64,000 bases of DNA, taken from positions 1,426,001 to 1,490,000 of the forward strand of contig NZ_CP050854.1 in the NCBI RefSeq assembly GCF_017569925.1, in the 5' to 3' direction. This DNA comes from Brenneria izadpanahii (GTDB lineage Bacteria; Pseudomonadota; Gammaproteobacteria; Enterobacterales; Enterobacteriaceae). The notes beneath the pieces were generated by a model. The model made no database searches, had not been told where the DNA came from, and saw nothing but the letters and a program-made list of their open reading frames with translations. The position numbers and the translations under genes are program-made. Below are positions 1-64,000 of this stretch, in pieces (positions within the stretch are counted from its first letter, which is position 1; every line of letters starts with the position of its first letter).

Positions 1-1423
1 TCAGGGGCGTGCCGTACAGAGCGGGCACCGGGCCGCGCGCCACGGCGAACAGGGACAGAAAGGCGGCGGCGAACGCAATGCCGGGAACCAGATAAGGCAG
101 GAAGGTAATCTGGCGTAAAAATCCCCCGACCCAGCGGAAGGAGCAGCGTATCACCGCATAGCCCACCAGCAGACCCAATATGCCCGAAGCGAGCGAGGCG
201 GAACCGACGATAACGACGGTATTCCATACCGCGCGCCAGAAATCAGGCGTGATCAGAATACCGTTGTGCAGGGCGACCGTATCCAGGTTATGACCAATCC
301 AGAAATCAAAGGTGAAGTTATCGGCGGTAAAGCGTCCGGGCAGCTTCATGATGGTGGAAAAGAACAGGGTAAGGAGCGGAATGGCCACTCCCAGCAGCAC
401 GAACATCAACGCGATGCCGGATGCGGCGATACGCCACCGGCCCAATTGACGACGGCGATCCATGCCGCCTTTGCCGCTCACGGTTACAAAGCGCCTGGCT
501 TCGCGCAGCATGCGCATATCCAGCAGCAGCGTGATCATGCCCATCAGCATAATGACGGCGGCGATCACGGCGGCAACCCCGGTCTGGCGCGATCCCAGCG
601 CCCGGTACAGACCGGTGGAAAGCGTATCGAAGCGCACGGGTAAACCGAGAATGTAAGGGATGGCGAACTCGCCGATGCAGTCGGCGAAAATCAGCAGCGC
701 GGCCGACAGCAGGGCCGGGCGAACCAGGGGCACCACAATATTAAGCGCGATGACCCTGCGCGACGCGCCGAGCACCCGCGCGCAATCCTCCAGCTGGGTG
801 TCCACCCGTTTCAGGGCGTTACCCACGATCAGGATAACCAGCGGCGCGTAGTGGAGCACCATGATCGTCACAATAGGAAAGTAGCCGTAAGCCAGCCAGT
901 CCGGAGTATGGAAGCCGAGCGTTTCCAGCCAGCCGGGCTGGCCGCCCACGGTGTGGTTCTTAAAGAGGGTGGTCCAGGCCAGGGCGAAGGTCCAGGATGG
1001 CAACATGAACGGTACAATCAAAGCGGTTGCGAACCATTTCCGCCCGGCCATATCGGTGCGGTTGACCAGCCAGGCCAGCGTTACGCCGATGACCAGCGCG
1101 CCGAATACGGTACTGGCCGCCACCGCCAGGGTATTGATCAGCGGCGTCCACAGCAGCAGCTCGGACATGCGCGACGTCAGCGTGCGCAGCAGATAATAGT
1201 CGGTAAAGGCGCCTTCGGCGGCGTGTACGCGCGCGCTATCGCCGTTTTGTACCACGATAGCGTCAAGCAGAATGGATAATACCGGCGCCAGAATAATCCA
1301 GGTGAACAGCATTATCAGCACGATACCGATTAGATTCGCCGGCTCGTGGCGCGCTATCGCAAAGGCGTGCCGTAATTTGCGCCACCATGAGGGCTCTACC
1401 TGGTTAATCGCTTCGGATGTCAC
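1..1423 (-). CDS. ABC transporter permease, iron(III)-type (partial)
   Basis: My reading of the reverse strand gives an uninterrupted frame from a GTG at 1423 to the left edge, about 474 residues with no stop, so the 3' end lies outside the window. The protein has many hydrophobic helices. A permease cytoplasmic-loop (EAA-type) motif is seen around residues 205-235, with the segments EDCARVLGAS and VVPLVRPALLSA. A second, homologous half begins near residue 315. This two-fold layout is typical of fused permeases of the FbpB/AfuB iron(III) and 2-aminoethylphosphonate importer families, which pass substrate from a periplasmic binding protein. No ATPase or binding protein is visible, so the substrate is not established. 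The GTG start is tentative: the frame stays open upstream and no strong ribosome site is seen. Confidence 0.75.
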   Translation of the reverse strand, partial: MTSEAINQVEPSWWRKLRHAFAIARHEPANLIGIVLIMLFTWIILAPVLSILLDAIVVQNGDSARVHAAEGAFTDYYLLRTLTSRMSELLLWTPLINTLAVAASTVFGALVIGVTLAWLVNRTDMAGRKWFATALIVPFMLPSWTFALAWTTLFKNHTVGGQPGWLETLGFHTPDWLAYGYFPIVTIMVLHYAPLVILIVGNALKRVDTQLEDCARVLGASRRVIALNIVVPLVRPALLSAALLIFADCIGEFAIPYILGLPVRFDTLSTGLYRALGSRQTGVAAVIAAVIMLMGMITLLLDMRMLREARRFVTVSGKGGMDRRRQLGRWRIAASGIALMFVLLGVAIPLLTLFFSTIMKLPGRFTADNFTFDFWIGHNLDTVALHNGILITPDFWRAVWNTVVIVGSASLASGILGLLVGYAVIRCSFRWVGGFLRQITFLPYLVPGIAFAAAFLSLFAVARGPVPALYGTPL

Positions 1424-1555
1424 TTGGCTTATCTCTTTTCTGGTTTCAAACAGAAAAGGACTATATCGGCGCTTTATTACGGTTCGGTGATCGCTTTGCA
1501 CATATGTGCAATTATTTTTTTATTCGGTTTTGGGCTGTTTGACCGCCGGAGGATG

Positions 1556-2125
1556 ATCTGCGCCTGCGAAGGGGAGGGTCGGGGCGGGATCAAGCAGAAC
1601 ATAAGCGATGCCAGCGGCTACCCCCTCCCTGCCTCCCCCTTGTCAGGGGGAGGCGCTGAACTCCCGCGCCTGCGAAGGGGAGGGTTGGGGCGGGGTCAGG
1701 CAGAATACAAGCGATGCCAGCGGCTACCCCCTCCCTACCTCCCCCTTGTCAGGGGGAGGCGCTAAACGCCCGCGCCTGCGAAGGGGAGGGTTGGGGTGGG
1801 GTAAAGCAGAACATAAGCGATGCCAGCGGCTACCCCCTCCCTACCTCCCCCTTGTCGGGGGGAGGCGCTAAACTCCCGCGCCTGTGTAGGGGAAGGTTGG
1901 GGCGGGATCAAGCAGAACATAAGCGATGCCAGCGGCTACCCCCTCCCTACTTCCCCCTTGTCAGGGGGAGGCGCTGAACTCCCTCCCCTGCGAAGGGGAG
2001 GGGGGGGGGTCAGGCAGAATACAAGCGATGCCAGCGGCTACCCCCTCCCTACCTCCCCCTTGTCAGGGGGGAGGCGCTAAACGCCCTCCCATGTGAAGGG
2101 GCGGGTTGGGGTGGGGTGAGAACCA
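1556..2125. repeat. Tandem array of ~106-bp GC-rich palindromic units
   Basis: A unit of about 106 bp is repeated head to tail roughly five times. The marker GCGATGCCAGCGGCTA recurs at 1605, 1711, 1817, 1923 and 2025, giving spacings of 106, 106, 106 and 102 bp. Each unit carries a hairpin of the form CCTCCCCCT-TGTC-AGGGGGAGG (first at 1632-1653) and a second GC-rich block, GCGAAGGGGAGGG. The last unit contains an unusual run of ten G and is 4 bp shorter. The array lies between two genes transcribed leftward. All three plus-strand frames are open through it because the unit has few stops, but the resulting repeat peptides look artefactual. It resembles an amplified REP-like palindrome; its function is unknown. 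Confidence 0.9.
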
Positions 2126-2178
2126 GAAAGTTTGTCATCAAAAGGGTAATGCCACCGCTCTTAATGGAATACCGCCGA

Positions 2179-3726
2179 TCAGCCATTCTGACTATCGGCC
2201 GGGCCAAACACCGGATACTCCGGCAACTGAAGCTGCTGATAGGGCTCCCAGCCGCCGCCCAGCGCCTTATACAAGGCGACCAGATCCAGGCTGCATTGTA
2301 CGCGCGCCAGGATGGCCTGCTGTTTCGCCTGGGAGAGCTGACGCTGCGCGTCCAGCGCGTCAATAAACGACGATAGGCCTTTGCTGTAGCCGTCGCTGGC
2401 CAGTTCAAATGCGTTTTGCAACGCGCCGACGCTGCGATCGAGCTCTTCAACCTGTTGCTGGTCGGTGCGATAGCTAACCAGCGCGTTTTCCACATCTTGC
2501 AGCGCGGTCAACACCGTCTGGCGATAGCCTAACGCCGCGCTGGCCTGTTCCGCCCGCGCCAGCTTGACGCCGGAGATCAGCCGCCCGCCCTGAAACAGCG
2601 GGATCGACACGGAGGGGCCGAAGCTATAGAAATGGCTGCTCCAGTTATCCAGATAGCTGGCGTCGGTATTACGCACGCCGAACTGGCCGGTGAGCGACAG
2701 ATCGGGGAACAGTTGCGCGATAGACACGCCGATATTGGCGGTGGCGGCATGCAGTTGCGCTTCCGCTTCACGGACGTCCGGTCTGCGTCTGGCCAGCGTT
2801 GACGGCACGCCGACCGGTACGGCTTTGGGCAGCGTCGGCAAGGATTTGTCCGCCGCCAGTTCGCCGTCAAGGGCGCCGGGAACCCGGCCGATCAGCACCG
2901 CCAGGCCGTTCATCGCCTGGCGTATCTGCGCTTGATACTGCGGCAGTTGCGCGCGCAGCGAACTAAGCTGAGCGCGGGCGTTCTCTACGTCCAACTGCGG
3001 CGCCAAACCGTTGCGCTGTTGGCTTTGGGTCAGTTCCAGCGTTTGCTGCGCGATTTCGATCTGGGTTGCCAGCGTCTGGCTGGCGGACTGCGCGCCGCGC
3101 AGTTGCAGATAGGTTCTGGCGACTTCCGCCTCCAGTGAGACCAGCGCATCGTTCCGGCTTTCAATCGACTGCTGCTGCTGGGCGTCGGCCATTTCAACCT
3201 GGCGGCGCACTTTGCCCCACAGATCCAGCTCCCAGGAGGCGTCGAAGCTGCCCTGGTACAGCCCGACTGGCTGAGTCAGGCTATCGAGAGCCGAATGCAG
3301 GTCGGGGTTGGCTTGATCCACCTGACTGTAAACATGGTGGGACTCCAGCAGTCCTTTCAGCCCCATTTGCTGACGTTTCGCCGACAAACCGCCGTTGACC
3401 GACGGCAGCCAGGCGCCGCGCGCCTGATTGAGCTGCTGGCGCGAACCGGCAATACGCAGCACCGCCTGTTGCAGAGTCAGGTTGCCGGCGATGGCCCGAT
3501 CGATCAGACCGTCAAGCTGCGGATCGTTAAACGATTTCCACCAGTTCGGATCGGTGGCCGTCTCCTGCGGTTTTGACGCGCTGTTCGATGCGATGTCATT
3601 GAACTTGCCTGGCGTGGCGGGAGTAGGCGCCTGATAATCGGGTCCGACCGAACAGGCCGACAGCGTCAGTAAGGCCGCCATCAACATGCCGGATCGTGAA
3701 TATGAAAATGATGGAGAAACCTTCAT
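2179..3726 (-). CDS. Outer-membrane efflux lipoprotein (NodT/OprM family)
   Basis: A 515-residue outer-membrane factor, the tunnel protein of a tripartite drug exporter. The start chosen is the ATG at 3726. It gives a lipoprotein signal peptide with the lipobox LSACS near residue 25, followed by SVGPDYQAP, which is characteristic of the NodT/OprM/CusC family; the mature protein would be acylated and anchored in the outer membrane. Two repeats of the outer membrane efflux domain follow. The start lies directly after the stop of the upstream emrB-like gene (TGACATG), so the two are probably translationally coupled in the operon emrA-emrB-OMF. Such a dedicated outer-membrane partner differs from E. 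coli emrAB, which uses the distant tolC. Confidence 0.9.
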   Translation of the reverse strand: MKVSPSFSYSRSGMLMAALLTLSACSVGPDYQAPTPATPGKFNDIASNSASKPQETATDPNWWKSFNDPQLDGLIDRAIAGNLTLQQAVLRIAGSRQQLNQARGAWLPSVNGGLSAKRQQMGLKGLLESHHVYSQVDQANPDLHSALDSLTQPVGLYQGSFDASWELDLWGKVRRQVEMADAQQQQSIESRNDALVSLEAEVARTYLQLRGAQSASQTLATQIEIAQQTLELTQSQQRNGLAPQLDVENARAQLSSLRAQLPQYQAQIRQAMNGLAVLIGRVPGALDGELAADKSLPTLPKAVPVGVPSTLARRRPDVREAEAQLHAATANIGVSIAQLFPDLSLTGQFGVRNTDASYLDNWSSHFYSFGPSVSIPLFQGGRLISGVKLARAEQASAALGYRQTVLTALQDVENALVSYRTDQQQVEELDRSVGALQNAFELASDGYSKGLSSFIDALDAQRQLSQAKQQAILARVQCSLDLVALYKALGGGWEPYQQLQLPEYPVFGPADSQNG

Positions 3727-3727
3727 G

Positions 3728-5296
3728 TCAGTGTGCTCCAGCGCTGCCTTTGCTCTTGATCGGCGCAAGCAGTAAACAAAACGGAATAAGAAGCAGGGCG
3801 ATAATACTCAGACCCCTGAAAATGTCGATGTAGGCAAGCATACGTGCCTGGACGATCATCTGTTTATACATTTGGCCGGTGGCGAGCGCGACGGGATCGC
3901 CCGCCATCGTGGAAAAATCTCTGATCGCATGCGCCCAGCGTTCAACCGTCTGGTTGAACGGCTCGTTCAGCGTGGACATGTTATGCACCATACTGGCGCT
4001 GTGCGCCTGCTGCCGTTCGGTAAGCATCGCCGTGGACAGCGAAATGCCGATCGATCCCGCCACGTTGCGGCACATGGTGAACAGCGCCGACGCATCCGCA
4101 TTCAGCCGCCGTGGAATGGTGACGAAGGCGATGGTGGTCAGCGGCACAAACAAAAAGCCGAGCCCGATAGTTTGCGCGCTGCGCATCAACACCAGCGTGG
4201 TGAAATCGATATTCGGCGCCAGCGTGGACGAATAGACAAAAGAGGCGGCCAGCGTGGCGAAGGCGCCGGCGATCATCCAGCGCGTTTGCACCAGCGGCAT
4301 CAGTTTTAACGCTATCGGGATAGTCAACACCACCAGTACGGCGCCCGGCGAGAGGATCATCCCCGACCAGGTGGCGGTGTAGCCTAAGTCCTGCTGCGCC
4401 AACTGCGGGATCACCACCGCGCTGGCGTACATAATCATCGCCATGCCCGCCATCAACACGCTGGAGGCCGCGAAGTTGCGGTCTTTCAGGCAGTAAAGAT
4501 CCACCACCGGCTTTTTGGCGTACAGCAGCCAGTAGACCGCCCCGACCAGACCGATGGCCGTCAGCACGGCAAAGGTGATGATAAAGTTGGAGTGAAACCA
4601 GTCGTCATCTTCGCCACGGTCGAGCATGACCTGCAAACAGCCCAGCCCAAGGGTCAGCAGGCTGATGCCGATATAGTCGATACTCAGCTTATCCTTCGCC
4701 ATCTTGCGCTCCCACGGCGGATCCTCAAGCAACTGATAGATGGCGAGCACGCTGAAAATGCCGATCGGAATATTGATGAAGAATACCCAGCGCCAGCTGT
4801 AGTTATCGGTGATCCAGCCGCCCAGCGTCGGGCCGAGCACCGGGGCGACGATCACCGCGATCGCCGCCAGGCCGAACGCCTTGCCGCGCTCTTCCGGCTT
4901 GAAGTAGTCCAGCAGCACCGATTGCTGCACCGGCTGCAGGCCGCCGCCGAAAAAGCCCTGCATCACCCGGAATAGGATGATCTGCCATAGCTCGGTGGCG
5001 ATGCCGCACAGAAAGGAGCAGACGGTAAACATCACGATGCAGATCAAAAAGAATTGCTTGCGGCCGAATACCCGGCTCAGAAACGCCGAAATGGGCAGCA
5101 CGATGCCGTTGGCCACCAGATAGGAGGTCAGTACCCAGGTGGACTCGTCATAGCTGGATGAGAGGGAGCCGGCGACGTGCGGCAGCGCCACGTTAACGAT
5201 GGTGGTGTCCAGGATCTCCATGAACACCGCAAGCGTCACCGTAATGGCCACCAGCCAGGGATTGCCCGCCGGCCGCCAGCTCTGATCCTGGCTCAT
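3728..5296 (-). CDS. emrB: EmrB/QacA-type DHA2 multidrug MFS transporter
   Basis: A 522-residue inner-membrane protein of the 14-helix DHA2 drug:proton antiporter family. Features seen are the family signature LDTTIVNVALPHVAG near residue 30, where the Asp sits in helix 1, an RVFGRKQ motif-A loop, and APVLGPTLGGWI, the antiporter motif C. The length matches E. coli EmrB (about 512). The ATG overlaps the 3' end of the upstream membrane-fusion gene by four bases (5293-5296), and the stop abuts the outer-membrane factor gene. It therefore supplies the energised inner-membrane pump of the three-component exporter. Substrates are not predictable from sequence; hydrophobic uncouplers, fatty acids or plant phenolics are typical for the family. 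Confidence 0.92.
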   Translation of the reverse strand: MSQDQSWRPAGNPWLVAITVTLAVFMEILDTTIVNVALPHVAGSLSSSYDESTWVLTSYLVANGIVLPISAFLSRVFGRKQFFLICIVMFTVCSFLCGIATELWQIILFRVMQGFFGGGLQPVQQSVLLDYFKPEERGKAFGLAAIAVIVAPVLGPTLGGWITDNYSWRWVFFINIPIGIFSVLAIYQLLEDPPWERKMAKDKLSIDYIGISLLTLGLGCLQVMLDRGEDDDWFHSNFIITFAVLTAIGLVGAVYWLLYAKKPVVDLYCLKDRNFAASSVLMAGMAMIMYASAVVIPQLAQQDLGYTATWSGMILSPGAVLVVLTIPIALKLMPLVQTRWMIAGAFATLAASFVYSSTLAPNIDFTTLVLMRSAQTIGLGFLFVPLTTIAFVTIPRRLNADASALFTMCRNVAGSIGISLSTAMLTERQQAHSASMVHNMSTLNEPFNQTVERWAHAIRDFSTMAGDPVALATGQMYKQMIVQARMLAYIDIFRGLSIIALLLIPFCLLLAPIKSKGSAGAH

Positions 5297-6426
5297 TCCA
5301 CCGTCACCTTGGGTTCAACCGACAGGCCCAACGGCAGCGGATTATTCGGATCCAACCCCTTATCGATGATAATTTTCACCGGCACGCGCTGCACGATTTT
5401 CACATAGTTGCCGGTGGCGTTTTCGGCCGGGAAGGCGGAGAAACGCGAACCCGATCCCATCTGAATACTATCTACGTGGCCTTGTAGTTTCATATCCGGC
5501 CAGGCATCGACGGCGATTTCAACTTTGTCGCCCGGCCGCATCCGTTGCAACTGGGATTCTTTAAAGTTCGCGTTGATCCATACCTCCGGTGAAACCAGGG
5601 AGAACAGCGAACTGCCCGCCTGCACCAGGCTGCCGACCTGCACGTTGCGCCGGGTGATAAAGCCGTCATAAGGGGCGCGCACTTCGGTATAGGAGAGGTT
5701 GAGATTCGCGGTATTAAGCTGGGCCTGCGCCTGTTGCACCTGCTGTTGGCGCGCTTCAACGGCGGTTTCCTGCTGGCGGATTTGCAGCGCGACCTGCGAG
5801 GCGATTTCCACCTGCGCTTTGGCGTTTTCCCATTCGGCCCGCGCGCTTCTTAACTGTGCGCTGGCCGCATCAATGTTGCGTTGCGATGTGGCGCGCGGAT
5901 CGACGCCCCGTTGCCGTTTGTAATCTTCCTGCGCGTTGAGAAAGGCGGCTTCCGCTTTCGCCAACTGAGCCTGCGCCTGATCTTTTTGCGCCGGGTATTG
6001 AACTCTGGCAAGGTCCAGCGTCGCCTGCGCTTGATGGAGCTGCGCGATAGCCAGCCCCAACTGAGCCTGGGCTTGATCGCGCTGGGCGGTGCTGTCGCGC
6101 GGGTCGATCACTATCAATAAGTCGCCCTGCTTCACGCGCTGGTTATCTTTCACCAGCAGTTGGGTGACGTAACCGGACGCTTTTGGTGCGATGGTGACCG
6201 CATCGGATTCGGTAAAGGCGTCGTCGGTGGTTTCAATGTTGCGTGTGGTCAGCCAGAACCATAGCGCGGCGATCAGCATAATCACCACCACTATCGCAAG
6301 GATAATCAGAGGCTTTTTGCCGGGACGCCGGCGTTCGGATGGTTCGTTGTCGGGATTATTCTGCTGCTGGTCGCCATCTTGGTGACGCAGGTCATCCTCT
6401 GACGGTGAAATCGATTGATTAGCCAT
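5293..6426 (-). CDS. emrA: EmrA/HlyD-type membrane fusion protein
   Basis: A 377-residue periplasmic adaptor. It has a charged cytoplasmic N-terminus, one membrane helix around residues 40-60 (IILAIVVVIMLIAALWFWL), a biotinyl-lipoyl-like segment (VTIAPKASGYVTQLLVKDNQ), a long Gln/Ala-rich alpha-helical hairpin from roughly 100 to 230, then a barrel domain. This is the EmrA/HlyD layout linking the inner-membrane pump to the outer-membrane tunnel. The ATG at 6426 is preferred over one at 6435 because a GATGAG stretch lies just upstream; the difference is three residues. It is the first gene of the emrA-emrB-outer-membrane-factor operon. No adjacent regulator is seen: the 700 bp upstream hold no convincing gene. 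Confidence 0.92.
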   Translation of the reverse strand: MANQSISPSEDDLRHQDGDQQQNNPDNEPSERRRPGKKPLIILAIVVVIMLIAALWFWLTTRNIETTDDAFTESDAVTIAPKASGYVTQLLVKDNQRVKQGDLLIVIDPRDSTAQRDQAQAQLGLAIAQLHQAQATLDLARVQYPAQKDQAQAQLAKAEAAFLNAQEDYKRQRGVDPRATSQRNIDAASAQLRSARAEWENAKAQVEIASQVALQIRQQETAVEARQQQVQQAQAQLNTANLNLSYTEVRAPYDGFITRRNVQVGSLVQAGSSLFSLVSPEVWINANFKESQLQRMRPGDKVEIAVDAWPDMKLQGHVDSIQMGSGSRFSAFPAENATGNYVKIVQRVPVKIIIDKGLDPNNPLPLGLSVEPKVTVE

Positions 6427-7129
6427 AGTTCTCATCGTTATACGGCGGACTCAGGCCGAGTCCTCTAAATTAACGCTGCTATTTGAGACGGATAACTCAT
6501 CCGGCATCACCAGGTATAACTGATTGCGGACTGATGTGATTTGTATAGCTTACGCCGTCTTAATCTTTAATAGCGCTTAGGCATACCTTCCGGTTTTATA
6601 TTTCACCGATGGTGTTTTTGACCATATGACTAACGGCCCGCTCAATCAAGGTGTGGGCGGGTAAATGACTGGTAAGAAAATGAAACGAGGAGCGGCAAAA
6701 TGTTATTTCCTGAGTCCATTTGAGTTCACCGTCCGCAGACGTTTTTTTCGTCAATATGCTGTCGGCAATGACTTTATTATGACCACAAAGGGAGCCTGTA
6801 ACCGGCGTATAGACCGATGGTACGGGGTTATCCGCGCGATTCCGGCGCGCGGGCGCCGATGTATCCGGGGGCTGGCGGGGTATGGCGGATATAAGCGGGA
6901 TAGATAGCCTATGGAGAAAATAGCGACATGATTTGTAACGGTATTTTGATTACCTGTACGCTGCCGGCGTGCTGATCGCCCGCGATGTCCTCTAAGTCCG
7001 CACGGCGGAAACGGCCGGCGCGCGGGCTAATTTCATTTCTCTATATATTATTTTATTTGGTTATTTGCTGGACGGCGGCGGGAGGAGAATACTTTGCTCT
7101 CCATATAGTTTGAATGCGATCGATTTACT
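6427..7129. other. Gene-free interval between emrA and tsuA
   Basis: About 700 bp separating two divergently transcribed operons. The only open frame worth naming (6665-6907 on the plus strand) is Arg-rich, has no convincing ribosome site and no recognisable family, so it is not called. The interval must hold the promoters of emrA (leftward) and tsuA (rightward), but no operator palindrome was clear by eye. Confidence 0.5.
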
Positions 7130-8185
7130 ATGCTGCAAATGATTTTCACCGGGCTGCTGTGCGGCGCTCTGCTCGGCTTCGTCATGCAACGAGGCCGATT
7201 CTGCCTTACCGGCGGTTTTCGTGATATGTACATTGCCAAAAATAACCGTATTTTTTACGCCTTATTAATCGCCATCTCTATTCAGAGCGTAGGGGTTTTC
7301 GCTTTAATCGCCGCCGGACAGTTGAACTATGACGCCGGCGCTTTCCCGTGGTTTGGCACCATTGTGGGCGGCTATGTCTTCGGTATCGGCATTGTGATGG
7401 CGGGCGGTTGCGCCACCGGCACCTGGTATCGCGCCGGGGAAGGGCTGATCGGTAGTTGGATTGCGCTGTTCGCCTATATGCTCGCCAGCGCCGTCATGCG
7501 CTCCGATCATATGGCTTCGTTCAATCGTCAGATAAAGTCTCTGAGCACGGAGCATAACTCTATCGCCGATACGTTTGGCCTGTCGCCGTGGCCGTTTATT
7601 GCGCTGCTGGTTGTGGCGACCCTCTGGCTGGCGGCGAAGGAATTGAAAAAGCCGAAGCTGAAGATAGCTTCTTTGCCGCCGAAGAAATCGGGCCTTGCCC
7701 ATCTGTTATTCGAAAAACGCTGGCATCCGTTCGTCAGCGCCGTGCTGATTGGCCTTATCGCGCTGCTCGCCTGGCCGCTCAGCACCGCCACCGGCCGTGT
7801 TTTCGGCTTAGGCATTACCGCGCCCAGCGCCAATATTTTGCAGTACCTGGTGGTGGGCGACGGCAAGTTTCTTAATTGGGGCGTTTTCCTGGTGCTGGGG
7901 ATTTTCCTGGGGGCGTTTATCGCCGCGAAAGGCAGCCGGGAGTTTCGTATTCGCGCCGCCGATGCCGCCACCTCGGTACGCAGTTTTATCGGCGGTATCC
8001 TGATGGGGTTCGGCGCCAGCATTGCCGGAGGATGCTCTATCGGCAATGGTCTGGTGATGACCGCCATGATCACCTGGCAGGGCTGGGTTGGGTTAACGTT
8101 TATTATCCTGGGCGTATGGACCGCGTCATGGTATCTGTTTGTTCGTCCAAAACGCCAGACGCGCCTGCAAGCCGCGTCTGTCTGA
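7130..8185 (+). CDS. tsuA: Thiosulfate transporter TsuA (YeeE)
   Basis: A 351-residue inner-membrane protein closely resembling E. coli YeeE/TsuA, which imports thiosulfate as a sulfur source. The family's repeated conserved segments are present: GFVMQRGRFCLTGGF near residues 15-30, VMAGGCATGTWYRAGEG near 85-100, and SIAGGCSIGNGLV near 300. The conserved Cys in these motifs relay the substrate in the characterised family. About nine or more membrane helices are apparent. tsuB follows after 18 bp, as in E. coli, where the TusA-like partner receives or hands on sulfur. Start at ATG 7130; an ATG three codons on (7139) is possible. Confidence 0.96.
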   Translation: MLQMIFTGLLCGALLGFVMQRGRFCLTGGFRDMYIAKNNRIFYALLIAISIQSVGVFALIAAGQLNYDAGAFPWFGTIVGGYVFGIGIVMAGGCATGTWYRAGEGLIGSWIALFAYMLASAVMRSDHMASFNRQIKSLSTEHNSIADTFGLSPWPFIALLVVATLWLAAKELKKPKLKIASLPPKKSGLAHLLFEKRWHPFVSAVLIGLIALLAWPLSTATGRVFGLGITAPSANILQYLVVGDGKFLNWGVFLVLGIFLGAFIAAKGSREFRIRAADAATSVRSFIGGILMGFGASIAGGCSIGNGLVMTAMITWQGWVGLTFIILGVWTASWYLFVRPKRQTRLQAASV

Positions 8186-8203
8186 TAAGTAATTGGGGTT
8201 GTT

Positions 8204-8428
8204 ATGATTAAAAAACTCGATGTGGTAAATCAGGTCTGTCCGTTCCCGCTTATCGAAGCGCAGGCGGCGATGGCGGAATTGCAATCCGGCGATGAACTGG
8301 TGATTGATTTCGACTGCACCCAGGCAACGGAGAGCATTCCGCTGTGGGCGGCGGAAGAGGGACATACCGTCTCCGACTATCAACAGGTCGGCGACGCGCA
8401 ATGGAGCATCACGGTGAAGAAAGGCTGA
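8204..8428 (+). CDS. tsuB: TusA-family sulfur carrier TsuB (YeeD)
   Basis: A 74-residue cytoplasmic TusA-like protein. It has the family signature near the N-terminus (NQVCPFPLIEAQAAM), in which the single Cys of CPxP is the sulfur-carrying residue. A typical two-layer alpha/beta sequence follows. It lies 18 bp after tsuA, and thiosulfate uptake through TsuA requires TsuB in E. coli. A strong hairpin follows about 30 bp downstream, closing the operon. A ribosome site (GGGGTTGTT region) precedes the ATG. Confidence 0.95.
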   Translation: MIKKLDVVNQVCPFPLIEAQAAMAELQSGDELVIDFDCTQATESIPLWAAEEGHTVSDYQQVGDAQWSITVKKG

Positions 8429-8457
8429 TTCGGCTTTCATTCTCAATACGGTTGAAA

Positions 8458-8491
8458 ACAACGGGCTGTTGCGAACGCAACAGCCCGTTGT
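8458..8491 (+). terminator. Hairpin terminator after tsuAB
   Basis: A perfect 16-bp inverted repeat with arms ACAACGGGCTGTTGCG and CGCAACAGCCCGTTGT, separated by AA. It starts 30 bp after the tsuB stop. There is no long T run, so it may stop transcription inefficiently or mainly protect the mRNA 3' end. Confidence 0.7.
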
Positions 8492-8707
8492 TGCATTGGC
8501 GAAGGCATAACCGTCGGCCCCATGCGATGCGGCGTTGCGAGCGCGCCATTTTTTGACGGTATCTCTTTTCAATTGTTGTGATAGATTGAAAAACATACGG
8601 TATTAAGTGATGGTATCAGGTAAAGGTTCTGACTACCGGCCCGGTGACGGGATTGAAATGGTTAATATCCTTCATTTTTATTTCTTTTCATTGGGTTAAT
8701 TGAATAT

Positions 8708-9481
8708 ATGAGTTATATCAAGGCGCTGAGTATCGGGTTTATCTGTATGTTGCTGCTGTCGTTTTGGCAGAGTTATGCTAAAACGACGCAGCGCGGGGAG
8801 GCATTAACCGGCCAGAGTTTTTGGCATGCCCGCAGAGATTCCGCGGGAATAGCGCCGGACCCGGTGAAATTTCGCCAAACCGCGATAGTGCAAGTCTATG
8901 CTGCGCCCACTTACGGCTGGCGCGGCCTGCTGGCGGTTCATCCCTGGATCATCTTCAAGAAGGCCGGCGAAACCCAATACAGCCGCTATGAGGTTACCCG
9001 CTGGGGCGATGATAATGTTATTCGCCGTAACCGTTCGATCCCCGATGGATACTGGTATGGCTCACGTCCCGAACTGCTGGCGGACCATCGGGGGGCCGGC
9101 GCCGAGGCGATGATCCCGCAGATTGAAGCCGCGATCAAAAGCTATCCCTATCCGCATACCTATCGCGTATGGCCCGGCCCAAACAGCAATACCTTTATTG
9201 CGCATATCGGCAGGGAAGTGCCGGCGTTGAAGCTGGATATGCCGGCTAACGCGATCGGCAAGGATTACCGGCCGTTAACGCGTCCGATTGGTTTACCCCC
9301 CTCCGGCAAAGGCGTGCAGCTCTCGCTGCTGGGCGTGCTGGGCTTGACGCTGGGCGTGGAAGAGGGCGTTGAGGTCAATGTCTTGGGGCTCAATGCGGGA
9401 GTGGATATTAAATCCCCGGCGTTGCGTTTACCCTTTATTGGCCGGCTGGGCAGCGACGATTTGAAAAAAGATGAAGGCTGA
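8708..9481 (+). CDS. DUF3750 family protein
   Basis: A 257-residue protein of the DUF3750 family, whose biochemical role is unknown to me. The N-terminus has a hydrophobic stretch (IGFICMLLLSFWQSYA) consistent with a signal peptide or membrane anchor, so export to the periplasm is likely. The middle holds the conserved-looking segments YGWRGLLAVHPWI, TYRVWPGPNSNTFI and IGRE, rich in Trp, Tyr and Pro, followed by a Gly/Leu-rich C-terminus (LSLLGVLGLTLGVEEG). The segment HPWIIFKKAG around residue 80 is typical of the family. It stands alone: tsuB lies upstream behind a terminator, and 400 bp of AT-rich DNA follow. Family assignment is from memory of sequence type. Confidence 0.75.
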   Translation: MSYIKALSIGFICMLLLSFWQSYAKTTQRGEALTGQSFWHARRDSAGIAPDPVKFRQTAIVQVYAAPTYGWRGLLAVHPWIIFKKAGETQYSRYEVTRWGDDNVIRRNRSIPDGYWYGSRPELLADHRGAGAEAMIPQIEAAIKSYPYPHTYRVWPGPNSNTFIAHIGREVPALKLDMPANAIGKDYRPLTRPIGLPPSGKGVQLSLLGVLGLTLGVEEGVEVNVLGLNAGVDIKSPALRLPFIGRLGSDDLKKDEG

Positions 9482-9887
9482 CTATTTTATACTCGTCATG
9501 CCTCCCCGAAAGATGAAGGAATATCGTCATATTTTTTTCCGGCTATTATCAGGGAAACGAACCACTGTTTCCTGACGGAAACAATGCCGGCCAATTGACA
9601 ATACTCATTGTCAATCTTCTCTATCTCGTTATGATAATGCTTAATTTAAATTAAAGGGGTAATTATCATTAGTTAATTTATGGTTTTATACTCGCTTTAG
9701 TTATTTAAATATATGGGTTCGGGCTGAAGTTTTATTGCAAGGTTTTCGGTTAATCCTTTTATATAGTGCCGTTATTAACGAAAAATATATTTTCGGCGTT
9801 TTGCTTCGTGCTGAAAATTTATTTTTTGACCTCCTATTGCTGCTGAATATCGTTTTTAATCAGCATAACCATGATGGATGAAAGTCA
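9482..9887. other. AT-rich gene-free interval with small inverted repeats
   Basis: About 400 bp without a credible gene. Visible structures are a perfect 8-bp inverted repeat TTGACAAT-ACTC-ATTGTCAA at 9595-9614 and a short GGAAAC/GTTTCC pair at 9553-9572, either of which could be part of a terminator or an operator. The AT-rich second half probably holds the promoter of the downstream YrdC-domain gene. Confidence 0.4.
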
Positions 9888-10667
9888 ATGACCAAAGAGA
9901 AAACGATTAAGTGGAATGGCGGCGTACAGCAGGAAGCCGTGGATATTTTATCCGGCAAAGGCGGGATGATCGTCAGCCCCACCAAAGTGGGCTATATCAT
10001 TATGACTTCGGATGCCGAAGGGTTGGAGCGCAAATTCGAAGCCAAACAGCGCAAGCGAAATAAGCCGGGCGTGGTGCTGTGCGGTTCGCTGGAGCAGGTG
10101 AAAGCCCTGGCGCAAATGACGCCGGAAATCGAGCGGTTGTATGAGCAACACTGGCGGCAGGATATTTTATTGGGCTGTATTTTGCCCTGGAAGCCGCAAG
10201 GGAAAGCGTTAATCCCGAATGACGGCTGTCAGGCGTTGATGATGGACGGCCGGGAAACCAGCTGCTTCGTGATCAAGTTTGGCGTGCCGGGAGAGAATAT
10301 CGCCCGTACTTTGTGGGAACAGGGGCGTTTCTCGTTTGCCAGCTCCGCGAACCCGTCGGGGAAAGGAAACCGGGGTATGGTTGAAGGTATCGGCGAGCGA
10401 ATTGCGCAGCGTGCGGATTTGATTATCGAAGCCAACGATTACGTCAAATCCATTCAGCCTAACGAATCAGACGAAACCCGTTATGAACAGGGCGTGATGG
10501 TTTCGCTGGTCGATGAGACGGGAAAGCTGGTGCCGGAACAGCACGGTCAGCGTGGGGTAAGCCCTTGTCCGATATTGATTCGTAAGGGGTTACAGGCGGA
10601 TCGGATCATGGCGATTATGAGCGATATTTTCCCTAGCTGGGACTACCGCCACGGGAATTACTACTGA
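9888..10667 (+). CDS. YrdC/Sua5-domain protein (threonylcarbamoyl-AMP synthase-like)
   Basis: A 259-residue protein with one YrdC/Sua5 fold. Visible family marks are SPTKVGYI near residue 28, where TsaC and Sua5 have a conserved PT(E/D) segment, the basic stretch KQRKRNKPGVVLC near 55-68 and the nucleotide-binding SSANPSGKGN near 145. In TsaC/Sua5 these bind ATP and threonylcarbamoyl-adenylate for tRNA t6A formation. This protein is longer than TsaC (about 190), shorter than Sua5, and carries no Sua5 C-terminal domain, so it is more likely a paralog acting on another carbamoylated product than the housekeeping enzyme. It has no operon partner. Three upstream ATGs are out of frame; 9888 is the only usable start. 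Confidence 0.75.
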   Translation: MTKEKTIKWNGGVQQEAVDILSGKGGMIVSPTKVGYIIMTSDAEGLERKFEAKQRKRNKPGVVLCGSLEQVKALAQMTPEIERLYEQHWRQDILLGCILPWKPQGKALIPNDGCQALMMDGRETSCFVIKFGVPGENIARTLWEQGRFSFASSANPSGKGNRGMVEGIGERIAQRADLIIEANDYVKSIQPNESDETRYEQGVMVSLVDETGKLVPEQHGQRGVSPCPILIRKGLQADRIMAIMSDIFPSWDYRHGNYY

Positions 10668-10688
10668 GCCGGTTAGAGAACGAAGCTC

Positions 10689-11585
10689 TTAAGACACATG
10701 CAGCGCGTGTTGCAGACTCTCAATAAAAAGCGCGATCCGCGGAGCATTGAATTGCGACTTCTTAAACAGCGCATAGGATTTGTAGACCTCCATTTGCCAC
10801 TGCGGCAATAGCCGGATGATATCGCCTTTTTGTACGTGTTCATCGGTGATATAGGCCGGAAGGTAGGCGATGCCGAGGTTATCCAGCGCCGCATTTAACA
10901 GTGCGGTGCTGTTATTCGCGCGCAATCGGCAATGTACTTCGATATTCAGTTTCTGTTTATCTTTATGAAAGGGTAAAGCGATAGTATGCGCATTACCGCG
11001 GAATAAAATATAGTCATGGTGCGGTAATTCGTCGGGATGAGTAATATCAGGATACGCGCGCAGGTATTTCTCAGTGGCATATAATCCCCACTCGATATCA
11101 ATAAGCGGTTTAAATGATGCGTTTTCCGGTAATTCCCGCGCAATAGCGATGGCAACATCGTAATTCTCATCTTCTATATTAATCGGCCGATCGGTTAAAT
11201 CGAGATCGACGGTAATATGAATATTGTTCTTAATAAACTGATTAACAACCGGCATAACGCACTGGGTGCCGAAAGTGACCGGCGCCGCGATACGAAGGCT
11301 GCCGCTGGGATCTTCATGAACTTGCCTTATGAATCGCTCCGCGCTTTTTATCTCCTGCAGAATACGATGGCAATATTGATAGTAAGTTAATCCCAGTTCG
11401 GTAACCTGAATTTTTCTGGTGGTTCTCTGTAGCAGTTTAGCCCCCAACCTGATTTCGAGTTGGGAAATTTCTTTGCTAACCGATGATTTGGCAATGTTTA
11501 ATTGATTAGCGGTATCGGTATAGCTCAAGGTTTCGACAACGTTGGCAAATATAATCATCGCGGTGAGATTATCGAGTTTGTTCAC
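10689..11585 (-). CDS. LysR-family transcriptional regulator
   Basis: A 298-residue LysR-type regulator. The N-terminal winged helix covers residues 1-65 with the recognition segment AKSSVSKEISQLEIRLGAKLLQ. The effector-binding domain starts near residue 90 (GSLRIAAPVTFG). The form of this domain resembles the CrgA/DmlR/AaeR subgroup, whose effectors are often aromatic or organic acids. It converges on the YrdC-domain gene (ends 21 bp apart) and is followed upstream by the TetR gene in the same direction about 50 bp away, so it may be transcribed with tetR or alone. No obvious divergently placed target gene is adjacent, so the regulon is not predictable. Confidence 0.88.
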   Translation of the reverse strand: MNKLDNLTAMIIFANVVETLSYTDTANQLNIAKSSVSKEISQLEIRLGAKLLQRTTRKIQVTELGLTYYQYCHRILQEIKSAERFIRQVHEDPSGSLRIAAPVTFGTQCVMPVVNQFIKNNIHITVDLDLTDRPINIEDENYDVAIAIARELPENASFKPLIDIEWGLYATEKYLRAYPDITHPDELPHHDYILFRGNAHTIALPFHKDKQKLNIEVHCRLRANNSTALLNAALDNLGIAYLPAYITDEHVQKGDIIRLLPQWQMEVYKSYALFKKSQFNAPRIALFIESLQHALHVS

Positions 11586-11634
11586 CTCTGCTCCTTAATG
11601 GCTTTAACCCTGGATATAATCGGCGGCGCTAACG

Positions 11635-12213
11635 TCATGCTCTGTCTGGCGAAAGCAGGTGGTCTAATAACCCGGTTAGCCCTTCCTGTGTGGCGGCGAG
11701 CTGCCGTAGCTCAAGATATTCAAACCCGATCACTGCCGCATACAGTATTTTTCCGCGCAAGGCCGCGCGTTGATGGGAAAAACCGGCGCGAACAAATTGC
11801 GCGGTCAGATAATTCAGTCTCTCGGTATCAACCTCAAACTGGGCGGCGGCGACGCGGCTGTTGGTCACCGACCATTGTCTGATCGCGCTTTCGGAGCGTA
11901 GCCCTCCATCGGCGGCGTTACGCAACCCTGCGATGATACGCGCCAACTCCTGTAGACCTTCTTGCGGCGATTTTCCCGCCGACGCCACTGCCGCGATCAC
12001 CTCTTCGTTCGCCCGCGCCCGCCAATAAGCCAGCATCGCGCTTTCAAAGTCGGCGACGTCCTTGAAATGCCAGTAAAACGACCCTTTGGTCGTTCCGAGT
12101 TCGCGCGCCAGCGCTTCCGCCTTGAGAGCGGACGAACCGGAACGGGATAGCGCCCGGAAGCCGGCTAATATCCAGTCTTCACGGGACAGTCTGTTTTTCT
12201 TTTGTTGCGTCAT
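11635..12213 (-). CDS. TetR-family transcriptional regulator
   Basis: A 192-residue TetR-type repressor. The helix-turn-helix is at residues 20-50 (LARELGTTKGSFYWHF), a very typical TetR recognition region with the FYWHF segment. The ligand domain is divergent, as usual. The ATG at 12213 is preferred to an in-frame one at 12225, because the upstream start lies inside a palindromic operator (12223-12238) and this one gives the normal short N-terminus. It is divergent from a small membrane protein gene, and two copies of the same 16-bp operator lie between them. Autoregulation and repression of that neighbour are therefore likely. Confidence 0.9.
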   Translation of the reverse strand: MTQQKKNRLSREDWILAGFRALSRSGSSALKAEALARELGTTKGSFYWHFKDVADFESAMLAYWRARANEEVIAAVASAGKSPQEGLQELARIIAGLRNAADGGLRSESAIRQWSVTNSRVAAAQFEVDTERLNYLTAQFVRAGFSHQRAALRGKILYAAVIGFEYLELRQLAATQEGLTGLLDHLLSPDRA

Positions 12214-12222
12214 GTCGCTAAC

Positions 12223-12238
12223 CATACGCTAGCGTATT
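12223..12238. promoter_or_regulatory. TetR operator copy 1
   Basis: The sequence CATACG-CTAG-CGTATT, an almost perfect inverted repeat immediately upstream of the preferred tetR start. The same arm and spacer pattern recurs at 12264-12279, which argues for a specific binding site. Confidence 0.7.
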
Positions 12239-12263
12239 GACACTTTCAATCGAATAGGCAATA

Positions 12264-12279
12264 CATACGTATCCGTATG
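12264..12279. promoter_or_regulatory. TetR operator copy 2
   Basis: The sequence CATACG-TATC-CGTATG, with perfect 6-bp arms and a 4-bp spacer. It is 41 bp centre to centre from copy 1, close to four helical turns, so both sites face the same side of the DNA. It lies about 100 bp upstream of the divergent membrane protein gene. Confidence 0.7.
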
Positions 12280-12378
12280 GTTTTGGCGCTGTCCGCATTG
12301 GTTCGATCTTTGTCGGGCGGTATTTCTTGCCATGTCGCCGTCCATGTTATGGCGAATGAGATTTTCTGGAGAGGATCT

Positions 12379-12840
12379 ATGGCCGATTTACGTGGAAATT
12401 CGACGCCTGTACCTGCCAAATACAATGCGTTATTGATTGTTGCCGCCGGGCTGAGCGCCATTGCCGCTGTGCTCCATGTCGCCATCATTATTGGCGGCGC
12501 GTCCTGGTATCGTTTTTTCGGCGCGGGAGAACGCATGGCGTCGGCCGCCGCCGCGGGACAGTGGTATCCGCCGTTGGTCACCGCGCTCATCGCATGCATC
12601 CTGGCGATTTGGGGGCTGTATGCGCTTTCCGGCGCTGGCGTTCTCCAGAAACTGCCGATGCTTAAACCTGCTCTGTGCGCCATTACGGCCGTCTATTTAC
12701 TGCGCGGGCTGACGATACTTCCGCATTTGGTCATCGAGACCGGCCCGATCGCGCTTTTCGCTATATGGAGTTCCCTTATTTGCCTGGTTTATGGCGTACT
12801 GCATCTTTTCGGTCTTCTCCAGGTCTGGCGGCGGATTTGA
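12379..12840 (+). CDS. Small membrane protein under TetR control
   Basis: A 153-residue protein with about four hydrophobic helices (around residues 17-38, 60-80, 92-115 and 122-145) and no enzyme motif I recognise. The ATG at 12379 was chosen because a strong ribosome site (GGAGAGGATCT) precedes it; an in-frame ATG at 12277 lies inside the operator region and is unlikely. It is divergent from the tetR gene with two operators between, so its expression is probably induced by a ligand of that TetR. A role in the envelope or in tolerance of a small molecule is plausible, but no function can be assigned. Confidence 0.75.
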   Translation: MADLRGNSTPVPAKYNALLIVAAGLSAIAAVLHVAIIIGGASWYRFFGAGERMASAAAAGQWYPPLVTALIACILAIWGLYALSGAGVLQKLPMLKPALCAITAVYLLRGLTILPHLVIETGPIALFAIWSSLICLVYGVLHLFGLLQVWRRI

Positions 12841-13033
12841 GTTATTTCAACGTGCCGGCGGACCGGGAAAATGAGCCATAACTATCATGGCGCTATTATC
12901 AGTCGCCTCGCGGTAGGTCTATTTTCCCTATGCTAAGTATTTTTTCTTGCGAGCCGGGGGCTTTGCTTCTATTTTGAGCACCGGAGCATGCCGTTGTTAA
13001 CATAATAAATGTATTGGCTAACATGGAGGAACA

Positions 13034-13843
13034 ATGGAGAACGCCGGTAAGATTTTTCGACAGTTACATGAAGGCCCCCGCGCATTTATCATTCCCAATC
13101 CGTGGGATATTGGCACGGCTCGAATTCTGGCCGCGATGGGGTTTCAGGCATTGGCGACGACCAGTGCGGGTATGGCTTTCTCGATGGGCGTCAGGGAAGG
13201 GCGCGTTGAGTGGGAAAACGTGATAAAGCATTGCCAATCACTGGTTGAGGCAACCCCGCTCCCTGTTTCGGCGGATCTTGAAAATGGGCTCGGCGACAGT
13301 CCTGAAAGCGCCGCCGAGACGATCCGGGTTGCCGCCGGCATTGGTCTTGCCGGATGCTCTTTGGAAGATTATACCGGGAACGCCGAACACCCTATTTATG
13401 ATTTCCAACTTGCGGTGGAGCGCATTCAGGCCGCCGCTGAAGCCTGTCGTCATTTATCGCATGACTTTGTGCTCACCGCACGCTGTGAAAATTATCTGTG
13501 GGGTAAACCGGACCTCGACGATACCATCAGACGGCTACAGGCTTTTGAAAAAGCGGGGGCGGATGTGCTTTATGCGCCCGGCTTACGCGATCTCGATACT
13601 ATCCGAACCCTATGCCAGTCACTCACTAAACCGGTTAACGTCATTACCGGCATTCAGGGGACAACGTTCAGCGTCGCTCAGTTAGAAGACGTCGGCGTGA
13701 AGCGCATCAGCGTCGGATCCGCTTTGGCTCGTCTGGTTTTTGGCACGTTTATCCGGGCGGCCGGGGAGATGAAAGCGGGTGGTGATTTCTCCTCTCTTGA
13801 CGCGGCGATAGGGTTTAGCGAAATCGAGCGTTACTTCCCTTAA
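13034..13843 (+). CDS. Isocitrate lyase/PEP mutase family protein
   Basis: A 269-residue TIM-barrel protein of the PEP mutase/isocitrate lyase superfamily. It has the N-terminal segment FIIPNPWDIGTARIL, the metal-site segment SADLENGLGD near residues 80-90, where the superfamily has a D-x-E/D-x-G-type cluster, and LEDYTG near 115. The classic lyase signature KKCGH is not present, so it is not a typical isocitrate or methylisocitrate lyase. Members of this subgroup include oxaloacetate decarboxylase-like and phosphonopyruvate hydrolase-like enzymes, and the substrate here cannot be told. A ribosome site (GGAGGAAC) precedes the ATG. It stands alone, converging on a LysR gene with a 21-bp gap. 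Confidence 0.82.
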   Translation: MENAGKIFRQLHEGPRAFIIPNPWDIGTARILAAMGFQALATTSAGMAFSMGVREGRVEWENVIKHCQSLVEATPLPVSADLENGLGDSPESAAETIRVAAGIGLAGCSLEDYTGNAEHPIYDFQLAVERIQAAAEACRHLSHDFVLTARCENYLWGKPDLDDTIRRLQAFEKAGADVLYAPGLRDLDTIRTLCQSLTKPVNVITGIQGTTFSVAQLEDVGVKRISVGSALARLVFGTFIRAAGEMKAGGDFSSLDAAIGFSEIERYFP

Positions 13844-13864
13844 TGCCTATCGGGGCGCCAGGTT

Positions 13865-14758
13865 TTATACGGTTTCTTTCATTTTACTGAGCAGCCAGCT
13901 TCTCAGGCTGGCGATATCCTCCCGAACGGCATATTCCGGCAGGGTCACCAGATAGTAATTCGCGCCGGGAAGTGCATGTGCAAACGGCGCGGTGAGAACG
14001 CCTTGTTGAATGAAATCGTGGGCCAGCAGGCTGCTGACGATCGCGACGCCCTGACCGGCGACCACCGCCTGAATGGCATGGGTTTCATCGGTGAAGTGTA
14101 AGCCGGTTTCAATATTCAGATCGGCGGGGCCAAAGCGATTGCGCCAGTTCTCCCAGCTTGGCGCAAGCGCGGGGACATGGCGATTATCGACGTGAAACAG
14201 CGTTGCCGATGGCAAATCCCTAAGCTGTTTGATTTCCAGCATCGGGCTGGCGACCAGGATAAAGCGATCTTTATAAAGCAGCGTCGATGCTAATGTTTCC
14301 TCTTCTTCCTCACGGTAGCGGATTGCCGCATCCACCGTTTTTTTCGTCAAATCAATTCGTTCCACGCTGGTATGCAAGCGTAAATCGATATCTGGCAACG
14401 CTGTCTTCAGTTCGGCTAGACGCGGCACCAGCCAGTGAGTAAGAAAGTTCGACGTGGTGGTGATGGTTAACGCCGGCGGCGCGGTATCGGCATGAATACT
14501 TGCTATGGTGTCCTGTAGTTCGCTGAATACACGCTCTGTGGTGTGGAAAAGTTTCTCTCCGGCGGAGGTTAACGTTACGCCTTTGGCGCTACGTTCGAAC
14601 ACTTTCGTCGCCAGTTGTTCTTCCAGTACGCGTATTTGATGGCTGATTGCCGTGGCGGTGACGCCAATCTCATCGGCAGCCAGTTTGAAGCTGCGATGAA
14701 CGGCAACGGCATTGAAGGCTCTGAGCGCGCCTAACGGCGGCAGACGTTTCTTTTTCAC
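13865..14758 (-). CDS. LysR-family regulator (GcvA-like)
   Basis: A 297-residue LysR-type regulator starting at GTG 14758. The opening LPPLGALRAFNAVAVHRSFKLAADE and the helix-turn-helix VTATAISHQIRVLEEQL are typical of the GcvA/AmpR subgroup. The effector domain follows from about residue 90. It is divergent from an MFS exporter gene 140 bp away, the usual LysR arrangement, and a 15-bp palindrome lies in the gap at 14846-14860. The exporter is therefore the likely target. The GTG start lacks a strong ribosome site (a GAGAT element sits about 10 bp upstream), so the N-terminus is slightly uncertain. Confidence 0.88.
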   Translation of the reverse strand: MKKKRLPPLGALRAFNAVAVHRSFKLAADEIGVTATAISHQIRVLEEQLATKVFERSAKGVTLTSAGEKLFHTTERVFSELQDTIASIHADTAPPALTITTTSNFLTHWLVPRLAELKTALPDIDLRLHTSVERIDLTKKTVDAAIRYREEEEETLASTLLYKDRFILVASPMLEIKQLRDLPSATLFHVDNRHVPALAPSWENWRNRFGPADLNIETGLHFTDETHAIQAVVAGQGVAIVSSLLAHDFIQQGVLTAPFAHALPGANYYLVTLPEYAVREDIASLRSWLLSKMKETV

Positions 14759-14845
14759 GCTGAATTTATCTCATCTATGGATGAAATCAATGACTTTGAA
14801 TCGGCTTTATCAATGGATATAAGCTGATTAAACCCTGTATCAATG

Positions 14846-14860
14846 ATGAATTCAATTCAT
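14846..14860. promoter_or_regulatory. Candidate LysR operator between the regulator and the MFS exporter
   Basis: The palindrome ATGAATTCAATTCAT has perfect 7-bp arms around a central C and fits the LysR T-N11-A pattern. It sits in the 139-bp gap between the divergent genes, about 40 bp before the MFS start. Confidence 0.5.
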
Positions 14861-14897
14861 TGTTGATGGTTTGATTTTTTCCGATGGATAGAGAGCG

Positions 14898-16271
14898 ATG
14901 ACAAATTGTATTCCTAAAGATGACAACCTTCTGCCGCGTTTATCACTCACGCTGATAGTGCTGTCGCTGGCGCAGTTTGTTATCGCGCTGGATTATTCGA
15001 TTATTTATGTCGCCTTGCCCAATATCGCCAGTAGCCTGCAATTGGCCGATTCGCATGCGCAATGGATCGTTTCCGCCTATGGGGTGATATTCGCCGGATT
15101 TTTGCTGGTGGGCGGCAGGCTCTGCGATGCGATTGGCGCTAAAAGCATGTTTATTTTTGCGCTTACGTTGTTCAGCCTGGCGTCATTGCTGGGCGGGATG
15201 ACCACCTCCGCCGCCGCGCTGATCGCCGCCCGTGGTATTCAGGGACTGGGGGCGGCGTTTTTGCAGCCCGCCATTATCGCGTTGATTTCACACCATTTCA
15301 GTCCGGGACGAGAGAGGGCGAAGGCGTTAACCGTATGGAGTGCGGTGGGGGCCGCGGGATTGGTTGCCGGCGTCGTGCTGGGGGGACTCTTTACCCAGCT
15401 CAGTTGGCGGCTGGTGTTTTTGGTCAATGTGCCGATCGGGCTGATGTGTATCTGGTCTGCTCGCCGCTATTTTCACGCTATCGTTCGCCCGGCGCAGCGT
15501 CAAAGGCTACCGCTATGGTCATCATTATTGGGAACCCTGAGCGTACTCAGTATCGTGCTGGCGATGACGTCGTTAGCCGATCATGGCCTTCACCATATCA
15601 ACACGCATCGTTGGTTCGGTATGACCGCAATATCCCTATCACTGTTTCTCCTCGGCGAGAAATACGGCAAACAACCGCTGGTCGGCCGGGGCGTAAGGCG
15701 ATTGGTCTCGTTGCGGCGCGGCAGCCTCTCCAGCGCGTTATACATGGCTAGCGTGGGGACCGAACTCTTTCTGCTTACCTTACTGATGCAGGATCACTAT
15801 GACTACAGCGCGTTGCAGACCGGGCTGCTTTTCATCCCGTTGACGCTGATGATTATTGCCGGCAACGCCGTAGCCGGTAAGCTGTTTACGCGAATGGCGG
15901 CGCTTAGGGTGTTGCGCTGGGGGTTTCTGCTTGGGGCCGCAGGGTTATTGCTTATCGTTTTCTCTCTCGAAGAACAGATCGACTGGCTTTGGTTTATCCC
16001 CGGATTGATACTGAGCGGCGTGGGACATGGGATGATCTACACCGCCAAATTCGTTGTCGGCATGCATGAGGTGCCGGATGAGCAGCAGGGGATAGCCAGC
16101 GGACTGATGATTACGGCGCAGTACGCCAGCGGTGCGATTGCTCTCGCCTTGATGGTGATCGTTCTCAATCTTCATCCCGGTATGGCCGGCTTTCAATACG
16201 GTTTTGCTGCGTTGATCGGCTTTGCTTTGCTGGGCGCGCTGCTGACGGAGGAAATAAACAACACCGTATGA
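14898..16271 (+). CDS. DHA2-type MFS exporter
   Basis: A 457-residue membrane protein of the major facilitator superfamily, drug:proton antiporter type. Visible are the helix-1 signature ALDYSIIYVALPNIAS, the loop GGRLCDAIGAK (motif A) and an antiporter-type helix 5 with VGAAGLVAGVVLGG (motif C). The hydrophobic profile suggests 12-14 helices. A GAGAG ribosome site precedes the ATG. Its divergent LysR neighbour is the probable regulator. The substrate is unknown; relatives include exporters of quinolones, bile salts and antiseptics. The C-terminus ends soon after the last helix, with no added domain. Confidence 0.88.
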   Translation: MTNCIPKDDNLLPRLSLTLIVLSLAQFVIALDYSIIYVALPNIASSLQLADSHAQWIVSAYGVIFAGFLLVGGRLCDAIGAKSMFIFALTLFSLASLLGGMTTSAAALIAARGIQGLGAAFLQPAIIALISHHFSPGRERAKALTVWSAVGAAGLVAGVVLGGLFTQLSWRLVFLVNVPIGLMCIWSARRYFHAIVRPAQRQRLPLWSSLLGTLSVLSIVLAMTSLADHGLHHINTHRWFGMTAISLSLFLLGEKYGKQPLVGRGVRRLVSLRRGSLSSALYMASVGTELFLLTLLMQDHYDYSALQTGLLFIPLTLMIIAGNAVAGKLFTRMAALRVLRWGFLLGAAGLLLIVFSLEEQIDWLWFIPGLILSGVGHGMIYTAKFVVGMHEVPDEQQGIASGLMITAQYASGAIALALMVIVLNLHPGMAGFQYGFAALIGFALLGALLTEEINNTV

Positions 16272-16328
16272 GCTAAGTCATCGTCGCACCGGTTATTTTC
16301 GCATCGGCAGGGATGTTCGCGCGGATAG

Positions 16329-17474
16329 TCACTCCCGTTCATCATTTTCGGCCGCCAGGAAGCGGCTTACGGCGGACAGAAACTGGCCTCTGCCGGCCTC
16401 GTTCCGGTCGAGGTGGACGAAATGCGTGGCCGCCGGGATGGTCAGCGCCTGCGCGTTGGGCGCTTCTTGCGCCAGCGCGTCGGCATCTTCCGGGCGGCTC
16501 CAAAAGTCTCTCTCCGAGCGGATCACCAGCACCGGCATGGTAAGGCGCGACGCCTGCCACTGTTTGTTGCCAATCGCCAGTTCAAAGCTATCGGCCATCG
16601 CGCCGGAAGGCGCTCTGAAGCCGGGCGGATCTCTGCGGTAGGCTGTATCGTCCGATGCCAGCGCCGCATCGGCATACGCCTGCGCGATCCGCTCATCCCG
16701 CCAGCGCGTCTTGTCCTGCAGCGGAATGCTGTTGTCCCAGGCGGGAAACAGGCTGTCGCGGCTATTGACCCGGTAGCCGCCGAAGCGGGGGGCGTTAAAA
16801 ATGCCGGGATTGTCGGGGGTGTCGAGCGGCGAACCCAGGCCGAGCGTGTCGTGGTGGCTGCTGCCGCCGTAAAGCGTGTTGTAGAGCACCAGCCGATCGA
16901 CCTGCTGCGGATATTGCGCGGCATAAGCGCCGGCCCAGTGTCCGCCGGTCGCCCAGCCGACGATGCTGACTTTGTCGCTGTGGCTCCACTGCATAATGGC
17001 GCCGATCGCGGCGCCGATGTCGTCGACGGCATCGGCGGTGCGCATTAGCGGCGCGCTGCGCTCCGGCGGTTCGCTCATAGCGGGCGGGCGGCTGGAAAAA
17101 CCGTAGCCGCGCAGATCCATGATATAAACGCGATGGCCCGCCGCCGCGAGATCGCCGGCGAGCGAGCCGCCCGGCGCCGGCAGATCAAAGGAGGCGACGC
17201 CGGGCACGCGCGCGCCGTGCAGCAACAGCACTGGCGCTGCGCGGTTGCCGCCGGGTAATGACGCCGGTCTGACTTCCCGGATGAATAGCGACGTTCCCGG
17301 TTGCAAAGCAATGCGCCGATCTTCCCTGAGCAGCGCTGTTTCCGCCGCCGTCGTCGATGTGATTCGCGCTTGTTCCGAACCGTCCGCCGCCAACGGAGCG
17401 GCGGCCAGCAGCAGGCTCGCCAGCGTCTTTCCGCTGCGGCCCGCGCAAGAAGGTGAATTGCCTGAATGCGTCAT
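16329..17474 (-). CDS. Secreted alpha/beta hydrolase fold protein lacking the usual Ser nucleophile
   Basis: A 381-residue protein with an N-terminal signal peptide (about residues 1-30, hydrophobic core LASLLLAAAPLAA), so periplasmic. The alpha/beta hydrolase fold is clear: oxyanion loop region VLLLHGARVPG, the segment DLRGYGFSSRP, and a C-terminal acid-and-His region (RSERDFWSRPED, ATHFVHLDR). At the nucleophile elbow the usual G-x-S-x-G reads GWATG, with Ala (codon GCG, on my reading of the reverse strand at about 16957-16970) where Ser is expected. The enzyme may be inactive in the classic sense or use another residue. It is divergent from a LysR gene 101 bp away, which probably controls it. 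Confidence 0.82.
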   Translation of the reverse strand: MTHSGNSPSCAGRSGKTLASLLLAAAPLAADGSEQARITSTTAAETALLREDRRIALQPGTSLFIREVRPASLPGGNRAAPVLLLHGARVPGVASFDLPAPGGSLAGDLAAAGHRVYIMDLRGYGFSSRPPAMSEPPERSAPLMRTADAVDDIGAAIGAIMQWSHSDKVSIVGWATGGHWAGAYAAQYPQQVDRLVLYNTLYGGSSHHDTLGLGSPLDTPDNPGIFNAPRFGGYRVNSRDSLFPAWDNSIPLQDKTRWRDERIAQAYADAALASDDTAYRRDPPGFRAPSGAMADSFELAIGNKQWQASRLTMPVLVIRSERDFWSRPEDADALAQEAPNAQALTIPAATHFVHLDRNEAGRGQFLSAVSRFLAAENDERE

Positions 17475-17575
17475 CTTGGTATTCCCTGAGTGAAATAAGA
17501 TTTATCATCGGCAAGGGATAATGATATGTCTAATACTATTGATCTTGTTATTTAATACATTAAAGGTATTGCTTT

Positions 17576-18472
17576 ATGTTAAGCCTGCGCCAACTACAGC
17601 AATTTCTGGCCGTCGCGGAGACCATGAACTATCACCGGGCGGCCGAACGGTTGAACATGGCTCAACCGCCGCTGACGGCCGCTATCCGCAACATGGAAGA
17701 GGCGCTGGGCGTCCGCCTGTTTGAACGCACCAATCGTATTACCGGTTTAACCGCCGCCGGGGCGGTGCTGCAACAGGAGGCGCGCCGGACGCTGGCGCAG
17801 GTGGCGCGCGCCGAAGCGCTGACGCGGCGCGCGGGGCAAGGGCTGACCGGATCGCTGCGCGTCGGCTTCGTCGCCAGCGCGGTGCGTCACCGCTTGCCTG
17901 AGATAGTCGCCGGTTTCAGCAGGGAGCATCCTGATGTGGCTCTGGAATTACATGAGGCGACCACCGCGCGGCAGGTTAAAGCCCTGCTGGAAGATCGGCT
18001 CGATGTCGCCATCGTCGCCCTGCCTGTACCGGAGTATGCCGCCCCGTATCTGGCCTTGCAGCCGTTGTTATCCAGCCAGTTGGTTGTAGCTTTGCCGCGG
18101 GATCACGCGCTGGCCGCGGCGGCGACGTTGACGATCGGCGCATTGGCGAATGAGCCCTGGATTATGTTTCCAGAGAGCGAAGGGCCGGGTCTGTACCGCG
18201 TCATTCATTCCGCCTGCGAACGGGCGGGGTTTACGCCGCGCATCGCTCAGCGGGCGGTGCAGATGGAAACTATCATAGGGCTGGCGGCGGCGGGATTGGG
18301 CGTCGCGTTAGTGCCTGAATTCATGCGGGGCGGCGGCTGGGATAATGTCGCCTTTCGCCCGCTGGAAGGGCAGGGAGCCCCGGTGGCGTATGAGACGGCT
18401 TTAGCATGGCGCAAACAGGACGACGCGCCGGAATTGGCCGCGTTTCGCGCCGTCATTAGCCCGCCGCAATAA
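17576..18472 (+). CDS. LysR-family transcriptional regulator
   Basis: A 298-residue LysR-type regulator. The helix-turn-helix spans residues 15-60 (NYHRAAERLNMAQPPLTAAI and NMEEALGVRLFER), and the effector domain begins near residue 90 with SLRVGFVASAV. That form is close to the CatM/BenM and related aromatic-acid-sensing subgroup, but such a call is only suggestive. It is divergent from the secreted alpha/beta hydrolase, whose promoter lies in the shared 101-bp gap; the pair probably forms one regulatory unit. Downstream it converges on the HTH gene of the AT-rich patch (ends 9 bp apart), so it marks the border of the GC-rich segment. Confidence 0.9.
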   Translation: MLSLRQLQQFLAVAETMNYHRAAERLNMAQPPLTAAIRNMEEALGVRLFERTNRITGLTAAGAVLQQEARRTLAQVARAEALTRRAGQGLTGSLRVGFVASAVRHRLPEIVAGFSREHPDVALELHEATTARQVKALLEDRLDVAIVALPVPEYAAPYLALQPLLSSQLVVALPRDHALAAAATLTIGALANEPWIMFPESEGPGLYRVIHSACERAGFTPRIAQRAVQMETIIGLAAAGLGVALVPEFMRGGGWDNVAFRPLEGQGAPVAYETALAWRKQDDAPELAAFRAVISPPQ

Positions 18473-18481
18473 TGCCGTTTC

Positions 18482-19123
18482 TTAGCAACCCACCCAGCAG
18501 ATGAGTTGATTTAATAATGAGGTCAACTCAGTTTTATTTTTCGTACCGGTTTTACCTAATATTATTTTTATACGCTGACGGGCATGTTCATAGGTAATAC
18601 CGATCATCTGCGCGGATTCGATTAAACTACATCCTTTTGCCAACAGGCGGCAAAGTTTCGCTTCAGTATTCGTCACCTTGTAAAGGTTCTTTAATAGATT
18701 TATATCCAGTTCTCCTTTGCGCAGGCTGGCATCTATTATTGAAAATAAAATCAATTCGGATGCATTTAATAAAGGATTGCCGAGATCTCTACTGATGCGA
18801 GTAAATTTTATAATTAAACTTTTAAAACCGCACTGTACCCCAAGCATTTGCGGCGAACCAAGCGGCGAGGCATTTAGCATTTTAACTTGCTCGACGATAA
18901 TATTATTCAATGCATCATTTCTGAAACTAATCAGCCCCTGACGACAGCGAACGAAACTCCCTTTAGAAATAAGCGTCTCAGCGTGAAAATTCATCTCGAA
19001 AAGTTTCATTTTTTCATCCACAACGAATGACGCGTCCGCTAAAGATAAGGAGATCGCCGCTTTCGCGGCTACACGCTGTCGTATGCTATTAACGCGTTTT
19101 TCTTCTACGGGAACTCTTAACAT
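18482..19123 (-). CDS. LuxR-type helix-turn-helix regulator
   Basis: A 213-residue protein with a C-terminal DNA-binding domain of the LuxR/GerE type at about residues 150-205: TNTEAKLCRLLAKGCSLIES, followed by a recognition region and KNKTELTSLL. The N-terminal 140 residues (probable sensor or dimer domain) match no family I recognise. The gene is AT-rich compared with its left neighbour. It lies 12 bp downstream of a small Ser/Ala-rich protein gene in the same direction, so the two are probably co-transcribed. Together with the MarT/FidL-like pair to the right it forms an AT-rich regulatory patch that looks horizontally acquired. Confidence 0.75.
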   Translation of the reverse strand: MLRVPVEEKRVNSIRQRVAAKAAISLSLADASFVVDEKMKLFEMNFHAETLISKGSFVRCRQGLISFRNDALNNIIVEQVKMLNASPLGSPQMLGVQCGFKSLIIKFTRISRDLGNPLLNASELILFSIIDASLRKGELDINLLKNLYKVTNTEAKLCRLLAKGCSLIESAQMIGITYEHARQRIKIILGKTGTKNKTELTSLLNQLICWVGC

Positions 19124-19135
19124 CTGCGAGAACCC

Positions 19136-19417
19136 TTAACTGCGGCGTGTGATTGATGATGCGGTAACGATTGCCGGGCAGCCGGCCATTGAAATATTGA
19201 ATGAGGATCCCCCGGCAAAATTTCCGACGCTGCTCAACGAGGCTGGAGATACATTACCCAGCGATACTGACGCGCTGGTTCCGCTTGAGTCCATCGAGTT
19301 GGCTGAATTAAGCGCTGTGCCAGTGAAATAAATAGCCTCGTCAGCAGTAGAAACGGTTTGCGCCACTAATCGAGCGTAGGCCGGAACAGCAGTCCGAATA
19401 ATGGTTGCTAATGACAT
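19136..19417 (-). CDS. Unknown small Ser/Ala-rich protein
   Basis: A 93-residue protein rich in Ser, Ala, Asn and Gly. No family recognised. It starts at ATG 19417 with a good ribosome site (GAAAGGG) and is followed after 12 bp by the LuxR-type regulator gene, which supports it being real and co-expressed. The composition, with long stretches of small polar residues (SGTSASVSLGNVSPASLSSV), one Cys and a basic tail (SITRRS), suggests an extended or secreted product, but there is no clear signal peptide. An opposite-strand frame (19149-19331) overlaps it and has no ribosome site, so it is treated as a shadow. Confidence 0.5.
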   Translation of the reverse strand: MSLATIIRTAVPAYARLVAQTVSTADEAIYFTGTALNSANSMDSSGTSASVSLGNVSPASLSSVGNFAGGSSFNISMAGCPAIVTASSITRRS

Positions 19418-19926
19418 AATATACCCTTTCTGTTAATAAAAAACTCTTCTCATTAATAAAGAGATATCTTTTTAAGGAAAAGTTCCTGGTGGTTGACCTT
19501 TGTAATTTCTGATTTTTTGAAATATTCAAATCAGAGAGTAAATTTTGTTTTTTGAGCCTGGTTTATTTTATCTATTTAGAATGTATGTATTCTGTTTTTT
19601 ACCTGTTCTATTTGTGCTGGATTGTATTTATCAATCTAACTTTATAAAAATGATTTTTTACTTAAGATTACTGAATTTATTCTTGAGTTATAGACGATTG
19701 ATGTGTTGATTATCACTTAATGAATTGTTTTTTATTGTGTTTTTTCATTAACTACGAGAGATGGGGAAATGATTGAAAGGAGGTGGGATATTTTAGTTAA
19801 GGGAATCGGTTGTTTTATATCGCTAAAGATCATTATCATACAGTGGATGTAAAGCTAGACAGAATGATTATTGGGGATCCTATTCGGTAGATGAGGCTGT
19901 TCCCTGTGTTACATTGAGATAATGTT
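19418..19926. other. AT-rich gene-free interval
   Basis: About 510 bp of strikingly AT-rich DNA between divergent genes, with long T and A tracts (for example around 19560-19750). No open frame of note. It must carry promoters for the leftward small gene and the rightward MarT-like regulator. Such curved AT-rich DNA upstream of transmembrane regulators is often bound by H-NS; that is inference from base composition only. Confidence 0.5.
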
Positions 19927-20829
19927 ATGTATAAGGTTTATCGTATTAATGGAGTGGTTGATTTTTATGTCAATAGAAATCAACTAAAATCGCTGATTAG
20001 CGATAAAACGGAGGTTCTTAATAAACCAGTAGGGCGCTGCCTGCTGCTGCTGATCGAGAAAAGATATGAAATTATTGAACAAGCGACTTTTTTCTCTGAA
20101 GTCTGGAATAAATTTGGCGTTTTTGTTACGCCTAATACTTTTTATCAAAATATTTCGCTACTAAGGAAAAGCCTTAGTGCCGTTGGTTTGGGCGATGACG
20201 TAGTAAAAACCGTATCGCGCAAAGGACTGATGCTTTCTCACAATATTGAAATAGAATTTATTGATTATGAAAGGAATTTTCTTTCGTCCAGCGCTGAGCC
20301 GGCTGAATGCCAACCGCTCTCCGATGCCGAGGTTGAACCAGCCGGCGAGTCTGAATTCATATCTGAATCGGAAGTTAGCGATGAACCTCAACTTGAACCT
20401 GAAGAACCTGAACCTGTCCTGGAGGAAAGGGGAGAGAGCGACGAGGAGATTCCTCGCCGGCGGACGGCGGGAAAAATACGTCATATAAGGTATTTATGGC
20501 TTATTGCGCTATTGATTTTCCTGATTGTATTGTCGTACGGTCTTCATCATTCGAACGTTCGCGTTAGCGGCTATTTTGATAATTACGCTTATCTTTTCGA
20601 ATATAAAGGATGTCATCTTTTTTCCAATGCCCTGGCGCCCAAAGGAAAAGTATTGAATATCATTGACAATGACGAGATTTCTTGTTCAGTGAATAAGTAT
20701 TCCTATATTACGACTTATGATTTTTCAATCGTGAGTTCTGTTGTGCAATGCCAGTTCGAGCTTGGTGATGAAAATAAGAATAATCATTGTGTATCACATT
20801 TATTTGTTGGCGAAGGAATGGAAAAGTGA
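19927..20829 (+). CDS. Membrane-anchored winged-helix regulator (CadC/MarT-like)
   Basis: A 300-residue transmembrane transcription factor. Residues 1-115 form a CadC/ToxR-type winged helix (FFSEVWNKFGVFVTPNTFYQ, then NISLLRKSL and VKTVSRKGLML). A long acidic linker rich in Glu, Pro and Ser follows (about 120-175), then a basic stop (PRRRTAGKIRHIR), one membrane helix (about 189-206) and a periplasmic tail of about 90 residues with several Cys. It overlaps the next gene in the form GTGA, so the two are translationally coupled. The pair matches the layout of Salmonella SPI-3 marT-fidL, in which MarT is a CadC-like activator. Targets here are unknown. Confidence 0.82.
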   Translation: MYKVYRINGVVDFYVNRNQLKSLISDKTEVLNKPVGRCLLLLIEKRYEIIEQATFFSEVWNKFGVFVTPNTFYQNISLLRKSLSAVGLGDDVVKTVSRKGLMLSHNIEIEFIDYERNFLSSSAEPAECQPLSDAEVEPAGESEFISESEVSDEPQLEPEEPEPVLEERGESDEEIPRRRTAGKIRHIRYLWLIALLIFLIVLSYGLHHSNVRVSGYFDNYAYLFEYKGCHLFSNALAPKGKVLNIIDNDEISCSVNKYSYITTYDFSIVSSVVQCQFELGDENKNNHCVSHLFVGEGMEK

Positions 20830-21293
20830 GGCGCGTTAATAAACATATCGTTATTATTTTATCGGTGACGATGATATTCTTAGTTGCGTTAATTTATATT
20901 TATCGCCCTAGACCGACAAAGTTATCTTGTGATGCGTCATTTGTTCTGCACAAAAACGGACACGTCATGAAATTATTAGTGAGTTACATTTTTCATGATA
21001 AAACCGGAATAGCTATGCTAAATGGCGCAGAGACCACGCCGGATGGCTTAACAATCACGCTGAACAGAAAAACGGTCTTCACCTATACGAATGTGAACAA
21101 TAGCTATTTCCTCACGTCAACGGACTCTTATGCAATGCCTAATCAGGTGGCTAATCCGGTTTTTAGCGAACAGTTGCCGGAATTCTATTTTAAAAAGGAT
21201 ATTAATTTTAATATTAATATATATCCGCAGGGTAATGAGGGGTGGGTTTTTTCAACCGATCCGGCGCCTTCGTTTCTGTGTGAAAAACGGTGA
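20826..21293 (+). CDS. FidL-like inner-membrane protein
   Basis: A 155-residue protein with one N-terminal membrane helix (about residues 7-24, VIILSVTMIFLVALIYIY) and a periplasmic domain of about 125 residues ending in PSFLCEKR. The start used is the GTG at 20826, whose GTGA overlaps the stop of the winged-helix regulator; a longer frame from 20787 would put coding sequence inside that gene. The layout and position resemble FidL, the small membrane partner of MarT in Salmonella SPI-3, and FidL-like proteins paired with CadC-type regulators elsewhere in enterobacteria. It probably modulates the signal-sensing tail of the regulator. Its base composition is AT-rich like its partner. Confidence 0.75.
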   Translation: MRRVNKHIVIILSVTMIFLVALIYIYRPRPTKLSCDASFVLHKNGHVMKLLVSYIFHDKTGIAMLNGAETTPDGLTITLNRKTVFTYTNVNNSYFLTSTDSYAMPNQVANPVFSEQLPEFYFKKDINFNINIYPQGNEGWVFSTDPAPSFLCEKR

Positions 21294-21364
21294 TATGGAA
21301 AAAGAGAGGCGTGGCGTAAAGCAAGGCGCCTCGCTTACTATTCGTCATCTCTTATTGGGGGGCA

Positions 21365-21730
21365 TTAACGGGCCAGCACGCTCATCGCCATAATAATCGG
21401 GCCGCCGACGGTGCGTTTTAATGCGCCAATAGCCAGCCCTTTCAGCAGCGTTTTGGCGCCCCGGCGAATCGTACTATCGATGTAATCTTGATCTTTGGTC
21501 GGGGTTAGCCAGCCAAGCCGTTCGAATTTTTCCAGCAATTCAGCGGCGGCGACTTTGCGGCTATCAAAACAGATAGCGACGGACCCGGCATAGATACGAT
21601 GAGTTACTTCCTGCACGCCATCTTGTAGATGCAATTCCCTGACGATCCGCTCTACCTGCTTGGGATTCCGCTGTATGTAGTCGGAGCGAACGCGAATACG
21701 ATTCTGAGTCTGGTGCAGGTAAGGTTTCAT
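21365..21730 (-). CDS. HMA-like domain protein of the P-ATPase locus
   Basis: A 121-residue protein. The N-terminal 75 residues look like a degenerate heavy-metal-associated domain (betaalphabeta pattern, RIRVRSDYIQRNPKQVERIV, then AGSVAICFDSRKVAAAELLE) with no CxxC metal-binding pair. The C-terminus is a basic, Ala/Gly-rich amphipathic segment (GAKTLLKGLAIGALKRTVGG) that may sit on or in a membrane. A ribosome site AGAGG precedes the ATG at 21730. It faces away from the P-type ATPase operon and is separated from it by the remnant of an unrelated gene pair. Two other proteins of that operon carry the same kind of domain, so a shared role is likely. Its metal partner is unknown. Confidence 0.7.
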   Translation of the reverse strand: MKPYLHQTQNRIRVRSDYIQRNPKQVERIVRELHLQDGVQEVTHRIYAGSVAICFDSRKVAAAELLEKFERLGWLTPTKDQDYIDSTIRRGAKTLLKGLAIGALKRTVGGPIIMAMSVLAR

Positions 21731-21905
21731 GGCGACCTCTGATAGGCAAATAACGATCTATGTGCAAATAACAATTTATATGCAAATAACAATGCGAATA
21801 ATTTACGTTACCACTCCTGGCTTGTCTACTTAGTTGGCAACGGAAACGCCGTTTTTGTGATCGGCCATCCCTGGCCGTCATCCTGCGGGCCGTCGCGGCG
21901 CGGCG

Positions 21906-22075
21906 TTATTGACCTACGGCGGGCAGAGCGGCATCGGCGATGTGGGCCATCAAACCCGTTTGGTTGGGCACGACATGGCCGGCCAGCACATGGCGATCCT
22001 GATAGTCGCCGCCGTTCTGCGGACGGAATGCAATCGGTGCGTCCTCGAACAGCCGTTCCACTCGGCTGCGCCAGC
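21906..22075 (-). pseudogene. C-terminal remnant of a flavodoxin-fold NAD(P)H oxidoreductase
   Basis: Reading leftward from about 22075, the last 55 or so codons before the stop at 21906 look like the tail of a flavodoxin-like NAD(P)H oxidoreductase: WRSRVERLFEDAPIAFRPQN, then GGDYQDRHVLAGH and NQTGLMAHI. The family normally has about 170-200 residues, and the N-terminal FMN-binding part is missing. The frame continues rightward only as antisense of the LysR remnant. The coding start and promoter are gone, so this is a dead gene fragment. The assignment rests on recalled similarity of the C-terminal pattern and is less secure than that of its neighbour. Confidence 0.5.
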
Positions 22076-22592
22076 GACACGCCTGGCCATCATGCAGAGC
22101 GTTCCTTCGCAAGTGGCGAGAAAAGCGGAGCAAGGCGACATCGATCTGGCCTCCCTCATCGGTTCCGAAGCGTCGCCAGATATGCGGCGCAGGCCGATGT
22201 TCACGGAACGCTATGTCTTGGCCGGCCGCGCCGGACATCCTCGTTTGACGCGCCGTCCAAGCCTGGCGCAGTTCTGCAAACTCGATCATGTCATCGTATC
22301 GCCGGACGGCGGCGGATTTCATGGCGTTACGGATACGGAACTTGCCAAACGGGGCATGACGCGCCGCGTCGTGCTATCCGTGCCGCATTTCCTGTTTCTT
22401 GACGCGGTGCTGACGAGCACCGATCTGGTCGCGATGGTGCCGTCCCGCTTGGTGCGCGGCAATACCGCGTTGCAAGTGGTCGAGCCTCCGCTCGACGTTC
22501 CCGGCTTCGAGATGCTCATGCTCTGGCCTGAACGGCTCCACCGCGACCCCGCGCATCAATGGTTGCGGGAACGCATCGCAAGCTCGGTATAA
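22068..22592 (+). pseudogene. C-terminal remnant of a LysR-family regulator
   Basis: The last 174 residues of a LysR-type effector domain read cleanly from about 22068 to the stop at 22592: TRLAIMQSVPSQVARKAEQG, then MRRRPMFTERYVLAGRAGHP, DHVIVSPDGGGFHGVTD and DPAHQWLRERI. This form is that of the NodD/SyrM-like subgroup with the GGGFHG segment. The DNA-binding helix-turn-helix and the first third of the effector domain are absent, and no start or ribosome site fits. It abuts, back to back, the tail of an opposite-strand oxidoreductase. The base composition is GC-rich, unlike the AT-rich patch just to the left. Confidence 0.8.
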
Positions 22593-22654
22593 ACGCCAGT
22601 ATCGGGGGCATCCGATAGATGATTCATATGCCCGCCCAATCTCCTTCGTCCCTT

Positions 22655-22675
22655 CGCCGCAAACGGCGTTTTTTT
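22655..22675 (+). terminator. Rho-independent terminator
   Basis: A hairpin CGCCG-CAAA-CGGCG at 22655-22668 is followed directly by seven T. It lies 60 bp after the LysR remnant and 140 bp before the P-ATPase operon. It probably ended the original LysR transcript and insulates the operon. Confidence 0.75.
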
Positions 22676-22817
22676 ACGCCGTACCTAACAAAAACTAAAG
22701 CTGCTTGATGAACCGCAAAGAATCCCCCTTCCATCGGCTGATAATGGCAAGGTCGTGTTTTTTTTCTGCTTGTCCGCTGTTAATTCTGGGCAGGTTTTCG
22801 CAGATGTAGGAAGCAGT

Positions 22818-23144
22818 ATGGAGTCAGAAGAGTTAAGCGGACTGATGATGTTGCGTCGCTTTGTTACGGTGGAACATCACATACCGGGGCGTATACGTTT
22901 ACGTTTCACTAACCGGTTGATCCCCAGTCTTGGCAAGGGAAAGCTGGAAAAACTGGAGGCGTTATGCCGCCCCGATGGTACGTTGCGTAGCTATAGCCTC
23001 AATGCGCATACCGGAAGTTTGCTGCTGGAATATGACGCGAAGCAAATCAATCCGGCGGTGCTGACGCAGCTTTTCGGCGCGGATGATACCGCGGCCCGGC
23101 AAGCGCTGGAACAGTTGATTCAGTCGCTCTCGCCGTCATCCTAA
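22818..23144 (+). CDS. HMA-like domain protein, first gene of the P-ATPase operon
   Basis: A 108-residue soluble protein. The start ATG 22818 has the ribosome site AGGAAGCAGT; an upstream ATG at 22755 would add an unlikely hydrophobic leader. It has a degenerate heavy-metal-associated fold with HHIPGRIRLRF near residues 20-31 and no CxxC pair. The motif HxxPGRxRLR recurs near the start of the P-type ATPase of the same operon, which suggests the two domains share ancestry or bind the same partner. It could deliver a cation to the pump or act as a regulatory subunit. It is the promoter-proximal gene of a five-gene set. Confidence 0.75.
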   Translation: MESEELSGLMMLRRFVTVEHHIPGRIRLRFTNRLIPSLGKGKLEKLEALCRPDGTLRSYSLNAHTGSLLLEYDAKQINPAVLTQLFGADDTAARQALEQLIQSLSPSS

Positions 23145-23161
23145 TCATTAAGGAAATGAAT

Positions 23162-23853
23162 ATGAGCAATGATAATAGCAATTCAGCCAATCAGGGGGAG
23201 CCTATTATCCGCCGTTTGGCTACCCATACTATCCGCCTGTCGCTCCGGCACCAGAGGCCGCCGCACCGCCCCAGCAACCGGTAATGTACTGGCCGCAACC
23301 GCCGATGTGGTATCCGCCGCAGATGATGCCGGGCTTTCCGCCGATGGGATACCCTATGCCGCCTCAACCCGGTACGCCGCCGCAGGCCATGACTCCTCCG
23401 CCATATCCCCACCATCATCATCACCCCCATACGCAGCCGCAGCCCGCTTTTGACTGGAACAGCCAGGCGCAAAATATGGTGGAAAACATGATGGGCGAAC
23501 AGGCCGGTATACTTAAAAACATCATCGGCGCCATCGGCATGGATGATAAGGAGTTCTGGAAAGGGGCGATGATCGGCGCGGCGGCGACGCTGCTGTTAAC
23601 CAATGAAAGCGTGCGCAATATGCTGCTGCAAACCGTCGCCAGCACCGGTGATTTACTCAAAACGGGCGGCGCTAAAGTTAAGGACGGCGTGAAGAGCGGC
23701 GCGGAAACGCTGAAAGAAACCGCTACCGCCAGTTCGACTATTTTCCGCGATACGCTGAAAGCGGGAAAAGAAGGCTTCAATGAATCGGTAGAGCGCCACC
23801 GCCAACAAGGACAGCCCGCAAGCGAGGAGCCGCACAATGAGCAACAATCGTGA
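23162..23853 (+). CDS. Tyr/Pro/His-rich membrane protein, frameshifted near its start
   Basis: A protein of about 230 residues. Its reading frame appears broken near the N-terminus: from ATG 23162 the frame MSNDNSNSANQG fails after codon 12. Adding one G to the G5 run at 23194-23198 would join it to a long frame (YYPPFGYPYYPPVAP and onward) that runs to 23853. An intact in-frame part starts at ATG 23284 (189 residues). It has a Tyr/Pro-rich N-terminal third with a cluster of five His (PYPHHHHHPH), a short helix (WKGAMIGAAATLLLTNESVR) and an amphipathic Lys/Ala/Gly-rich C-terminus like YtxH-type proteins. The His cluster could bind metal. No function is known to me. Confidence 0.65.
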
Positions 23854-24151
23854 CAGCCTGAGCCCGGTAAGCCGGGCGGTCATCGCGGGGGCGCTGGTCG
23901 GCACCACCGCGTCCTGCGTTGAGCAATGGCGTCGTTATCAGAACGGCGAGAAAACCCTGCATCAGACGGCCGCCGCCGTGGCGTGTGATGCGGCGAAAGG
24001 CGGTCTGGTGGGGGGCGCGGTGATGGCCGTAGCGAATGCCACCGCCGGCCGGCCGGTTTTGACGTTGCTGACGTTGTTGAGCGCCGGCGCCGCCGGTATC
24101 TATCTGATGGATGCGATCGGTAAAAAGGATGCAGATAATGAAACAGCCTAA
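23837..24151 (+). CDS. Small Gly/Ala-rich membrane protein of the P-ATPase operon
   Basis: A 104-residue protein with two probable membrane helices (about residues 13-30 and 68-90) of the glycine-zipper kind, AGALVGTTAS and GGLVGGAVMAVANATAG. A single Cys lies near residue 27. The strong ribosome site GAGGAG is inside the 3' end of the preceding gene, and the two overlap by 17 bp; its own 3' end overlaps the next gene by 14 bp. The tight overlaps show one operon. No family is recognised with confidence. Related small proteins are found beside metal P-type ATPases in some bacteria, as far as I recall. Confidence 0.7.
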   Translation: MSNNRDSLSPVSRAVIAGALVGTTASCVEQWRRYQNGEKTLHQTAAAVACDAAKGGLVGGAVMAVANATAGRPVLTLLTLLSAGAAGIYLMDAIGKKDADNETA

Positions 24152-24431
24152 CTATCCGTATGGATACTACCCGTATTACGCGCCTTATGCCCCGGCGCCG
24201 CAAACGCCGTATCGCCAGGCCGACGGCCGAGCGCACTTGATTACCGGCGTGGTCGCCGGAGCCGCCATTGCCTATTTGCTCAGTAATCGTGAAGTTCAGC
24301 AGGGCATCACGACAACGGCCAGCAAGGCATGGGGCACGGTGCGTGGCGAAGTGGAAGAGTTAAAAGAACGGTTAGCCGATTTACAGGCTGAACTGGAGTA
24401 TTACCGTAGCCGTGAACAGGATGCTGAGTGA
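24138..24431 (+). CDS. Tyr/Pro-rich YtxH-like membrane protein
   Basis: A 97-residue protein. It has a Tyr/Pro-rich N-terminus (PYGYYPYYAPYAPAP), one helix (LITGVVAGAAIAYLLSNREV, about 34-53) and a C-terminal coiled coil (EVEELKERLADLQAELEYYR). The architecture repeats that of the larger His-rich protein two genes upstream (Tyr/Pro N-terminus, membrane helix ending LLxNxxV, amphipathic tail), which suggests an internal duplication in the operon. The start ATG 24138 lies inside the 3' end of the previous gene. Its stop overlaps the GTG start of the P-type ATPase, so it is coupled to it. The coiled coil may hold it against partner proteins. Confidence 0.72.
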   Translation: MKQPNYPYGYYPYYAPYAPAPQTPYRQADGRAHLITGVVAGAAIAYLLSNREVQQGITTTASKAWGTVRGEVEELKERLADLQAELEYYRSREQDAE

Positions 24432-26518
24432 TCTCTCATTTGCCTGAAACCATTACGTTGGTTCATCAATTGCCGGGGCGGGTACGTTTGCGCATTCCGC
24501 AGATACGGCGCTACCCGCAAAGTTTGGCCTGGCTGAAACGTCAGTTGCTCTCTTTTCGCGGCGTTAACGGGGTACGTCTGCGCCCTGAAGCCTGCTCAGC
24601 CGTCATTACTTACGATCGCCAGCAGACCAAAGGCCAAACCCTGCTGCAAAAAGCGCTGGCGTTGGACTGGCAGGCGAGCGCGCCGGGCGATTATGACGCG
24701 GAATATAGCAGCAGCGATAATCTAATCAACCTTGGCGGCATCGCGCTGGCTTGGCTGCTGCCCGGAAACTGGGCCGCGCTGCCGGCCTTGGCGCTCACCG
24801 CGCCCACGTTGGCGGAAGGGGCGGAGAGCCTGGCTCACGGCCAGTTGAAAGTGGACGTGCTGGACGCCATGGCGCTGGGTTTGTCCATGGCGCGGGGCGA
24901 TCACCGTACGGCGATGATCACCCAGTCGCTGTTGACGTTGGGCGAGTATCTGGAGCAGGAAACCAGCCGTCATTCCGATGCGCTTCTGGCCGATCTGATG
25001 CAGCCCAGAGAGCACCCGGTCTGGGTTGAGCGGCAAGGCGTGCGTGAAGAAATTCAGAGCGGCGAGTTGGTCAACGGCGATCTGATGTTGCTGGGGCCGG
25101 GGGACAATATCCCCGCCGACGGCGCGGTTCTGCGCGGCGTGGGGCTGATTAATCAGTCCTCGATGACCGGCGAAGGCGTACCGGTACGCCGGGAGCGCGG
25201 CGCCTGGGTTTATGCCGGCACACAGGTGCAGGACGGCAATATCGTCGTTCGCGCCGAGCGGGTCGGCGATGAATCCTCCACGGCCAATATCCGGCGTTTT
25301 ATCAGCGAATCTCTGAGTCAGCGCAGTGAAACGCAGCGCGTGACGCAACAAATGGCCGATCGGCGGGTCGCCATCACTATGGGCGTCGGCGCGGCGGTTT
25401 TCGCCTTAACCCGTGACTGGCAACGCCTGGCCGCCGTCTTCCTGGTGGATTATTCCTGCGCCCTGAAGCTAAGCACGCCCATTGCCTTTAAATCGATCAT
25501 GAGCCGGGCGGCGCGTCAGGGACTCCTGCTGAAAGGGGGACGGGCGATTGAACAACTGGCCGCGATCGATACCGTGGTGTTTGATAAAACCGGCACCCTG
25601 ACGCATGGAGATATGCAAGTGACCGATGTCGTCAGTTTCGATCCGCAAAAAGCCTGGGCCGAGCGCTTGCTGGCGATTGCCGCGTCCGTTGAGGAACACA
25701 GTAATCACCCGTTGGCGAAAGCGGTGGTTGCGGCAGCGGCGCACCATGCGTTGCCGCACATCAATCATGGCGAAGTGGAATACGTTATTGCCCACGGTTT
25801 ACAGTCCGAAATGGACGATCATCGTATGGTGGTGGGGAGCCGTCATTTCCTTAGCTGCCATTATCAGATTGATTTTTCAGAATTTGAAGATGAGATCGAC
25901 AGGTTGGAGTCGCAGGGGCGTCACCTGTTGTTCATCGGCCTGGATGAACGGCTGGTCGGCATGATCGGCCTGCAAGACAACGTGCGGCAAGAGGCCGCGC
26001 AGGTGATCCAGCGCCTGCGTCAACAGGGAATAAAAAATATCGTGCTGCTGACCGGTGATAAAGCCGAGAAGGCGCGGCAGCTGGCGCAGGAATTATCCAT
26101 CGACCGTTTCTTTTCCCAGGCGACGCCGGAAAGCAAAGTCGATGTGGTGCGCGATCTGCAACAGCAGGGCCATCGGGTGCTGTTTATCGGCGACGGCATC
26201 AATGATGCCCCGGTATTAACCCAGGCCGATGTGGGCATGGCGATGAATCAAAGCACCGAGCTGGCGCAGCAGGCCGCCGATGCCGTATTGCTGCGGGATA
26301 ACCTCGAAGGGGTGGTGACCGCCTGTGAAATGGCTCAGGAAGCGATGCGCCTGGTTAACAGCAATATCCGCCTGACGGAGTGGGTGAATAGTTCGATTAT
26401 GCTGGCGGCGGCCATGGGCTGGCTGAAACCGGCGGCCAGCGCGTTATTGCACAACGGCACCACGCTCGGCGTGTTACTGCGCTCGCTGGCGGCAAAAAAC
26501 CGCAAGTATCCAGACTGA
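24428..26518 (+). CDS. Atypical P1B-type (heavy-metal) ATPase
   Basis: A 696-residue membrane pump starting at GTG 24428, overlapping the previous stop (GTGA). Residues 1-80 hold a degenerate HMA-like domain with HQLPGRVRLRIP and no CxxC. The ATPase core is complete: TGEGVPV in the actuator, the phosphorylation motif DKTGTLT, the HP dipeptide in EHSNHPLAKAVV typical of metal P1B pumps, and GDGINDAP. In the transport helix, where P1B pumps carry CPC, SPC or CPx, this protein reads YSCALKLSTP, so the metal site has one Cys and no adjacent Pro. The ion transported cannot be inferred from known classes. It is the last gene of the five-gene operon. Confidence 0.9.
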   Translation: MISHLPETITLVHQLPGRVRLRIPQIRRYPQSLAWLKRQLLSFRGVNGVRLRPEACSAVITYDRQQTKGQTLLQKALALDWQASAPGDYDAEYSSSDNLINLGGIALAWLLPGNWAALPALALTAPTLAEGAESLAHGQLKVDVLDAMALGLSMARGDHRTAMITQSLLTLGEYLEQETSRHSDALLADLMQPREHPVWVERQGVREEIQSGELVNGDLMLLGPGDNIPADGAVLRGVGLINQSSMTGEGVPVRRERGAWVYAGTQVQDGNIVVRAERVGDESSTANIRRFISESLSQRSETQRVTQQMADRRVAITMGVGAAVFALTRDWQRLAAVFLVDYSCALKLSTPIAFKSIMSRAARQGLLLKGGRAIEQLAAIDTVVFDKTGTLTHGDMQVTDVVSFDPQKAWAERLLAIAASVEEHSNHPLAKAVVAAAAHHALPHINHGEVEYVIAHGLQSEMDDHRMVVGSRHFLSCHYQIDFSEFEDEIDRLESQGRHLLFIGLDERLVGMIGLQDNVRQEAAQVIQRLRQQGIKNIVLLTGDKAEKARQLAQELSIDRFFSQATPESKVDVVRDLQQQGHRVLFIGDGINDAPVLTQADVGMAMNQSTELAQQAADAVLLRDNLEGVVTACEMAQEAMRLVNSNIRLTEWVNSSIMLAAAMGWLKPAASALLHNGTTLGVLLRSLAAKNRKYPD

Positions 26519-26621
26519 TGACAAAGCCAATTATTACTCGCCGCGGGTATCTCGGCTTTACAGACAGGTTTGCCTGCAAACTCAAGTCTCCTGATTTGCC
26601 ACAGCGATAAGAGACAACAAT

Positions 26622-27185
26622 TTGATTATTGATAATAAAGCATTTGAGAAAAATGGACTGACCTATGTCATTCGCTCCGCCATTGCCGCCGATGCGAAAG
26701 CGTTGTCTGCCTTAAGGCCGCAGATCGATGGCGAGACGCAGAATATGGATCGGCAGCGCGGCGAGGGTTTTATTGATGCTCCGGGCTTTGAACGGTTAAT
26801 TCGGATGGATACGGCCAGTCCGGTGAATTTATTTTTGGTCGCCGTCGTCGATAAACGACTTGTCGGTTTTTCGCGCTGCGAAGGATCTAACCTCGCGCGG
26901 CTGGCGCATAAGGTCGAATTTGGCGTGTGCATGCTGAAGGATTTTTGGGGATACGGCATCGGGAAAAACTTACTACAAACATCTGTCGCCTGGGCTGACG
27001 CCTGCGGTATCAAAAAGATGGCGCTGAGCGCGTTGGAAACTAATGTCAAGGCGATTGAACTGTATAAAAAATTGGGTTTTGAGGTTGAGGGCATACTGAA
27101 AAACGACAAATTGCTTGCCGATGGAAAGTATTACAACACTATTGCGATGGGGCGCTGCCATGACATCGAAAGCGCGTTTCGTTGA
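26622..27185 (+). CDS. GNAT-family N-acetyltransferase
   Basis: A 187-residue enzyme of the GNAT fold that transfers acetyl from acetyl-CoA to an amine. The CoA-binding region is seen near residues 108-125 (KDFWGYGIGKNLLQTSV, the R/Q-x-x-G-x-G/A loop). A C-terminal ALETNVKAIELYKKLGFEVEG segment (about 140-160) is the standard GNAT end. The start is the TTG at 26622; no better ATG is in frame. The substrate is unknown; protein N-termini, aminoglycosides and polyamines are all possible. It stands alone, 103 bp after the P-ATPase stop, and shares a terminator with the convergent permease gene. Confidence 0.85.
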   Translation: MIIDNKAFEKNGLTYVIRSAIAADAKALSALRPQIDGETQNMDRQRGEGFIDAPGFERLIRMDTASPVNLFLVAVVDKRLVGFSRCEGSNLARLAHKVEFGVCMLKDFWGYGIGKNLLQTSVAWADACGIKKMALSALETNVKAIELYKKLGFEVEGILKNDKLLADGKYYNTIAMGRCHDIESAFR

Positions 27186-27221
27186 GAGCGGCGGGGCGGA
27201 TAACCGGGTTCTGAGCGCAAA

Positions 27222-27258
27222 GAAGGCCCGGTTTTCGCATAACGCCAACCGGGCCTTC
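27222..27258. terminator. Bidirectional hairpin terminator
   Basis: Perfect 12-bp arms GAAGGCCCGGTT and AACCGGGCCTTC with a 13-nt loop, placed between the convergent acetyltransferase and permease genes. It can serve both strands. Confidence 0.75.
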
Positions 27259-27274
27259 CGCAATACGCCGTTTA

Positions 27275-28618
27275 TTAGTGCTTAACCAATGTCGCGAAGT
27301 AGTAAACCAGCGGCACGGCCATAATCCACAATCCGATAGGAATTTCCCGCCACTTGCCGGCGATGGCCTTGATAAGAATGTAAAACAGCAGGCCGCCCGC
27401 AATCCCGGTGCCGAAGCTGTTGGCGATCAGCGTGATCATCACCATCATCAGCACCGGCAGCCCGTCGGTGAAATTGCCGAGATCGACTTTCCGTAATCCG
27501 CTGAACATATTCAGGCCAATCAGGATCAGCGCCGGCGCCGTAGCTTCTTTGGGGATCATCAGCGCGACGGGCGTGAATAATAGCATCAATAGAAACATGA
27601 TTGCGGCGGCCAGCGCGGTCATGCCGCTTTTGCCCCCGGCTTCGGCGGCGGCGGAAGATTCAATCAGCGCCGTCGCCGCTGGAATGCCGACCCACGGCCC
27701 CAGCGCGGCGGCGATGGAATCCACCATAAACGGACGGTTGATCAGCGGCATGTTGCCTTCTTCGTCCAGCAGGCCCGCCTCGCCGCCCACCGCCAGCGTC
27801 GTGCCCATGGTTGAAAAAAACTCCGAGGCGAAAAAAACGAACAGGAACGGCAGGAAAGCAATATTCAGCGCGCCCAACATATCGATATGGCCGAGAACCG
27901 GGGCCAGCGAATGGGGCAGCGCGATGAAACTTTCCGGCAATTTCGTGACGCCGGCCGGTATGCCGACCAGCGTGGCAAACAGAATGGCCCACAGGATGGC
28001 GCCCGGTATGCGCCGCGCCTGTAGCGCAATCGCCAGAAACAGTCCGCATAGCGCCACCAGCGCGCCCGGCGAAAGGAAATTGCCCAGCATCAGCGCGCTG
28101 GTCTTGGCGTTGGCCAGCACCAGACCGGCGTTGCGAAAACCGAGTACCGCCACAAACAGGCCGATAGACGCGGTTAATCCCAGCTTAATGGATTGCGGAA
28201 CGGAGCGCGTCACCACTTCGCGCAGGCCGAATTTCGTTAGCAGAAAGAATAAAATCCCGGACCAGCAGGCGATGCCGAGGCCAATTTGCCAGCCGATGCC
28301 TTCGCTTCCGGCCAGCGTCACGCCGACCAGCACCGAGCCGCCAATGCCCGGCCCGACGATAAACGGCAGGTTGGCGTAAAACGCCATCAGGAGCGTCCCG
28401 GCCACAAAGACCAGAATGGTGCCGGTGGTGGCGGCGCCTTTGTCTATGCCGCCGACGGCCAGCAATCCGGGGATCACCACCAGCAGGTAAGCGGCGGCAA
28501 GAAAGCCGGTGACGCCGGCCAGACATTCTGTTTTTGCCGTACTGCCGCGGGAGTACAACGCGAAACGGCGTTCTAACCAGCTCCCTGGCGCTGGCGTGTT
28601 AACGGTATTATCGGCCAT
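27275..28618 (-). CDS. Purine permease, AzgA/NCS2-type (adenine/hypoxanthine family)
   Basis: A 447-residue inner-membrane transporter of the AzgA-like branch of the NCS2/nucleobase-cation family, which includes E. coli AdeP, AdeQ, GhxP and GhxQ. Seen are the N-terminal segment STAKTECLAGVTGFLAAAYL, the glycine-rich GPGIGGSVLVGVT, and IESSAAAEAGGKSGMTALAA, typical of this branch. About 12-14 helices. It lies 27 bp downstream of adenine deaminase in the same direction, so it should bring in adenine (or hypoxanthine) for that enzyme. Specificity within the branch cannot be told by eye. Confidence 0.88.
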   Translation of the reverse strand: MADNTVNTPAPGSWLERRFALYSRGSTAKTECLAGVTGFLAAAYLLVVIPGLLAVGGIDKGAATTGTILVFVAGTLLMAFYANLPFIVGPGIGGSVLVGVTLAGSEGIGWQIGLGIACWSGILFFLLTKFGLREVVTRSVPQSIKLGLTASIGLFVAVLGFRNAGLVLANAKTSALMLGNFLSPGALVALCGLFLAIALQARRIPGAILWAILFATLVGIPAGVTKLPESFIALPHSLAPVLGHIDMLGALNIAFLPFLFVFFASEFFSTMGTTLAVGGEAGLLDEEGNMPLINRPFMVDSIAAALGPWVGIPAATALIESSAAAEAGGKSGMTALAAAIMFLLMLLFTPVALMIPKEATAPALILIGLNMFSGLRKVDLGNFTDGLPVLMMVMITLIANSFGTGIAGGLLFYILIKAIAGKWREIPIGLWIMAVPLVYYFATLVKH

Positions 28619-28645
28619 TATCCGGCTCTCCTGTTGCTCTTCTAT

Positions 28646-30436
28646 TTAGTGTTGTGGTTGGTCTGGAATTTCCCGCCAGTCGATAAGCGGGTCGATAATC
28701 TGTCGCGTGGCGCCGTCCGTCAGGCCAAGATCGGTCAGATGCGGGCCTGCGTTGCAGGCAAGGCAGGTTCCCTCAATGGCCTTAAACACGCGGTAGGGCG
28801 GCTCCCAGTCGGCGATATCGTTACTGCGTTCACGCAATTGACGAAACTGAGCGGCCAGCTCCGCCGCCGGCAGATCGGACAGCATACCGGCTATCGGCAT
28901 CGCCACGTGCGCGATGATGTCGCCATTCCTGGCCAGCGCCATGCCGCCGCCGCTGTCGATCAGACGATTTGCCGCCAGCGCCATGTCAACAGGATCGCGC
29001 CCCAGAACCACCAGGTTATGCGAATCGTGCGAGTAGCTGGTGGCAATGGCGCCGCGCAGTTCGCCCCAGCCTTCCAGCAAGGCCATCTGCGGCTGCGCCG
29101 CGTGACGGCCGTGGCGATGCCGTACCCAGATCAGGCTGAAGCCGTCCGGCAATCGCACCTTGCCATCGCGCACTTCGACTTCTTTTTCTCCCCATTGGGT
29201 AAAGCGCGCCCCGCGGATATGCCGCAGGCGGGCAACGCCGTGGCGCAGCGTGGCGATGCGCATAATAAAATCATTATCCGTCACCGGCGCAAGACGCAGG
29301 GTATCGCGCGGAGGAAGTACGTTTTCCGGGCCGCTGATGCCGTTTAGCATGGCGCCGTTGTCGGCGGTAAGCTTGCCGGCGACGTAAACCCGCCGCGCCT
29401 GAAGTTTCTCCAGCGAGTCGAAAACCACCAGATCCGCGCGCCGGCCGGCGGCGATCAAACCAAGATCGTTGCGACGCAGCCGAATCGCCGCGTTCAGCGT
29501 GGCGAATCGCAGCGCATCCATCGCCGGCAAGCCGTGTTCAATCAGCAAGTTGAGCAGGGCGATAACGCCGCCTTTTTCCAACAGCATGTCGGGCGGAACA
29601 TCATCGGTGCAGACGGTAATTTGCGACGACAGATGCGGCAGGGTTTTCAGCGCCGCGACGATATCAGGCAACAGATAGGGATGAGAACCGCGTATTTCGA
29701 GGGTTAACCCGGCGCGCAGCTTTTCCAGCGCGTCGTCGGCGGAAGTCAGTTCATGATCGGAAGTGACGCCCGCCGCCAGATAAGCCTGTAAATCTGCGCC
29801 GTGCAGACCGCGCGCATGGCCTTCAATCAGTTTACCGCTGGCAAGGCCGGCATGAAGAATTTCCATCATGCGTTCGCTGCCGTGTAGTACGCCGTGCATG
29901 TCCATCACTTCCGCCACGCCGGATACCTCAGGCCAGCCGAGCATGACCGCCATCTCTTCGCCGGCGAAGTCGGCGCCGGACATCTCCAGTCCGGGCGTGG
30001 AGGGCACGCTCGACGGCGCGGCGACCATCACCTGCAGCGGCAGGCCGCGGCTGGCGGCAACGGCATAGCGCACCCCTTCAACGCCCAGTACATTGGCCAG
30101 TTCATGCGGATCCCAAAACACCGCGGTGGTGCCTTGCGCCAGTACGATCTCGGCGTAGCGCGCCGGCGGCAGGTGCGAACTTTCAAGATGTACGTGGGTG
30201 TCCATCAAGCCGGGCGAGAGATACGCCTTCGCAAGATCGTGAATTTCCCCGGCGTCAGTGCGGCTGCCGCGCGGATGAACGCTGGCGATCAGTTCCCCGA
30301 CAATCCCGACGTCCGCATCGCGGATCTCCCCGGTCGCCATATCGACAACCCTGGCCTGGGTCAGCAACAGATCGAAGGGGCATTCTCCCCTGGCGGCCAG
30401 TACCGCGCGTCGGCGCGTGTCTGCTGTAACGCTCAT
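28646..30436 (-). CDS. ade: Adenine deaminase
   Basis: A 596-residue amidohydrolase converting adenine to hypoxanthine and ammonia. It shows the metal-binding DTHVHLESSHLPPARY near residue 78, the HARGL segment near 200, TSDHE near 225 and the domain-closing ADLVVFDSLE near 345, in the order of the E. coli Ade/YicP family (length about 588). It is the first gene of a two-gene unit with the purine permease. A PurR box lies about 50 bp upstream, and a divergent LysR gene sits 131 bp away, so purine repression and possible LysR control are both suggested. In E. coli ade is normally silenced by H-NS; nothing here shows that. Confidence 0.94.
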   Translation of the reverse strand: MSVTADTRRRAVLAARGECPFDLLLTQARVVDMATGEIRDADVGIVGELIASVHPRGSRTDAGEIHDLAKAYLSPGLMDTHVHLESSHLPPARYAEIVLAQGTTAVFWDPHELANVLGVEGVRYAVAASRGLPLQVMVAAPSSVPSTPGLEMSGADFAGEEMAVMLGWPEVSGVAEVMDMHGVLHGSERMMEILHAGLASGKLIEGHARGLHGADLQAYLAAGVTSDHELTSADDALEKLRAGLTLEIRGSHPYLLPDIVAALKTLPHLSSQITVCTDDVPPDMLLEKGGVIALLNLLIEHGLPAMDALRFATLNAAIRLRRNDLGLIAAGRRADLVVFDSLEKLQARRVYVAGKLTADNGAMLNGISGPENVLPPRDTLRLAPVTDNDFIMRIATLRHGVARLRHIRGARFTQWGEKEVEVRDGKVRLPDGFSLIWVRHRHGRHAAQPQMALLEGWGELRGAIATSYSHDSHNLVVLGRDPVDMALAANRLIDSGGGMALARNGDIIAHVAMPIAGMLSDLPAAELAAQFRQLRERSNDIADWEPPYRVFKAIEGTCLACNAGPHLTDLGLTDGATRQIIDPLIDWREIPDQPQH

Positions 30437-30483
30437 GAATAAATACTATCCGGCAAACAAATAATGACGATACTCTAGGCACG

Positions 30484-30499
30484 TAGCAAACGTTTGCCT
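30484..30499. promoter_or_regulatory. PurR box upstream of ade
   Basis: The sequence TAGCAAACGTTTGCCT contains the perfect 12-bp palindrome GCAAACGTTTGC, the core of the PurR consensus ACGCAAACGTTTGCGT. It lies about 50 bp upstream of the ade start and 70 bp before the divergent LysR gene, so it could repress both in the presence of hypoxanthine or guanine. Confidence 0.82.
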
Positions 30500-30567
30500 A
30501 GCTGAATAAATTTATCGCCTGATAAGAAAGGGTTATCCTGAAGCAAATATCGACAGCGAACAGAACC

Positions 30568-31506
30568 ATGACAGAACCCTGGCTGCGCCTGCCCGCGCTT
30601 TCTTTAAAACAGTTGCAGTATTTTGTGACGCTGGCGCAACTGCGTCACTTTACCGAAACCGCCAACCGTCTCGCCATCAGCCAGCCGGCGTTAAGCAGCG
30701 CGCTGCGGCAAATAGAAACGGTGCTTGGGGGCAAGCTGGTTAACCGCACGGCTTCATCCGTGACCCTGACGGAGCTTGGCGCGGCTATTCTGCCGCATGC
30801 GGAAAGGGTGCTCAGCGTCGCGCAGCGGTCATTTCAGGATATGCGGCGGATTGTCGAGGCCGGGGGCGACGGCACCGTGCGTATCGGTCTGGTTCCTTCC
30901 GTTAGCTCTCTGCTGTTTCCTGATATCCCGGCGAAGCTGGCGCAGCAGTTTCCGCGCCTGAAAGTGGAATTTCACGATCAAACCAATGACTCGCTTACCG
31001 CCCAATTGCTGAAAGGACAAATCGATTTTGGTATCGGCGCATTGGATAGCGCCGTTCCGCCGGAGTTAAAGGTGTTTTCCCTGCAGGAAGATCCCTTTGT
31101 CGCCGTCCTGCACCGCGATGACGTTCTGGCGCAGTCGGCGCATTTGCCGTGGAAACTGCTGACGGGACGCGATGTCGTGGTATTTTCCAAAGGCAATATC
31201 CAGCGGCTGGTCGCGGCGATGGCGGAGAGCAACCGGCTTACGCTGCGCACCCGCTATCAGGTCGATTACATCGAAACCCTGTATGGACTGGTGCGCTCGA
31301 AACTGGCGGTGGCCATCCTGCCGCAACTTTACACCACGCATTTACAGGACGCGGAGCTGACGGTGGTGCAATTACAGCAACCCGCGCTGACGCGAACCGT
31401 GGCGTTGATGCGCGGCCCTCAGCCTCTGCCGCATTTGATCGAATCCTGTTTTCAGCTTCTGCTGGCGACGCTGCGTCCAGGGGGAAATCAGCGTCCCGGC
31501 GTTTGA
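30568..31506 (+). CDS. LysR-family regulator divergent from ade
   Basis: A 312-residue LysR-type regulator. The helix-turn-helix covers about residues 16-70 (FVTLAQLRHFTETANRLAIS, QPALSSALRQIETVLGGKLV), and the effector domain starts near 100 (TVRIGLVPSVSSLLFPDIPA). It is divergent from ade with a PurR box in the gap, so it is the natural candidate for local control of adenine degradation. The family does not reveal the inducer. It is followed after about 100 bp by the thi riboswitch. The start at 30568 has only a weak ribosome site. Confidence 0.88.
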   Translation: MTEPWLRLPALSLKQLQYFVTLAQLRHFTETANRLAISQPALSSALRQIETVLGGKLVNRTASSVTLTELGAAILPHAERVLSVAQRSFQDMRRIVEAGGDGTVRIGLVPSVSSLLFPDIPAKLAQQFPRLKVEFHDQTNDSLTAQLLKGQIDFGIGALDSAVPPELKVFSLQEDPFVAVLHRDDVLAQSAHLPWKLLTGRDVVVFSKGNIQRLVAAMAESNRLTLRTRYQVDYIETLYGLVRSKLAVAILPQLYTTHLQDAELTVVQLQQPALTRTVALMRGPQPLPHLIESCFQLLLATLRPGGNQRPGV

Positions 31507-31607
31507 TCGAACGCCGTTACTCCAGCCCTGCATTTACAACTCATTAGACGGGCAGTATTCTGTCTGAGGCGAGGCCGTATGCCTGCTGTAAAATCTGATG
31601 ATTTTTC

Positions 31608-31690
31608 AACGACTCGGGGTGCCCTTCTTTGTGAAGGCTGAGAAATACCCGTTGACCTGAACTGGATAATGCCAGCGTAGGGAAGTCCCG
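31608..31690 (+). ncRNA. TPP riboswitch (THI element)
   Basis: The conserved aptamer is easy to recognise: ACTCGGGGTGCCCTTC, a short hairpin GTGAAGG, then CTGAGAAATACCC, ACCTGAACTGGATAATGCC and AGCGTAGGGAAG. It reads almost base for base like the E. coli thiM riboswitch. It binds thiamine pyrophosphate and controls the thiM-thiD operon that follows. The leader continues to a hairpin that includes the ribosome site, so regulation is likely at translation start. Confidence 0.97.
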
Positions 31691-31699
31691 GTATGCCAA

Positions 31700-31736
31700 C
31701 CAACCGGTTACCGCCTTCTTAAACGCCGGTTGGGGG
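31700..31736 (+). promoter_or_regulatory. Shine-Dalgarno-sequestering hairpin of thiM
   Basis: Arms CCAACCGG (31700-31707) and CCGGTTGG (31726-31733) pair perfectly. The right arm runs into the G-rich ribosome site at 31732-31736, just before the thiM start. This is the expected expression platform that hides the ribosome site when TPP is bound. Confidence 0.75.
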
Positions 31737-31740
31737 AATG

Positions 31741-32535
31741 ATGAACACTCGACCTGTCGATTTACCGGCCGCCCATGCGGCGGCGTCGTTAACGCAATTC
31801 CATGCGTTGTCTCCTTTAGTGCACTGTCTGACCAACGATGTGGTGCAATCATTTACCGCTAACGTTTTACTGGCGCTCAATGCTTCGCCCGCGATGGTGG
31901 TGGATCCCGCCGAAGCCGCGCAGTTCAGCGCATTGGCCGATGCGCTGCTGATTAATGTCGGAACGCTGGAGCGCCATCGCGCCGACGCCATGCTGGCGGC
32001 GGTTAACGGCGCCAATCGCTCCGGTACGCCCTGGGTGCTCGATCCGGTTGCGGTCGGCGGGCTGACGTTTCGTACCGAATTCGCCCGTGAACTGCTGCAA
32101 TTAAATCCGGCGGCCATTCGGGGAAACGCTTCCGAAATCATGGCGTTGTCCGGGCTGAGCGCGCAGGGGCGCGGCGTCGACAGCGCCAACGACTCGTTTA
32201 CCGCGCTGCCCGCCGCGCGCGAATTGGCTCATCGTCTCTCTACGGTGGTCGCGGTGACGGGCGAAGTGGACTACGTAACGGACGGTTCCCGCGACTGGGC
32301 GATCAGCGGCGGGGATAAAATCATGACCCGCGTGGTGGGCACCGGTTGCGCGTTATCCGCGGTGGTCGCCGCTTTCTGCGCGCTGGAGGGCGACCGTTTG
32401 CAACATGTGGCGACGGCCTGTCGCGTTATGGCGCGGGCGGGAGAACAGGCCGCCATGCAGTCTCAGGGGCCGGGCGGCTTTATTCCGGCCTTTCTCGATC
32501 GGCTGTACTGTCTGCGCGGGGAGGATCTGTTATGA
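31741..32535 (+). CDS. thiM: Hydroxyethylthiazole kinase
   Basis: A 264-residue kinase that phosphorylates 4-methyl-5-(2-hydroxyethyl)thiazole to feed salvaged thiazole into thiamine synthesis. Conserved segments are [20 protein letters not shown] near residue 25, [31 protein letters not shown] and [15 protein letters not shown], where the last Cys is catalytic in the family. It resembles E. coli ThiM throughout. An ATG three bases upstream (31738) is also possible, but its ribosome site would be too close. It overlaps thiD by four bases and is controlled by the TPP riboswitch. Confidence 0.96.
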
Positions 32536-33338
32536 AACAACGTATTAATGCATTAACCATCGCCGGCACCGACCCCAGCGGCGGGGCGGGGATCCAGGCC
32601 GATTTAAAAACGTTCTCCGCGCTGGAGGCGTACGGCGCGTCGGTGATCACCGCGCTGGTGGCGCAGAATACCCGCGGCGTGCAGTCTGTTTACCGGATTG
32701 AACCGGCGTTCGTGGCGGCCCAGTTGGATTCCGTGCTGAGCGACGTGCGTATCGACAGCGCCAAGATCGGCATGCTGGCGCAGGCGGATATCGTCGACGT
32801 GGTGGCGGAGCGTCTGCGTCACTACGCCGTACCTTATGTGGTGCTGGATACGGTCATGCTGGCAAAAAGCGGCGATCCGCTGTTATCGCCCGACGCGGTG
32901 GAGTCGATTCGGCGGTTGCTGTTGCCTAATGTCTCCCTGATTACCCCTAACTTACCGGAAGCGGCTGCCCTGCTTGACTGTCCGCCGGCCGGCAATGAGC
33001 GGGAGATGCGCGCTCAGGGGCAGGAACTGCTGGGTATGGGCTGTCAGGCGGTATTGATGAAAGGCGGACATTTAAGCGAGGATGAAAGCCCGGACTGGCT
33101 GTTCCTTCAGGGACAGGCGCCGCAGCGCTTCACCTCTCCGCGCGTCGATACCCGCCATACGCATGGCACCGGCTGCACGCTCTCCGCGGCGCTGGCGGCC
33201 CTGCGGCCGCGTTATGCTGATTGGCCGGCGACGGTCGCGGCGGCGAAAAATTATCTGCAACAGGCGCTTGAGCAGGCCGATACGCTGGAAGTCGGGCAGG
33301 GGATTGGCCCGGTGCACCATTTTCATGCCTGGTGGTAA
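32532..33338 (+). CDS. thiD: Hydroxymethylpyrimidine/phosphomethylpyrimidine kinase
   Basis: A 268-residue kinase that phosphorylates HMP and HMP-P, the pyrimidine half of thiamine. It opens with [20 protein letters not shown] and has [10 protein letters not shown] near residue 108, [11 protein letters not shown] near 138, MKGGHL near 177 and the anion-hole segment [16 protein letters not shown] near 209, the ThiD family pattern. ATG 32532 overlaps the thiM stop (ATGA), so translation is coupled and riboswitch control extends to it. ThiM and ThiD together salvage both halves of thiamine. Confidence 0.96.
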
Positions 33339-33492
33339 GTTCGGGGGAAGAGCGCGCGGCGTTAACCTGATGCGGCTCACTAGGGGCAACACGGCGGAGA
33401 GGTTTTCGCAGGAAGCCGCGCGCCGGGGCCGCTAAAGATAACTCGATCCTTAAGCGCGCGGTATTACGGCGCAAGCCTGAATTTTATCGTAC

Positions 33493-33535
33493 GGGATTGC
33501 CCGGCAGCGGCAAAATCCGCCGGCCGGACAATCCC
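33493..33535. terminator. Hairpin between convergent thiD and fbaB
   Basis: Arms GGGATTGCCCGGC and GCCGGACAATCCC pair with a single mismatch and a 17-nt loop. The hairpin lies 8 bp beyond the fbaB stop, on the side of thiD. There is no clear T run, so the terminator call is moderate. Confidence 0.5.
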
Positions 33536-33542
33536 TGACGGA

Positions 33543-34592
33543 TTACGCGATGGTTATACTTTTATCAAGATAGGTATCCTGCACGGCGTTGATCAGCGCC
33601 ACGCCTTCTTTCATTGATTTTTTGAATGCCTTGCGGCCGAGAATCAGGCCCATGCCGCCGGCGCGCTTATTGATCACCGCGGTACGCACGGATTCCTGTA
33701 GATCGTTATTGCCGGCGGCGCCGCCGGAGTTAATGAGCCCGGCGCGGCCCATATAGCAGTTGGCCAACTGGTAACGAACCAGATCGATCGGGTGATCGGT
33801 GGTCAGTTTGTCGTAGACGCGATCGTCGGTATAGCCGAATTTGATGGCGCGGTAGCCGCCGTTGTTTTCCGCCATTTTCTGCTTCACGATATCGGCGCCG
33901 ATGGTGGCGGCAATGTGGTTGGCCTGGCCGGTGAGATCGGCGCTGGAATGGTAGTCTACGCCGTCTTTTTTGAAGGCCGGATTGCGCAGATAGGCCCACA
34001 GCACGGTGACCATGCCCAACTCGTGAGCGCGTTCGAATGCGCTGGAGATCTCTTCAATCTGGCGGCGCGACTGCTCAGAGCCAAAATAAATGGTGGCGCC
34101 CACGGCGACTGCCCCCAGATTGAACGCCTGCTCAACGCTGGCGTACAGCGTTTGGTCGTACTGGGTCGGATAGCTCAGGGTTTCGTTGTGGTTGAGCTTG
34201 ACCAGAAACGGGATTTTGTGCGCGTAGCGGCGCGAAACCGCGGCCAGTACGCCATAGGTGGACGCCACGCAGTTACAGCCTGCCTCGATCGCCAGTTCAA
34301 CGATATTTTTAGGATCGAAATAGAGCGGATTGGCGGCGAAAGACGCGCCGGCGGAGTGCTCGACCCCCTGATCGACCGGTAAGATTGACAGATAGCCGGT
34401 GCCGGCCAGTCGGCCGTGGTTGAACAGCGTCTGCATTGAACGCAGTACGCTGTTGGGGCGGTTGTTATCGATCATCACCCGATCGACAAAGTCGGCGCCC
34501 GGCAGGTAGAGGTTTTCAACAGGGATTGTGGTACAGCGGTGTTGCAGTAGATCTTCCGCTTCCTCACCTAATAACTGTGCAATATCAGTCAT
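33543..34592 (-). CDS. fbaB: Class I fructose-bisphosphate aldolase
   Basis: A 349-residue class I (Schiff-base) aldolase of the archaeal/DhnA type, cleaving fructose 1,6-bisphosphate. It has [13 protein letters not shown] near residue 63, [11 protein letters not shown] near 140, [15 protein letters not shown] near 180 and [17 protein letters not shown] near 250, where the Lys is the likely Schiff-base residue. Length equals E. coli FbaB (350). It stands alone with about 550 bp of gene-free DNA upstream that must contain its promoter. In E. coli it is favoured under gluconeogenic growth. Confidence 0.96.
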
Positions 34593-35143
34593 GATTAGCT
34601 CCTGGTTTGGCTTTTCCTTATCGCCGTCTCAGGTAATTTCGCTTGTTATTCTGAGGTGGTAGCCTTTACGACCTCTATCTGCCCCAGGATGACAGGTGAA
34701 AAATGGTCACGGCGTTAATGAAAAGCGATGATTTGATTGAAGTCGTTAAGGCAGGATGAATGAAATCCTGACGATCACAGAAGAAACAATAGATGCGATC
34801 GCCGATAAATGCCATTTTGTGCCGCAAATTAACCGCGTTTTGTGAGCGCCTCCGGGGTTGTTCCGTCTGCGGGGGGCGATGCGGCGGAACGCTTTGCCTG
34901 GCGAGGGGAAAAATGAAATATCGGAATCTGCGGTTGACGCAACCGCGGCGCGGCGTTGTTATCGCCGGCGGCGGGTGAAGTGTCAACGCCGCCGGCTCGC
35001 GAAATGAAGGGCCGGCTGTTCGGGAATATGTTGTCGCGGGTAATTTTGCTTACAAATAAGCAGGTTGTCTCCCTGATGATGGATAAGGGTGGTAACCTGT
35101 AAACGCTAAGGCGACAGATTTAATTGGATGTGAGGGAATAAGT
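34593..35143. other. Gene-free interval between fbaB and psiE
   Basis: About 550 bp with no credible frame; two short opposite frames around 34675-34986 have no ribosome site or family. An interrupted hairpin (CAGGTT with AACCTG, inner CCCT with AGGG) at 35061-35098 lies just upstream of psiE and may be leader structure. It must contain both divergent promoters. Confidence 0.5.
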
Positions 35144-35551
35144 ATGGCGGCTTCAACGCGCAGCATTATGGTTTCAAAAGGACTTCAGACGATACTCAAT
35201 ATTGGATTGCTGATATTGGCTATTATTCTGGTGATTTTTCTGGGGAAAGAGACCTACCATTTAGCGCAGGTATTGCTGATTACCAATGAGAAGGATTCAT
35301 CCTATCAATTGATTGAAAGTATTGTAATTTACTTTCTGTATTTTGAGTTTATCGCCTTGATCGTGAAGTATTTTCAGTCGGGATATCATTTCCCGTTACG
35401 TTATTTCGTTTATATCGGCATCACGGCGATTATCCGGCTGATTATCGTCGATCATAAAAATCCGCTTGATACGCTGATTTACGCCGCCGCCATTCTGTTG
35501 CTGGTGATTACGCTGTATCTGGCGAACAGCAACCGCCTGAAGCGCGAATAA
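35144..35551 (+). CDS. psiE: Phosphate-starvation-inducible protein PsiE
   Basis: A 135-residue inner-membrane protein with four hydrophobic helices, matching the size and pattern of E. coli PsiE (136). Segments seen include [17 protein letters not shown] near residue 20, [19 protein letters not shown] near 63, [19 protein letters not shown] near 83 and [18 protein letters not shown] near the end. In E. coli it is induced by phosphate starvation through PhoB and repressed by CRP-cAMP; its biochemical role is unknown. No Pho box was evident by eye in this promoter. It is convergent with yegS. Confidence 0.92.
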
Positions 35552-35616
35552 TCTCCCGGCAGCCCCAGCCCGGCCATTCGCCGGGCGCATCGCATATCCG
35601 GCGATGGGTTGCCGGA

Positions 35617-36516
35617 TCATCCCAGTAATGGGCACTGCGGCGGCAGACGGCAATAAATGGCAGCCGGAACCACTTCAATCAGAAACCGTTTGGCTTTAAA
35701 CGGTTCGCCATCCAGATTAAACGTCATGTCATTCGGCGCGGTAATTTCCAACCAGGGCAGGGCGGCTGAAATCATGTTGGGATTTTCGGTGCCGGTAAAC
35801 CAGGCTTGCAACATATTGGGCAGCAGCTCTTGCGCCGACAGGATGCTAAGATCCAGCAGACCGTCGTTTACCAGCGCATCCGGGCAAAGGCGCTGACCGC
35901 CGCCGGCCTGACGGCCATTGCCGATCGCAACAACCCAGGTATCCCCTGACCAGTCAAAATCCGGGCCGCGGATTTCACAGCGTTCGGATTGCAGCATATC
36001 CATGCGCAGCAGCGCGTTTAAAACATAGGATGCGCCGCCCAGCGCCGCTTTCATTTTCGCCGGAGTTTCCGTGGTAATACGGGTGGCGAATCCGCCCGTC
36101 GCCATGTTGATGAAGTAGTGTTCATCATTCACTTTGGCTAAATCGATAGCGGTTGCCCGTCCCTTGATCGCCAGCGCCAAAGCGTTATGCAGGTCGATGG
36201 GGATCTGGCAGCCGGTGGCGAAGTCATTGGCGGTTCCCAGCGGGATGATCCCCATACAGGGACGAACCGCTTCGGGCTGTTCCGCCAGCGCGCCGGCGAC
36301 TTCGTTGATCGTGCCGTCCCCTCCGGCGGCGATGACGTTATCGACGTTCAGTCGTACCGCTTCTTTCACGTAACGGCGTGCATCGCCAGACTCCCAGGTC
36401 ACTCTGACATGCAGTACATTTCCATCCTTGCGCCACTCTCCAATGGCCTGACGGAGCTGATCATTATCGGTGTTTTTTCCATTCAGAATGAGCAGCGTAG
36501 CAGGGGTTTGATCCAT
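35617..36516 (-). CDS. yegS: Lipid kinase YegS
   Basis: A 299-residue diacylglycerol-kinase-fold enzyme, the same length as E. coli YegS. The ATP-binding signature [15 protein letters not shown] is near residues 64-78, with [14 protein letters not shown] near 92. The fold's C-terminal half includes [10 protein letters not shown] near 210, a segment with metal ligands in the E. coli enzyme. E. coli YegS phosphorylates phosphatidylglycerol in vitro. It is next to cyaR and trhP here, all part of the same region of the E. coli map. Confidence 0.94.
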
Positions 36517-36780
36517 GGAGTTCTCCCAATTAGGTGTTTCAAATTTAATAGGCCTTAATGGCAGACCCGCGACGACAGGGGAGAGATATTGGCTTCCTCT
36601 CGGAAAATAACAAGTTTTATCAACAATCTGTTACATGTCGTAGGGGGAATGCACTCTAATAATACTCAGTAAATACAATTAGTCAGTAAAAACAGGGATT
36701 GAAATCAGAAGATTCGGCGAATGGCCGCGGCTGGCACATGAGCGGAGGGTTATGGGCGGATCGCAATCGGGGCGCGTTGA

Positions 36781-36876
36781 AAAAAGAAAAAGCCAGCTCA
36801 AGGGAGATTGAGCTGGCCAAGGAGGTGGTTCCTAGTAGTATCACTACGCTTATTTTTCGTTCTACATTTTCTCAGC
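36781..36876 (-). ncRNA. cyaR: CyaR small RNA
   Basis: The minus strand from 36876 carries a homologue of CyaR (RyeE). The 5' end GCTGAGAAAATG resembles the E. coli one. The invariant loop region AGGAACCACCTCCTT (complement of 36821-36835) is identical to the seed that blocks ompX, nadE and luxS mRNAs. The terminator hairpin GCCAGCTCAA-TCTCCC-TTGAGCTGGC is followed by a T-rich tail. Genomic position next to trhP (yegQ) is conserved. A CRP site is centred at -41.5 from this start. The stem of the terminator differs from E. coli but keeps base pairing and the loop TCTCCC, as expected for a real RNA. Confidence 0.92.
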
Positions 36877-36909
36877 CACACAATACTAACTTTAAGGCGC
36901 AGTCATTGA

Positions 36910-36925
36910 TGTGATCTGATTCTAA
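36910..36925. promoter_or_regulatory. CRP site of cyaR
   Basis: TGTGA-TCTGAT-TCTAA, with a good left half and a weaker right half. Its centre is 41.5 bp upstream of the proposed cyaR start at 36876, the class II activator position. CyaR is cAMP-CRP activated in E. coli. Confidence 0.75.
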
Positions 36926-37113
36926 TATTTGTCTAAAGACACCAATCTTTGTGTCTGTATCCGGCATTTTCCAGCCGCTGGCCCTAGCCTCGTAGCCTAA
37001 TGCCGCCCGCTTAAGTTTGATCTTTAAGAGAAACGCGACGATGAAATTGCCTCTCTTCGCGCTTGCTCTGTTATCTCGCTCCTTAAACGTTCGGCATTAA
37101 TGTCTAACCGGGA

Positions 37114-38478
37114 TTAGGCCGCGTTTGGATTTCGGGTGGTGGCGGCGTTCGGCAGATTGCGCAATAACAGCGCATATTCCAGCTCGATATCTTCCGGCAC
37201 CGGCAAATAGACGATATGCCCGTTGCCTGGCGCGACATCCGCCGCTTGCCCTTTGGCGTTTTGCATCGCTTCGATGGTGAATTGAACATTGCCTTTGGGC
37301 GTCATCATTTCCACGCTGTCGCCGCAGGAGAATTTGTTTTTCACCGCGACTTCCGCCAGTCCGTCGCGCCGCGCGCCGGTGAATTCGCCGACGAACTGCT
37401 GACGGTCGGACACGGAATAGCCGTAGTCGTAGTTCTGATAATCCTCATGCACATGGCGACGCAGGAAACCTTCGGTATAACCGCGGTGGGCCAACCCTTC
37501 CAGCGTTTCCAGCAGGGTCGGGTCAAAGGGCTTACCGGCGGCGGCGTCGTCAATGGCGCGGCGGTAGACCTGCGCGGTGCGCGCGCAGTAGTAGAATGAC
37601 TTGGTGCGGCCCTCAATCTTCAGCGAATGAATCTGCATCTGCGTCAGACGTTCCACGTGCTGAATGGCGCGCAGATCGCGCGAGTTCATGATGTAAGTGC
37701 CGTGTTCGTCTTCGAAGGCGCTCATGTATTCGCCGGGCCGCTGGCTCTCTTCCAGCATAAAGACCTTATCGGTCGGCGCGCCGATGCCCAGCGTAGGCTC
37801 AACGTTTTTCACCGCGATAGGCTCATGCAGATGAACGATATTGCCGGCTTCGTCTTCTTTCCCTTCCTGTACCTTGTATTCCCAGCGGCAAGCGTTGGTG
37901 CAGGTTCCCTGATTGGGATCGCGTTTGTTGATGTAGCCGGACAGCAGGCAACGGCCGGAATATGCCATGCAGAGCGCGCCGTGCACGAAGATCTCCAGTT
38001 CCATATCCGGCACTTTGCTGCGGATTTCGGCAATCTCTTCCAGCGATAGCTCGCGGGACAGAATGACGCGGCTCAGCCCCATCTGTTGCCAGAACTTCAC
38101 CGTCGCCCAGTTAACCGCGTTAGCCTGAACGGAAAGGTGGATCGGCATCTGCGGGAAGTTTTCCCGTACCAGCATGATCAGCCCCGGATCGGACATAATC
38201 AGCGCATCCGGCCCCATGTCTATCACCGGTTGCAGGTCGCGCAGGAAGGTTTTCAGCTTGGCGTTATGCGGCGCGATATTGACCACCACATAGAATTTTT
38301 TACCCAGCTCATGCGCTTCATTGATGGCCTGCGCCAGCGTCTGATGGTTGAATTCGTTGTTGCGCACCCGCAGGCTGTAGCGTGGTTGGCCGGCATAAAT
38401 AGCGTCTGCGCCATAGGCGAAGGCGTAACGCATATTTTTCAGCGTTCCGGCCGGAGAAAGCAGTTCCGGTTTAAACAT
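37114..38478 (-). CDS. trhP: tRNA 5-hydroxyuridine modification protein TrhP (YegQ)
   Basis: A 454-residue peptidase-U32-family protein, equal in length to E. coli YegQ. TrhP makes 5-hydroxyuridine at the wobble position of tRNA using prephenate. Conserved segments are ELLSPAGTLKNMRYAFAYGA at the start, QANAVNWATVKFW near 122, and the U32 signature EIFVHGALCMAYSGRCLLSG near 165, followed by CTNACRWEY with further Cys that may hold an iron-sulfur cluster. A collagenase-like C-terminal domain follows from about 300. It stands alone, with cyaR on its 3' side as in E. coli. Confidence 0.95.
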   Translation of the reverse strand: MFKPELLSPAGTLKNMRYAFAYGADAIYAGQPRYSLRVRNNEFNHQTLAQAINEAHELGKKFYVVVNIAPHNAKLKTFLRDLQPVIDMGPDALIMSDPGLIMLVRENFPQMPIHLSVQANAVNWATVKFWQQMGLSRVILSRELSLEEIAEIRSKVPDMELEIFVHGALCMAYSGRCLLSGYINKRDPNQGTCTNACRWEYKVQEGKEDEAGNIVHLHEPIAVKNVEPTLGIGAPTDKVFMLEESQRPGEYMSAFEDEHGTYIMNSRDLRAIQHVERLTQMQIHSLKIEGRTKSFYYCARTAQVYRRAIDDAAAGKPFDPTLLETLEGLAHRGYTEGFLRRHVHEDYQNYDYGYSVSDRQQFVGEFTGARRDGLAEVAVKNKFSCGDSVEMMTPKGNVQFTIEAMQNAKGQAADVAPGNGHIVYLPVPEDIELEYALLLRNLPNAATTRNPNAA

Positions 38479-38615
38479 GATGTCTCTCGATTCTGATTAC
38501 AAGTCAGGCTGCTCCCGATGGGAGCAGTAAAGGCGGGGAATTCTAACGCTAATGAATGAAAAATGCAGCAGACGGCCCACAAAAAGTAGGCCTATTGCCG
38601 GCGTGATTGAACTAA

Positions 38616-39578
38616 TCAGCGTTTGAGCGCTACGCGGGAAGCGCCAAGCCGTTTGCGATCGTGCGGCCGTTCGAAATCCGCCGCCGGACCTAATGGCACG
38701 ATACCGGTAGGGTTCAGCCATCGGATGCCATAATAACCGGCCTTAATATGCCCGATATTGACGGTCTCTTTCACGCCGGGCCATTGATACAGTTCGCGCA
38801 GGTAGTTCGAAAGATTGGGGTAATCTTCGATACGGCGGAGATTGCACTTGAACGCGCCATGATAGGCGACGTCAAAACGCACCAGCGTCACGAACAGACG
38901 CCAGTCGGCTTCGGTCAGCGTATCGCCGGCGATGTAACGGTGCGACGCCAGATGCGCCTCTACCTTATCCAGCGTGGAAAACAGGGTGGTGGCCGCCTGG
39001 TTGTAGCTCTCCTGCGTTTTGGCGAAGCCGGTTTTATAGACGCCGTTGTTGATGCCGTGATAAATGATTTCGTTCCAACCGTCGATGTCGCCGCGCAGCG
39101 CGGGCGGATAGAAATCGAGGTCGTTGCCGGTCAGCTGGTCAAAGCCGCTGTTCAGGATACGGATAATGTCCGCCGATTCATTGTTGACGATGCGCCCTTC
39201 CTGGCGATCCCATAAAACGGGCACCGACACTTTCCCGGTGTAGTGTTTATCGGTTGCGGTGTACAACTGATGAAGGAAACGAATAGGGCCAACCCGCTCG
39301 CCCGCCTCCTGCGGCGCGCTGAATTCCCAGCCGTTGTCCCCGATGCATGGTTCCGCGATGGAAAGTTTGATGACGTTCTCCAGCCCTTTCAGCTTACGGA
39401 AGAGCAGGGTGCGAGAAGCCCATGGACAGAGGTAGGAGACAAAAAGTTGATAACGGCCGGATTGCGCGACAATTTCGGTTTGGCGGAATGTCGTTTCCTG
39501 CCGATGAAATGCGCCGTTTTTAATTTCTTCGGCCGCGACGTCGCCGCTAACCCATTTTCCATCCACTAAGCCTGACAT
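38616..39578 (-). CDS. Glutathione S-transferase family protein (glutathionyl-hydroquinone reductase-like)
   Basis: A 320-residue protein of the Xi-class/Ecm4 glutathione transferase group, which reduces glutathionyl-hydroquinones. The catalytic segment VSYLCPWASRTLLFRKLKG near residues 48-66 contains the Cys of the CPWA motif. VPVLWDRQEGRIVNNESADI near 120 is the glutathione-binding region, and the all-helical C-terminal domain includes RYIAGDTLTEADWRLFVTLV. It resembles E. coli YqjG (328 residues) but reads as a paralog rather than the ortholog: CPWAS replaces CPWAH. A role in quinone detoxification is inferred. Confidence 0.88.
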   Translation of the reverse strand: MSGLVDGKWVSGDVAAEEIKNGAFHRQETTFRQTEIVAQSGRYQLFVSYLCPWASRTLLFRKLKGLENVIKLSIAEPCIGDNGWEFSAPQEAGERVGPIRFLHQLYTATDKHYTGKVSVPVLWDRQEGRIVNNESADIIRILNSGFDQLTGNDLDFYPPALRGDIDGWNEIIYHGINNGVYKTGFAKTQESYNQAATTLFSTLDKVEAHLASHRYIAGDTLTEADWRLFVTLVRFDVAYHGAFKCNLRRIEDYPNLSNYLRELYQWPGVKETVNIGHIKAGYYGIRWLNPTGIVPLGPAADFERPHDRKRLGASRVALKR

Positions 39579-39906
39579 TACGCCTCTCTGTTAAATCTGA
39601 TAATTATTGCCATGCGATAAAGCCTATCAGCCTGAGATAAAGAAAAAATGATAAATATTTCACTAAGTCGGACAGATTTTTTGACCGGCGGTGAAGGTTG
39701 GGGATTACCGCCGTTTACTGATCGGTGACGCGCCGTCTTCTCCACGCTGAAGCCAGCAGTCCGTACAGCGCGGAGTCTGAATCGTGGTTGTCGCGGAAAA
39801 TAACGCTATAACCCTTATCCCTTTAATCGTAAGTTATCGGTTTTTTAGCGCCGCCGGGGCTGAAAATAATCGGTCTATTGCGACAGCGCAGGCCGCCAGA
39901 GAAGGT
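39579..39906. other. Gene-free interval between the GST gene and baeR
   Basis: About 330 bp. A hairpin with arms CGGCGGT and ACCGCCG lies at 39686-39713, but neither strand has a good T run after it, so it is not called a terminator. The interval contains the promoter of the GST gene and the 3' end region of the mdt-bae operon. Confidence 0.5.
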
Positions 39907-40626
39907 CTACACCAGCTCGCAGGGGGCGGCTTCCCAGCGGTATCCCATACCGTAAACCGTGCGAATGAAAGAGGTGTCCCCGTCAATTTGCTCCAGCTTG
40001 CGGCGCAAATTTTTGATATGGCTGTCGATGGTGCGATCGGTGACGACGCGGTAGTCGTCATAAAGTTTATCCAGCAGCTCTTCGCGCGAGAAGACTTTGC
40101 CCGGTTCGGTGGACAGCGTTTTGAGCAGACGGAGTTCTGCGGGCGTCAGGTCAAGATTCTGCCCCTGATAGCTGGCCTGAAAACTGCTTTTATCAATCAG
40201 CAGGGCGGATTTGTCCGCCGGTTTTTTGATTTCCGACTGCCAGCCGCAGCGGCGCAGCAAGGTTCTTACCCGCACCACCACTTCCCGCGGGCTGAATGGC
40301 TTACAGATATAATCGTCCGCGCCGATTTCCAGCCCCAGCAGACGATCGATCTCTTCGCTGCGGGCGGTGACCATAATGATGGGAACGTTGGAAAACTGGC
40401 GGATGGTGCGGCACAGCGTCAGACCGTCGACGCCCGGCAGCATCAAATCCAGCAGGATCAGCGCCGGCGGGTTTTGCTTGACCCAGTCGAGCACTTCGTT
40501 GCCGTTGTTTATCCAGTGCGTCTGATAATCCGCGGCCTGTAGATAATCAATCAACAACTGCCCCAGCTTGGGTTCATCTTCAACGATCAGCACCGGTAAA
40601 GGATTAGCGCAAATAGGTTCTGTCAT
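39907..40626 (-). CDS. baeR: Response regulator BaeR
   Basis: A 239-residue OmpR-type response regulator, the size of E. coli BaeR (240). The receiver domain opens [20 protein letters not shown] and has the phospho-acceptor Asp in [10 protein letters not shown] and the switch Lys in ADDYICKP. The winged helix contains [20 protein letters not shown] and [16 protein letters not shown]. Start ATG 40626 fits E. coli MTE; the frame extends into the repeat element beyond it, so the longer start is rejected. It drives the mdtABCD operon and envelope-stress genes. The baeS-baeR distance is 291 bp because of the inserted element. Confidence 0.95.
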
Positions 40627-40657
40627 CATTATTTCAGTTCTGTCATGGAAGGTTTCT

Positions 40658-40917
<260 letters not shown>

Positions 40918-40926
<9 letters not shown>

Positions 40927-42300
40927 ATCTGGCGAATAATATAAGGGAAGCTCGACGGTAATCAGCAGGCCGCCCAACGGAGAATGCTCAGCATACAGTC
41001 GTCCGCCATGCGCCTCAACGATATTGTTACAGATAGCCAGCCCTAGTCCGGAACCGCCGCTGGCGCGGTTACGCGAGTTTTCCGCCCGGTAAAAACGTTC
41101 AAATATCAGCGTAAGTTGCTCGTCGGTCACCCCAGGGGCGCTGTCCTGCCAGGTGATCGCCAGCAGTTTCTGGCGAGGGACGGCCCGTACTTCCAGTCTA
41201 CCCTGTTCGTCCGTATAACGCAGGCTGTTTTCCAGCAGGTTGTTAAACAGCTGGATTAAGCGATCCGGATCGCCAAACGTGCTGGCTTGGGCGGGGAAAT
41301 CTACCGTCAGCGTGATGTGTTTTTTCTGGAAGCGCTCGTTAAAGGCCGCGATGGCGATGTGCAACAGCTGTACGACATCCACGGCGCTCTTGCGATAGGT
41401 CAGCGTTCCCCGATCGGACAAAGAGAGTTGGTGAAGGTCGTCCACCAGCTTGGTTAAGGTCGTCACTTCCGCCTGTAACGAATGCAACGAACCGGCATCG
41501 GGTTGACGAACGCCATCCTGTAGCGCTTCCAGCTCGCCGCGCAATACCGCCAGCGGCGTGCGCAGTTCATGGGAGATATCCGCCATGAACGCGCGGCGGG
41601 AGTGCTCGTTTTTTTCCAGCGCGCCGGCGAGCTGGTTGAAATCCTGCGCCAGCCGGCCCAATTCGTCGTGCGAGGTCGCGGTGACGCGGGCGCTGAAATC
41701 ACCCGCCGCCAGACGGTGTATGCCGTTGACCAGCCGTTTGACCGGCGCCAACAGGCCGCGGGCGGTCAGCCAGGTGGCGAGGATCGCCAGCAGAGTGGAG
41801 AGCGCCACGATAAGCCAGCTGGTTCGCTGCTGTTGCCGGTCAAAATTGATATCGGCATTACGCGTCAGGCGTTCGACGGGGGGCGCGACGACCCAGCCGA
41901 CCGTTTGGTTTTGAACGTCGATCGCCCGCCATATCCCTTCCGCCGGAAGCGACTGCGGGGGGCCGAACAATATTTTTTTGCCGGCATCCAGTACCCAGAG
42001 CCGAACGCGCCAGCCTTGCAGAGCGTTGTTGACGCCGTCTTCATTATTCTGCTCCATCGAATGCAGTATCTTGGAGACGAAACGTTCGTTGTTGCGTAAA
42101 AATGACCAGTCGCCGTGCTGCTGGTACTGTTCCGCCAGCGTATCGCGTAACTGCACCACCCGCTGTTCGTTGCCGCGTTTAATGTAGTCGGTGAATCCGC
42201 GTTCAAAACTGATGCGGACGCCCCAATGCATGGTAATCAGCACCAGCATGCAGGTGGCGAAAATAGCGAGGAACAGTTTAGCGGTAATGCCGAATTTCAT
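40918..42300 (-). CDS. baeS: Sensor histidine kinase BaeS
   Basis: A 460-residue membrane sensor kinase of the BaeSR envelope-stress system. It has the N-terminal helix LFLAIFATCMLVLITMHWGV, a periplasmic sensor region, a second helix (LIVALSTLLAILATWLTARG), a HAMP linker, the phosphorylated His in FMADISHELRTPLAVLR, NNLLENSLRYT, and GSGLGLAICNNIVEAHGG. ATG 42300 is preferred over GTG 42312 because GTGAGG forms its ribosome site and the protein then starts MKF as in E. coli. The last four codons and the stop lie inside or next to the repeat element, so the C-terminal tail (YYSPDIP) is not the ancestral one. Confidence 0.93.
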
Positions 42301-42308
42301 GGCGGGCC

Positions 42309-43712
42309 TCACGACCGACGGGGCAGCGTCGACTGTTTAACGGTATCTGGCGGCACGCGGTTAAAGATTAACGCGGGCAAAGCAATAATCACCGCCATGC
42401 TGAGATAGGTATAAAGGAATACGCTGTGTTTTTCCGCGGCGTCCGTCATCAGATGGTGCTGGGAAAAAATGCCCAACAGTAACCCCGCAATGCTGACGCC
42501 CAGACTCATGGAAAGCTGCATCGTCATTGACAGCAGACTGTTGCCGCCGCTGGCGAGGGTATCGGGCAGATCTTTCAGCGTCAGCGTATTCATGGTGGAA
42601 AAACGGATGGCGTTCATTGAACCGAGGAAAAACAGCACGATAGGGATCAGCCAGACCCAATTCATCATCGCCACCAGCGCGAATAGCAGGGTAACGAGGG
42701 CCAGCAGCAGCGTTGAGGTTATCAGCACCCGACGGTAGCCGAAGCGGTTAACAATGCGCACGACTATCCGCTTGATCCCCATATTGCCCAGCACCATGGG
42801 GATCATCATAAGCCCGGCGTGAAAGGGCGAAAATCCCATGCCTAACTGTAGAAACAGCGGCGTCATAAAAGGCAGCATGCCGTTGCCGATGCGCGCCAGA
42901 AAACCGCCGGTCAGCCCGACTGAAAAGGTCGGGGTATTGAACAAATTCAAATTAAACAGCGCACGGCTATTATTGCGGGCATGGAGCCAATAGCTCAGCA
43001 GAGAAATCAGCCCGGCGGCGATCAGCGCGAAAATCACAATGGGCGGGATGCCGAGATTGTTGTGCCCGTCCAGCGCCAGCGTCAGGGTCGCCATACCCGC
43101 GGCGAGCCACAAAAAGCCGCGAATATCGAAACGCTGGGTCTGCATGGTGTAATTAGGCATGATCAACCAGGTGGCTATCGCTCCGGCGATGCCAACCGGC
43201 AGATTGATAAGGAAAATCCAGTGCCAACTGGCGTACTCGACCAGAAAGCCGCCAAGCGCCGGCCCCATCAACGGGCCGATCTGGCCCGGCAGCGTCACGA
43301 ACGTCATGGCGGCCATATACTGATCGCGCGGCACGATTTTCATTACCGTCAGCCGCCCTACCGGCACCATCATGGCGCCGCCGACCCCTTGCACCACCCG
43401 CGAGAGCACCAGTTCATTCAGGGTTTCCGCGCGCGCGCACAGCAGCGAGCCAAAGGTGAACAGCAGGATAGCGGAGAAGAATATGTTTTTGACGCCGATG
43501 CGGTCCGCCAGCCAGCCGCTGGCGGGCAGCATAATGGCGACCGTTAATACATAGGAGACAATTACGGAGTGCATATGCAGCGGGTTTTCGTTCAGACTGA
43601 CCGCCATTGAAGGCAGCGCGGTATTCACGATAGTGGTATCCAGCGTCTGCATAAAAAAGCCAAAAGCGACAATCCATAGTTGCCAGCGAACGGAAGCGGA
43701 CTGAGTCGGCAT
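42309..43712 (-). CDS. mdtD: MFS transporter MdtD
   Basis: A 467-residue DHA2-type MFS protein, close in length to E. coli MdtD (471), which is an iron-citrate exporter (IceT) and otherwise dispensable for drug resistance. Signatures seen are [16 protein letters not shown] near residue 24, [14 protein letters not shown] (motif A) near 61 and a helix-5 region with [20 protein letters not shown] (about 136-155). It is the fourth gene of mdtABCD-baeSR and overlaps baeS in the sequence GTGAGG. A 113-bp gap separates it from mdtC, unlike the tight junction in E. coli. Confidence 0.93.
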
Positions 43713-43825
43713 TATTCAGGATGCTCCTGATTGGGGATCTAACAGAAAAACATTGCAACTTTCGCGCACCAAACTTTCCTCTGTGTGACATGTTTCCTTT
43801 ATGAAGGCTGACGATGAAGCATCGG

Positions 43826-46800
43826 TCACGATAGTGACACGCTCTTTTCCGGCGCCGTGCGCCGCCAATGGCGCAGTTTATCGAAAAACAGATAAACCAC
43901 CGGCGTGGTATACAGCGTAAGCAACTGACTCATCACCAAACCGCCGACGATGGTGATCCCCAACGGCTGGCGCAGCTCCGCGCCGTCGCCGCTGGTAAGC
44001 GCCAGCGGCAGCGCGCCAAACAACGCGGCCAGCGTGGTCATCATAATCGGACGAAAACGCAGCAGGCTGGCCTGAAATATGGCGTCTCTGGCGCTGAGAC
44101 CGCCGCCACGTTGCGCCGCCAGCGCAAAATCCACCATCATAATGGCATTTTTTTTGACAATGCCGATTAATAGCATAATACCAATTAGCGCGATCAGGCT
44201 AAACGGCGCGCCGAACCACTCCAGCGCCAGCAAAGCGCCCACCCCGGCGGAGGGCAGGGTGGAAAGAATGGTTAACGGGTGCACATAGCTTTCGTACAGC
44301 ACCCCCAGCACGATATAAACCGTCATAATGGCGGCCAGGATCAGCACCACCTGCGATGATTGCGATTGCTGGAAAGCCAGCGCGGTGCCGGAGAACTGGC
44401 CGCGTACCGCGGATGACACCCCCAGCGACGTCATGGTTCTTTCAATCGCCGCCGTGGCGTCGGAAAGCGTGCCGCCTTCCGGCAGGTTAAAGGAGATGGT
44501 TGAGGCGGCCGACAGTCCCTGATGATTGACCGACAACGGCGCATTGATCGGCCGCCAACTGGCGAAATAGGAGAGCGGAATCGGCTTGCCTTCGCTGTTG
44601 ATCACAAACATTTTGTCCAGCGAGCTGACATCCTGCGTGTACGCGGAATCCACCTCCATCACCACTTTGTACTGGTTTAATGGCTGATAGATGGTGGATA
44701 TCTGACGCTGGCCAAAGGCATTGTTCAGTAAGGCGTTGGCGGTCGACACGCTGATCCCAAGCTGGGCCATGGCGTCGCGATCGTAAGTCAGCGCCATTTC
44801 CGCCCCTTTATCCTGTTGGTCGGAGTTAATGTCCGCCAGTTCGGGCAATTTACTCAGCGCCTGACGGATTCTCGGCTCCCAGATGCGCAGTTCGCTGAGA
44901 TCGTCGGACAGCAGGGTATACTGGTAACCGGCGCTGGATTCGCGTCCGCCGATGCGTATGTCCTGCTCGGCCATTAAAAACAGGTTCGCCCCCGGTTCTT
45001 TCGCCAGTTTGGCGCGCAGGCGGCTGATGACCTGCTGGGCGCTGACGTCGCGTTCAGACAGCGGCTTGAGTGAAATAAACATGGAGCCGCTGTTGGTGCG
45101 GGAACCGCCGGTAAAGCCGGTGACGTTAGCCACCGCCGGATCGCTGCGCACGATGGTCATAAAGTCCTGGAGCTTCCGCTTCATGGCCTGAAACGAAATG
45201 CTCTGATCGGCTTGGATAAAGCCCATCAGTCTGCCAGTGTCCTGCTCAGGGAAAAACGTTTTCGGAATGCTGATATACAGCCAGACATTGAGGGCCACCG
45301 TAGCCAGCAGCAGCACCAGTACCCAGCGCGCATGATTGAGCACCCAGTTAAGCGATCGGCCGTAAGACTGCTGTAAAGCGACTAATACGCGGCCGAAGCC
45401 GCGTTTGCGCTGCAGGCTGCGTTTGGGCGCCGCGCGCAATAGTCTGGCGCACATCATGGGCGTCAGCGTCAGCGAAACCAGCAGTGAAATCATAATGGCG
45501 ACCGACAATGTAACGGCAAACTCACGAAACATCCGGCCCGGCAGCCCCTCCATCAGCAGCAGCGGAATAAACACCGCCACCAGCGAGAGGCTCATCGATA
45601 GTACGGTGAATCCGACCTCGCGCACCCCCTGCAGCGATGCCTGCAACGGCTTCATTCCCGCTTCAATATGGCGTGAAATATTTTCCAGCACCACGATGGC
45701 GTCATCCACCACAAAACCGGTGGCGATGGTCAGCGCCATTAACGACAGATTATTCAGACTGAAACCGCACAGATACATGGCGGCAAAGGTGCCGATCAGC
45801 GAGACCGGCACCGCGACGGCGGGGATCAGCGTGGCGCGCCCTGAGCGCAGGAACAGAAAAACCACCAGGATGACCAGCGCGACGGCGATCGTCAGCGATT
45901 GTTCCACCTCGTTCAGCGAGGCGCGGATCGTCGGCGAACGATCCTGCGCGATATTAAGCTGAATCGCGGCGGGCAGGCTGGCGCGCAGTTCGGGCAACGC
46001 CGCGTGGATACTGTCCACGGTGGTGATGATATTGGCGTCGGACGCGCGGCGGATGATGATCAGTATCGCCGGTTTGGCATCGGTCATGCCGGCATTGCGC
46101 GCGTTTTGCACGGAATCTTCTACCGTGGCGACATCGCTCAGCCGCACGGCCGAGCCGTTGTTATAGTGGACGATCAGCGGTTCATAGGCGGCGGCGGTTT
46201 TCAGTTCGTCATTGGTCGTTATCTGCCAGCGCCGCTGCGGGTTTTCGATGCTGCCCAATGGCTGCCGCACGTTCGCCTGGCTGATGGCTTGCCGAACCTC
46301 ATCCAGCGAAACGCCCTGATTAAACAGCGCCTGCGGATTGAGCGCCACGCGCACGGCAGGCAGCGAACTTCCGCCGATGGAGACGTCGCCCACCCCCTCC
46401 ATCTGGGAAATTCTCTGCGCCAGCCGGGTAGAGGCGTAGTCATACAGTTGCCCCTGACTGTAGGTATCCGAGGTTAGCGTCAGGATCATAATCGGGGCGT
46501 CGGAAGGGTTGGCTTTCCGGTAGGTCGGCCGGCTGGCCATGCCGGACGGCAGCAGACTCTGCGCCGCATTAATGGCGGCCTGCACATCGCGCGCCGCGCC
46601 GTTGATATCCCTGTCGAGATTAAATACCAGAGTGATGCGCGTACTGCCCAACGAACTGGTGGAGGTCATTTCGTTGACGCCCGCGATTCTGCCCAATGCC
46701 CGTTCCAGCGGCGTCGCGACCGAGGACGCCATGGTTTCCGGCGATGCGCCGGACAGCGAGGCGCTGACCGAAATCACCGGAAAATTCACCTGCGGCAGAG

Positions 46801-46906
46801 GCGATACCGGCAGCATGCGAAAACCAATCGCGCCGCAGATGGCGATAGCCAGCGTCAGCAAAATGGTGGCGACCGGCCGGTGGATGAACAGGGCGAAGAA
46901 TCTCAC
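43826..46906 (-). CDS. mdtC: RND multidrug efflux transporter MdtC
   Basis: A 1026-residue inner-membrane RND pump subunit (E. coli MdtC 1025). It opens [20 protein letters not shown] and has the large periplasmic loops between helices 1-2 and 7-8, and the conserved TM4 region [20 protein letters not shown] containing the DD pair essential for proton relay. The region [20 protein letters not shown] near 555 and [20 protein letters not shown] near 925 are typical. MdtB and MdtC form a heterotrimer (two B, one C) with MdtA and TolC, exporting bile salts and novobiocin. Its ATG overlaps the mdtB stop by four bases. Confidence 0.97.
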
Positions 46907-49900
46907 TCGATCTCCTCCTGTCGGGGCGTCCGGCGGAAATACAGCGACATGCGATCGAACAGCAGGTAGATCACCGGCGTGGTGAACAGAGTCAATATCT
47001 GACTCATGATCAGACCGCCAACCATGCAGATTCCCAGCGGTTGGCGCAATTCGGCGCCGACGCCGGTGCTCAGCATCAGCGGCAGCGCGCTGAGCAAGGC
47101 GGCCATGGTGGTCATCAGGATCGGACGAAAACGCAACAGACAGGCCTGGTAGATGGCGTCATACGGGGTCATGCCCTGTTCGCGTTCGGCGGCCAGCGCG
47201 AAATCGATCATCATGATGGCGTTCTTTTTCACAATGCCGATCAGCAGAATGATGCCGATGATGGCGATCACATCCAGTTCGTTGCCCGCCATCATCAGCG
47301 CCAGCAGCGCGCCGACCCCCGCCGTCGGCAGCGTGGACAGGATGGTCACCGGATGGATAAAACTTTCATACAGCACGCCGAGAACGATGTACATGGCGAC
47401 AATCGCGGCGATAATCAGCCACACGGTGCTGCCCAGCGAGGACTGAAAGGCCAGGGTGCTGCCCTGAAAACGGGTCGTGATATCCGAAGGCAGGTTCATT
47501 TGCTGCTCTGCCCGCGTAATGGCCTCTACCGCATCGCCCAGCGAATAGCCGCCGCTCACATTGAAGGAAATCGTGGTGGCGGGAAACTGGTCGAGATGGT
47601 TGATGGATAGCGGCCCCAGCCGTTCCTCGATGGTTGCGATGCTGTTGAGGGGAATGGTTCCGCCGTCGCTGCTGATTAAACGGACATCGCGCAGGGCGTC
47701 CAGCCCATTATTCCGGCTTGTATCGTGTTCAAGCACCACGCGGTACTGGCTGGATTGGGTGTAGATGGTGGAAATCAGCCGCTGGCCGAAAGCGTTATAC
47801 AGCGCGCTATCCACATCGGACATGCTGATCCCCAGACGGCTGGCGCTGTCGCGGTCGACGTTCACATAAGCGATGGGCGCCTGATCCTGCCAGTCGCTGC
47901 TGACATCCTGCAACTGCGGCAGTTGCCGCAGTTCGGCCATCAATTCGGGCACCCACAGACTCAGTTCATCCAGCGACATCGCCTGTAGCGTGAACTGATA
48001 CTGCGTCCGGCTGATTTGCGTATCAATGGTGAGATCCTGCACCGGTTGCAGATAAAGCTGTATGCCGGGGACTTGCGCGGTTTGCCGTTGCAGCCGGGCA
48101 ATAATCGCCGGAACCCTTTCGCTGCGCTCGCTAAGCGGCCTCAGATTGATTTGCAGACGGCCGCTGTTAAGGGCGGCGTTGGCGCCGTCGACGCCGACGA
48201 AGGAAGACACGCTCTGCACCGCCGGATCCTTCATGATGATGGAGGCGATCTGCTGCTGACGTTGCGCCATGTTGCTGAATGACACCGACTGCGGCGCCTG
48301 CACTGTGCCCTGAATAATGCCGTTGTCCTGTATCGGGAAGAACCCTTTGGGGATCCACAGATAGAGCAGCACGGTGAGCAACAGCGTTCCCAGCGCAACG
48401 CTCAACGTCAGCCAGGGGTGATTCAGCACCTTGCGCAACCAGACGCCGTAAGTATCAATCACTCGCGTGAAAAAACGCTCGCTGGCGCGGGTAAAGCGAT
48501 TCTGTTTGCGCAGGGATTGATGGCTAAGCAGCCGGGCGCACATCATCGGCGTGAGCGTTAGCGAAACCACGGCGGAAATCAGAATGGAGACCGCCAGGGT
48601 AATCGCGAACTCGCGGAACAGCCGGCCGATGACATCGCCCATAAATAGCAGCGGGATCAGTACCGCGATCAGCGAAAAGGTCAGCGAAATGATGGTGAAG
48701 CCGATTTCCCCGGCGCCTTTTAACGCGGCGTCGAGCGGCTTTTCGCCTTTTTCGATATAGCGGGAGATGTTTTCAATCACCACGATCGCATCGTCCACCA
48801 CAAAACCGGTGGCGATGGTGAGGGCCATCAACGTCAGGTTATTAATCGAAAAGCCGAGAAAGTACATTGCGGCGAAGGTGCCGACCAGCGACAGCGGGAC
48901 GGCAATGCTGGGGATGATGGTGGCGACGGCGTTACGCAGAAACAGATAAATCACCATCACCACCAGGGCGATCGCCAGCAGCAGTTCAAACTGCACGTCT
49001 TTTACCGACGCGCGAATGCTGGTGGTTCGGTCGGTCAGCGTGGTGACTTCAACCGATTTAGGCAAGCTGGCGGTAAGCCCCGGCAGCATCCGGCGGATAC
49101 TGTCCGTGGTGGTAATCACGTTGGCGCCCGGCTGACGCTGAACGTTGATAATGATCGCCTGCTGACGGTTGGCCCAGGCCGCCAGATAGGTATTTTCCGC
49201 CGCCTGCTCGATGACGGCGACGTCGCGCAGACGTACCGGAGCCTCATTGCGCCAGGCGATGATTAACTGACGATAATCCTCAATGGATTTCATCTGGTCG
49301 TTGGCCGACAAGGTTACCGAACGCGTCGGCCCGTCGAGGCTGCCTTTGGCGGAGTTAACGTTGGCGGCGGTGATGGCGGTACGGACTTCTTCGCTGGTCA
49401 GTCCGTAAGCCGATAGGGCCGGCGCATTCAGCTTGACCCGAACGGCCGGGCGCTGTCCGCCCGCCAGAGAAACCAGACCGACGCCCGCCACCTGTGAGAT
49501 TTTCTGCGCGATACGGTTATCCACCATATCTTGTAACTGCGTCATCGGCATGGCGCTGGAGGTGACGGCCAGCGTCATAATCGGCGGATCGGCGGGATTG
49601 ACCTTACTGTAGATCGGCGGATTGGGCAGATCGCCGGGCAACAGATTGGTGGCGGCATTGATGGCGGCCTGTACGTCTTGCTCGGCGATATCCAGCGAGA
49701 GTTCGAGCTGAAATTGCAGCGTGATGACGGATGCGCCGCCGGAACTTTGGGTCAACATCTGTTTCAGCCCGGAGATTTGTCCGAACTGGCGCTCCAGCGG
49801 CGCGGTAATCGCCGACGTCACGACTTCGGGGCTGGCGCCCGGATAGAGCGTGACCACCTGGATGGTGGGATAGTCAACCTCCGGCAGCGCCGACACCGGC

Positions 49901-50022
49901 AAAGCCCGGTAGCCGATGATGCCGGCCAGCAATATCGCCACCATCAACAGCGTGGTGGCGACCGGCCGCAGGATAAAAGGCCGCGATGGGCCGCCGCCGC
50001 TGGCGGGAACGGTATCCTGCAT
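46903..50022 (-). CDS. mdtB: RND multidrug efflux transporter MdtB
   Basis: A 1039-residue RND pump subunit (E. coli MdtB 1040). After a short N-terminus comes [22 protein letters not shown]4 has [20 protein letters not shown] with the proton-relay [22 protein letters not shown] near residue 945 and [17 protein letters not shown] near the end match the family. MdtB and MdtC differ in function: MdtB trimers move the substrate while MdtC is thought to bind it. It overlaps mdtC by four bases and its ATG overlaps the mdtA stop by one base. Confidence 0.97.
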
Positions 50023-51242
50023 CAGGGTTTCTCCCCGCTAATCGTCGGCGTTTTCGTCGTGGAGGCGGACGCTATCACTTCGACCTTAGCCCCTTCGGTC
50101 AGGCGGTCAATGCCGTCGGTGACGACCTGGACATCCTCTCCCAGACCTGCGGTAATCACGATCTGTTGGCCATACTGAATGCCGGTGGTCACCAGGCGCT
50201 TGCTGACTTCGTTTCTGTCGTTCATTATCCAGACAAAATGGCCTTCATTACCCATTTGCACCGCCGCCGCCGGGGCGACGATCGCATTTTGCAGCGTATC
50301 CACCTTCATGCGGATGTTCACGAACTGGTTGGGGAATAACGCGTCGTCGCTATTCTCGAAGCGGGCTTTCAGCTTGACGGTGCCGGTGGTGGTATCGATC
50401 TGGTTATCCATACTCAGCAGACTGCCTTGCGACAGCTTCTGCTGATTGGTTCGATCCCAGGCTTCAACAACCGGCGCCGGCCCTGATTTCTGCGCTTTCA
50501 GTACGGTGGCGATTTCACCCTCCGGCACGGTAAACACCACGTCGATAGGGTGTGTCTGCGTGATAACCACAATGCCGCTCGCGTCGCTGCTGGTGACGTA
50601 GTTGCCCACATCCACCTGTTTCAACCCCACGCGCCCGCTGATGGGGGCGGTAATTTTACTGTAAGCCAGCTGTAGTTCGGCGCTGGCCACCGCGCCTTCA
50701 TCGGCCTTTACCGTACCTTCAGACTGGCGTACCAGCGCCAGTTGCGCATCCAGCTCCTGTTGGGAGATCAAATTGGTTTTCACCAGTTTCTGATAACGGG
50801 CGAAATCCTGCCGGGCGTTGGCCAGTATCGCCTGATCTTTCGCTAACTGCCCCTGGGCCTGCGTCAACTCCACCTGATACGGCCGGGGATCGATTTCGGC
50901 TAACAGCGCGCCCGCTTCCACCTGTTGGCCTTCCTGAAAGTGCAGCGCCATCAGTTCACCGCTTACCCGGCTGCGGATCGTTACCGTGTTGGCGGCGGTC
51001 ACGGTGCCCAGCCCGGAAAGATAGTAGGGCACCGTGACCGATTGCGTCCGCGCCGCCTGAACCGGGGGCTGGGCGCTCATCGCCGACCGGCGGCCGCTGG
51101 CGCCCGGTCGTGACGGGGGGCTTGCCTGAGTCTCTCTCTGGCCGGACGTGGCCGAGGGTTGAGTAAAATGACGCCAAAGCAACAGAGCAGCAATAACGAC
51201 GACAAGAAGTATTAACAGGCGAGTGAGGCGTTTGGCATTCAT
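50022..51242 (-). CDS. mdtA: Membrane fusion protein MdtA
   Basis: A 406-residue RND-type adaptor (E. coli MdtA 415) and first gene of mdtABCD-baeSR. It has an N-terminal anchor or signal ([17 protein letters not shown]), a linker rich in Ser and Pro, the lipoyl half-motif [20 protein letters not shown] near residue 75, a helical hairpin ([20 protein letters not shown]) and a beta-barrel. The operon is activated by BaeR in E. coli; no BaeR box was certain by eye in the about 290-bp upstream region. Start ATG 51242. Confidence 0.95.
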
Positions 51243-51420
51243 AATAATGGGATAATCTCTCCAGATTGCTCAGGCGCGGAGCTGGTCCATGGAACAATTT
51301 TTTATCATACAAGTTTAAACAGGGTATACCGGACAAAAATGAAGGAAATATGGAATATATGTCAGGGTTTGTTGGCGAATCGCGGGTTGTTAGCAGGAGA
51401 TCCTGCGAGGCGATAATAGA

Positions 51421-51462
51421 AATGCCGCCTTGTTCCGGCAGGGTAGAAGGCAAGGCGGCATT
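51421..51462 (-). terminator. Hairpin terminator downstream of the idnO-gntK-yhcH set
   Basis: Perfect 12-bp arms AATGCCGCCTTG and CAAGGCGGCATT with an 18-nt loop, 71 bp beyond the yhcH-family stop. On the minus strand it is followed by a T-containing stretch (TTTCTATTATC), a weak but plausible terminator. Confidence 0.65.
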
Positions 51463-51533
51463 GGCGATGCGTTATCCCCGGCGGCTTTTACCTCGCCGGG
51501 AAGTCGCTCTTTTGGGGCGCGAAGCCAGCGGAG

Positions 51534-52007
51534 CTAGTCGCGCAGTAGATGCGCGGCAATTTTGACGACCAGCTTGCGCAGCGGCGCGGGCTGCGTCAGG
51601 GTCGCCATCGGCCGGTGCAGTTCGCCGGGAAATAACAAGGCGAAATCGCCGGGCGACAACGCCAGCAGCGTTTCATTGCTGATGCCTTCATAGAAGCCAT
51701 AGTCCCGTTCCGTATCGAACTCCATACTGGGGCGCTGGCCCTGGACGCCGGGCGCCGCGCCGATGTATTCATGGCCTTCGATCGGAAAATGAAGGTCTAT
51801 ATAGTAACGGTGCAGTTCCGGCTGCTGTTCGTGCAGCGGTTTGGTTTGGCCGATAATATGATTCAGATAGATTTCACGGCCTTCAATCTCCTGCTCTCCG
51901 GCGGGAAGGGCGGCGAAATCCAGTTTGCTAATCGCAACCAGCGTCCGGCGGATGGCGTCGGGATAGCATGGGTTATCCAGCGCATTTTTAAGTTCGTCAA
52001 CGATCAT
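51534..52007 (-). CDS. YhcH/YjgK/YiaL family protein
   Basis: A 157-residue cupin-like protein of the YhcH/YjgK/YiaL family. It has LHRYYIDLHFPIEGHEYIG near residue 65, EISNETLLALSPGDFALLF-type residues and GELHRPMA near 130 with a His possibly binding metal. Members are small sugar-processing enzymes or anomerases found in sialate, ascorbate and gluconate operons. Start ATG 52007 follows the ribosome site AGGA; a TTG at 52013 is weaker. It lies 67 bp downstream of gntK and is probably part of the same transcript. Confidence 0.82.
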   Translation of the reverse strand: MIVDELKNALDNPCYPDAIRRTLVAISKLDFAALPAGEQEIEGREIYLNHIIGQTKPLHEQQPELHRYYIDLHFPIEGHEYIGAAPGVQGQRPSMEFDTERDYGFYEGISNETLLALSPGDFALLFPGELHRPMATLTQPAPLRKLVVKIAAHLLRD

Positions 52008-52074
52008 AATCAATCCTGTTGTTAGCGTTTATCCGGGTCTCGGCGGCTATTTTTTCTTTCCCGCGCGGAACTTT

Positions 52075-52605
52075 TCACGCGCACTGCGGCGCGGCGGCTT
52101 TCTGTGACAGCGCGCCGATGCAACGGTCGACCACGCCGTCGAATGACGTGCCGATATCGATCGGTATCACGTCGGTTTCCTGCTTATCGGGCGGCTCCAG
52201 CGTGGCGAACTGACTTTTCAGCAGGCTTTCCGGCATGAAATGACCGGCCCGCTGTTTCATCCGTTTTAATACCAGGTCGTAGTCCCCGTTCAGCCACAGG
52301 AAGGTCATGTCGTTATTCCCTTCCCGCAGCCGATCGCGGTAGCGCTTTTTCAATGCGGAACAGACCAGAAAACCGGTTTCGTGTTTTTGCTGCAGGCTAT
52401 AGGCCACGTCGCTCAGACGCTCAAGCCAGGGCTGCCGATCGTCGTCGTTTAGCGGCTGGCCGGAGGCCATTTTTTGAATGTTTGCTCGCGGGTGCAGGTC
52501 ATCCCCATCAATGAACTTGGCATTGAGGCGATTGGCCAACGCTTGGCCGACGCTGGATTTTCCCGTGCCGGACACGCCCATGATAATAATGCATCTACCG
52601 GACAT
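52075..52605 (-). CDS. gntK: Gluconate kinase (GntK/IdnK type)
   Basis: A 176-residue kinase forming 6-phosphogluconate from D-gluconate. The P-loop IMGVSGTGKSSVGQAL lies near residue 8, DGDDLHPRANIQKMASGQPL near 35, CSALKKRYRDRLRE near 82 and GHFMPESLLKSQFATLEPP near 128, the complete gluconokinase pattern. A GAGGATATT ribosome site precedes the ATG at 52605. It sits between idnO and the YhcH-family gene in one leftward set. GntK (thermoresistant) and IdnK (thermosensitive) cannot be told apart by eye; the idnO neighbour would favour IdnK. Confidence 0.94.
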   Translation of the reverse strand: MSGRCIIIMGVSGTGKSSVGQALANRLNAKFIDGDDLHPRANIQKMASGQPLNDDDRQPWLERLSDVAYSLQQKHETGFLVCSALKKRYRDRLREGNNDMTFLWLNGDYDLVLKRMKQRAGHFMPESLLKSQFATLEPPDKQETDVIPIDIGTSFDGVVDRCIGALSQKAAAPQCA

Positions 52606-52638
52606 AATATCCTCTTCAGAGTCAGTGAGCGGCGGCCA

Positions 52639-53403
52639 TCACACCGCGACCAGCATGCCGCCGTCAACGAACAGCAGGTGACCGTTGACAAAATCCGATG
52701 CTTTGGAAGAGAGGTAAACCGCGGCGCCGATTAACTCTTCCGGATCGCCCCAGCGGGCGGCGGGCGTGCGCTTGCATAACCAATCGGTAAACGCTTTGTC
52801 ATCCACCAACGCTTTGGTCATATCCGTTTTGAAATAGCCGGGAGCAATGCCGTTAACCTGAATGTTATAGCGGGCGAGTTCCACGCACATTCCGCGGGTC
52901 AGCATTTTTACCGCGCCTTTGGAGGCGGCGTAAGGGGTGATGGTGTCGCGCCCCAGTTCACTCTGCATGGAGCAGATATTGATGATTTTTCCGCGCTGGC
53001 GTTTGACCATATAGCGGGAGACGGCCTGAGAAACCAGGAAAACCGATTTCTGGTTAACGTTAATCACGTCATCCCACTCTTGTTCCGGAAATTCGGTAAA
53101 AGGATGACGGCGTTGGATCCCGGCGTTATTAATCAGTACGTCAATTGCGCCGATATTGTCTTCGATATACTGAATGGATTCCTGAACGGCATCATGGTCG
53201 GTCACATTAAACGCCGCCGCATAGGCCTGATGGCCGGCATCACGTAATTGCCCGACGGCTTTTTCCGCCCGTTCGGCCGTAATATCATTAATAATAATTT
53301 CCGCGCCGAATTCGGATAAACCTTTAGCCAGCAGAAAACCAATGCCTTGTGCGGATCCTGTAATAAGCACTTTCTTTTTTGACAGGGAAAACAGATCTTT
53401 CAT
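52639..53403 (-). CDS. idnO: 5-keto-D-gluconate 5-reductase IdnO
   Basis: A 254-residue short-chain dehydrogenase, equal in length to E. coli IdnO and similar through its whole length. It interconverts 5-ketogluconate and D-gluconate with NADP(H). The Rossmann motif ITGSAQGIGFLLAKGL is near residue 13, NNAGIQRRHPFTEFPEQEW near 92, the catalytic YAASKGAVKMLTRGMCVELA near 160 (Tyr-x-x-x-Lys), and the C-terminus reads DFVNGHLLFVDGGMLVAV. Start ATG 53403 has a TCAGGAA ribosome site; the longer frame to 53526 lacks one. The promoter region has a CRP site and GntR-type operators. Confidence 0.95.
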   Translation of the reverse strand: MKDLFSLSKKKVLITGSAQGIGFLLAKGLSEFGAEIIINDITAERAEKAVGQLRDAGHQAYAAAFNVTDHDAVQESIQYIEDNIGAIDVLINNAGIQRRHPFTEFPEQEWDDVINVNQKSVFLVSQAVSRYMVKRQRGKIINICSMQSELGRDTITPYAASKGAVKMLTRGMCVELARYNIQVNGIAPGYFKTDMTKALVDDKAFTDWLCKRTPAARWGDPEELIGAAVYLSSKASDFVNGHLLFVDGGMLVAV

Positions 53404-53612
53404 AAAAATAGTTCCTGATGGCCGTTTGAATGAATTTACGAAACTCAGAATGATATTTAATATTTTCGTTTCGCTATGCATAAATAAAACGCCGGAAAAT
53501 TTCGCCAGACCGAAAAATAGAATCATCGGACGTTTATTTATTTCGCATTTTTCAATAAAAATATCATCGTAAATGACGTGGAATTATGAAACCGTTTTAT
53601 GCCGGGTAAAAC

Positions 53613-53628
53613 TGTGATGGAGATCACT
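53613..53628. promoter_or_regulatory. CRP site upstream of idnO
   Basis: TGTGA-TGGAGA-TCACT, nearly the full CRP consensus, about 210 bp upstream of idnO in the divergent regulatory region. It fits catabolite control of (keto)gluconate use. Confidence 0.82.
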
Positions 53629-53798
53629 TTAAATTATGTTACTGCAAGCTGTTACAGATTACGTGACCGCTATCCGTTCAAGGAAGGGGAATATCGCCTA
53701 TCGTCGCGGCGTAAAAAAATGAAAATCGGCGATTAATTATAATAATTGATTGATAAATGAAGATTTTTATTTTTACCGCCGCTATGTTACCACCAGTG

Positions 53799-53814
53799 TA
53801 GTTACCCGTAACAT
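53799..53814. promoter_or_regulatory. GntR-type operator 1
   Basis: The 16-mer TAGTTACCCGTAACAT has the inverted repeat GTTAC-CC-GTAAC, matching the gluconate operator consensus ATGTTACC-GGTAACAT type. An isolated half site, ATGTTACC, lies 15 bp to the left (53784-53791). Confidence 0.8.
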
Positions 53815-53912
53815 CCTGGCGGGCGGCGAAGAAATGTTGCACGAAAGACGAGGCTTTTTTACCTGAAAATAACCTATTGAAACAATCCTCCGGGGGAAAT
53901 GTCGACACGATC

Positions 53913-53928
53913 ACGTTACCGGTAACAT
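53913..53928. promoter_or_regulatory. GntR-type operator 2
   Basis: The 16-mer ACGTTACCGGTAACAT has a perfect 12-bp palindrome, GTTACCGGTAAC (53915-53926), as in GntR/IdnR operators of E. coli. Operators 1 and 2 are 114 bp apart, centre to centre, and could act together or loop. No gntR gene is in the window. Confidence 0.88.
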
Positions 53929-54138
53929 GTTTTCTTAACATGGTTTGCAGTGATATTCGTCACAAAATTAGCCATCAAAAACAGGTTTTATAACCGTACC
54001 GAAAAAAAGGCCATATCAGGAAAACGAAATAGCGTGTTGGCGGCCGCTGGAATTAACGTTGAACGCGGCGGCGGGCGGATAACGCGGCTTTCCGATAGTG
54101 CTTTTATTAATTTAATCAAAATATCAGGTGGTTATAGA

Positions 54139-55086
54139 ATGAAAAATGATGCTCAGGCGGTTCTGGTCATCGCGCCGATTTTGGCGCATCTGATGCAAAA
54201 TCTGGAAGAGAACTTCGTGGTTCATAAACTCTATGAACAAGAAGATCAGCAGGCTTTTCTCTCCCGGCAGGGTAAAAATATCAAAGGCATTGTTACCCGC
54301 GGTGACATCGGCGTCGCCAACAGCGTGCTGGAACATCTGCCGAATCTGGGGATTATCGCCATTTTCGGCGTGGGAACCGACGCCGTTGATTTGGACTATA
54401 CCCGTCAACGGGGCATTACCGTCACCACCACGCCGGGCGTTCTGACCGATGATGTCGCGGATACCGCATTAGGGCTGATACTGGCGGTATCCCGCCGTTT
54501 ATGCCAGGCCGATAAATTCGTGCGTGACGGTCAATGGCTGCATGCGGGGCTGCCGCTGGGAACGAAAGTGACGGGCAAACGCGTCGGTATTTTCGGCATG
54601 GGAAACATCGGACGAGCCATTGCGCGCCGCACGGCGGGTTTCGACATGAAAATCGCCTATACCGATCTGCGGGAAGATACGTCGCTGCCGTATCAGTATG
54701 TGGCTGATTTATCTGAGCTGGCCGCCCAGAGCGATATCCTGGTGATATCCATTTCAGGGGGAAAGGGCAGCGAAGGCTTAATCAATGCCGACATTTTCTC
54801 GGCTATGCCGGATAGCGCTTTTCTGATTAACATCGCCCGCGGCAGCATGGTGAATCAGCCAGAGCTGATTCAGGCGCTGCAACAGAAAAAAATCGCCGGC
54901 GCCGGTCTGGATGTTTTTGCTGATGAGCCCAATGTTCCAGAGGAATTAATCAACATGGAAAATGTGGTTCTGTTGCCGCATATCGCCAGCGCGACGGTAG
55001 AGACCCGTATTCGGATGAGCGAGATCGTCTTTTCGAATATTCAGGCTTATTTCAAAGGCGAGCCGGCGCCGACGGCCATTAAATAA
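54139..55086 (+). CDS. D-isomer 2-hydroxyacid dehydrogenase
   Basis: A 315-residue NAD(P)-dependent dehydrogenase of the D-2-hydroxyacid family, possibly a 2-ketogluconate or hydroxypyruvate reductase. The Rossmann motif GKRVGIFGMGNIGRAIARR is near residue 150, with a catalytic set INIARGSMVNQPELI (Arg), FADEPNVPEELIN (Glu) and LPHIASATVETR (His). The ATG at 54139 follows the strong ribosome site AGGTGG; a longer frame to 53950 would cover the GntR operators and is rejected. It is the first gene of the rightward set that includes a permease, a UPF0303 protein and edd, so 2-ketogluconate reduction to gluconate is the simplest role. This is an inference. Confidence 0.88.
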   Translation: MKNDAQAVLVIAPILAHLMQNLEENFVVHKLYEQEDQQAFLSRQGKNIKGIVTRGDIGVANSVLEHLPNLGIIAIFGVGTDAVDLDYTRQRGITVTTTPGVLTDDVADTALGLILAVSRRLCQADKFVRDGQWLHAGLPLGTKVTGKRVGIFGMGNIGRAIARRTAGFDMKIAYTDLREDTSLPYQYVADLSELAAQSDILVISISGGKGSEGLINADIFSAMPDSAFLINIARGSMVNQPELIQALQQKKIAGAGLDVFADEPNVPEELINMENVVLLPHIASATVETRIRMSEIVFSNIQAYFKGEPAPTAIK

Positions 55087-55267
55087 TTACACTCAATAAA
55101 TTTCAAAATACCGGGAATCGATACTCCTGCAATTTGAAATATGAGAGGCAATCTGATTTCAGAGAATTAATACCGCTATTTTTTTAAATTAATGCAGCAC
55201 GCGGAACTCTTCTGTTTATTTATTAACAGGGGGCGGTTCTCTCTTATTCTGAAAAGGCGTAATAAGT

Positions 55268-56584
55268 ATGGACAATAAGATCCCTAATGCTCGCTGGTTG
55301 CGTGTCATTGTTCCTATCATGATCGCATGTATTATTTCTTTTATGGATCGCGTAAATATTAGCTTAGCGCTGCCGGGAGGAATGGAAACCGATTTAGACA
55401 TGGGTAGCCAGATGGCGGGGTTAGCCGGCGGTATTTTCTTTATCGGCTACCTGTTCCTGCAAATCCCGGGGGGAAGAATGGCGGTGCACGGCAGCGGCAG
55501 GAAATTTATCGCCTGTTCCCTGCTGGCCTGGGCCGTTATCTCCATATTGACCGGTTTTGTGACTAATCACTATCAGCTACTGGCGCTGCGCTTTTTGCTC
55601 GGGGTGTCTGAAGGGGGCATGCTGCCGGTGGTTTTGACGATGGTCAGCAACTGGTTTCCCGAAAGGGAGATCGGCCGGGCCAACGCATTTGTGATGATGT
55701 TCGCCCCGTTGGGCGGAATGTTCACCGCGCCGCTGTCCGGTTTTATCATCAATATGCTTGACTGGCGCTGGCTGTTTATTCTGGAAGGCGTGCTCTCGGC
55801 GGTCATCATGGTGATGTGGTGGTTTGTTATCAGCGATCGCCCGGAAGAAGCCAAATGGCTGTCCGCGAAAGAGCGCGATTATCTGGTGACGGAACTGACC
55901 CGTGAACGCGAAGCGCGTATAAACATCGCGCCGGTGACCAACGCGCCGCTGAAGGACGTATTCCTGAACAACGGATTGGTGAAGCTGATTATCCTGAACT
56001 TCTTTTATCAGACCGGGGATTACGGCTATACGCTCTGGCTGCCCACCATTTTGAAAAACCTGACCGGCGGTAATATGGCTTCCGTGGGGATACTGGCCAT
56101 TCTGCCGTTCGTCGCCACCATCCTGGGGATTTACGCCATTTCCGTGCTGGTGGATAAGACCGGGAAACGCCGCTTATTCATTATGCTGTCGCTGTTCTGT
56201 TTCGCCGCCGGATTGATTTGCTCGGTCATCTTTAGAAGCAATCCGGTCGCCTCTTATATTTCGCTGGTGGTATGCGGCTTCTTCCTGAAAGCGGCCACCG
56301 GCCCCTTCTGGTCGATTCCCGGATGTATCGCGGTTCCGGAAGTCGCCGGAGGGGCGCGCGGCGTGATTAACGGATTGGGTAATCTCGGCGGGTTCTGCGG
56401 CCCCTATCTGGTGGGCGTGGTGCTCTACTTCTTCGGGCAGGCGACGGCGGTTTGCGTGTTGTCTATCTCTCTGATTATTGCCGGACTCATTACCTGCATG
56501 TTGCCGAAACACTGCGATATGGCCGTCGGCGGTCAGGGGAAAAAAGCCGGAGTAAAGCCGCTGGGCAGCGTTGAGCGTACCTAG
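55268..56584 (+). CDS. MFS sugar-acid permease (ACS family)
   Basis: A 438-residue MFS transporter of the anion:cation symporter branch, which includes glucarate, galactonate, hexuronate and 2-ketogluconate uptake systems. It has the helix-1 signature MACIISFMDRVNISLALPGG-like (CIISFMDRVNISLALPGG at about residue 19), GGRMAVHGSGRKF and SEGGMLPVVLTMVSNWFPER near 116. It is 181 bp after the dehydrogenase gene in the same direction, in a locus of gluconate enzymes, so a ketogluconate or gluconate importer is likely. The specific substrate is inferred from context. Confidence 0.85.
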   Translation: MDNKIPNARWLRVIVPIMIACIISFMDRVNISLALPGGMETDLDMGSQMAGLAGGIFFIGYLFLQIPGGRMAVHGSGRKFIACSLLAWAVISILTGFVTNHYQLLALRFLLGVSEGGMLPVVLTMVSNWFPEREIGRANAFVMMFAPLGGMFTAPLSGFIINMLDWRWLFILEGVLSAVIMVMWWFVISDRPEEAKWLSAKERDYLVTELTREREARINIAPVTNAPLKDVFLNNGLVKLIILNFFYQTGDYGYTLWLPTILKNLTGGNMASVGILAILPFVATILGIYAISVLVDKTGKRRLFIMLSLFCFAAGLICSVIFRSNPVASYISLVVCGFFLKAATGPFWSIPGCIAVPEVAGGARGVINGLGNLGGFCGPYLVGVVLYFFGQATAVCVLSISLIIAGLITCMLPKHCDMAVGGQGKKAGVKPLGSVERT

Positions 56585-56708
56585 CTGGACACGGACGGCC
56601 GCGGCGAGGGAGCGTTACCGCCGCGGCCGGGCGGTATGAAAAATCGCCGCTTGCGGCGGTCGGAAGGGGGAGGGGCAGGACGCCCGCCATAATAAATCGG
56701 AGTGGGTT

Positions 56709-57221
56709 ATGAATGCGCAGTATCAATTCGAATTATGTCAGCAACAGCAAAAGCTGATTGTTTTACCGGCCTTCGATCGGCGACTGGCCTGGTCATTGGG
56801 CGAGGCGCTCAAAAATCAGGCGGAGCGCCAGTCTCTGTCATTGGCGATCGCCATTACCGTTAATCATCAAACCTGGTTTAGCTATGCCATGCCGGGCTCG
56901 ACGGCGGAAAATATTGATTGGCTGCGCCGCAAACGTAATGTGGTCGATCTGCTGGAAATGAGCTCATACGCCGCCAATCTGATGTTGCAGATTCGCCAGA
57001 CCACGCTGGCGGAACGTTATGGCGTCAACGAGCGCGACTACGCCGCCTTTGGCGGCGGTTTTCCGTTACAGACCGGAAATGCCGGGATTATCGGCAGCGT
57101 GGTGGTTTCCGGCGCTCCCCATCGGGACGATCACGATTTTCTGGTTGGCGTGCTGGCCCGTTTCGCCGGCCTGGATCCGGAAACCGTTAGTCGTTTGACC
57201 CAGGCGCAGGAGGCGGTATGA
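56709..57221 (+). CDS. UPF0303 (HbpS/GlcG-like) protein
   Basis: A 170-residue protein of the UPF0303 group, related to the HbpS/GlcG fold of heme- and cofactor-binding proteins. Characteristic segments are [20 protein letters not shown], a Trp-rich stretch [11 protein letters not shown] near residue 57, and [20 protein letters not shown] near 118. Biochemical function is not known to me. Its stop overlaps the edd start by four bases (ATGA), so it is coupled to edd. Members often lie in sugar-acid operons, which fits a supporting role in aldonate metabolism; that link is inference. Confidence 0.82.
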
Positions 57222-59028
57222 ATCCGGTCGTATTACAGGTTACACAGCGCATCGCCGCACGCTCGGCCGCTACGCGGCAGGCCTATCTCGATCGGATCGC
57301 CGCCGCCAGAGACGGTAAAGTCCATCGTTCCCGTCTGGCCTGCGGTAATTTGGCGCACGGCTTTGCCGCCTGTACGCCGGATGATAAAGCCATGCTTAAG
57401 AATATGGTCCGCAGCGATATTGCGATTATCACGGCGTATAACGACATGCTTTCCGCCCATCAGCCTTACGAGCGCTACCCTGAGCTATTGCGAACGGCCT
57501 TACGCGACGTGGGCGCCGTGGGGCAGGTCGCCGGGGGCGTGCCCGCCATGTGCGATGGCATTACCCAGGGGCAGGACGGCATGGAGCTGTCGTTAATGAG
57601 CCGGGATGTCATTGCGATGTCGGCGGCGGTGGGGCTGGCGCACAATATGTTTGATGGCGCCCTGTACCTCGGCATTTGCGACAAAATCGTCCCCGGTTTA
57701 CTGATGGCGGCGCTGTCGTTTGGTCATCTGCCCGCGCTGTTTGTGCCGGCCGGTCCGATGACCAGCGGATTGCCTAATAAAGAGAAGGTGCGCATCCGGC
57801 AGCTTTATGCCGAGGGCAAGATCGACCGCCAGGCATTGCTGGAATCGGAAGCCGCTTCTTATCATGGCATCGGCACCTGCACGTTCTACGGAACGGCCAA
57901 CTCGAACCAAATGGTGATGGAGGTCATGGGGCTGCATTTGCCCGGCGCCTCTTTTGTGCACCCGGACACCCCGCTGCGCCAGGCGCTGAATGAAGCGGCG
58001 GCTCGGCAGATTGTGCGTATGACCGAGGTTTCCGGCAACTACTTGCCCGTCGGCCGGTTGGTTAACGAACAGACGATCGTCAATGGGATTGTGGCGCTGC
58101 TGGCCAGCGGCGGTTCCACCAATCTCACCATGCATTTGGTGGCTATCGCCCGGGCGGCGGGCATTATCATCAACTGGGACGATTTTTCGCGCCTGTCGGA
58201 AGCGGTTCCGCTGTTGTGCCGCATCTATCCGAACGGCCCGGCGGATATCAACTACTTCCAGGCTGCCGGCGGCGTCTCGCTGCTGGTTCGTGAATTGCTC
58301 GGCTGCGGTTTGCTGCATGAGGATGTGGACACCGTGGCCGGGCGGGGTTAGCGCGTTATACCCAGGAGCCGTATCTTTCGCGCGAGGGCTTACAGTGGCG
58401 CAACGGCCCGGAGGCGTCTCTGGATCCTGCGGTGATCGCGTCGGCCGATCGGCCCTATTCGCCTCACGGCGGATTAAAGGTATTGTCGGGGAATATCGGC
58501 CGCGCGGTGATGAAAACATCCGCCGTGCCGGATGAATCATTGGTGATTGAAGCCCCGGCGGTGGTGTTCGATAGCCAGCACGATGTCGGCCCGGCGTTTG
58601 AAGCCGGCGCGCTTGATAAGGACTGCATCGTTGTGGTGCGTTATCAGGGGCCGAAGGCGATAGGTATGCCGGAGCTGCATAAGCTGATGCCGCCGCTTGG
58701 CGTGCTGATGGATAGGGGATTCCGGGTCGCGCTGGTGACCGATGGCCGTTTGTCGGGAGCCTCCGGGAAAGTGCCGTCCGCGATACACGTTACGCCGGAA
58801 GCCTGCGATGGCGGCGTGCTGGCGAAAGTGCGAACCGGCGATATGATGCGCGTTGACGGGCTGCACGGGGAGATCTCGCTGCTGATCGACGATGCGGAAT
58901 TGTCGCGGCGGGAGGCGATTCCCTACGATTTAACCCCTTATCATCAAGGATGCGGCAGAGAGCTGTTTAGCGCGCTGCGTGAGCGGCTTTCCGGTGCGGA
59001 ACAGGGAGCCTGCTGCATCCCTTTCTAA
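57218..59028 (+). pseudogene. edd: 6-phosphogluconate dehydratase (edd), frameshifted
   Basis: Two frames together cover a full-length Entner-Doudoroff dehydratase (about 600 residues) that makes KDPG from 6-phosphogluconate. The first (57218-58351) starts [16 protein letters not shown] and includes [42 protein letters not shown] and [14 protein letters not shown]. It ends at a stop soon after DVDTVAGRG. The second continues from [11 protein letters not shown] through the segments [33 protein letters not shown] to 59028. Inserting one G in the run of four at 58344-58347 (five would be in frame) joins them without loss. So the gene is either frameshifted or the assembly misses one G. No eda is seen. 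Confidence 0.9.
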
Positions 59029-59102
59029 AGCGATACCGGTCTCTGTGTTTGCATATAAATATGACTAAGTGACTGGCCTTGCCGGGGGCGATGGAGGAAG
59101 GA

Positions 59103-59136
59103 CCAGGCTATCAATATCATGACGTTGATAGCCTGG
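59103..59136. terminator. Bidirectional hairpin between edd and nupC
   Basis: Perfect 12-bp arms CCAGGCTATCAA and TTGATAGCCTGG with a 10-nt loop, placed between the convergent edd and nupC genes; it can serve both. Confidence 0.7.
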
Positions 59137-59160
59137 CTCTTAGTGAATCAAGCCGGCCGT

Positions 59161-60357
59161 TTACAGCACCAGCCCGGCGATGGCGGCGGAAAGAATGCTC
59201 ACCAGCGTTGAACCGTACACCAGTTTCAGGCCAAAGCGGGAAACCACGTTGCCCTGGTGTTCGTTCAGCCCTTTGATCGCGCCGGCAATGATGCCGATAG
59301 ATGAAAAGTTCGCAAAGGAAACCAGGAATACCGACAGGATGCCGACGCTGCGCGGCGAAAGTTCACCGGCGACCTTTTGCAGTTCCAGCATGGCCACGAA
59401 TTCGTTGGAAACCAGTTTGGTCGCCATGATGCTGCCGACCTGCAAGGCTTCATTGGCGGGGATGCCCATAATCCAGGCGAACGGGTAGAACACATATCCC
59501 AGAATATCCTGGAAGCTCACGCCGAAAATAGCGCTACAGATAGCGTTGATGGCGGCAATCAGCGCGATGAAGCCAATCAGCATAGCGGCAACGATAACCG
59601 CAACCTTAAAGCCCGCCAGAATATATTCGCCCAGCATTTCGAAAAAGCTCTGGTTTTCATGGATATTGCCCAGTTGCAATTCGGGTTCGTCGCCGACTTT
59701 GTACGGGTTGATGAGCGACAGCACAATAAAGGTGCTGAACATGTTCAACACCAGCGCGGCCACAACGAACTTGGAATCCAGCATCGACATATAGGCGCCG
59801 ACGATCGACATGGATACGGTCGACATCGCCGTTGCCGCCATGGTGTACATGCGTTTTTCAGACATCTTGCCCAGAATGTCTTTGTAGGCGATGAAATTTT
59901 CAGACTGTCCGAGGATCAATGAGCTGACGGCGTTAAACGATTCCAGTTTGCCCATACCGTTAATTTTGGAAAGTATGGTGCCAATCAGCCGGATAATAAT
60001 CGGTAATACTTTGATGTATTGCAGAATCCCGATGAGGGCGGAGATAAATACGATAGGGCAGAGCACCTTAAAGAAGAAGGAGATTAGATTCTTATCAGTA
60101 TTGACCATATCGCCAAAGACAAAATCGGTTCCCTGACCGGCAAAGCCGAGTAATTTATCGAACAGGGCGGCAAAGCCTTTCACCACGCCTAATCCGATAT
60201 CAGAGTAAAGGAAAAAGTAAGCAAGTAGAATTTCAACAACCAGCAGCTGGATGATAAACCGGATGCGGATGCTTTTACGGTCGCGGCAAATGAGTAATGC
60301 CAAAACAGCAACGACAACCAATGCTAATGCAAATTGTGCAATATGTGACAGAGACAT
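59161..60357 (-). CDS. nupC: Nucleoside:H+ symporter NupC
   Basis: A 398-residue concentrative nucleoside transporter, close to E. coli NupC (400) along its length. It opens [20 protein letters not shown] and contains [20 protein letters not shown] near 93, [20 protein letters not shown] near 140, [19 protein letters not shown] near 170 and [20 protein letters not shown] near 310, the regions of the substrate and ion sites. It imports pyrimidine nucleosides and adenosine. It is divergent from dsdA with 360 bp between the starts. CRP/CytR control is expected from E. coli, but no sites could be asserted here. Confidence 0.96.
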
Positions 60358-60717
60358 GTTTGCTCCAAATATGAGGCAGGCCGAGTTTTCCAGGTCATTC
60401 TATGTAACGAGTGCACTAAAAATGAGATGAAGAACGCAAAAGCGTGATTATATCTTGGATTATTGTGCAAACTAAATGCTGCGTCTTGTTATCGCTTCAT
60501 TTTTATTCATTCATTATTTTGATATCACCGGGCAATGGCGATATTTCCATCAATAAACGCATAAAATAACGCTCCGGTTGAATGATGAAGGACGAAAGCG
60601 CCATAACAGGAGGTTATGGATGATGGAATTAACGGAATAATTGAGAGCCAAAATGAGGCGCAACGCGCTTGGCGCGGTTTGCTGACCATCGATATTGTGA
60701 GAGTAAAGAGAAACGCG
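60358..60717. other. Divergent promoter region of nupC and dsdA
   Basis: A 360-bp gap between nupC (leftward) and dsdA (rightward). It must contain both promoters. Partial CRP-like half sites are present (for example GCGTGATTAT near 60440), but none is strong enough to call. No dsdC regulator or dsdX transporter is present beside dsdA, unlike E. coli. Confidence 0.4.
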
Positions 60718-62046
60718 ATGAATAAGAGTGAAATTGAAAAACTTGTTAAGCAGTATCCTTTGGTTCAACGCCTCATCGATCTGGACGACGTCGCCTGGTT
60801 TAATCCCAATGCCGCCTCGCTGAAACAAGGACTGCCTTATGTCGGGCTAACGGCTGCGGATGTCGATGACGCGCAAGCCCGGTTAAAACGTTTTGCTCCC
60901 TATCTATCCGTGGCTTTCCCGGAAACCGCCGAGGCGCAGGGCATCATTGAATCCGACGTGGTGGCTATTCCGGCGATGCAGCAAGCGATGACGCAACGCT
61001 ATCGGCAGCCGATCCCCGGTCAGATGTGGTTGAAAAAAGATAGCCATCTGCCGATTTCCGGCTCTATCAAGGCGCGCGGAGGGATCTATGAGGTGCTGGC
61101 TCACGCGGAGAAGCTGGCGCTGGATGCCGGTATGCTCAGCCTGGATGATGATTACCGCATTCTCTACTCCGATAAGTTCCGCCGGTTTTTCAGTCAATAC
61201 CGTATCGCCGTGGGATCAACCGGCAATCTGGGCATGTCGATTGGCATTATGAGCGCTAAGCTGGGGTTCAGCGTCAGCGTTCATATGTCTGCCGATGCGC
61301 GCGCCTGGAAAAAGCAAAAGCTGCGCGATAACGGGGTAAATGTGGTGGAGTACGCGGAGGATTACGGCGTGGCTGTGGCGCAGGGACGTAAAGAGGCCGA
61401 GTCGGACCCGCACTGCTTTTTTATTGATGACGAAAACTCACGTACCCTGTTTCTGGGTTACGCCGTGGCCGGCAGCCGTTTACGCCGGCAGTTCGAACAG
61501 CTTGATAAGCCGGTAGATAAACAGCATCCCCTGTTTGTCTATCTGCCTTGCGGCGTAGGCGGCGGTCCCGGCGGCGTGGCGTTTGGCCTGAAGCTGGCGT
61601 TTGGCGACCATGCGCACTGTATTTTTGCCGAGCCAACGCATTCGCCCTGTATGTTGCTGGGCGTCCATACCGGGCTGCATGACGAGATCGCGGTACAGGA
61701 TTTGGGGATTGATAATCAGACCGCCGCCGATGGCCTGGCGGTGGGGCGGGCGTCCGGTTTTGTCGGTAGGGCGATGGAACGGCTGCTGGATGGTTTTTAT
61801 ACCTTGAGCGACCGCGAAATGTACCATCTGCTTGGGCTGCTCAATAGTAGCGAAAACATTCAGTTGGAACCGTCCGCGCTGGCGGGTATGGCCGGGCCGT
61901 TGCGGGTGTGCGGCGCTGCGGAATATTTGCGCTTTATGGGCATTGACGCCGAAACGCTGCAACAGGCGACGCATCTGGTTTGGGCGACCGGCGGCGGGAT
62001 GGTGCCGGCGGACGAGATGGCGCAATATCTGGCGCAGGCGCAATAA
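60718..62046 (+). CDS. dsdA: D-serine dehydratase
   Basis: A 442-residue PLP enzyme converting D-serine to pyruvate and ammonia, the same length as E. coli DsdA. The Schiff-base Lys is in [16 protein letters not shown] near residue 118, the PLP-phosphate loop is [16 protein letters not shown] near 170-180, and [20 protein letters not shown] is near 281. The ATG at 60718 has an AAAGAGAAA ribosome site; the longer frame to 60616 has none. No dsdX or dsdC is nearby, so induction by D-serine through a local DsdC is not expected. It converges on galR. Confidence 0.97.
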
Positions 62047-62048
62047 CT

Positions 62049-62064
62049 ATGTAACCGTTTCCAT
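62049..62064. promoter_or_regulatory. GalR-like operator between dsdA and galR
   Basis: ATGTAACCGTTTCCAT matches the gal operator consensus GTGNAANCGNTTNCAC at all fixed positions except the outermost pair. It is located just past the dsdA stop and the galR stop, where an auxiliary operator could help loop DNA to the two sites beyond galR. Low certainty. Confidence 0.4.
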
Positions 62065-63083
62065 TAAATGCGTTGTTTCCCGCGCGGCGGCGGACTGACG
62101 GAGTGACGGCGAACCAGCGTTGGACAGAACATATTGGTGGTTTCTTTCAGCGTTTTCCCCTTATGCAAAGCGAGCGCCAGCTCAGCCGCCTGCGTCGCCA
62201 TCGCGGCAATGGGATAGTGCACCGTGGTCAGCCGGGGACGCAGATAGCGGGCGATCAGCACATCATCAAATCCCACTACGGACATATCCTGAGGAACGTT
62301 GATGCTGTTATCGCTAAGTACGGATAGCGCGCCCGCCGCCATGGAATCGTTGTAACACACCACCGCCGTCATATTACCGCCGCGGCTCAGCAGCTCGATC
62401 ATGGCCGATTCGCCTCCCACTTCATCGGGGGCGGCGCGGGCGATCAGCCGCTCATCTACCGTGAAATGGTGCTCATGCAAGGCATCGATATAACCCTGTA
62501 AACGATCGAACGAATCGGAAATCTGGTGGTTCGAGCAAATAACGCCAATCTTCCGGTGTCCTTCCTGAATCAGATGGCGGGTGGCCAGCCAGGCGCCATA
62601 GCGATCGTCCAACGCGACGCAGCGGCTTTCATAGCCCGGCAGCGTGCGGTTGATCAGCACCATATCGGGAATATGATTCATCAATGCCGCCAACTCCTGA
62701 TCTGCAATCATTTTGGCGTGAACCACCAGCCCGGCGCAGCGGTGGCGGATCAACTGTTCAATCGCTTTTCTCTCCTGCTCGGCGTTGTGGTAGCCATTGC
62801 CGATGAGCAAAAAATTGCCCGTCGCCTGGGCGATCTGTTCCACCGACTTCACCATAGTGCCGAAGAAAGGATCGGAAACGTCCGCCACCACCAGGCCCAG
62901 CGTTTCCGCACTCTGGTGAGCAAGCGCTCTGGCGTTGGCGTTAGGATGATACTGCAATTCAGCCATGGCCTTATGTACGGCCTTCCGCGAGGCATCGCTG
63001 GCTTTGGGCGAGTCGTTGATGACGCGCGAAACCGTTGCGACGGATACGCCGGACAGGCGGGCGACGTCTTTTATTGTGGCCAT
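62064..63083 (-). CDS. galR: Galactose repressor GalR
   Basis: A 339-residue LacI-family repressor. It opens MATIKDVARLSGVSVATVSR and is much closer to E. coli GalR than to GalS across the DNA-binding domain (VINDSPKASDASRKAVHKAM) and the sugar-binding domain (HRCAGLVVHAKMI, VLINRTLPGYESRCVALDDR, GFDDVLIARYLRPRLTTV). It binds D-galactose as inducer. It is divergent from galT, 330 bp apart, with a CRP site and two operator-like sequences in the gap. In E. coli galR lies elsewhere, so this linkage to galT is a difference. Confidence 0.94.
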   Translation of the reverse strand: MATIKDVARLSGVSVATVSRVINDSPKASDASRKAVHKAMAELQYHPNANARALAHQSAETLGLVVADVSDPFFGTMVKSVEQIAQATGNFLLIGNGYHNAEQERKAIEQLIRHRCAGLVVHAKMIADQELAALMNHIPDMVLINRTLPGYESRCVALDDRYGAWLATRHLIQEGHRKIGVICSNHQISDSFDRLQGYIDALHEHHFTVDERLIARAAPDEVGGESAMIELLSRGGNMTAVVCYNDSMAAGALSVLSDNSINVPQDMSVVGFDDVLIARYLRPRLTTVHYPIAAMATQAAELALALHKGKTLKETTNMFCPTLVRRHSVSPPPRGKQRI

Positions 63084-63165
63084 GTATGATTCCTGAACAA
63101 TAGGTTGCCGAATATGCCGATGTTACCTACTCATTCTTGCCGCTGCGGCAGGCAGAAGGCGCTTA

Positions 63166-63181
63166 TGTGATCGATGTCACG
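63166..63181. promoter_or_regulatory. CRP site upstream of galT
   Basis: TGTGA-TCGATG-TCACG, nearly the full CRP consensus, about 240 bp upstream of galT and 85 bp before galR. The gal promoter of E. coli is also CRP-dependent. Confidence 0.82.
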
Positions 63182-63230
63182 ACCAGAATAACTCGCCGCT
63201 TTCCAAATATCATCCCGAGGTTTAAATTTA

Positions 63231-63246
63231 GGGTAAACGGTTACAC
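63231..63246. promoter_or_regulatory. GalR operator 1
   Basis: GGGTAAACGGTTACAC matches the gal operator consensus GTGNAANCGNTTNCAC at all fixed positions but one. It lies between the divergent galR and galT genes. Confidence 0.75.
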
Positions 63247-63251
63247 AAAAA

Positions 63252-63267
63252 GTGTAAGCGGGAATAC
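63252..63267. promoter_or_regulatory. GalR operator 2 (half)
   Basis: GTGTAAGCGGGAATAC has a perfect left half (GTGTAAGCG) and a degenerate right half. It is 21 bp centre to centre from operator 1, two helical turns, so adjacent binding of GalR dimers is possible. Confidence 0.5.
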
Positions 63268-63412
63268 GCTGGCCGGCTACAGGCTGTTATCAACATGATT
63301 ATGCCCGTTATTTTTCAGACAACAAACAAACGAGCATGGGCATGACTCCGTTTGCCGCTGGCAAGTATCGCCGCAGTGAGAAAGGGCTATCTTGTTTTGA
63401 GGAGCGATCTCT

Positions 63413-64000
63413 ATGTTATTTGCACCCGCGGAGCACCCGCATCGCCGCTTTAATCCGTTGAGAGGCGAATGGATTCTGGTTTCTCCTCACCGGGCTAAAC
63501 GTCCATGGCAAGGGCAGCAGGACGAACCCGATCGCCGGACGCCGCCGCCGCATGACCCGAACTGTTATCTGTGCGCGGGGAATAAGCGCATCACTGGCGA
63601 TGTTAACCCGCAGTATCAGGGCACCTTTGTTTTCACCAATGATTTTTCTGCTTTGCTGGAAGATACCCCGGCGGCGGCGTCTGGCGACGATCCGCTGTTT
63701 CGGATACAGAGCGCCCGGGGCGTTAGCCGCGTGATCTGTTTCTCGCCCGATCACAGTAAAACTCTGCCTGAATTACCGCTATCGGCGCTGAAAAAAGTGA
63801 TCGATACCTGGAGTGAGCAGACCTCGGAACTGGGACGGCGCTATCCCTGGGTTCAGGTTTTTGAAAACAAAGGCGCGATGATGGGCTGTTCCAACCCTCA
63901 TCCGCATGGACAGGTCTGGGCCAACGACTTCTTACCAAATGAAGCGCTGCGCGAAGATCGGGAGCAGCGCGCTTATTTTGAACGCTACGGCGGCGTGCTG
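63413..64000 (+). CDS. galT: Galactose-1-phosphate uridylyltransferase (partial)
   Basis: The first 196 residues of GalT, which exchanges UDP between UDP-glucose and galactose 1-phosphate; it runs off the right edge. It opens with [20 protein letters not shown] and has the zinc-site pair CYLCAG near residue 50, [16 protein letters not shown] near 107 and [20 protein letters not shown] near 146, where the HPHG contains the catalytic His. A GAGGAGCG ribosome site precedes ATG 63413. No galE lies upstream, unlike the E. coli galETKM order; galK may follow outside the window. Confidence 0.97.

Follow-up and report, generated by a model that had tools for sequence, protein, structure and literature searches.

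Six genes lie between positions 21365 and 26518 of the window (the whole stretch of 64,000 nucleotides of the Brenneria izadpanahii genome that was analysed). The first, hmaC (21365..21730), is on the reverse strand and is divergently transcribed from the other five, all on the forward strand: hmaN (22818..23144), the genes for a Pro/Tyr/His-rich protein (23162..23853), a two-helix Gly/Ala membrane protein (23837..24151) and a Pro/Tyr protein (24138..24431), and the ATPase gene (24428..26518), which starts with GTG and encodes 696 amino acids. The last four are joined by overlaps of 17, 14 and 4 bases. The region between the divergent genes holds a conserved block (21788..21806, forward strand) and a decayed insertion (21906..22592, no strand assigned), the latter outside the system. 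An earlier note had described a single membrane system, apparently co-transcribed, with an atypical P1B-like ATPase at its centre; its coordinates and layout were recovered when the frames were read again, and the description holds, with the accessory genes travelling along with the ATPase.

Accessory genes, conservation and the divergent promoter region

Both hmaC and hmaN encode small HMA_2-like proteins, and a third domain of this kind lies in the ATPase. The PF19991 scores are 29.5 bits for hmaC, 31.5 bits for hmaN (frame 22755-23144) and 30.9 bits for the ATPase, against a cut-off of 30 bits, which hmaC misses slightly. All three are devoid of CxxC and have in common the pattern H-x2-[P/Q][G/N]R-x-R, which reads HQTQNRIRVRS in hmaC and HHIPGRIRLR in hmaN; the C-terminus of hmaC appears by eye to be a hydrophobic or amphipathic helix. 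In a PF19991 search of the whole genome these three domains rank at the top (33.3, 30.0 and 27.9 bits) and the next match has 14.3 bits; weak matches (E <= 1), all under the cut-off, turn up in seven of 14 control genomes. The claim that there are three HMA-like proteins or domains without CxxC is thus borne out by PF19991 matches, one of them just under the cut-off.

The Pro/Tyr protein has a Pro/Tyr-rich N-terminus, a single hydrophobic helix (GAAIAYLLSN) and a charged C-terminus (VRGEVEELKERL). It is weakly YtxH-like, with 21.7 bits against PF12732 (frame 24111-24431), under the cut-off of 37.5; it was found in all 16 named loci, and an alignment of eight rows was made. The Pro/Tyr/His-rich protein also has a single hydrophobic helix (FWKGAMIGAAATLLLTN), and the two share a GAA..LLTN..V core (hhalign 68%, E 4.8e-5, 24 columns). 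The gene of the Pro/Tyr/His-rich protein, whose start is most likely at 23162, has its first approximately 40 codons (23162 to about 23283) in another frame than the part from 23284, and the N-terminal stretch known from the relatives is split over two frames in the window. The gene is in a single frame in the 16 named relatives and in a further locus (L069). From an in-frame ATG at 23284 the conserved core can be read through, in an open frame of 23284-23853.

When the neighbourhoods of related ATPases were surveyed for whether these genes stay together or are scattered, all six were found together, in unchanged order and orientation, in 16 of 16 named loci, whose ATPases are 54-89% identical, and this conservation excludes chance. 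The genera that carry the operon are Brenneria, Hafnia, Kluyvera, Budvicia, Pragia, Limnobaculum, Photobacterium and Vibrio. Further away, two clusters of Magnetococcales (L061 and L062, ATPase identity 43-44%) have five of the six parts beside the ATPase, and the sixth is another two-helix protein (hhalign 0.6% to the window family). Homologues directly follow feo genes, which serve Fe(II) uptake, in two of the six distant loci read (L061-L066): the order is feoA, feoB, feoC, Pro/Tyr/His-rich, Pro/Tyr, ATPase in L064 and feoB, feoC, Pro/Tyr, ATPase in L066. No feo gene was seen by eye between 19000 and 29000 of the window or among the printed neighbours of five named loci. A search with a Shewanella ATPase profile returned at least eight Shewanella-named rows among the best 120 listed. 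An element carried by plasmids or by E. coli was considered and rejected: among 72,556 plasmid records the ATPase has a single match at E 1e-150, on a 1.7-Mb Vibrio replicon, and a blastn search of 20,395 E. coli records with the operon DNA gave no match.

The gap between the divergent HMA_2 genes is 1.09 kb long in the window, while the 16 named loci have gaps of 140-270 bp (267 bp in Brenneria roseae, 255 bp in B. alni). In the insertion, a quinone-reductase-like C-terminal piece (reverse strand) directly adjoins what is left of a LysR regulator gene, its C-terminal part (forward strand), with 81 bits for LysR_substrate and no HTH match; both inserted genes are complete at the same place in L069 (the quinone-reductase name was given by eye). 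Since the gaps of the relatives are short and the window holds remnants of an inserted gene pair, the long gap is not ancestral. The conserved block upstream of hmaC is kept across Enterobacterales in the alignment and is a candidate Fur-type operator. Photobacterium damselae and Vibrio furnissii score conspicuously against the Fur consensus, which the window does not: 12 of 14 letters are present in L026 and L029 (a score reached by four and three of 500 shuffles), 9-10 of 14 in the other 14 named loci, which is not significant, and nine of 14 in the window, where 216 of 500 shuffles reach the score. An upstream FNR site was also sought and rejected, as no locus rose above its shuffles; the lowest share, 0.09, belongs to the window, to the right of its insertion.

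The ATPase and its predicted ion

The ATPase is formed by an N-terminal HMA_2-like domain (about residues 6-74), an E1-E2 ATPase domain and a HAD domain, with 123 bits for PF00122 and 119 bits for PF00702; it scores 496 bits against TIGR01525 and is also over the cut-off of TIGR01512. Its P1B catalytic core is complete (DKTGTLT, TGE, HP and GDGINDAP), and SCALKLSTP, which we take to be an SCA-type membrane metal motif, sits in the membrane helix that precedes DKTGTLT; the last helix reads LLHNGTT. The four core motifs and SCALKLSTP in the place of CPx had been read in the earlier note and were confirmed. The relatives' rows that were read follow the pattern [SA]C[AG][LI][KR][LI][SG]TP, and C344, T350, P351 and the last-helix pair H675-N676 are invariant across 44 aligned ATPase rows. 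The AlphaFold model (pLDDT 82) has 4bbj and 4umw, Cu- and Zn-P1B pumps, as its best PDB matches.

In a tree, the ATPase and 19 other fez-type rows form one side of a branch with support of 100/99, and the other side is made up of 26 P-type rows, among which the genome's own CPC-type pump falls. The ATPase and its relatives are therefore a well-supported group separate from the sampled CPC- and SPC-type P1B pumps, in a reference set that covered CPC, SPC and unusual types; CPH and TPC rows were not seen in it, and none of its rows was named as P1B-5 or P1B-6. The ferrosome pump FezB presumably belongs to the P1B-6 class; by its motif, the window ATPase would carry the same class label. Fe(II) is listed as the ion of P1B-6 pumps in Table 4 of a review (PMC7558416), and FezB is described in another paper as a putative ferrous iron transporter (PMC11334425). 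The feo genes beside two distant homologues point indirectly to the same ion. We identify the group of the ATPase with FezB, with Fe(II) as the predicted ion. The earlier note had left metal and role unassigned, and had itself tied this to the absence of an established P1B class with a known ion; with the ATPase in a distinct P1B group identified with FezB, for which the review table gives Fe(II) (PMC7558416), the word "unassigned" falls. "Little-studied" is still fair, the accessory proteins being poorly characterised.

The two-helix protein and MamC

At E <= 0.1 the NCBIfam model of MamC (NF038051), a protein of the magnetosomes of magnetotactic bacteria, matches 13 of 13 two-helix rows, one from the window and the others from 12 of the 16 named loci, with a best E of 1e-7 and 0.007 for the window. 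When the family is aligned with 11 MamC proteins that are over the NF038051 cut-off, hhalign gives 96.3% (E 1.9e-9, 80 gapless columns, 29% identity), and controls with two other accessory families give 0.3% and 0.5%. The two-helix protein is also the genome's top match to the MamC model in all eight cluster genomes searched, weakly so in two. The best score, 33 bits, is far under the cut-off of 100 bits. Judged from these profile comparisons, the two-helix protein is a homologue of MamC, not an equivalog; the homology is new to us. Of the two acid positions in the magnetite-binding loop, placed by spacing, the first is acidic in none of the 13 rows and the second in eight of 13, and the two mineral-binding acids of MamC are thus only partly retained. 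With a mean pLDDT of 58, the predicted structure of this protein was too poor for use.

The specificity of the model has to be considered. In 14 control genomes it gives weak matches in eight at E <= 1 and in none at E <= 0.01 or 0.001, and the window's own genome-wide match (E 0.088), taken singly, is proof of nothing. At E <= 0.001 the model matches in three of 321 gamma-proteobacterial genomes, in two of which the score exceeds the cut-off, and within the 9-15 kb read by eye the genes concerned have no fez or obvious magnetosome neighbour; as MamC-model genes occur away from such neighbours, a link to MamC is not confined to organelles.

A very probable ferrosome cluster

Taken together, these observations indicate, with high probability, that the locus is a six-gene ferrosome (fez) cluster. 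The ferrosomes of Rhodopseudomonas palustris are built from six fez genes (PMC12016538), and those of C. difficile need FezA and FezB, both under Fur repression (PMC12574912). Through its MamC homologue, the cluster is linked to an organelle that holds an iron mineral. Among the names in the best 120 rows listed per protein search, those of S. putrefaciens, R. palustris, D. magneticus and C. difficile do not occur, and because no ferrosome-proven species is thus named among the matches listed, identity with the proven fez genes is a step that we infer.

In the mechanism that we propose, FezB (P1B-6) would carry cytoplasmic Fe(II) into the lumen of small vesicles that originate from the inner membrane. 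The HMA_2-like domains, without CxxC and with a common basic R-x-R turn, may guide FezB, the vesicle surface or iron, and not thiol-bound Cu or Zn; this would apply to that of the ATPase as well as to hmaC and hmaN. Shaping and lining the vesicle would fall to the two Pro/Tyr-rich one-helix proteins together with the MamC-like hairpin, with His clusters and luminal acids as possible iron binders. Such an iron store would be built when iron and oxygen are low, and filled once iron is back. We infer both these accessory functions and ferrosome formation in the strain itself.

The database names suggest a plainer machine, a plasma-membrane efflux pump for heavy metals (Zn, Cd, Co, Ni or Mn) with accessory chaperones and no organelle: the ATPase is over the cut-off of models called "heavy metal translocating" and "cadmium family", and its close relatives are labelled "P-type Zn(2+) transporter". 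However, TIGR01525 and TIGR01512 are class-wide models, the ATPase stands outside the sampled CPC and SPC groups, feo genes directly precede two distant relatives, the Pro/Tyr-rich and MamC-like proteins are unlike efflux chaperones, and all three HMA_2 domains are without CxxC, which makes such a pump very improbable. An Fe(II) exporter of the plasma membrane that serves detoxification, like the P1B-5 pump Nia, a transporter of Ni and Fe (PMC4932525), would share exactly the same ion evidence, and its accessory proteins would organise a membrane domain without a vesicle. This too is highly unlikely, given that the six fez genes of R. palustris are known to make ferrosomes (PMC12016538) and that one accessory protein belongs to the family of an organelle protein, MamC.

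A different doubt concerns the strain itself, in which the cluster may be decaying and non-working, a proposal compatible with the ferrosome reading for the family. The frame break early in the gene at 23162-23853, absent from the 16 named relatives and L069, and the insertion remnant that splits the region between the divergent genes speak for it. Nevertheless, the other five frames are open, the ATPase keeps its catalytic motifs, the Pro/Tyr/His-rich core is open from its ATG, and an assembly error is a possible source of the frame break; decay is thus a serious but rather doubtful possibility.

If the locus is a ferrosome cluster, an anonymous "heavy metal pump" operon of eight genera is assigned to iron-storage organelles, and the MamC link offers a testable handle on the roles of the accessory proteins and on the kinship of ferrosomes and magnetosomes. 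There is about an even chance that the two-helix protein of the gamma-proteobacterial cluster and MamC go back to a single ancestral hairpin in the membrane of iron-filled vesicles. Were this so, both organelles would share a lumen-facing part, crystal-tuned in the MamC kind and without the first crystal-binding acid in the ferrosome kind, and the common hairpin would be an evolutionary bridge between them.

Known systems differ in size and content. The fez gene number of D. magneticus lies below that of the six-gene kind, and both this set and fezAB of C. difficile have fewer genes than the window cluster. They have a FezB transporter together with a membrane protein that ferrosomes require (PMC12574912, PMC11334425). 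FezC is described as a DUF4405-like cytochrome (PMC11334425), whereas the one DUF4405 match in the genome of the window, outside the locus, has 18.3 bits and lies under the cut-off of 26.7. Genes of the feoABC set directly precede the ATPase genes of two distant relatives, unlike in the window locus, where no feo gene was seen. MamC (NF038051) and the two-helix protein have a collinear two-helix region, but the scores lie far under the family cut-off. At the core of the fez clusters of R. palustris and S. putrefaciens, the latter reportedly a six-gene cluster described by Grant et al. in 2022, there is presumably a P1B-6 ATPase, as in the window. Compared with these two clusters, that of the window has one gene (21365-21730) divergent. 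By its gene number it is likened to RPA2333-2338 of R. palustris CGA009, which also comprises six genes (PMC12016538).

Gene layout of the locus

The genes hmaC, hmaN, PYH, the two-helix gene, PY and the ATPase gene belong together as one set of six, and the locus they form is very probably a ferrosome cluster in Enterobacterales, a prediction made from its genes. Six-gene fez operons, the genes of these iron-storing membrane vesicles, were reportedly described by Grant and colleagues in 2022 in R. palustris and S. putrefaciens, and are said to be enough to give heterologous hosts ferrosomes. When a profile built from Shewanella rows was used as query, Shewanella names stood on eight of the best 120 matches listed, S. 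putrefaciens not being among these eight.

The genome is a single contig of 5.33 Mb, and the open reading frames proposed in an earlier note were borne out on the sequence. The hmaC gene (21365-21730, minus strand) is divergent from the other five, which lie on the plus strand and comprise hmaN (22818-23144), the first of the arm, PYH (Pro/Tyr/His-rich, ending at 23853), the two-helix Gly/Ala protein (23837-24151), PY (Pro/Tyr-rich, 24138-24431) and the ATPase (24428-26518). The proposal of overlapping genes holds as well, the last four overlapping successively by 17, 14 and 4 bases. The three HMA-like domains do lack CxxC, as had been claimed, and have in common the motif H-x2-[P/Q][G/N]R-x-R; their HMA_2 (PF19991) scores in Pfam are 29.5 bits (hmaC), 31.5 bits (hmaN) and 30.9 bits (ATPase N-terminus), for a cut-off of 30. 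In a six-frame search these domains are the top three PF19991 matches of the whole genome (33.3, 30.0 and 27.9 bits) and the next best reaches 14.3 bits; weak matches at E <= 1 occur in 7 of 14 control genomes, none of the 14 having one above cut-off. PYH and PY have a common core of 24 columns (GAA..LL[TS]N..V), and both match YtxH below the Pfam cut-off.

PYH of this strain has its first ~40 codons, from 23162 on, in a different frame from the remainder; the gene is in a single frame in all 16 named relatives carrying the six genes and in L069, the locus of genome G002. Between its divergent genes, L069 holds a complete quinone-reductase-like/LysR pair (2478-4255), and at the same place the window holds adjoining C-terminal remnants of such a divergent pair (21906-22592). 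There is neither room for this pair nor a trace of it in B. roseae and B. alni, where the gaps are 267 and 255 bp.

Adjoining the cluster is the frame of a membrane regulator with a Trans_reg_C N-terminus (19927-20829), which looks CadC-like by eye; a short protein overlapping it (20787-21293) has no Pfam or NCBIfam match above cut-off. Downstream (27275-30436, minus strand) lie a purine-permease-like membrane protein and an adenine-deaminase-like gene, both by eye. Near the cluster in other genomes, Vibrio and Photobacterium among them, is a 150-aa protein with a conserved C-terminal KSPPCKRCPALSNGICKCAAKKF-like Cys motif (L029:3268-3720, L026:3368-3817, L068:4694-5125, L067:14276-14671); the Vibrio furnissii copy gave zero matches in Pfam and NCBIfam.

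Distribution and promoter region

The genome_contigs collection (84,980 species per its description) was scanned with six peptide patterns, which yielded 49 stretches and 16 distinct named loci, from Brenneria, Hafnia, Budvicia, Pragia, Kluyvera, Limnobaculum, Photobacterium and Vibrio. The genes travel together in all 16, with six genes in identical order and orientation, these loci being close relatives (ATPase identity 54-89%). At 96% identity to the Brenneria goodwinii protein, the window ATPase places the organism in Brenneria or very close to it.

The occurrence of the cluster is patchy. Counting the window genome, the ATPase is present in 8 of 59 relatives' genomes and in 4 of 9 within the genus. 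Class-wide, scoring the best three or two candidates per genome (as in the phylum survey), matches at E <= 1e-80 were found in 20 of 369 genomes, and the fez type only in the window genome and G304, another genome of that survey; the others score at most 316 bits and carry CPC, SPC or other motifs. Phylum-wide, 8 of 398 genomes match at E <= 1e-120, the window genome included. In the family containing G728, a cluster-bearing genome, 14 of 121 genomes have the two-helix gene.

Upstream of hmaC lies a block that different genera have conserved; in the window it spans 21788-21806. Scored against the 15-letter Fur consensus, this block stands out from shuffles in Photobacterium damselae and Vibrio furnissii alone, and not in the window. 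The 19-letter consensus singles out the same two species, Pragia and Limnobaculum being borderline (shuffle shares 0.05 and 0.045, each of 16 related loci scored singly and uncorrected). C. difficile ferrosomes need FezA and FezB, and Fur represses both (PMC12574912); fezAB correspond to CD630_05910-05920 (PMC11651100).

The ATPase and its iron context

FezB, the ferrosome ATPase, belongs to class P1B-6, whose membrane motif is of the SCA type. In a maximum-likelihood tree of 46 rows, the 20 fez-type rows, picked by similarity, fall on one side of a branch with support 100/99, and the 26 other P-type rows, including the window genome's own CPC-type pump, fall on the other; this set includes no named P1B-5 or P1B-6 protein, and the tree has some long end branches. 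The rows closest to the fez-type group (L046, L049 and L052, loci of other genomes) have unusual motifs. C344, T350, P351, H675 and N676 are invariant in 44 aligned ATPase rows and K347 is kept in >90%; four Magnetococcales rows read [SA]CGIKISTP in the membrane motif. The AlphaFold model (pLDDT 82, pTM 0.73) best matches the copper and zinc P1B structures 4bbj and 4umw, and the nearest solved chains by sequence are Cu, Cd and Zn pumps. P1B-6 moves Fe(II) according to Table 4 of PMC7558416, and in PMC11334425 FezB is called a putative ferrous iron transporter and FezC a heme cytochrome.

Among six distant loci (L061-L066), L064 has the order feoA, feoB, feoC, PYH, PY, ATPase and L066 the order feoB, feoC, PY, ATPase, with an HMA_2-like match on the far side of feoB. 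The Feo identities come from Pfam (FeoA 61.8, FeoB 214.5 and FeoC 68.1 bits in L064; FeoB 219.7 and FeoC 75 bits in L066); within the stretch read, no feo genes were seen by eye at the other four. L061 and L062 carry hmaN, PYH, PY, ATPase and hmaC together with a different two-helix protein; a protein encoded in L061 bears the name Magnetococcales bacterium, and the L062 genome is of the same family. The ATPase gene is in two frames in L066 (5960-8045) and L065 (6234-8375).

The two-helix protein and MamC

The NCBIfam model of the magnetosome protein MamC is matched by all 13 two-helix rows (one from the window, the others from 12 of the 16 named loci), with a best E of 1e-7 and no row near the cut-off of 100 bits. 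In 8 of 8 cluster-bearing genomes searched whole (G000, the window's own, with G002, G019, G011, G030, G728, G638 and G035; G004 and G007 were left out), the cluster's own two-helix gene ranks first among all MamC matches. Weak matches in G000 and G002 (E 0.088 and 0.084) are in the same range as those at E <= 1 in 8 of 14 controls. At the locus, G304 and four Magnetococcales genomes gave no MamC match. The two-helix family was aligned by hhalign with 11 MamC proteins from Magnetococcia (48 genomes, 13 matched, 11 above cut-off), giving 96.3%, E 1.9e-9 and 29% identity over 80 gap-free columns, as against 0.3% for PY and 0.5% for PYH.

The MamC-like family is wider than magnetosomes: 3 of 321 gamma-proteobacterial genomes match at E <= 0.001 in other settings. 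MamC-family genes without a fez cluster occur in gamma-proteobacterial genomes at L115:7444-7806, L116:1356-1718, L112:7432-7809 and L113:7522-7821, with no magnetosome cluster nearby in the stretch read; those of L115 and L116 exceed the magnetosome cut-off, and each has a gene resembling a cysteine desulfurase (by eye) about 4 kb away.

A literature search, with the primary ferrosome papers outside its reach, found no published statement of MamC-ferrosome homology, which may already be in print. The probable ferrosome cluster itself is of a known kind, its placement in Enterobacterales being new to the authors, and the MamC relationship is one fresh, well-supported observation. Magnetite is bound by the loop acids Asp66 and Glu70 of MamC (PMC6206293). 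Placed by their spacing on D50 and E54, these acids would have an acidic counterpart in none of 13 ferrosome-type rows at the first place and in 8 of 13 at the second; D50 and E54 are invariant in the 11 rows of magnetosome MamC, and the ferrosome-type two-helix proteins would keep these acids only in part.
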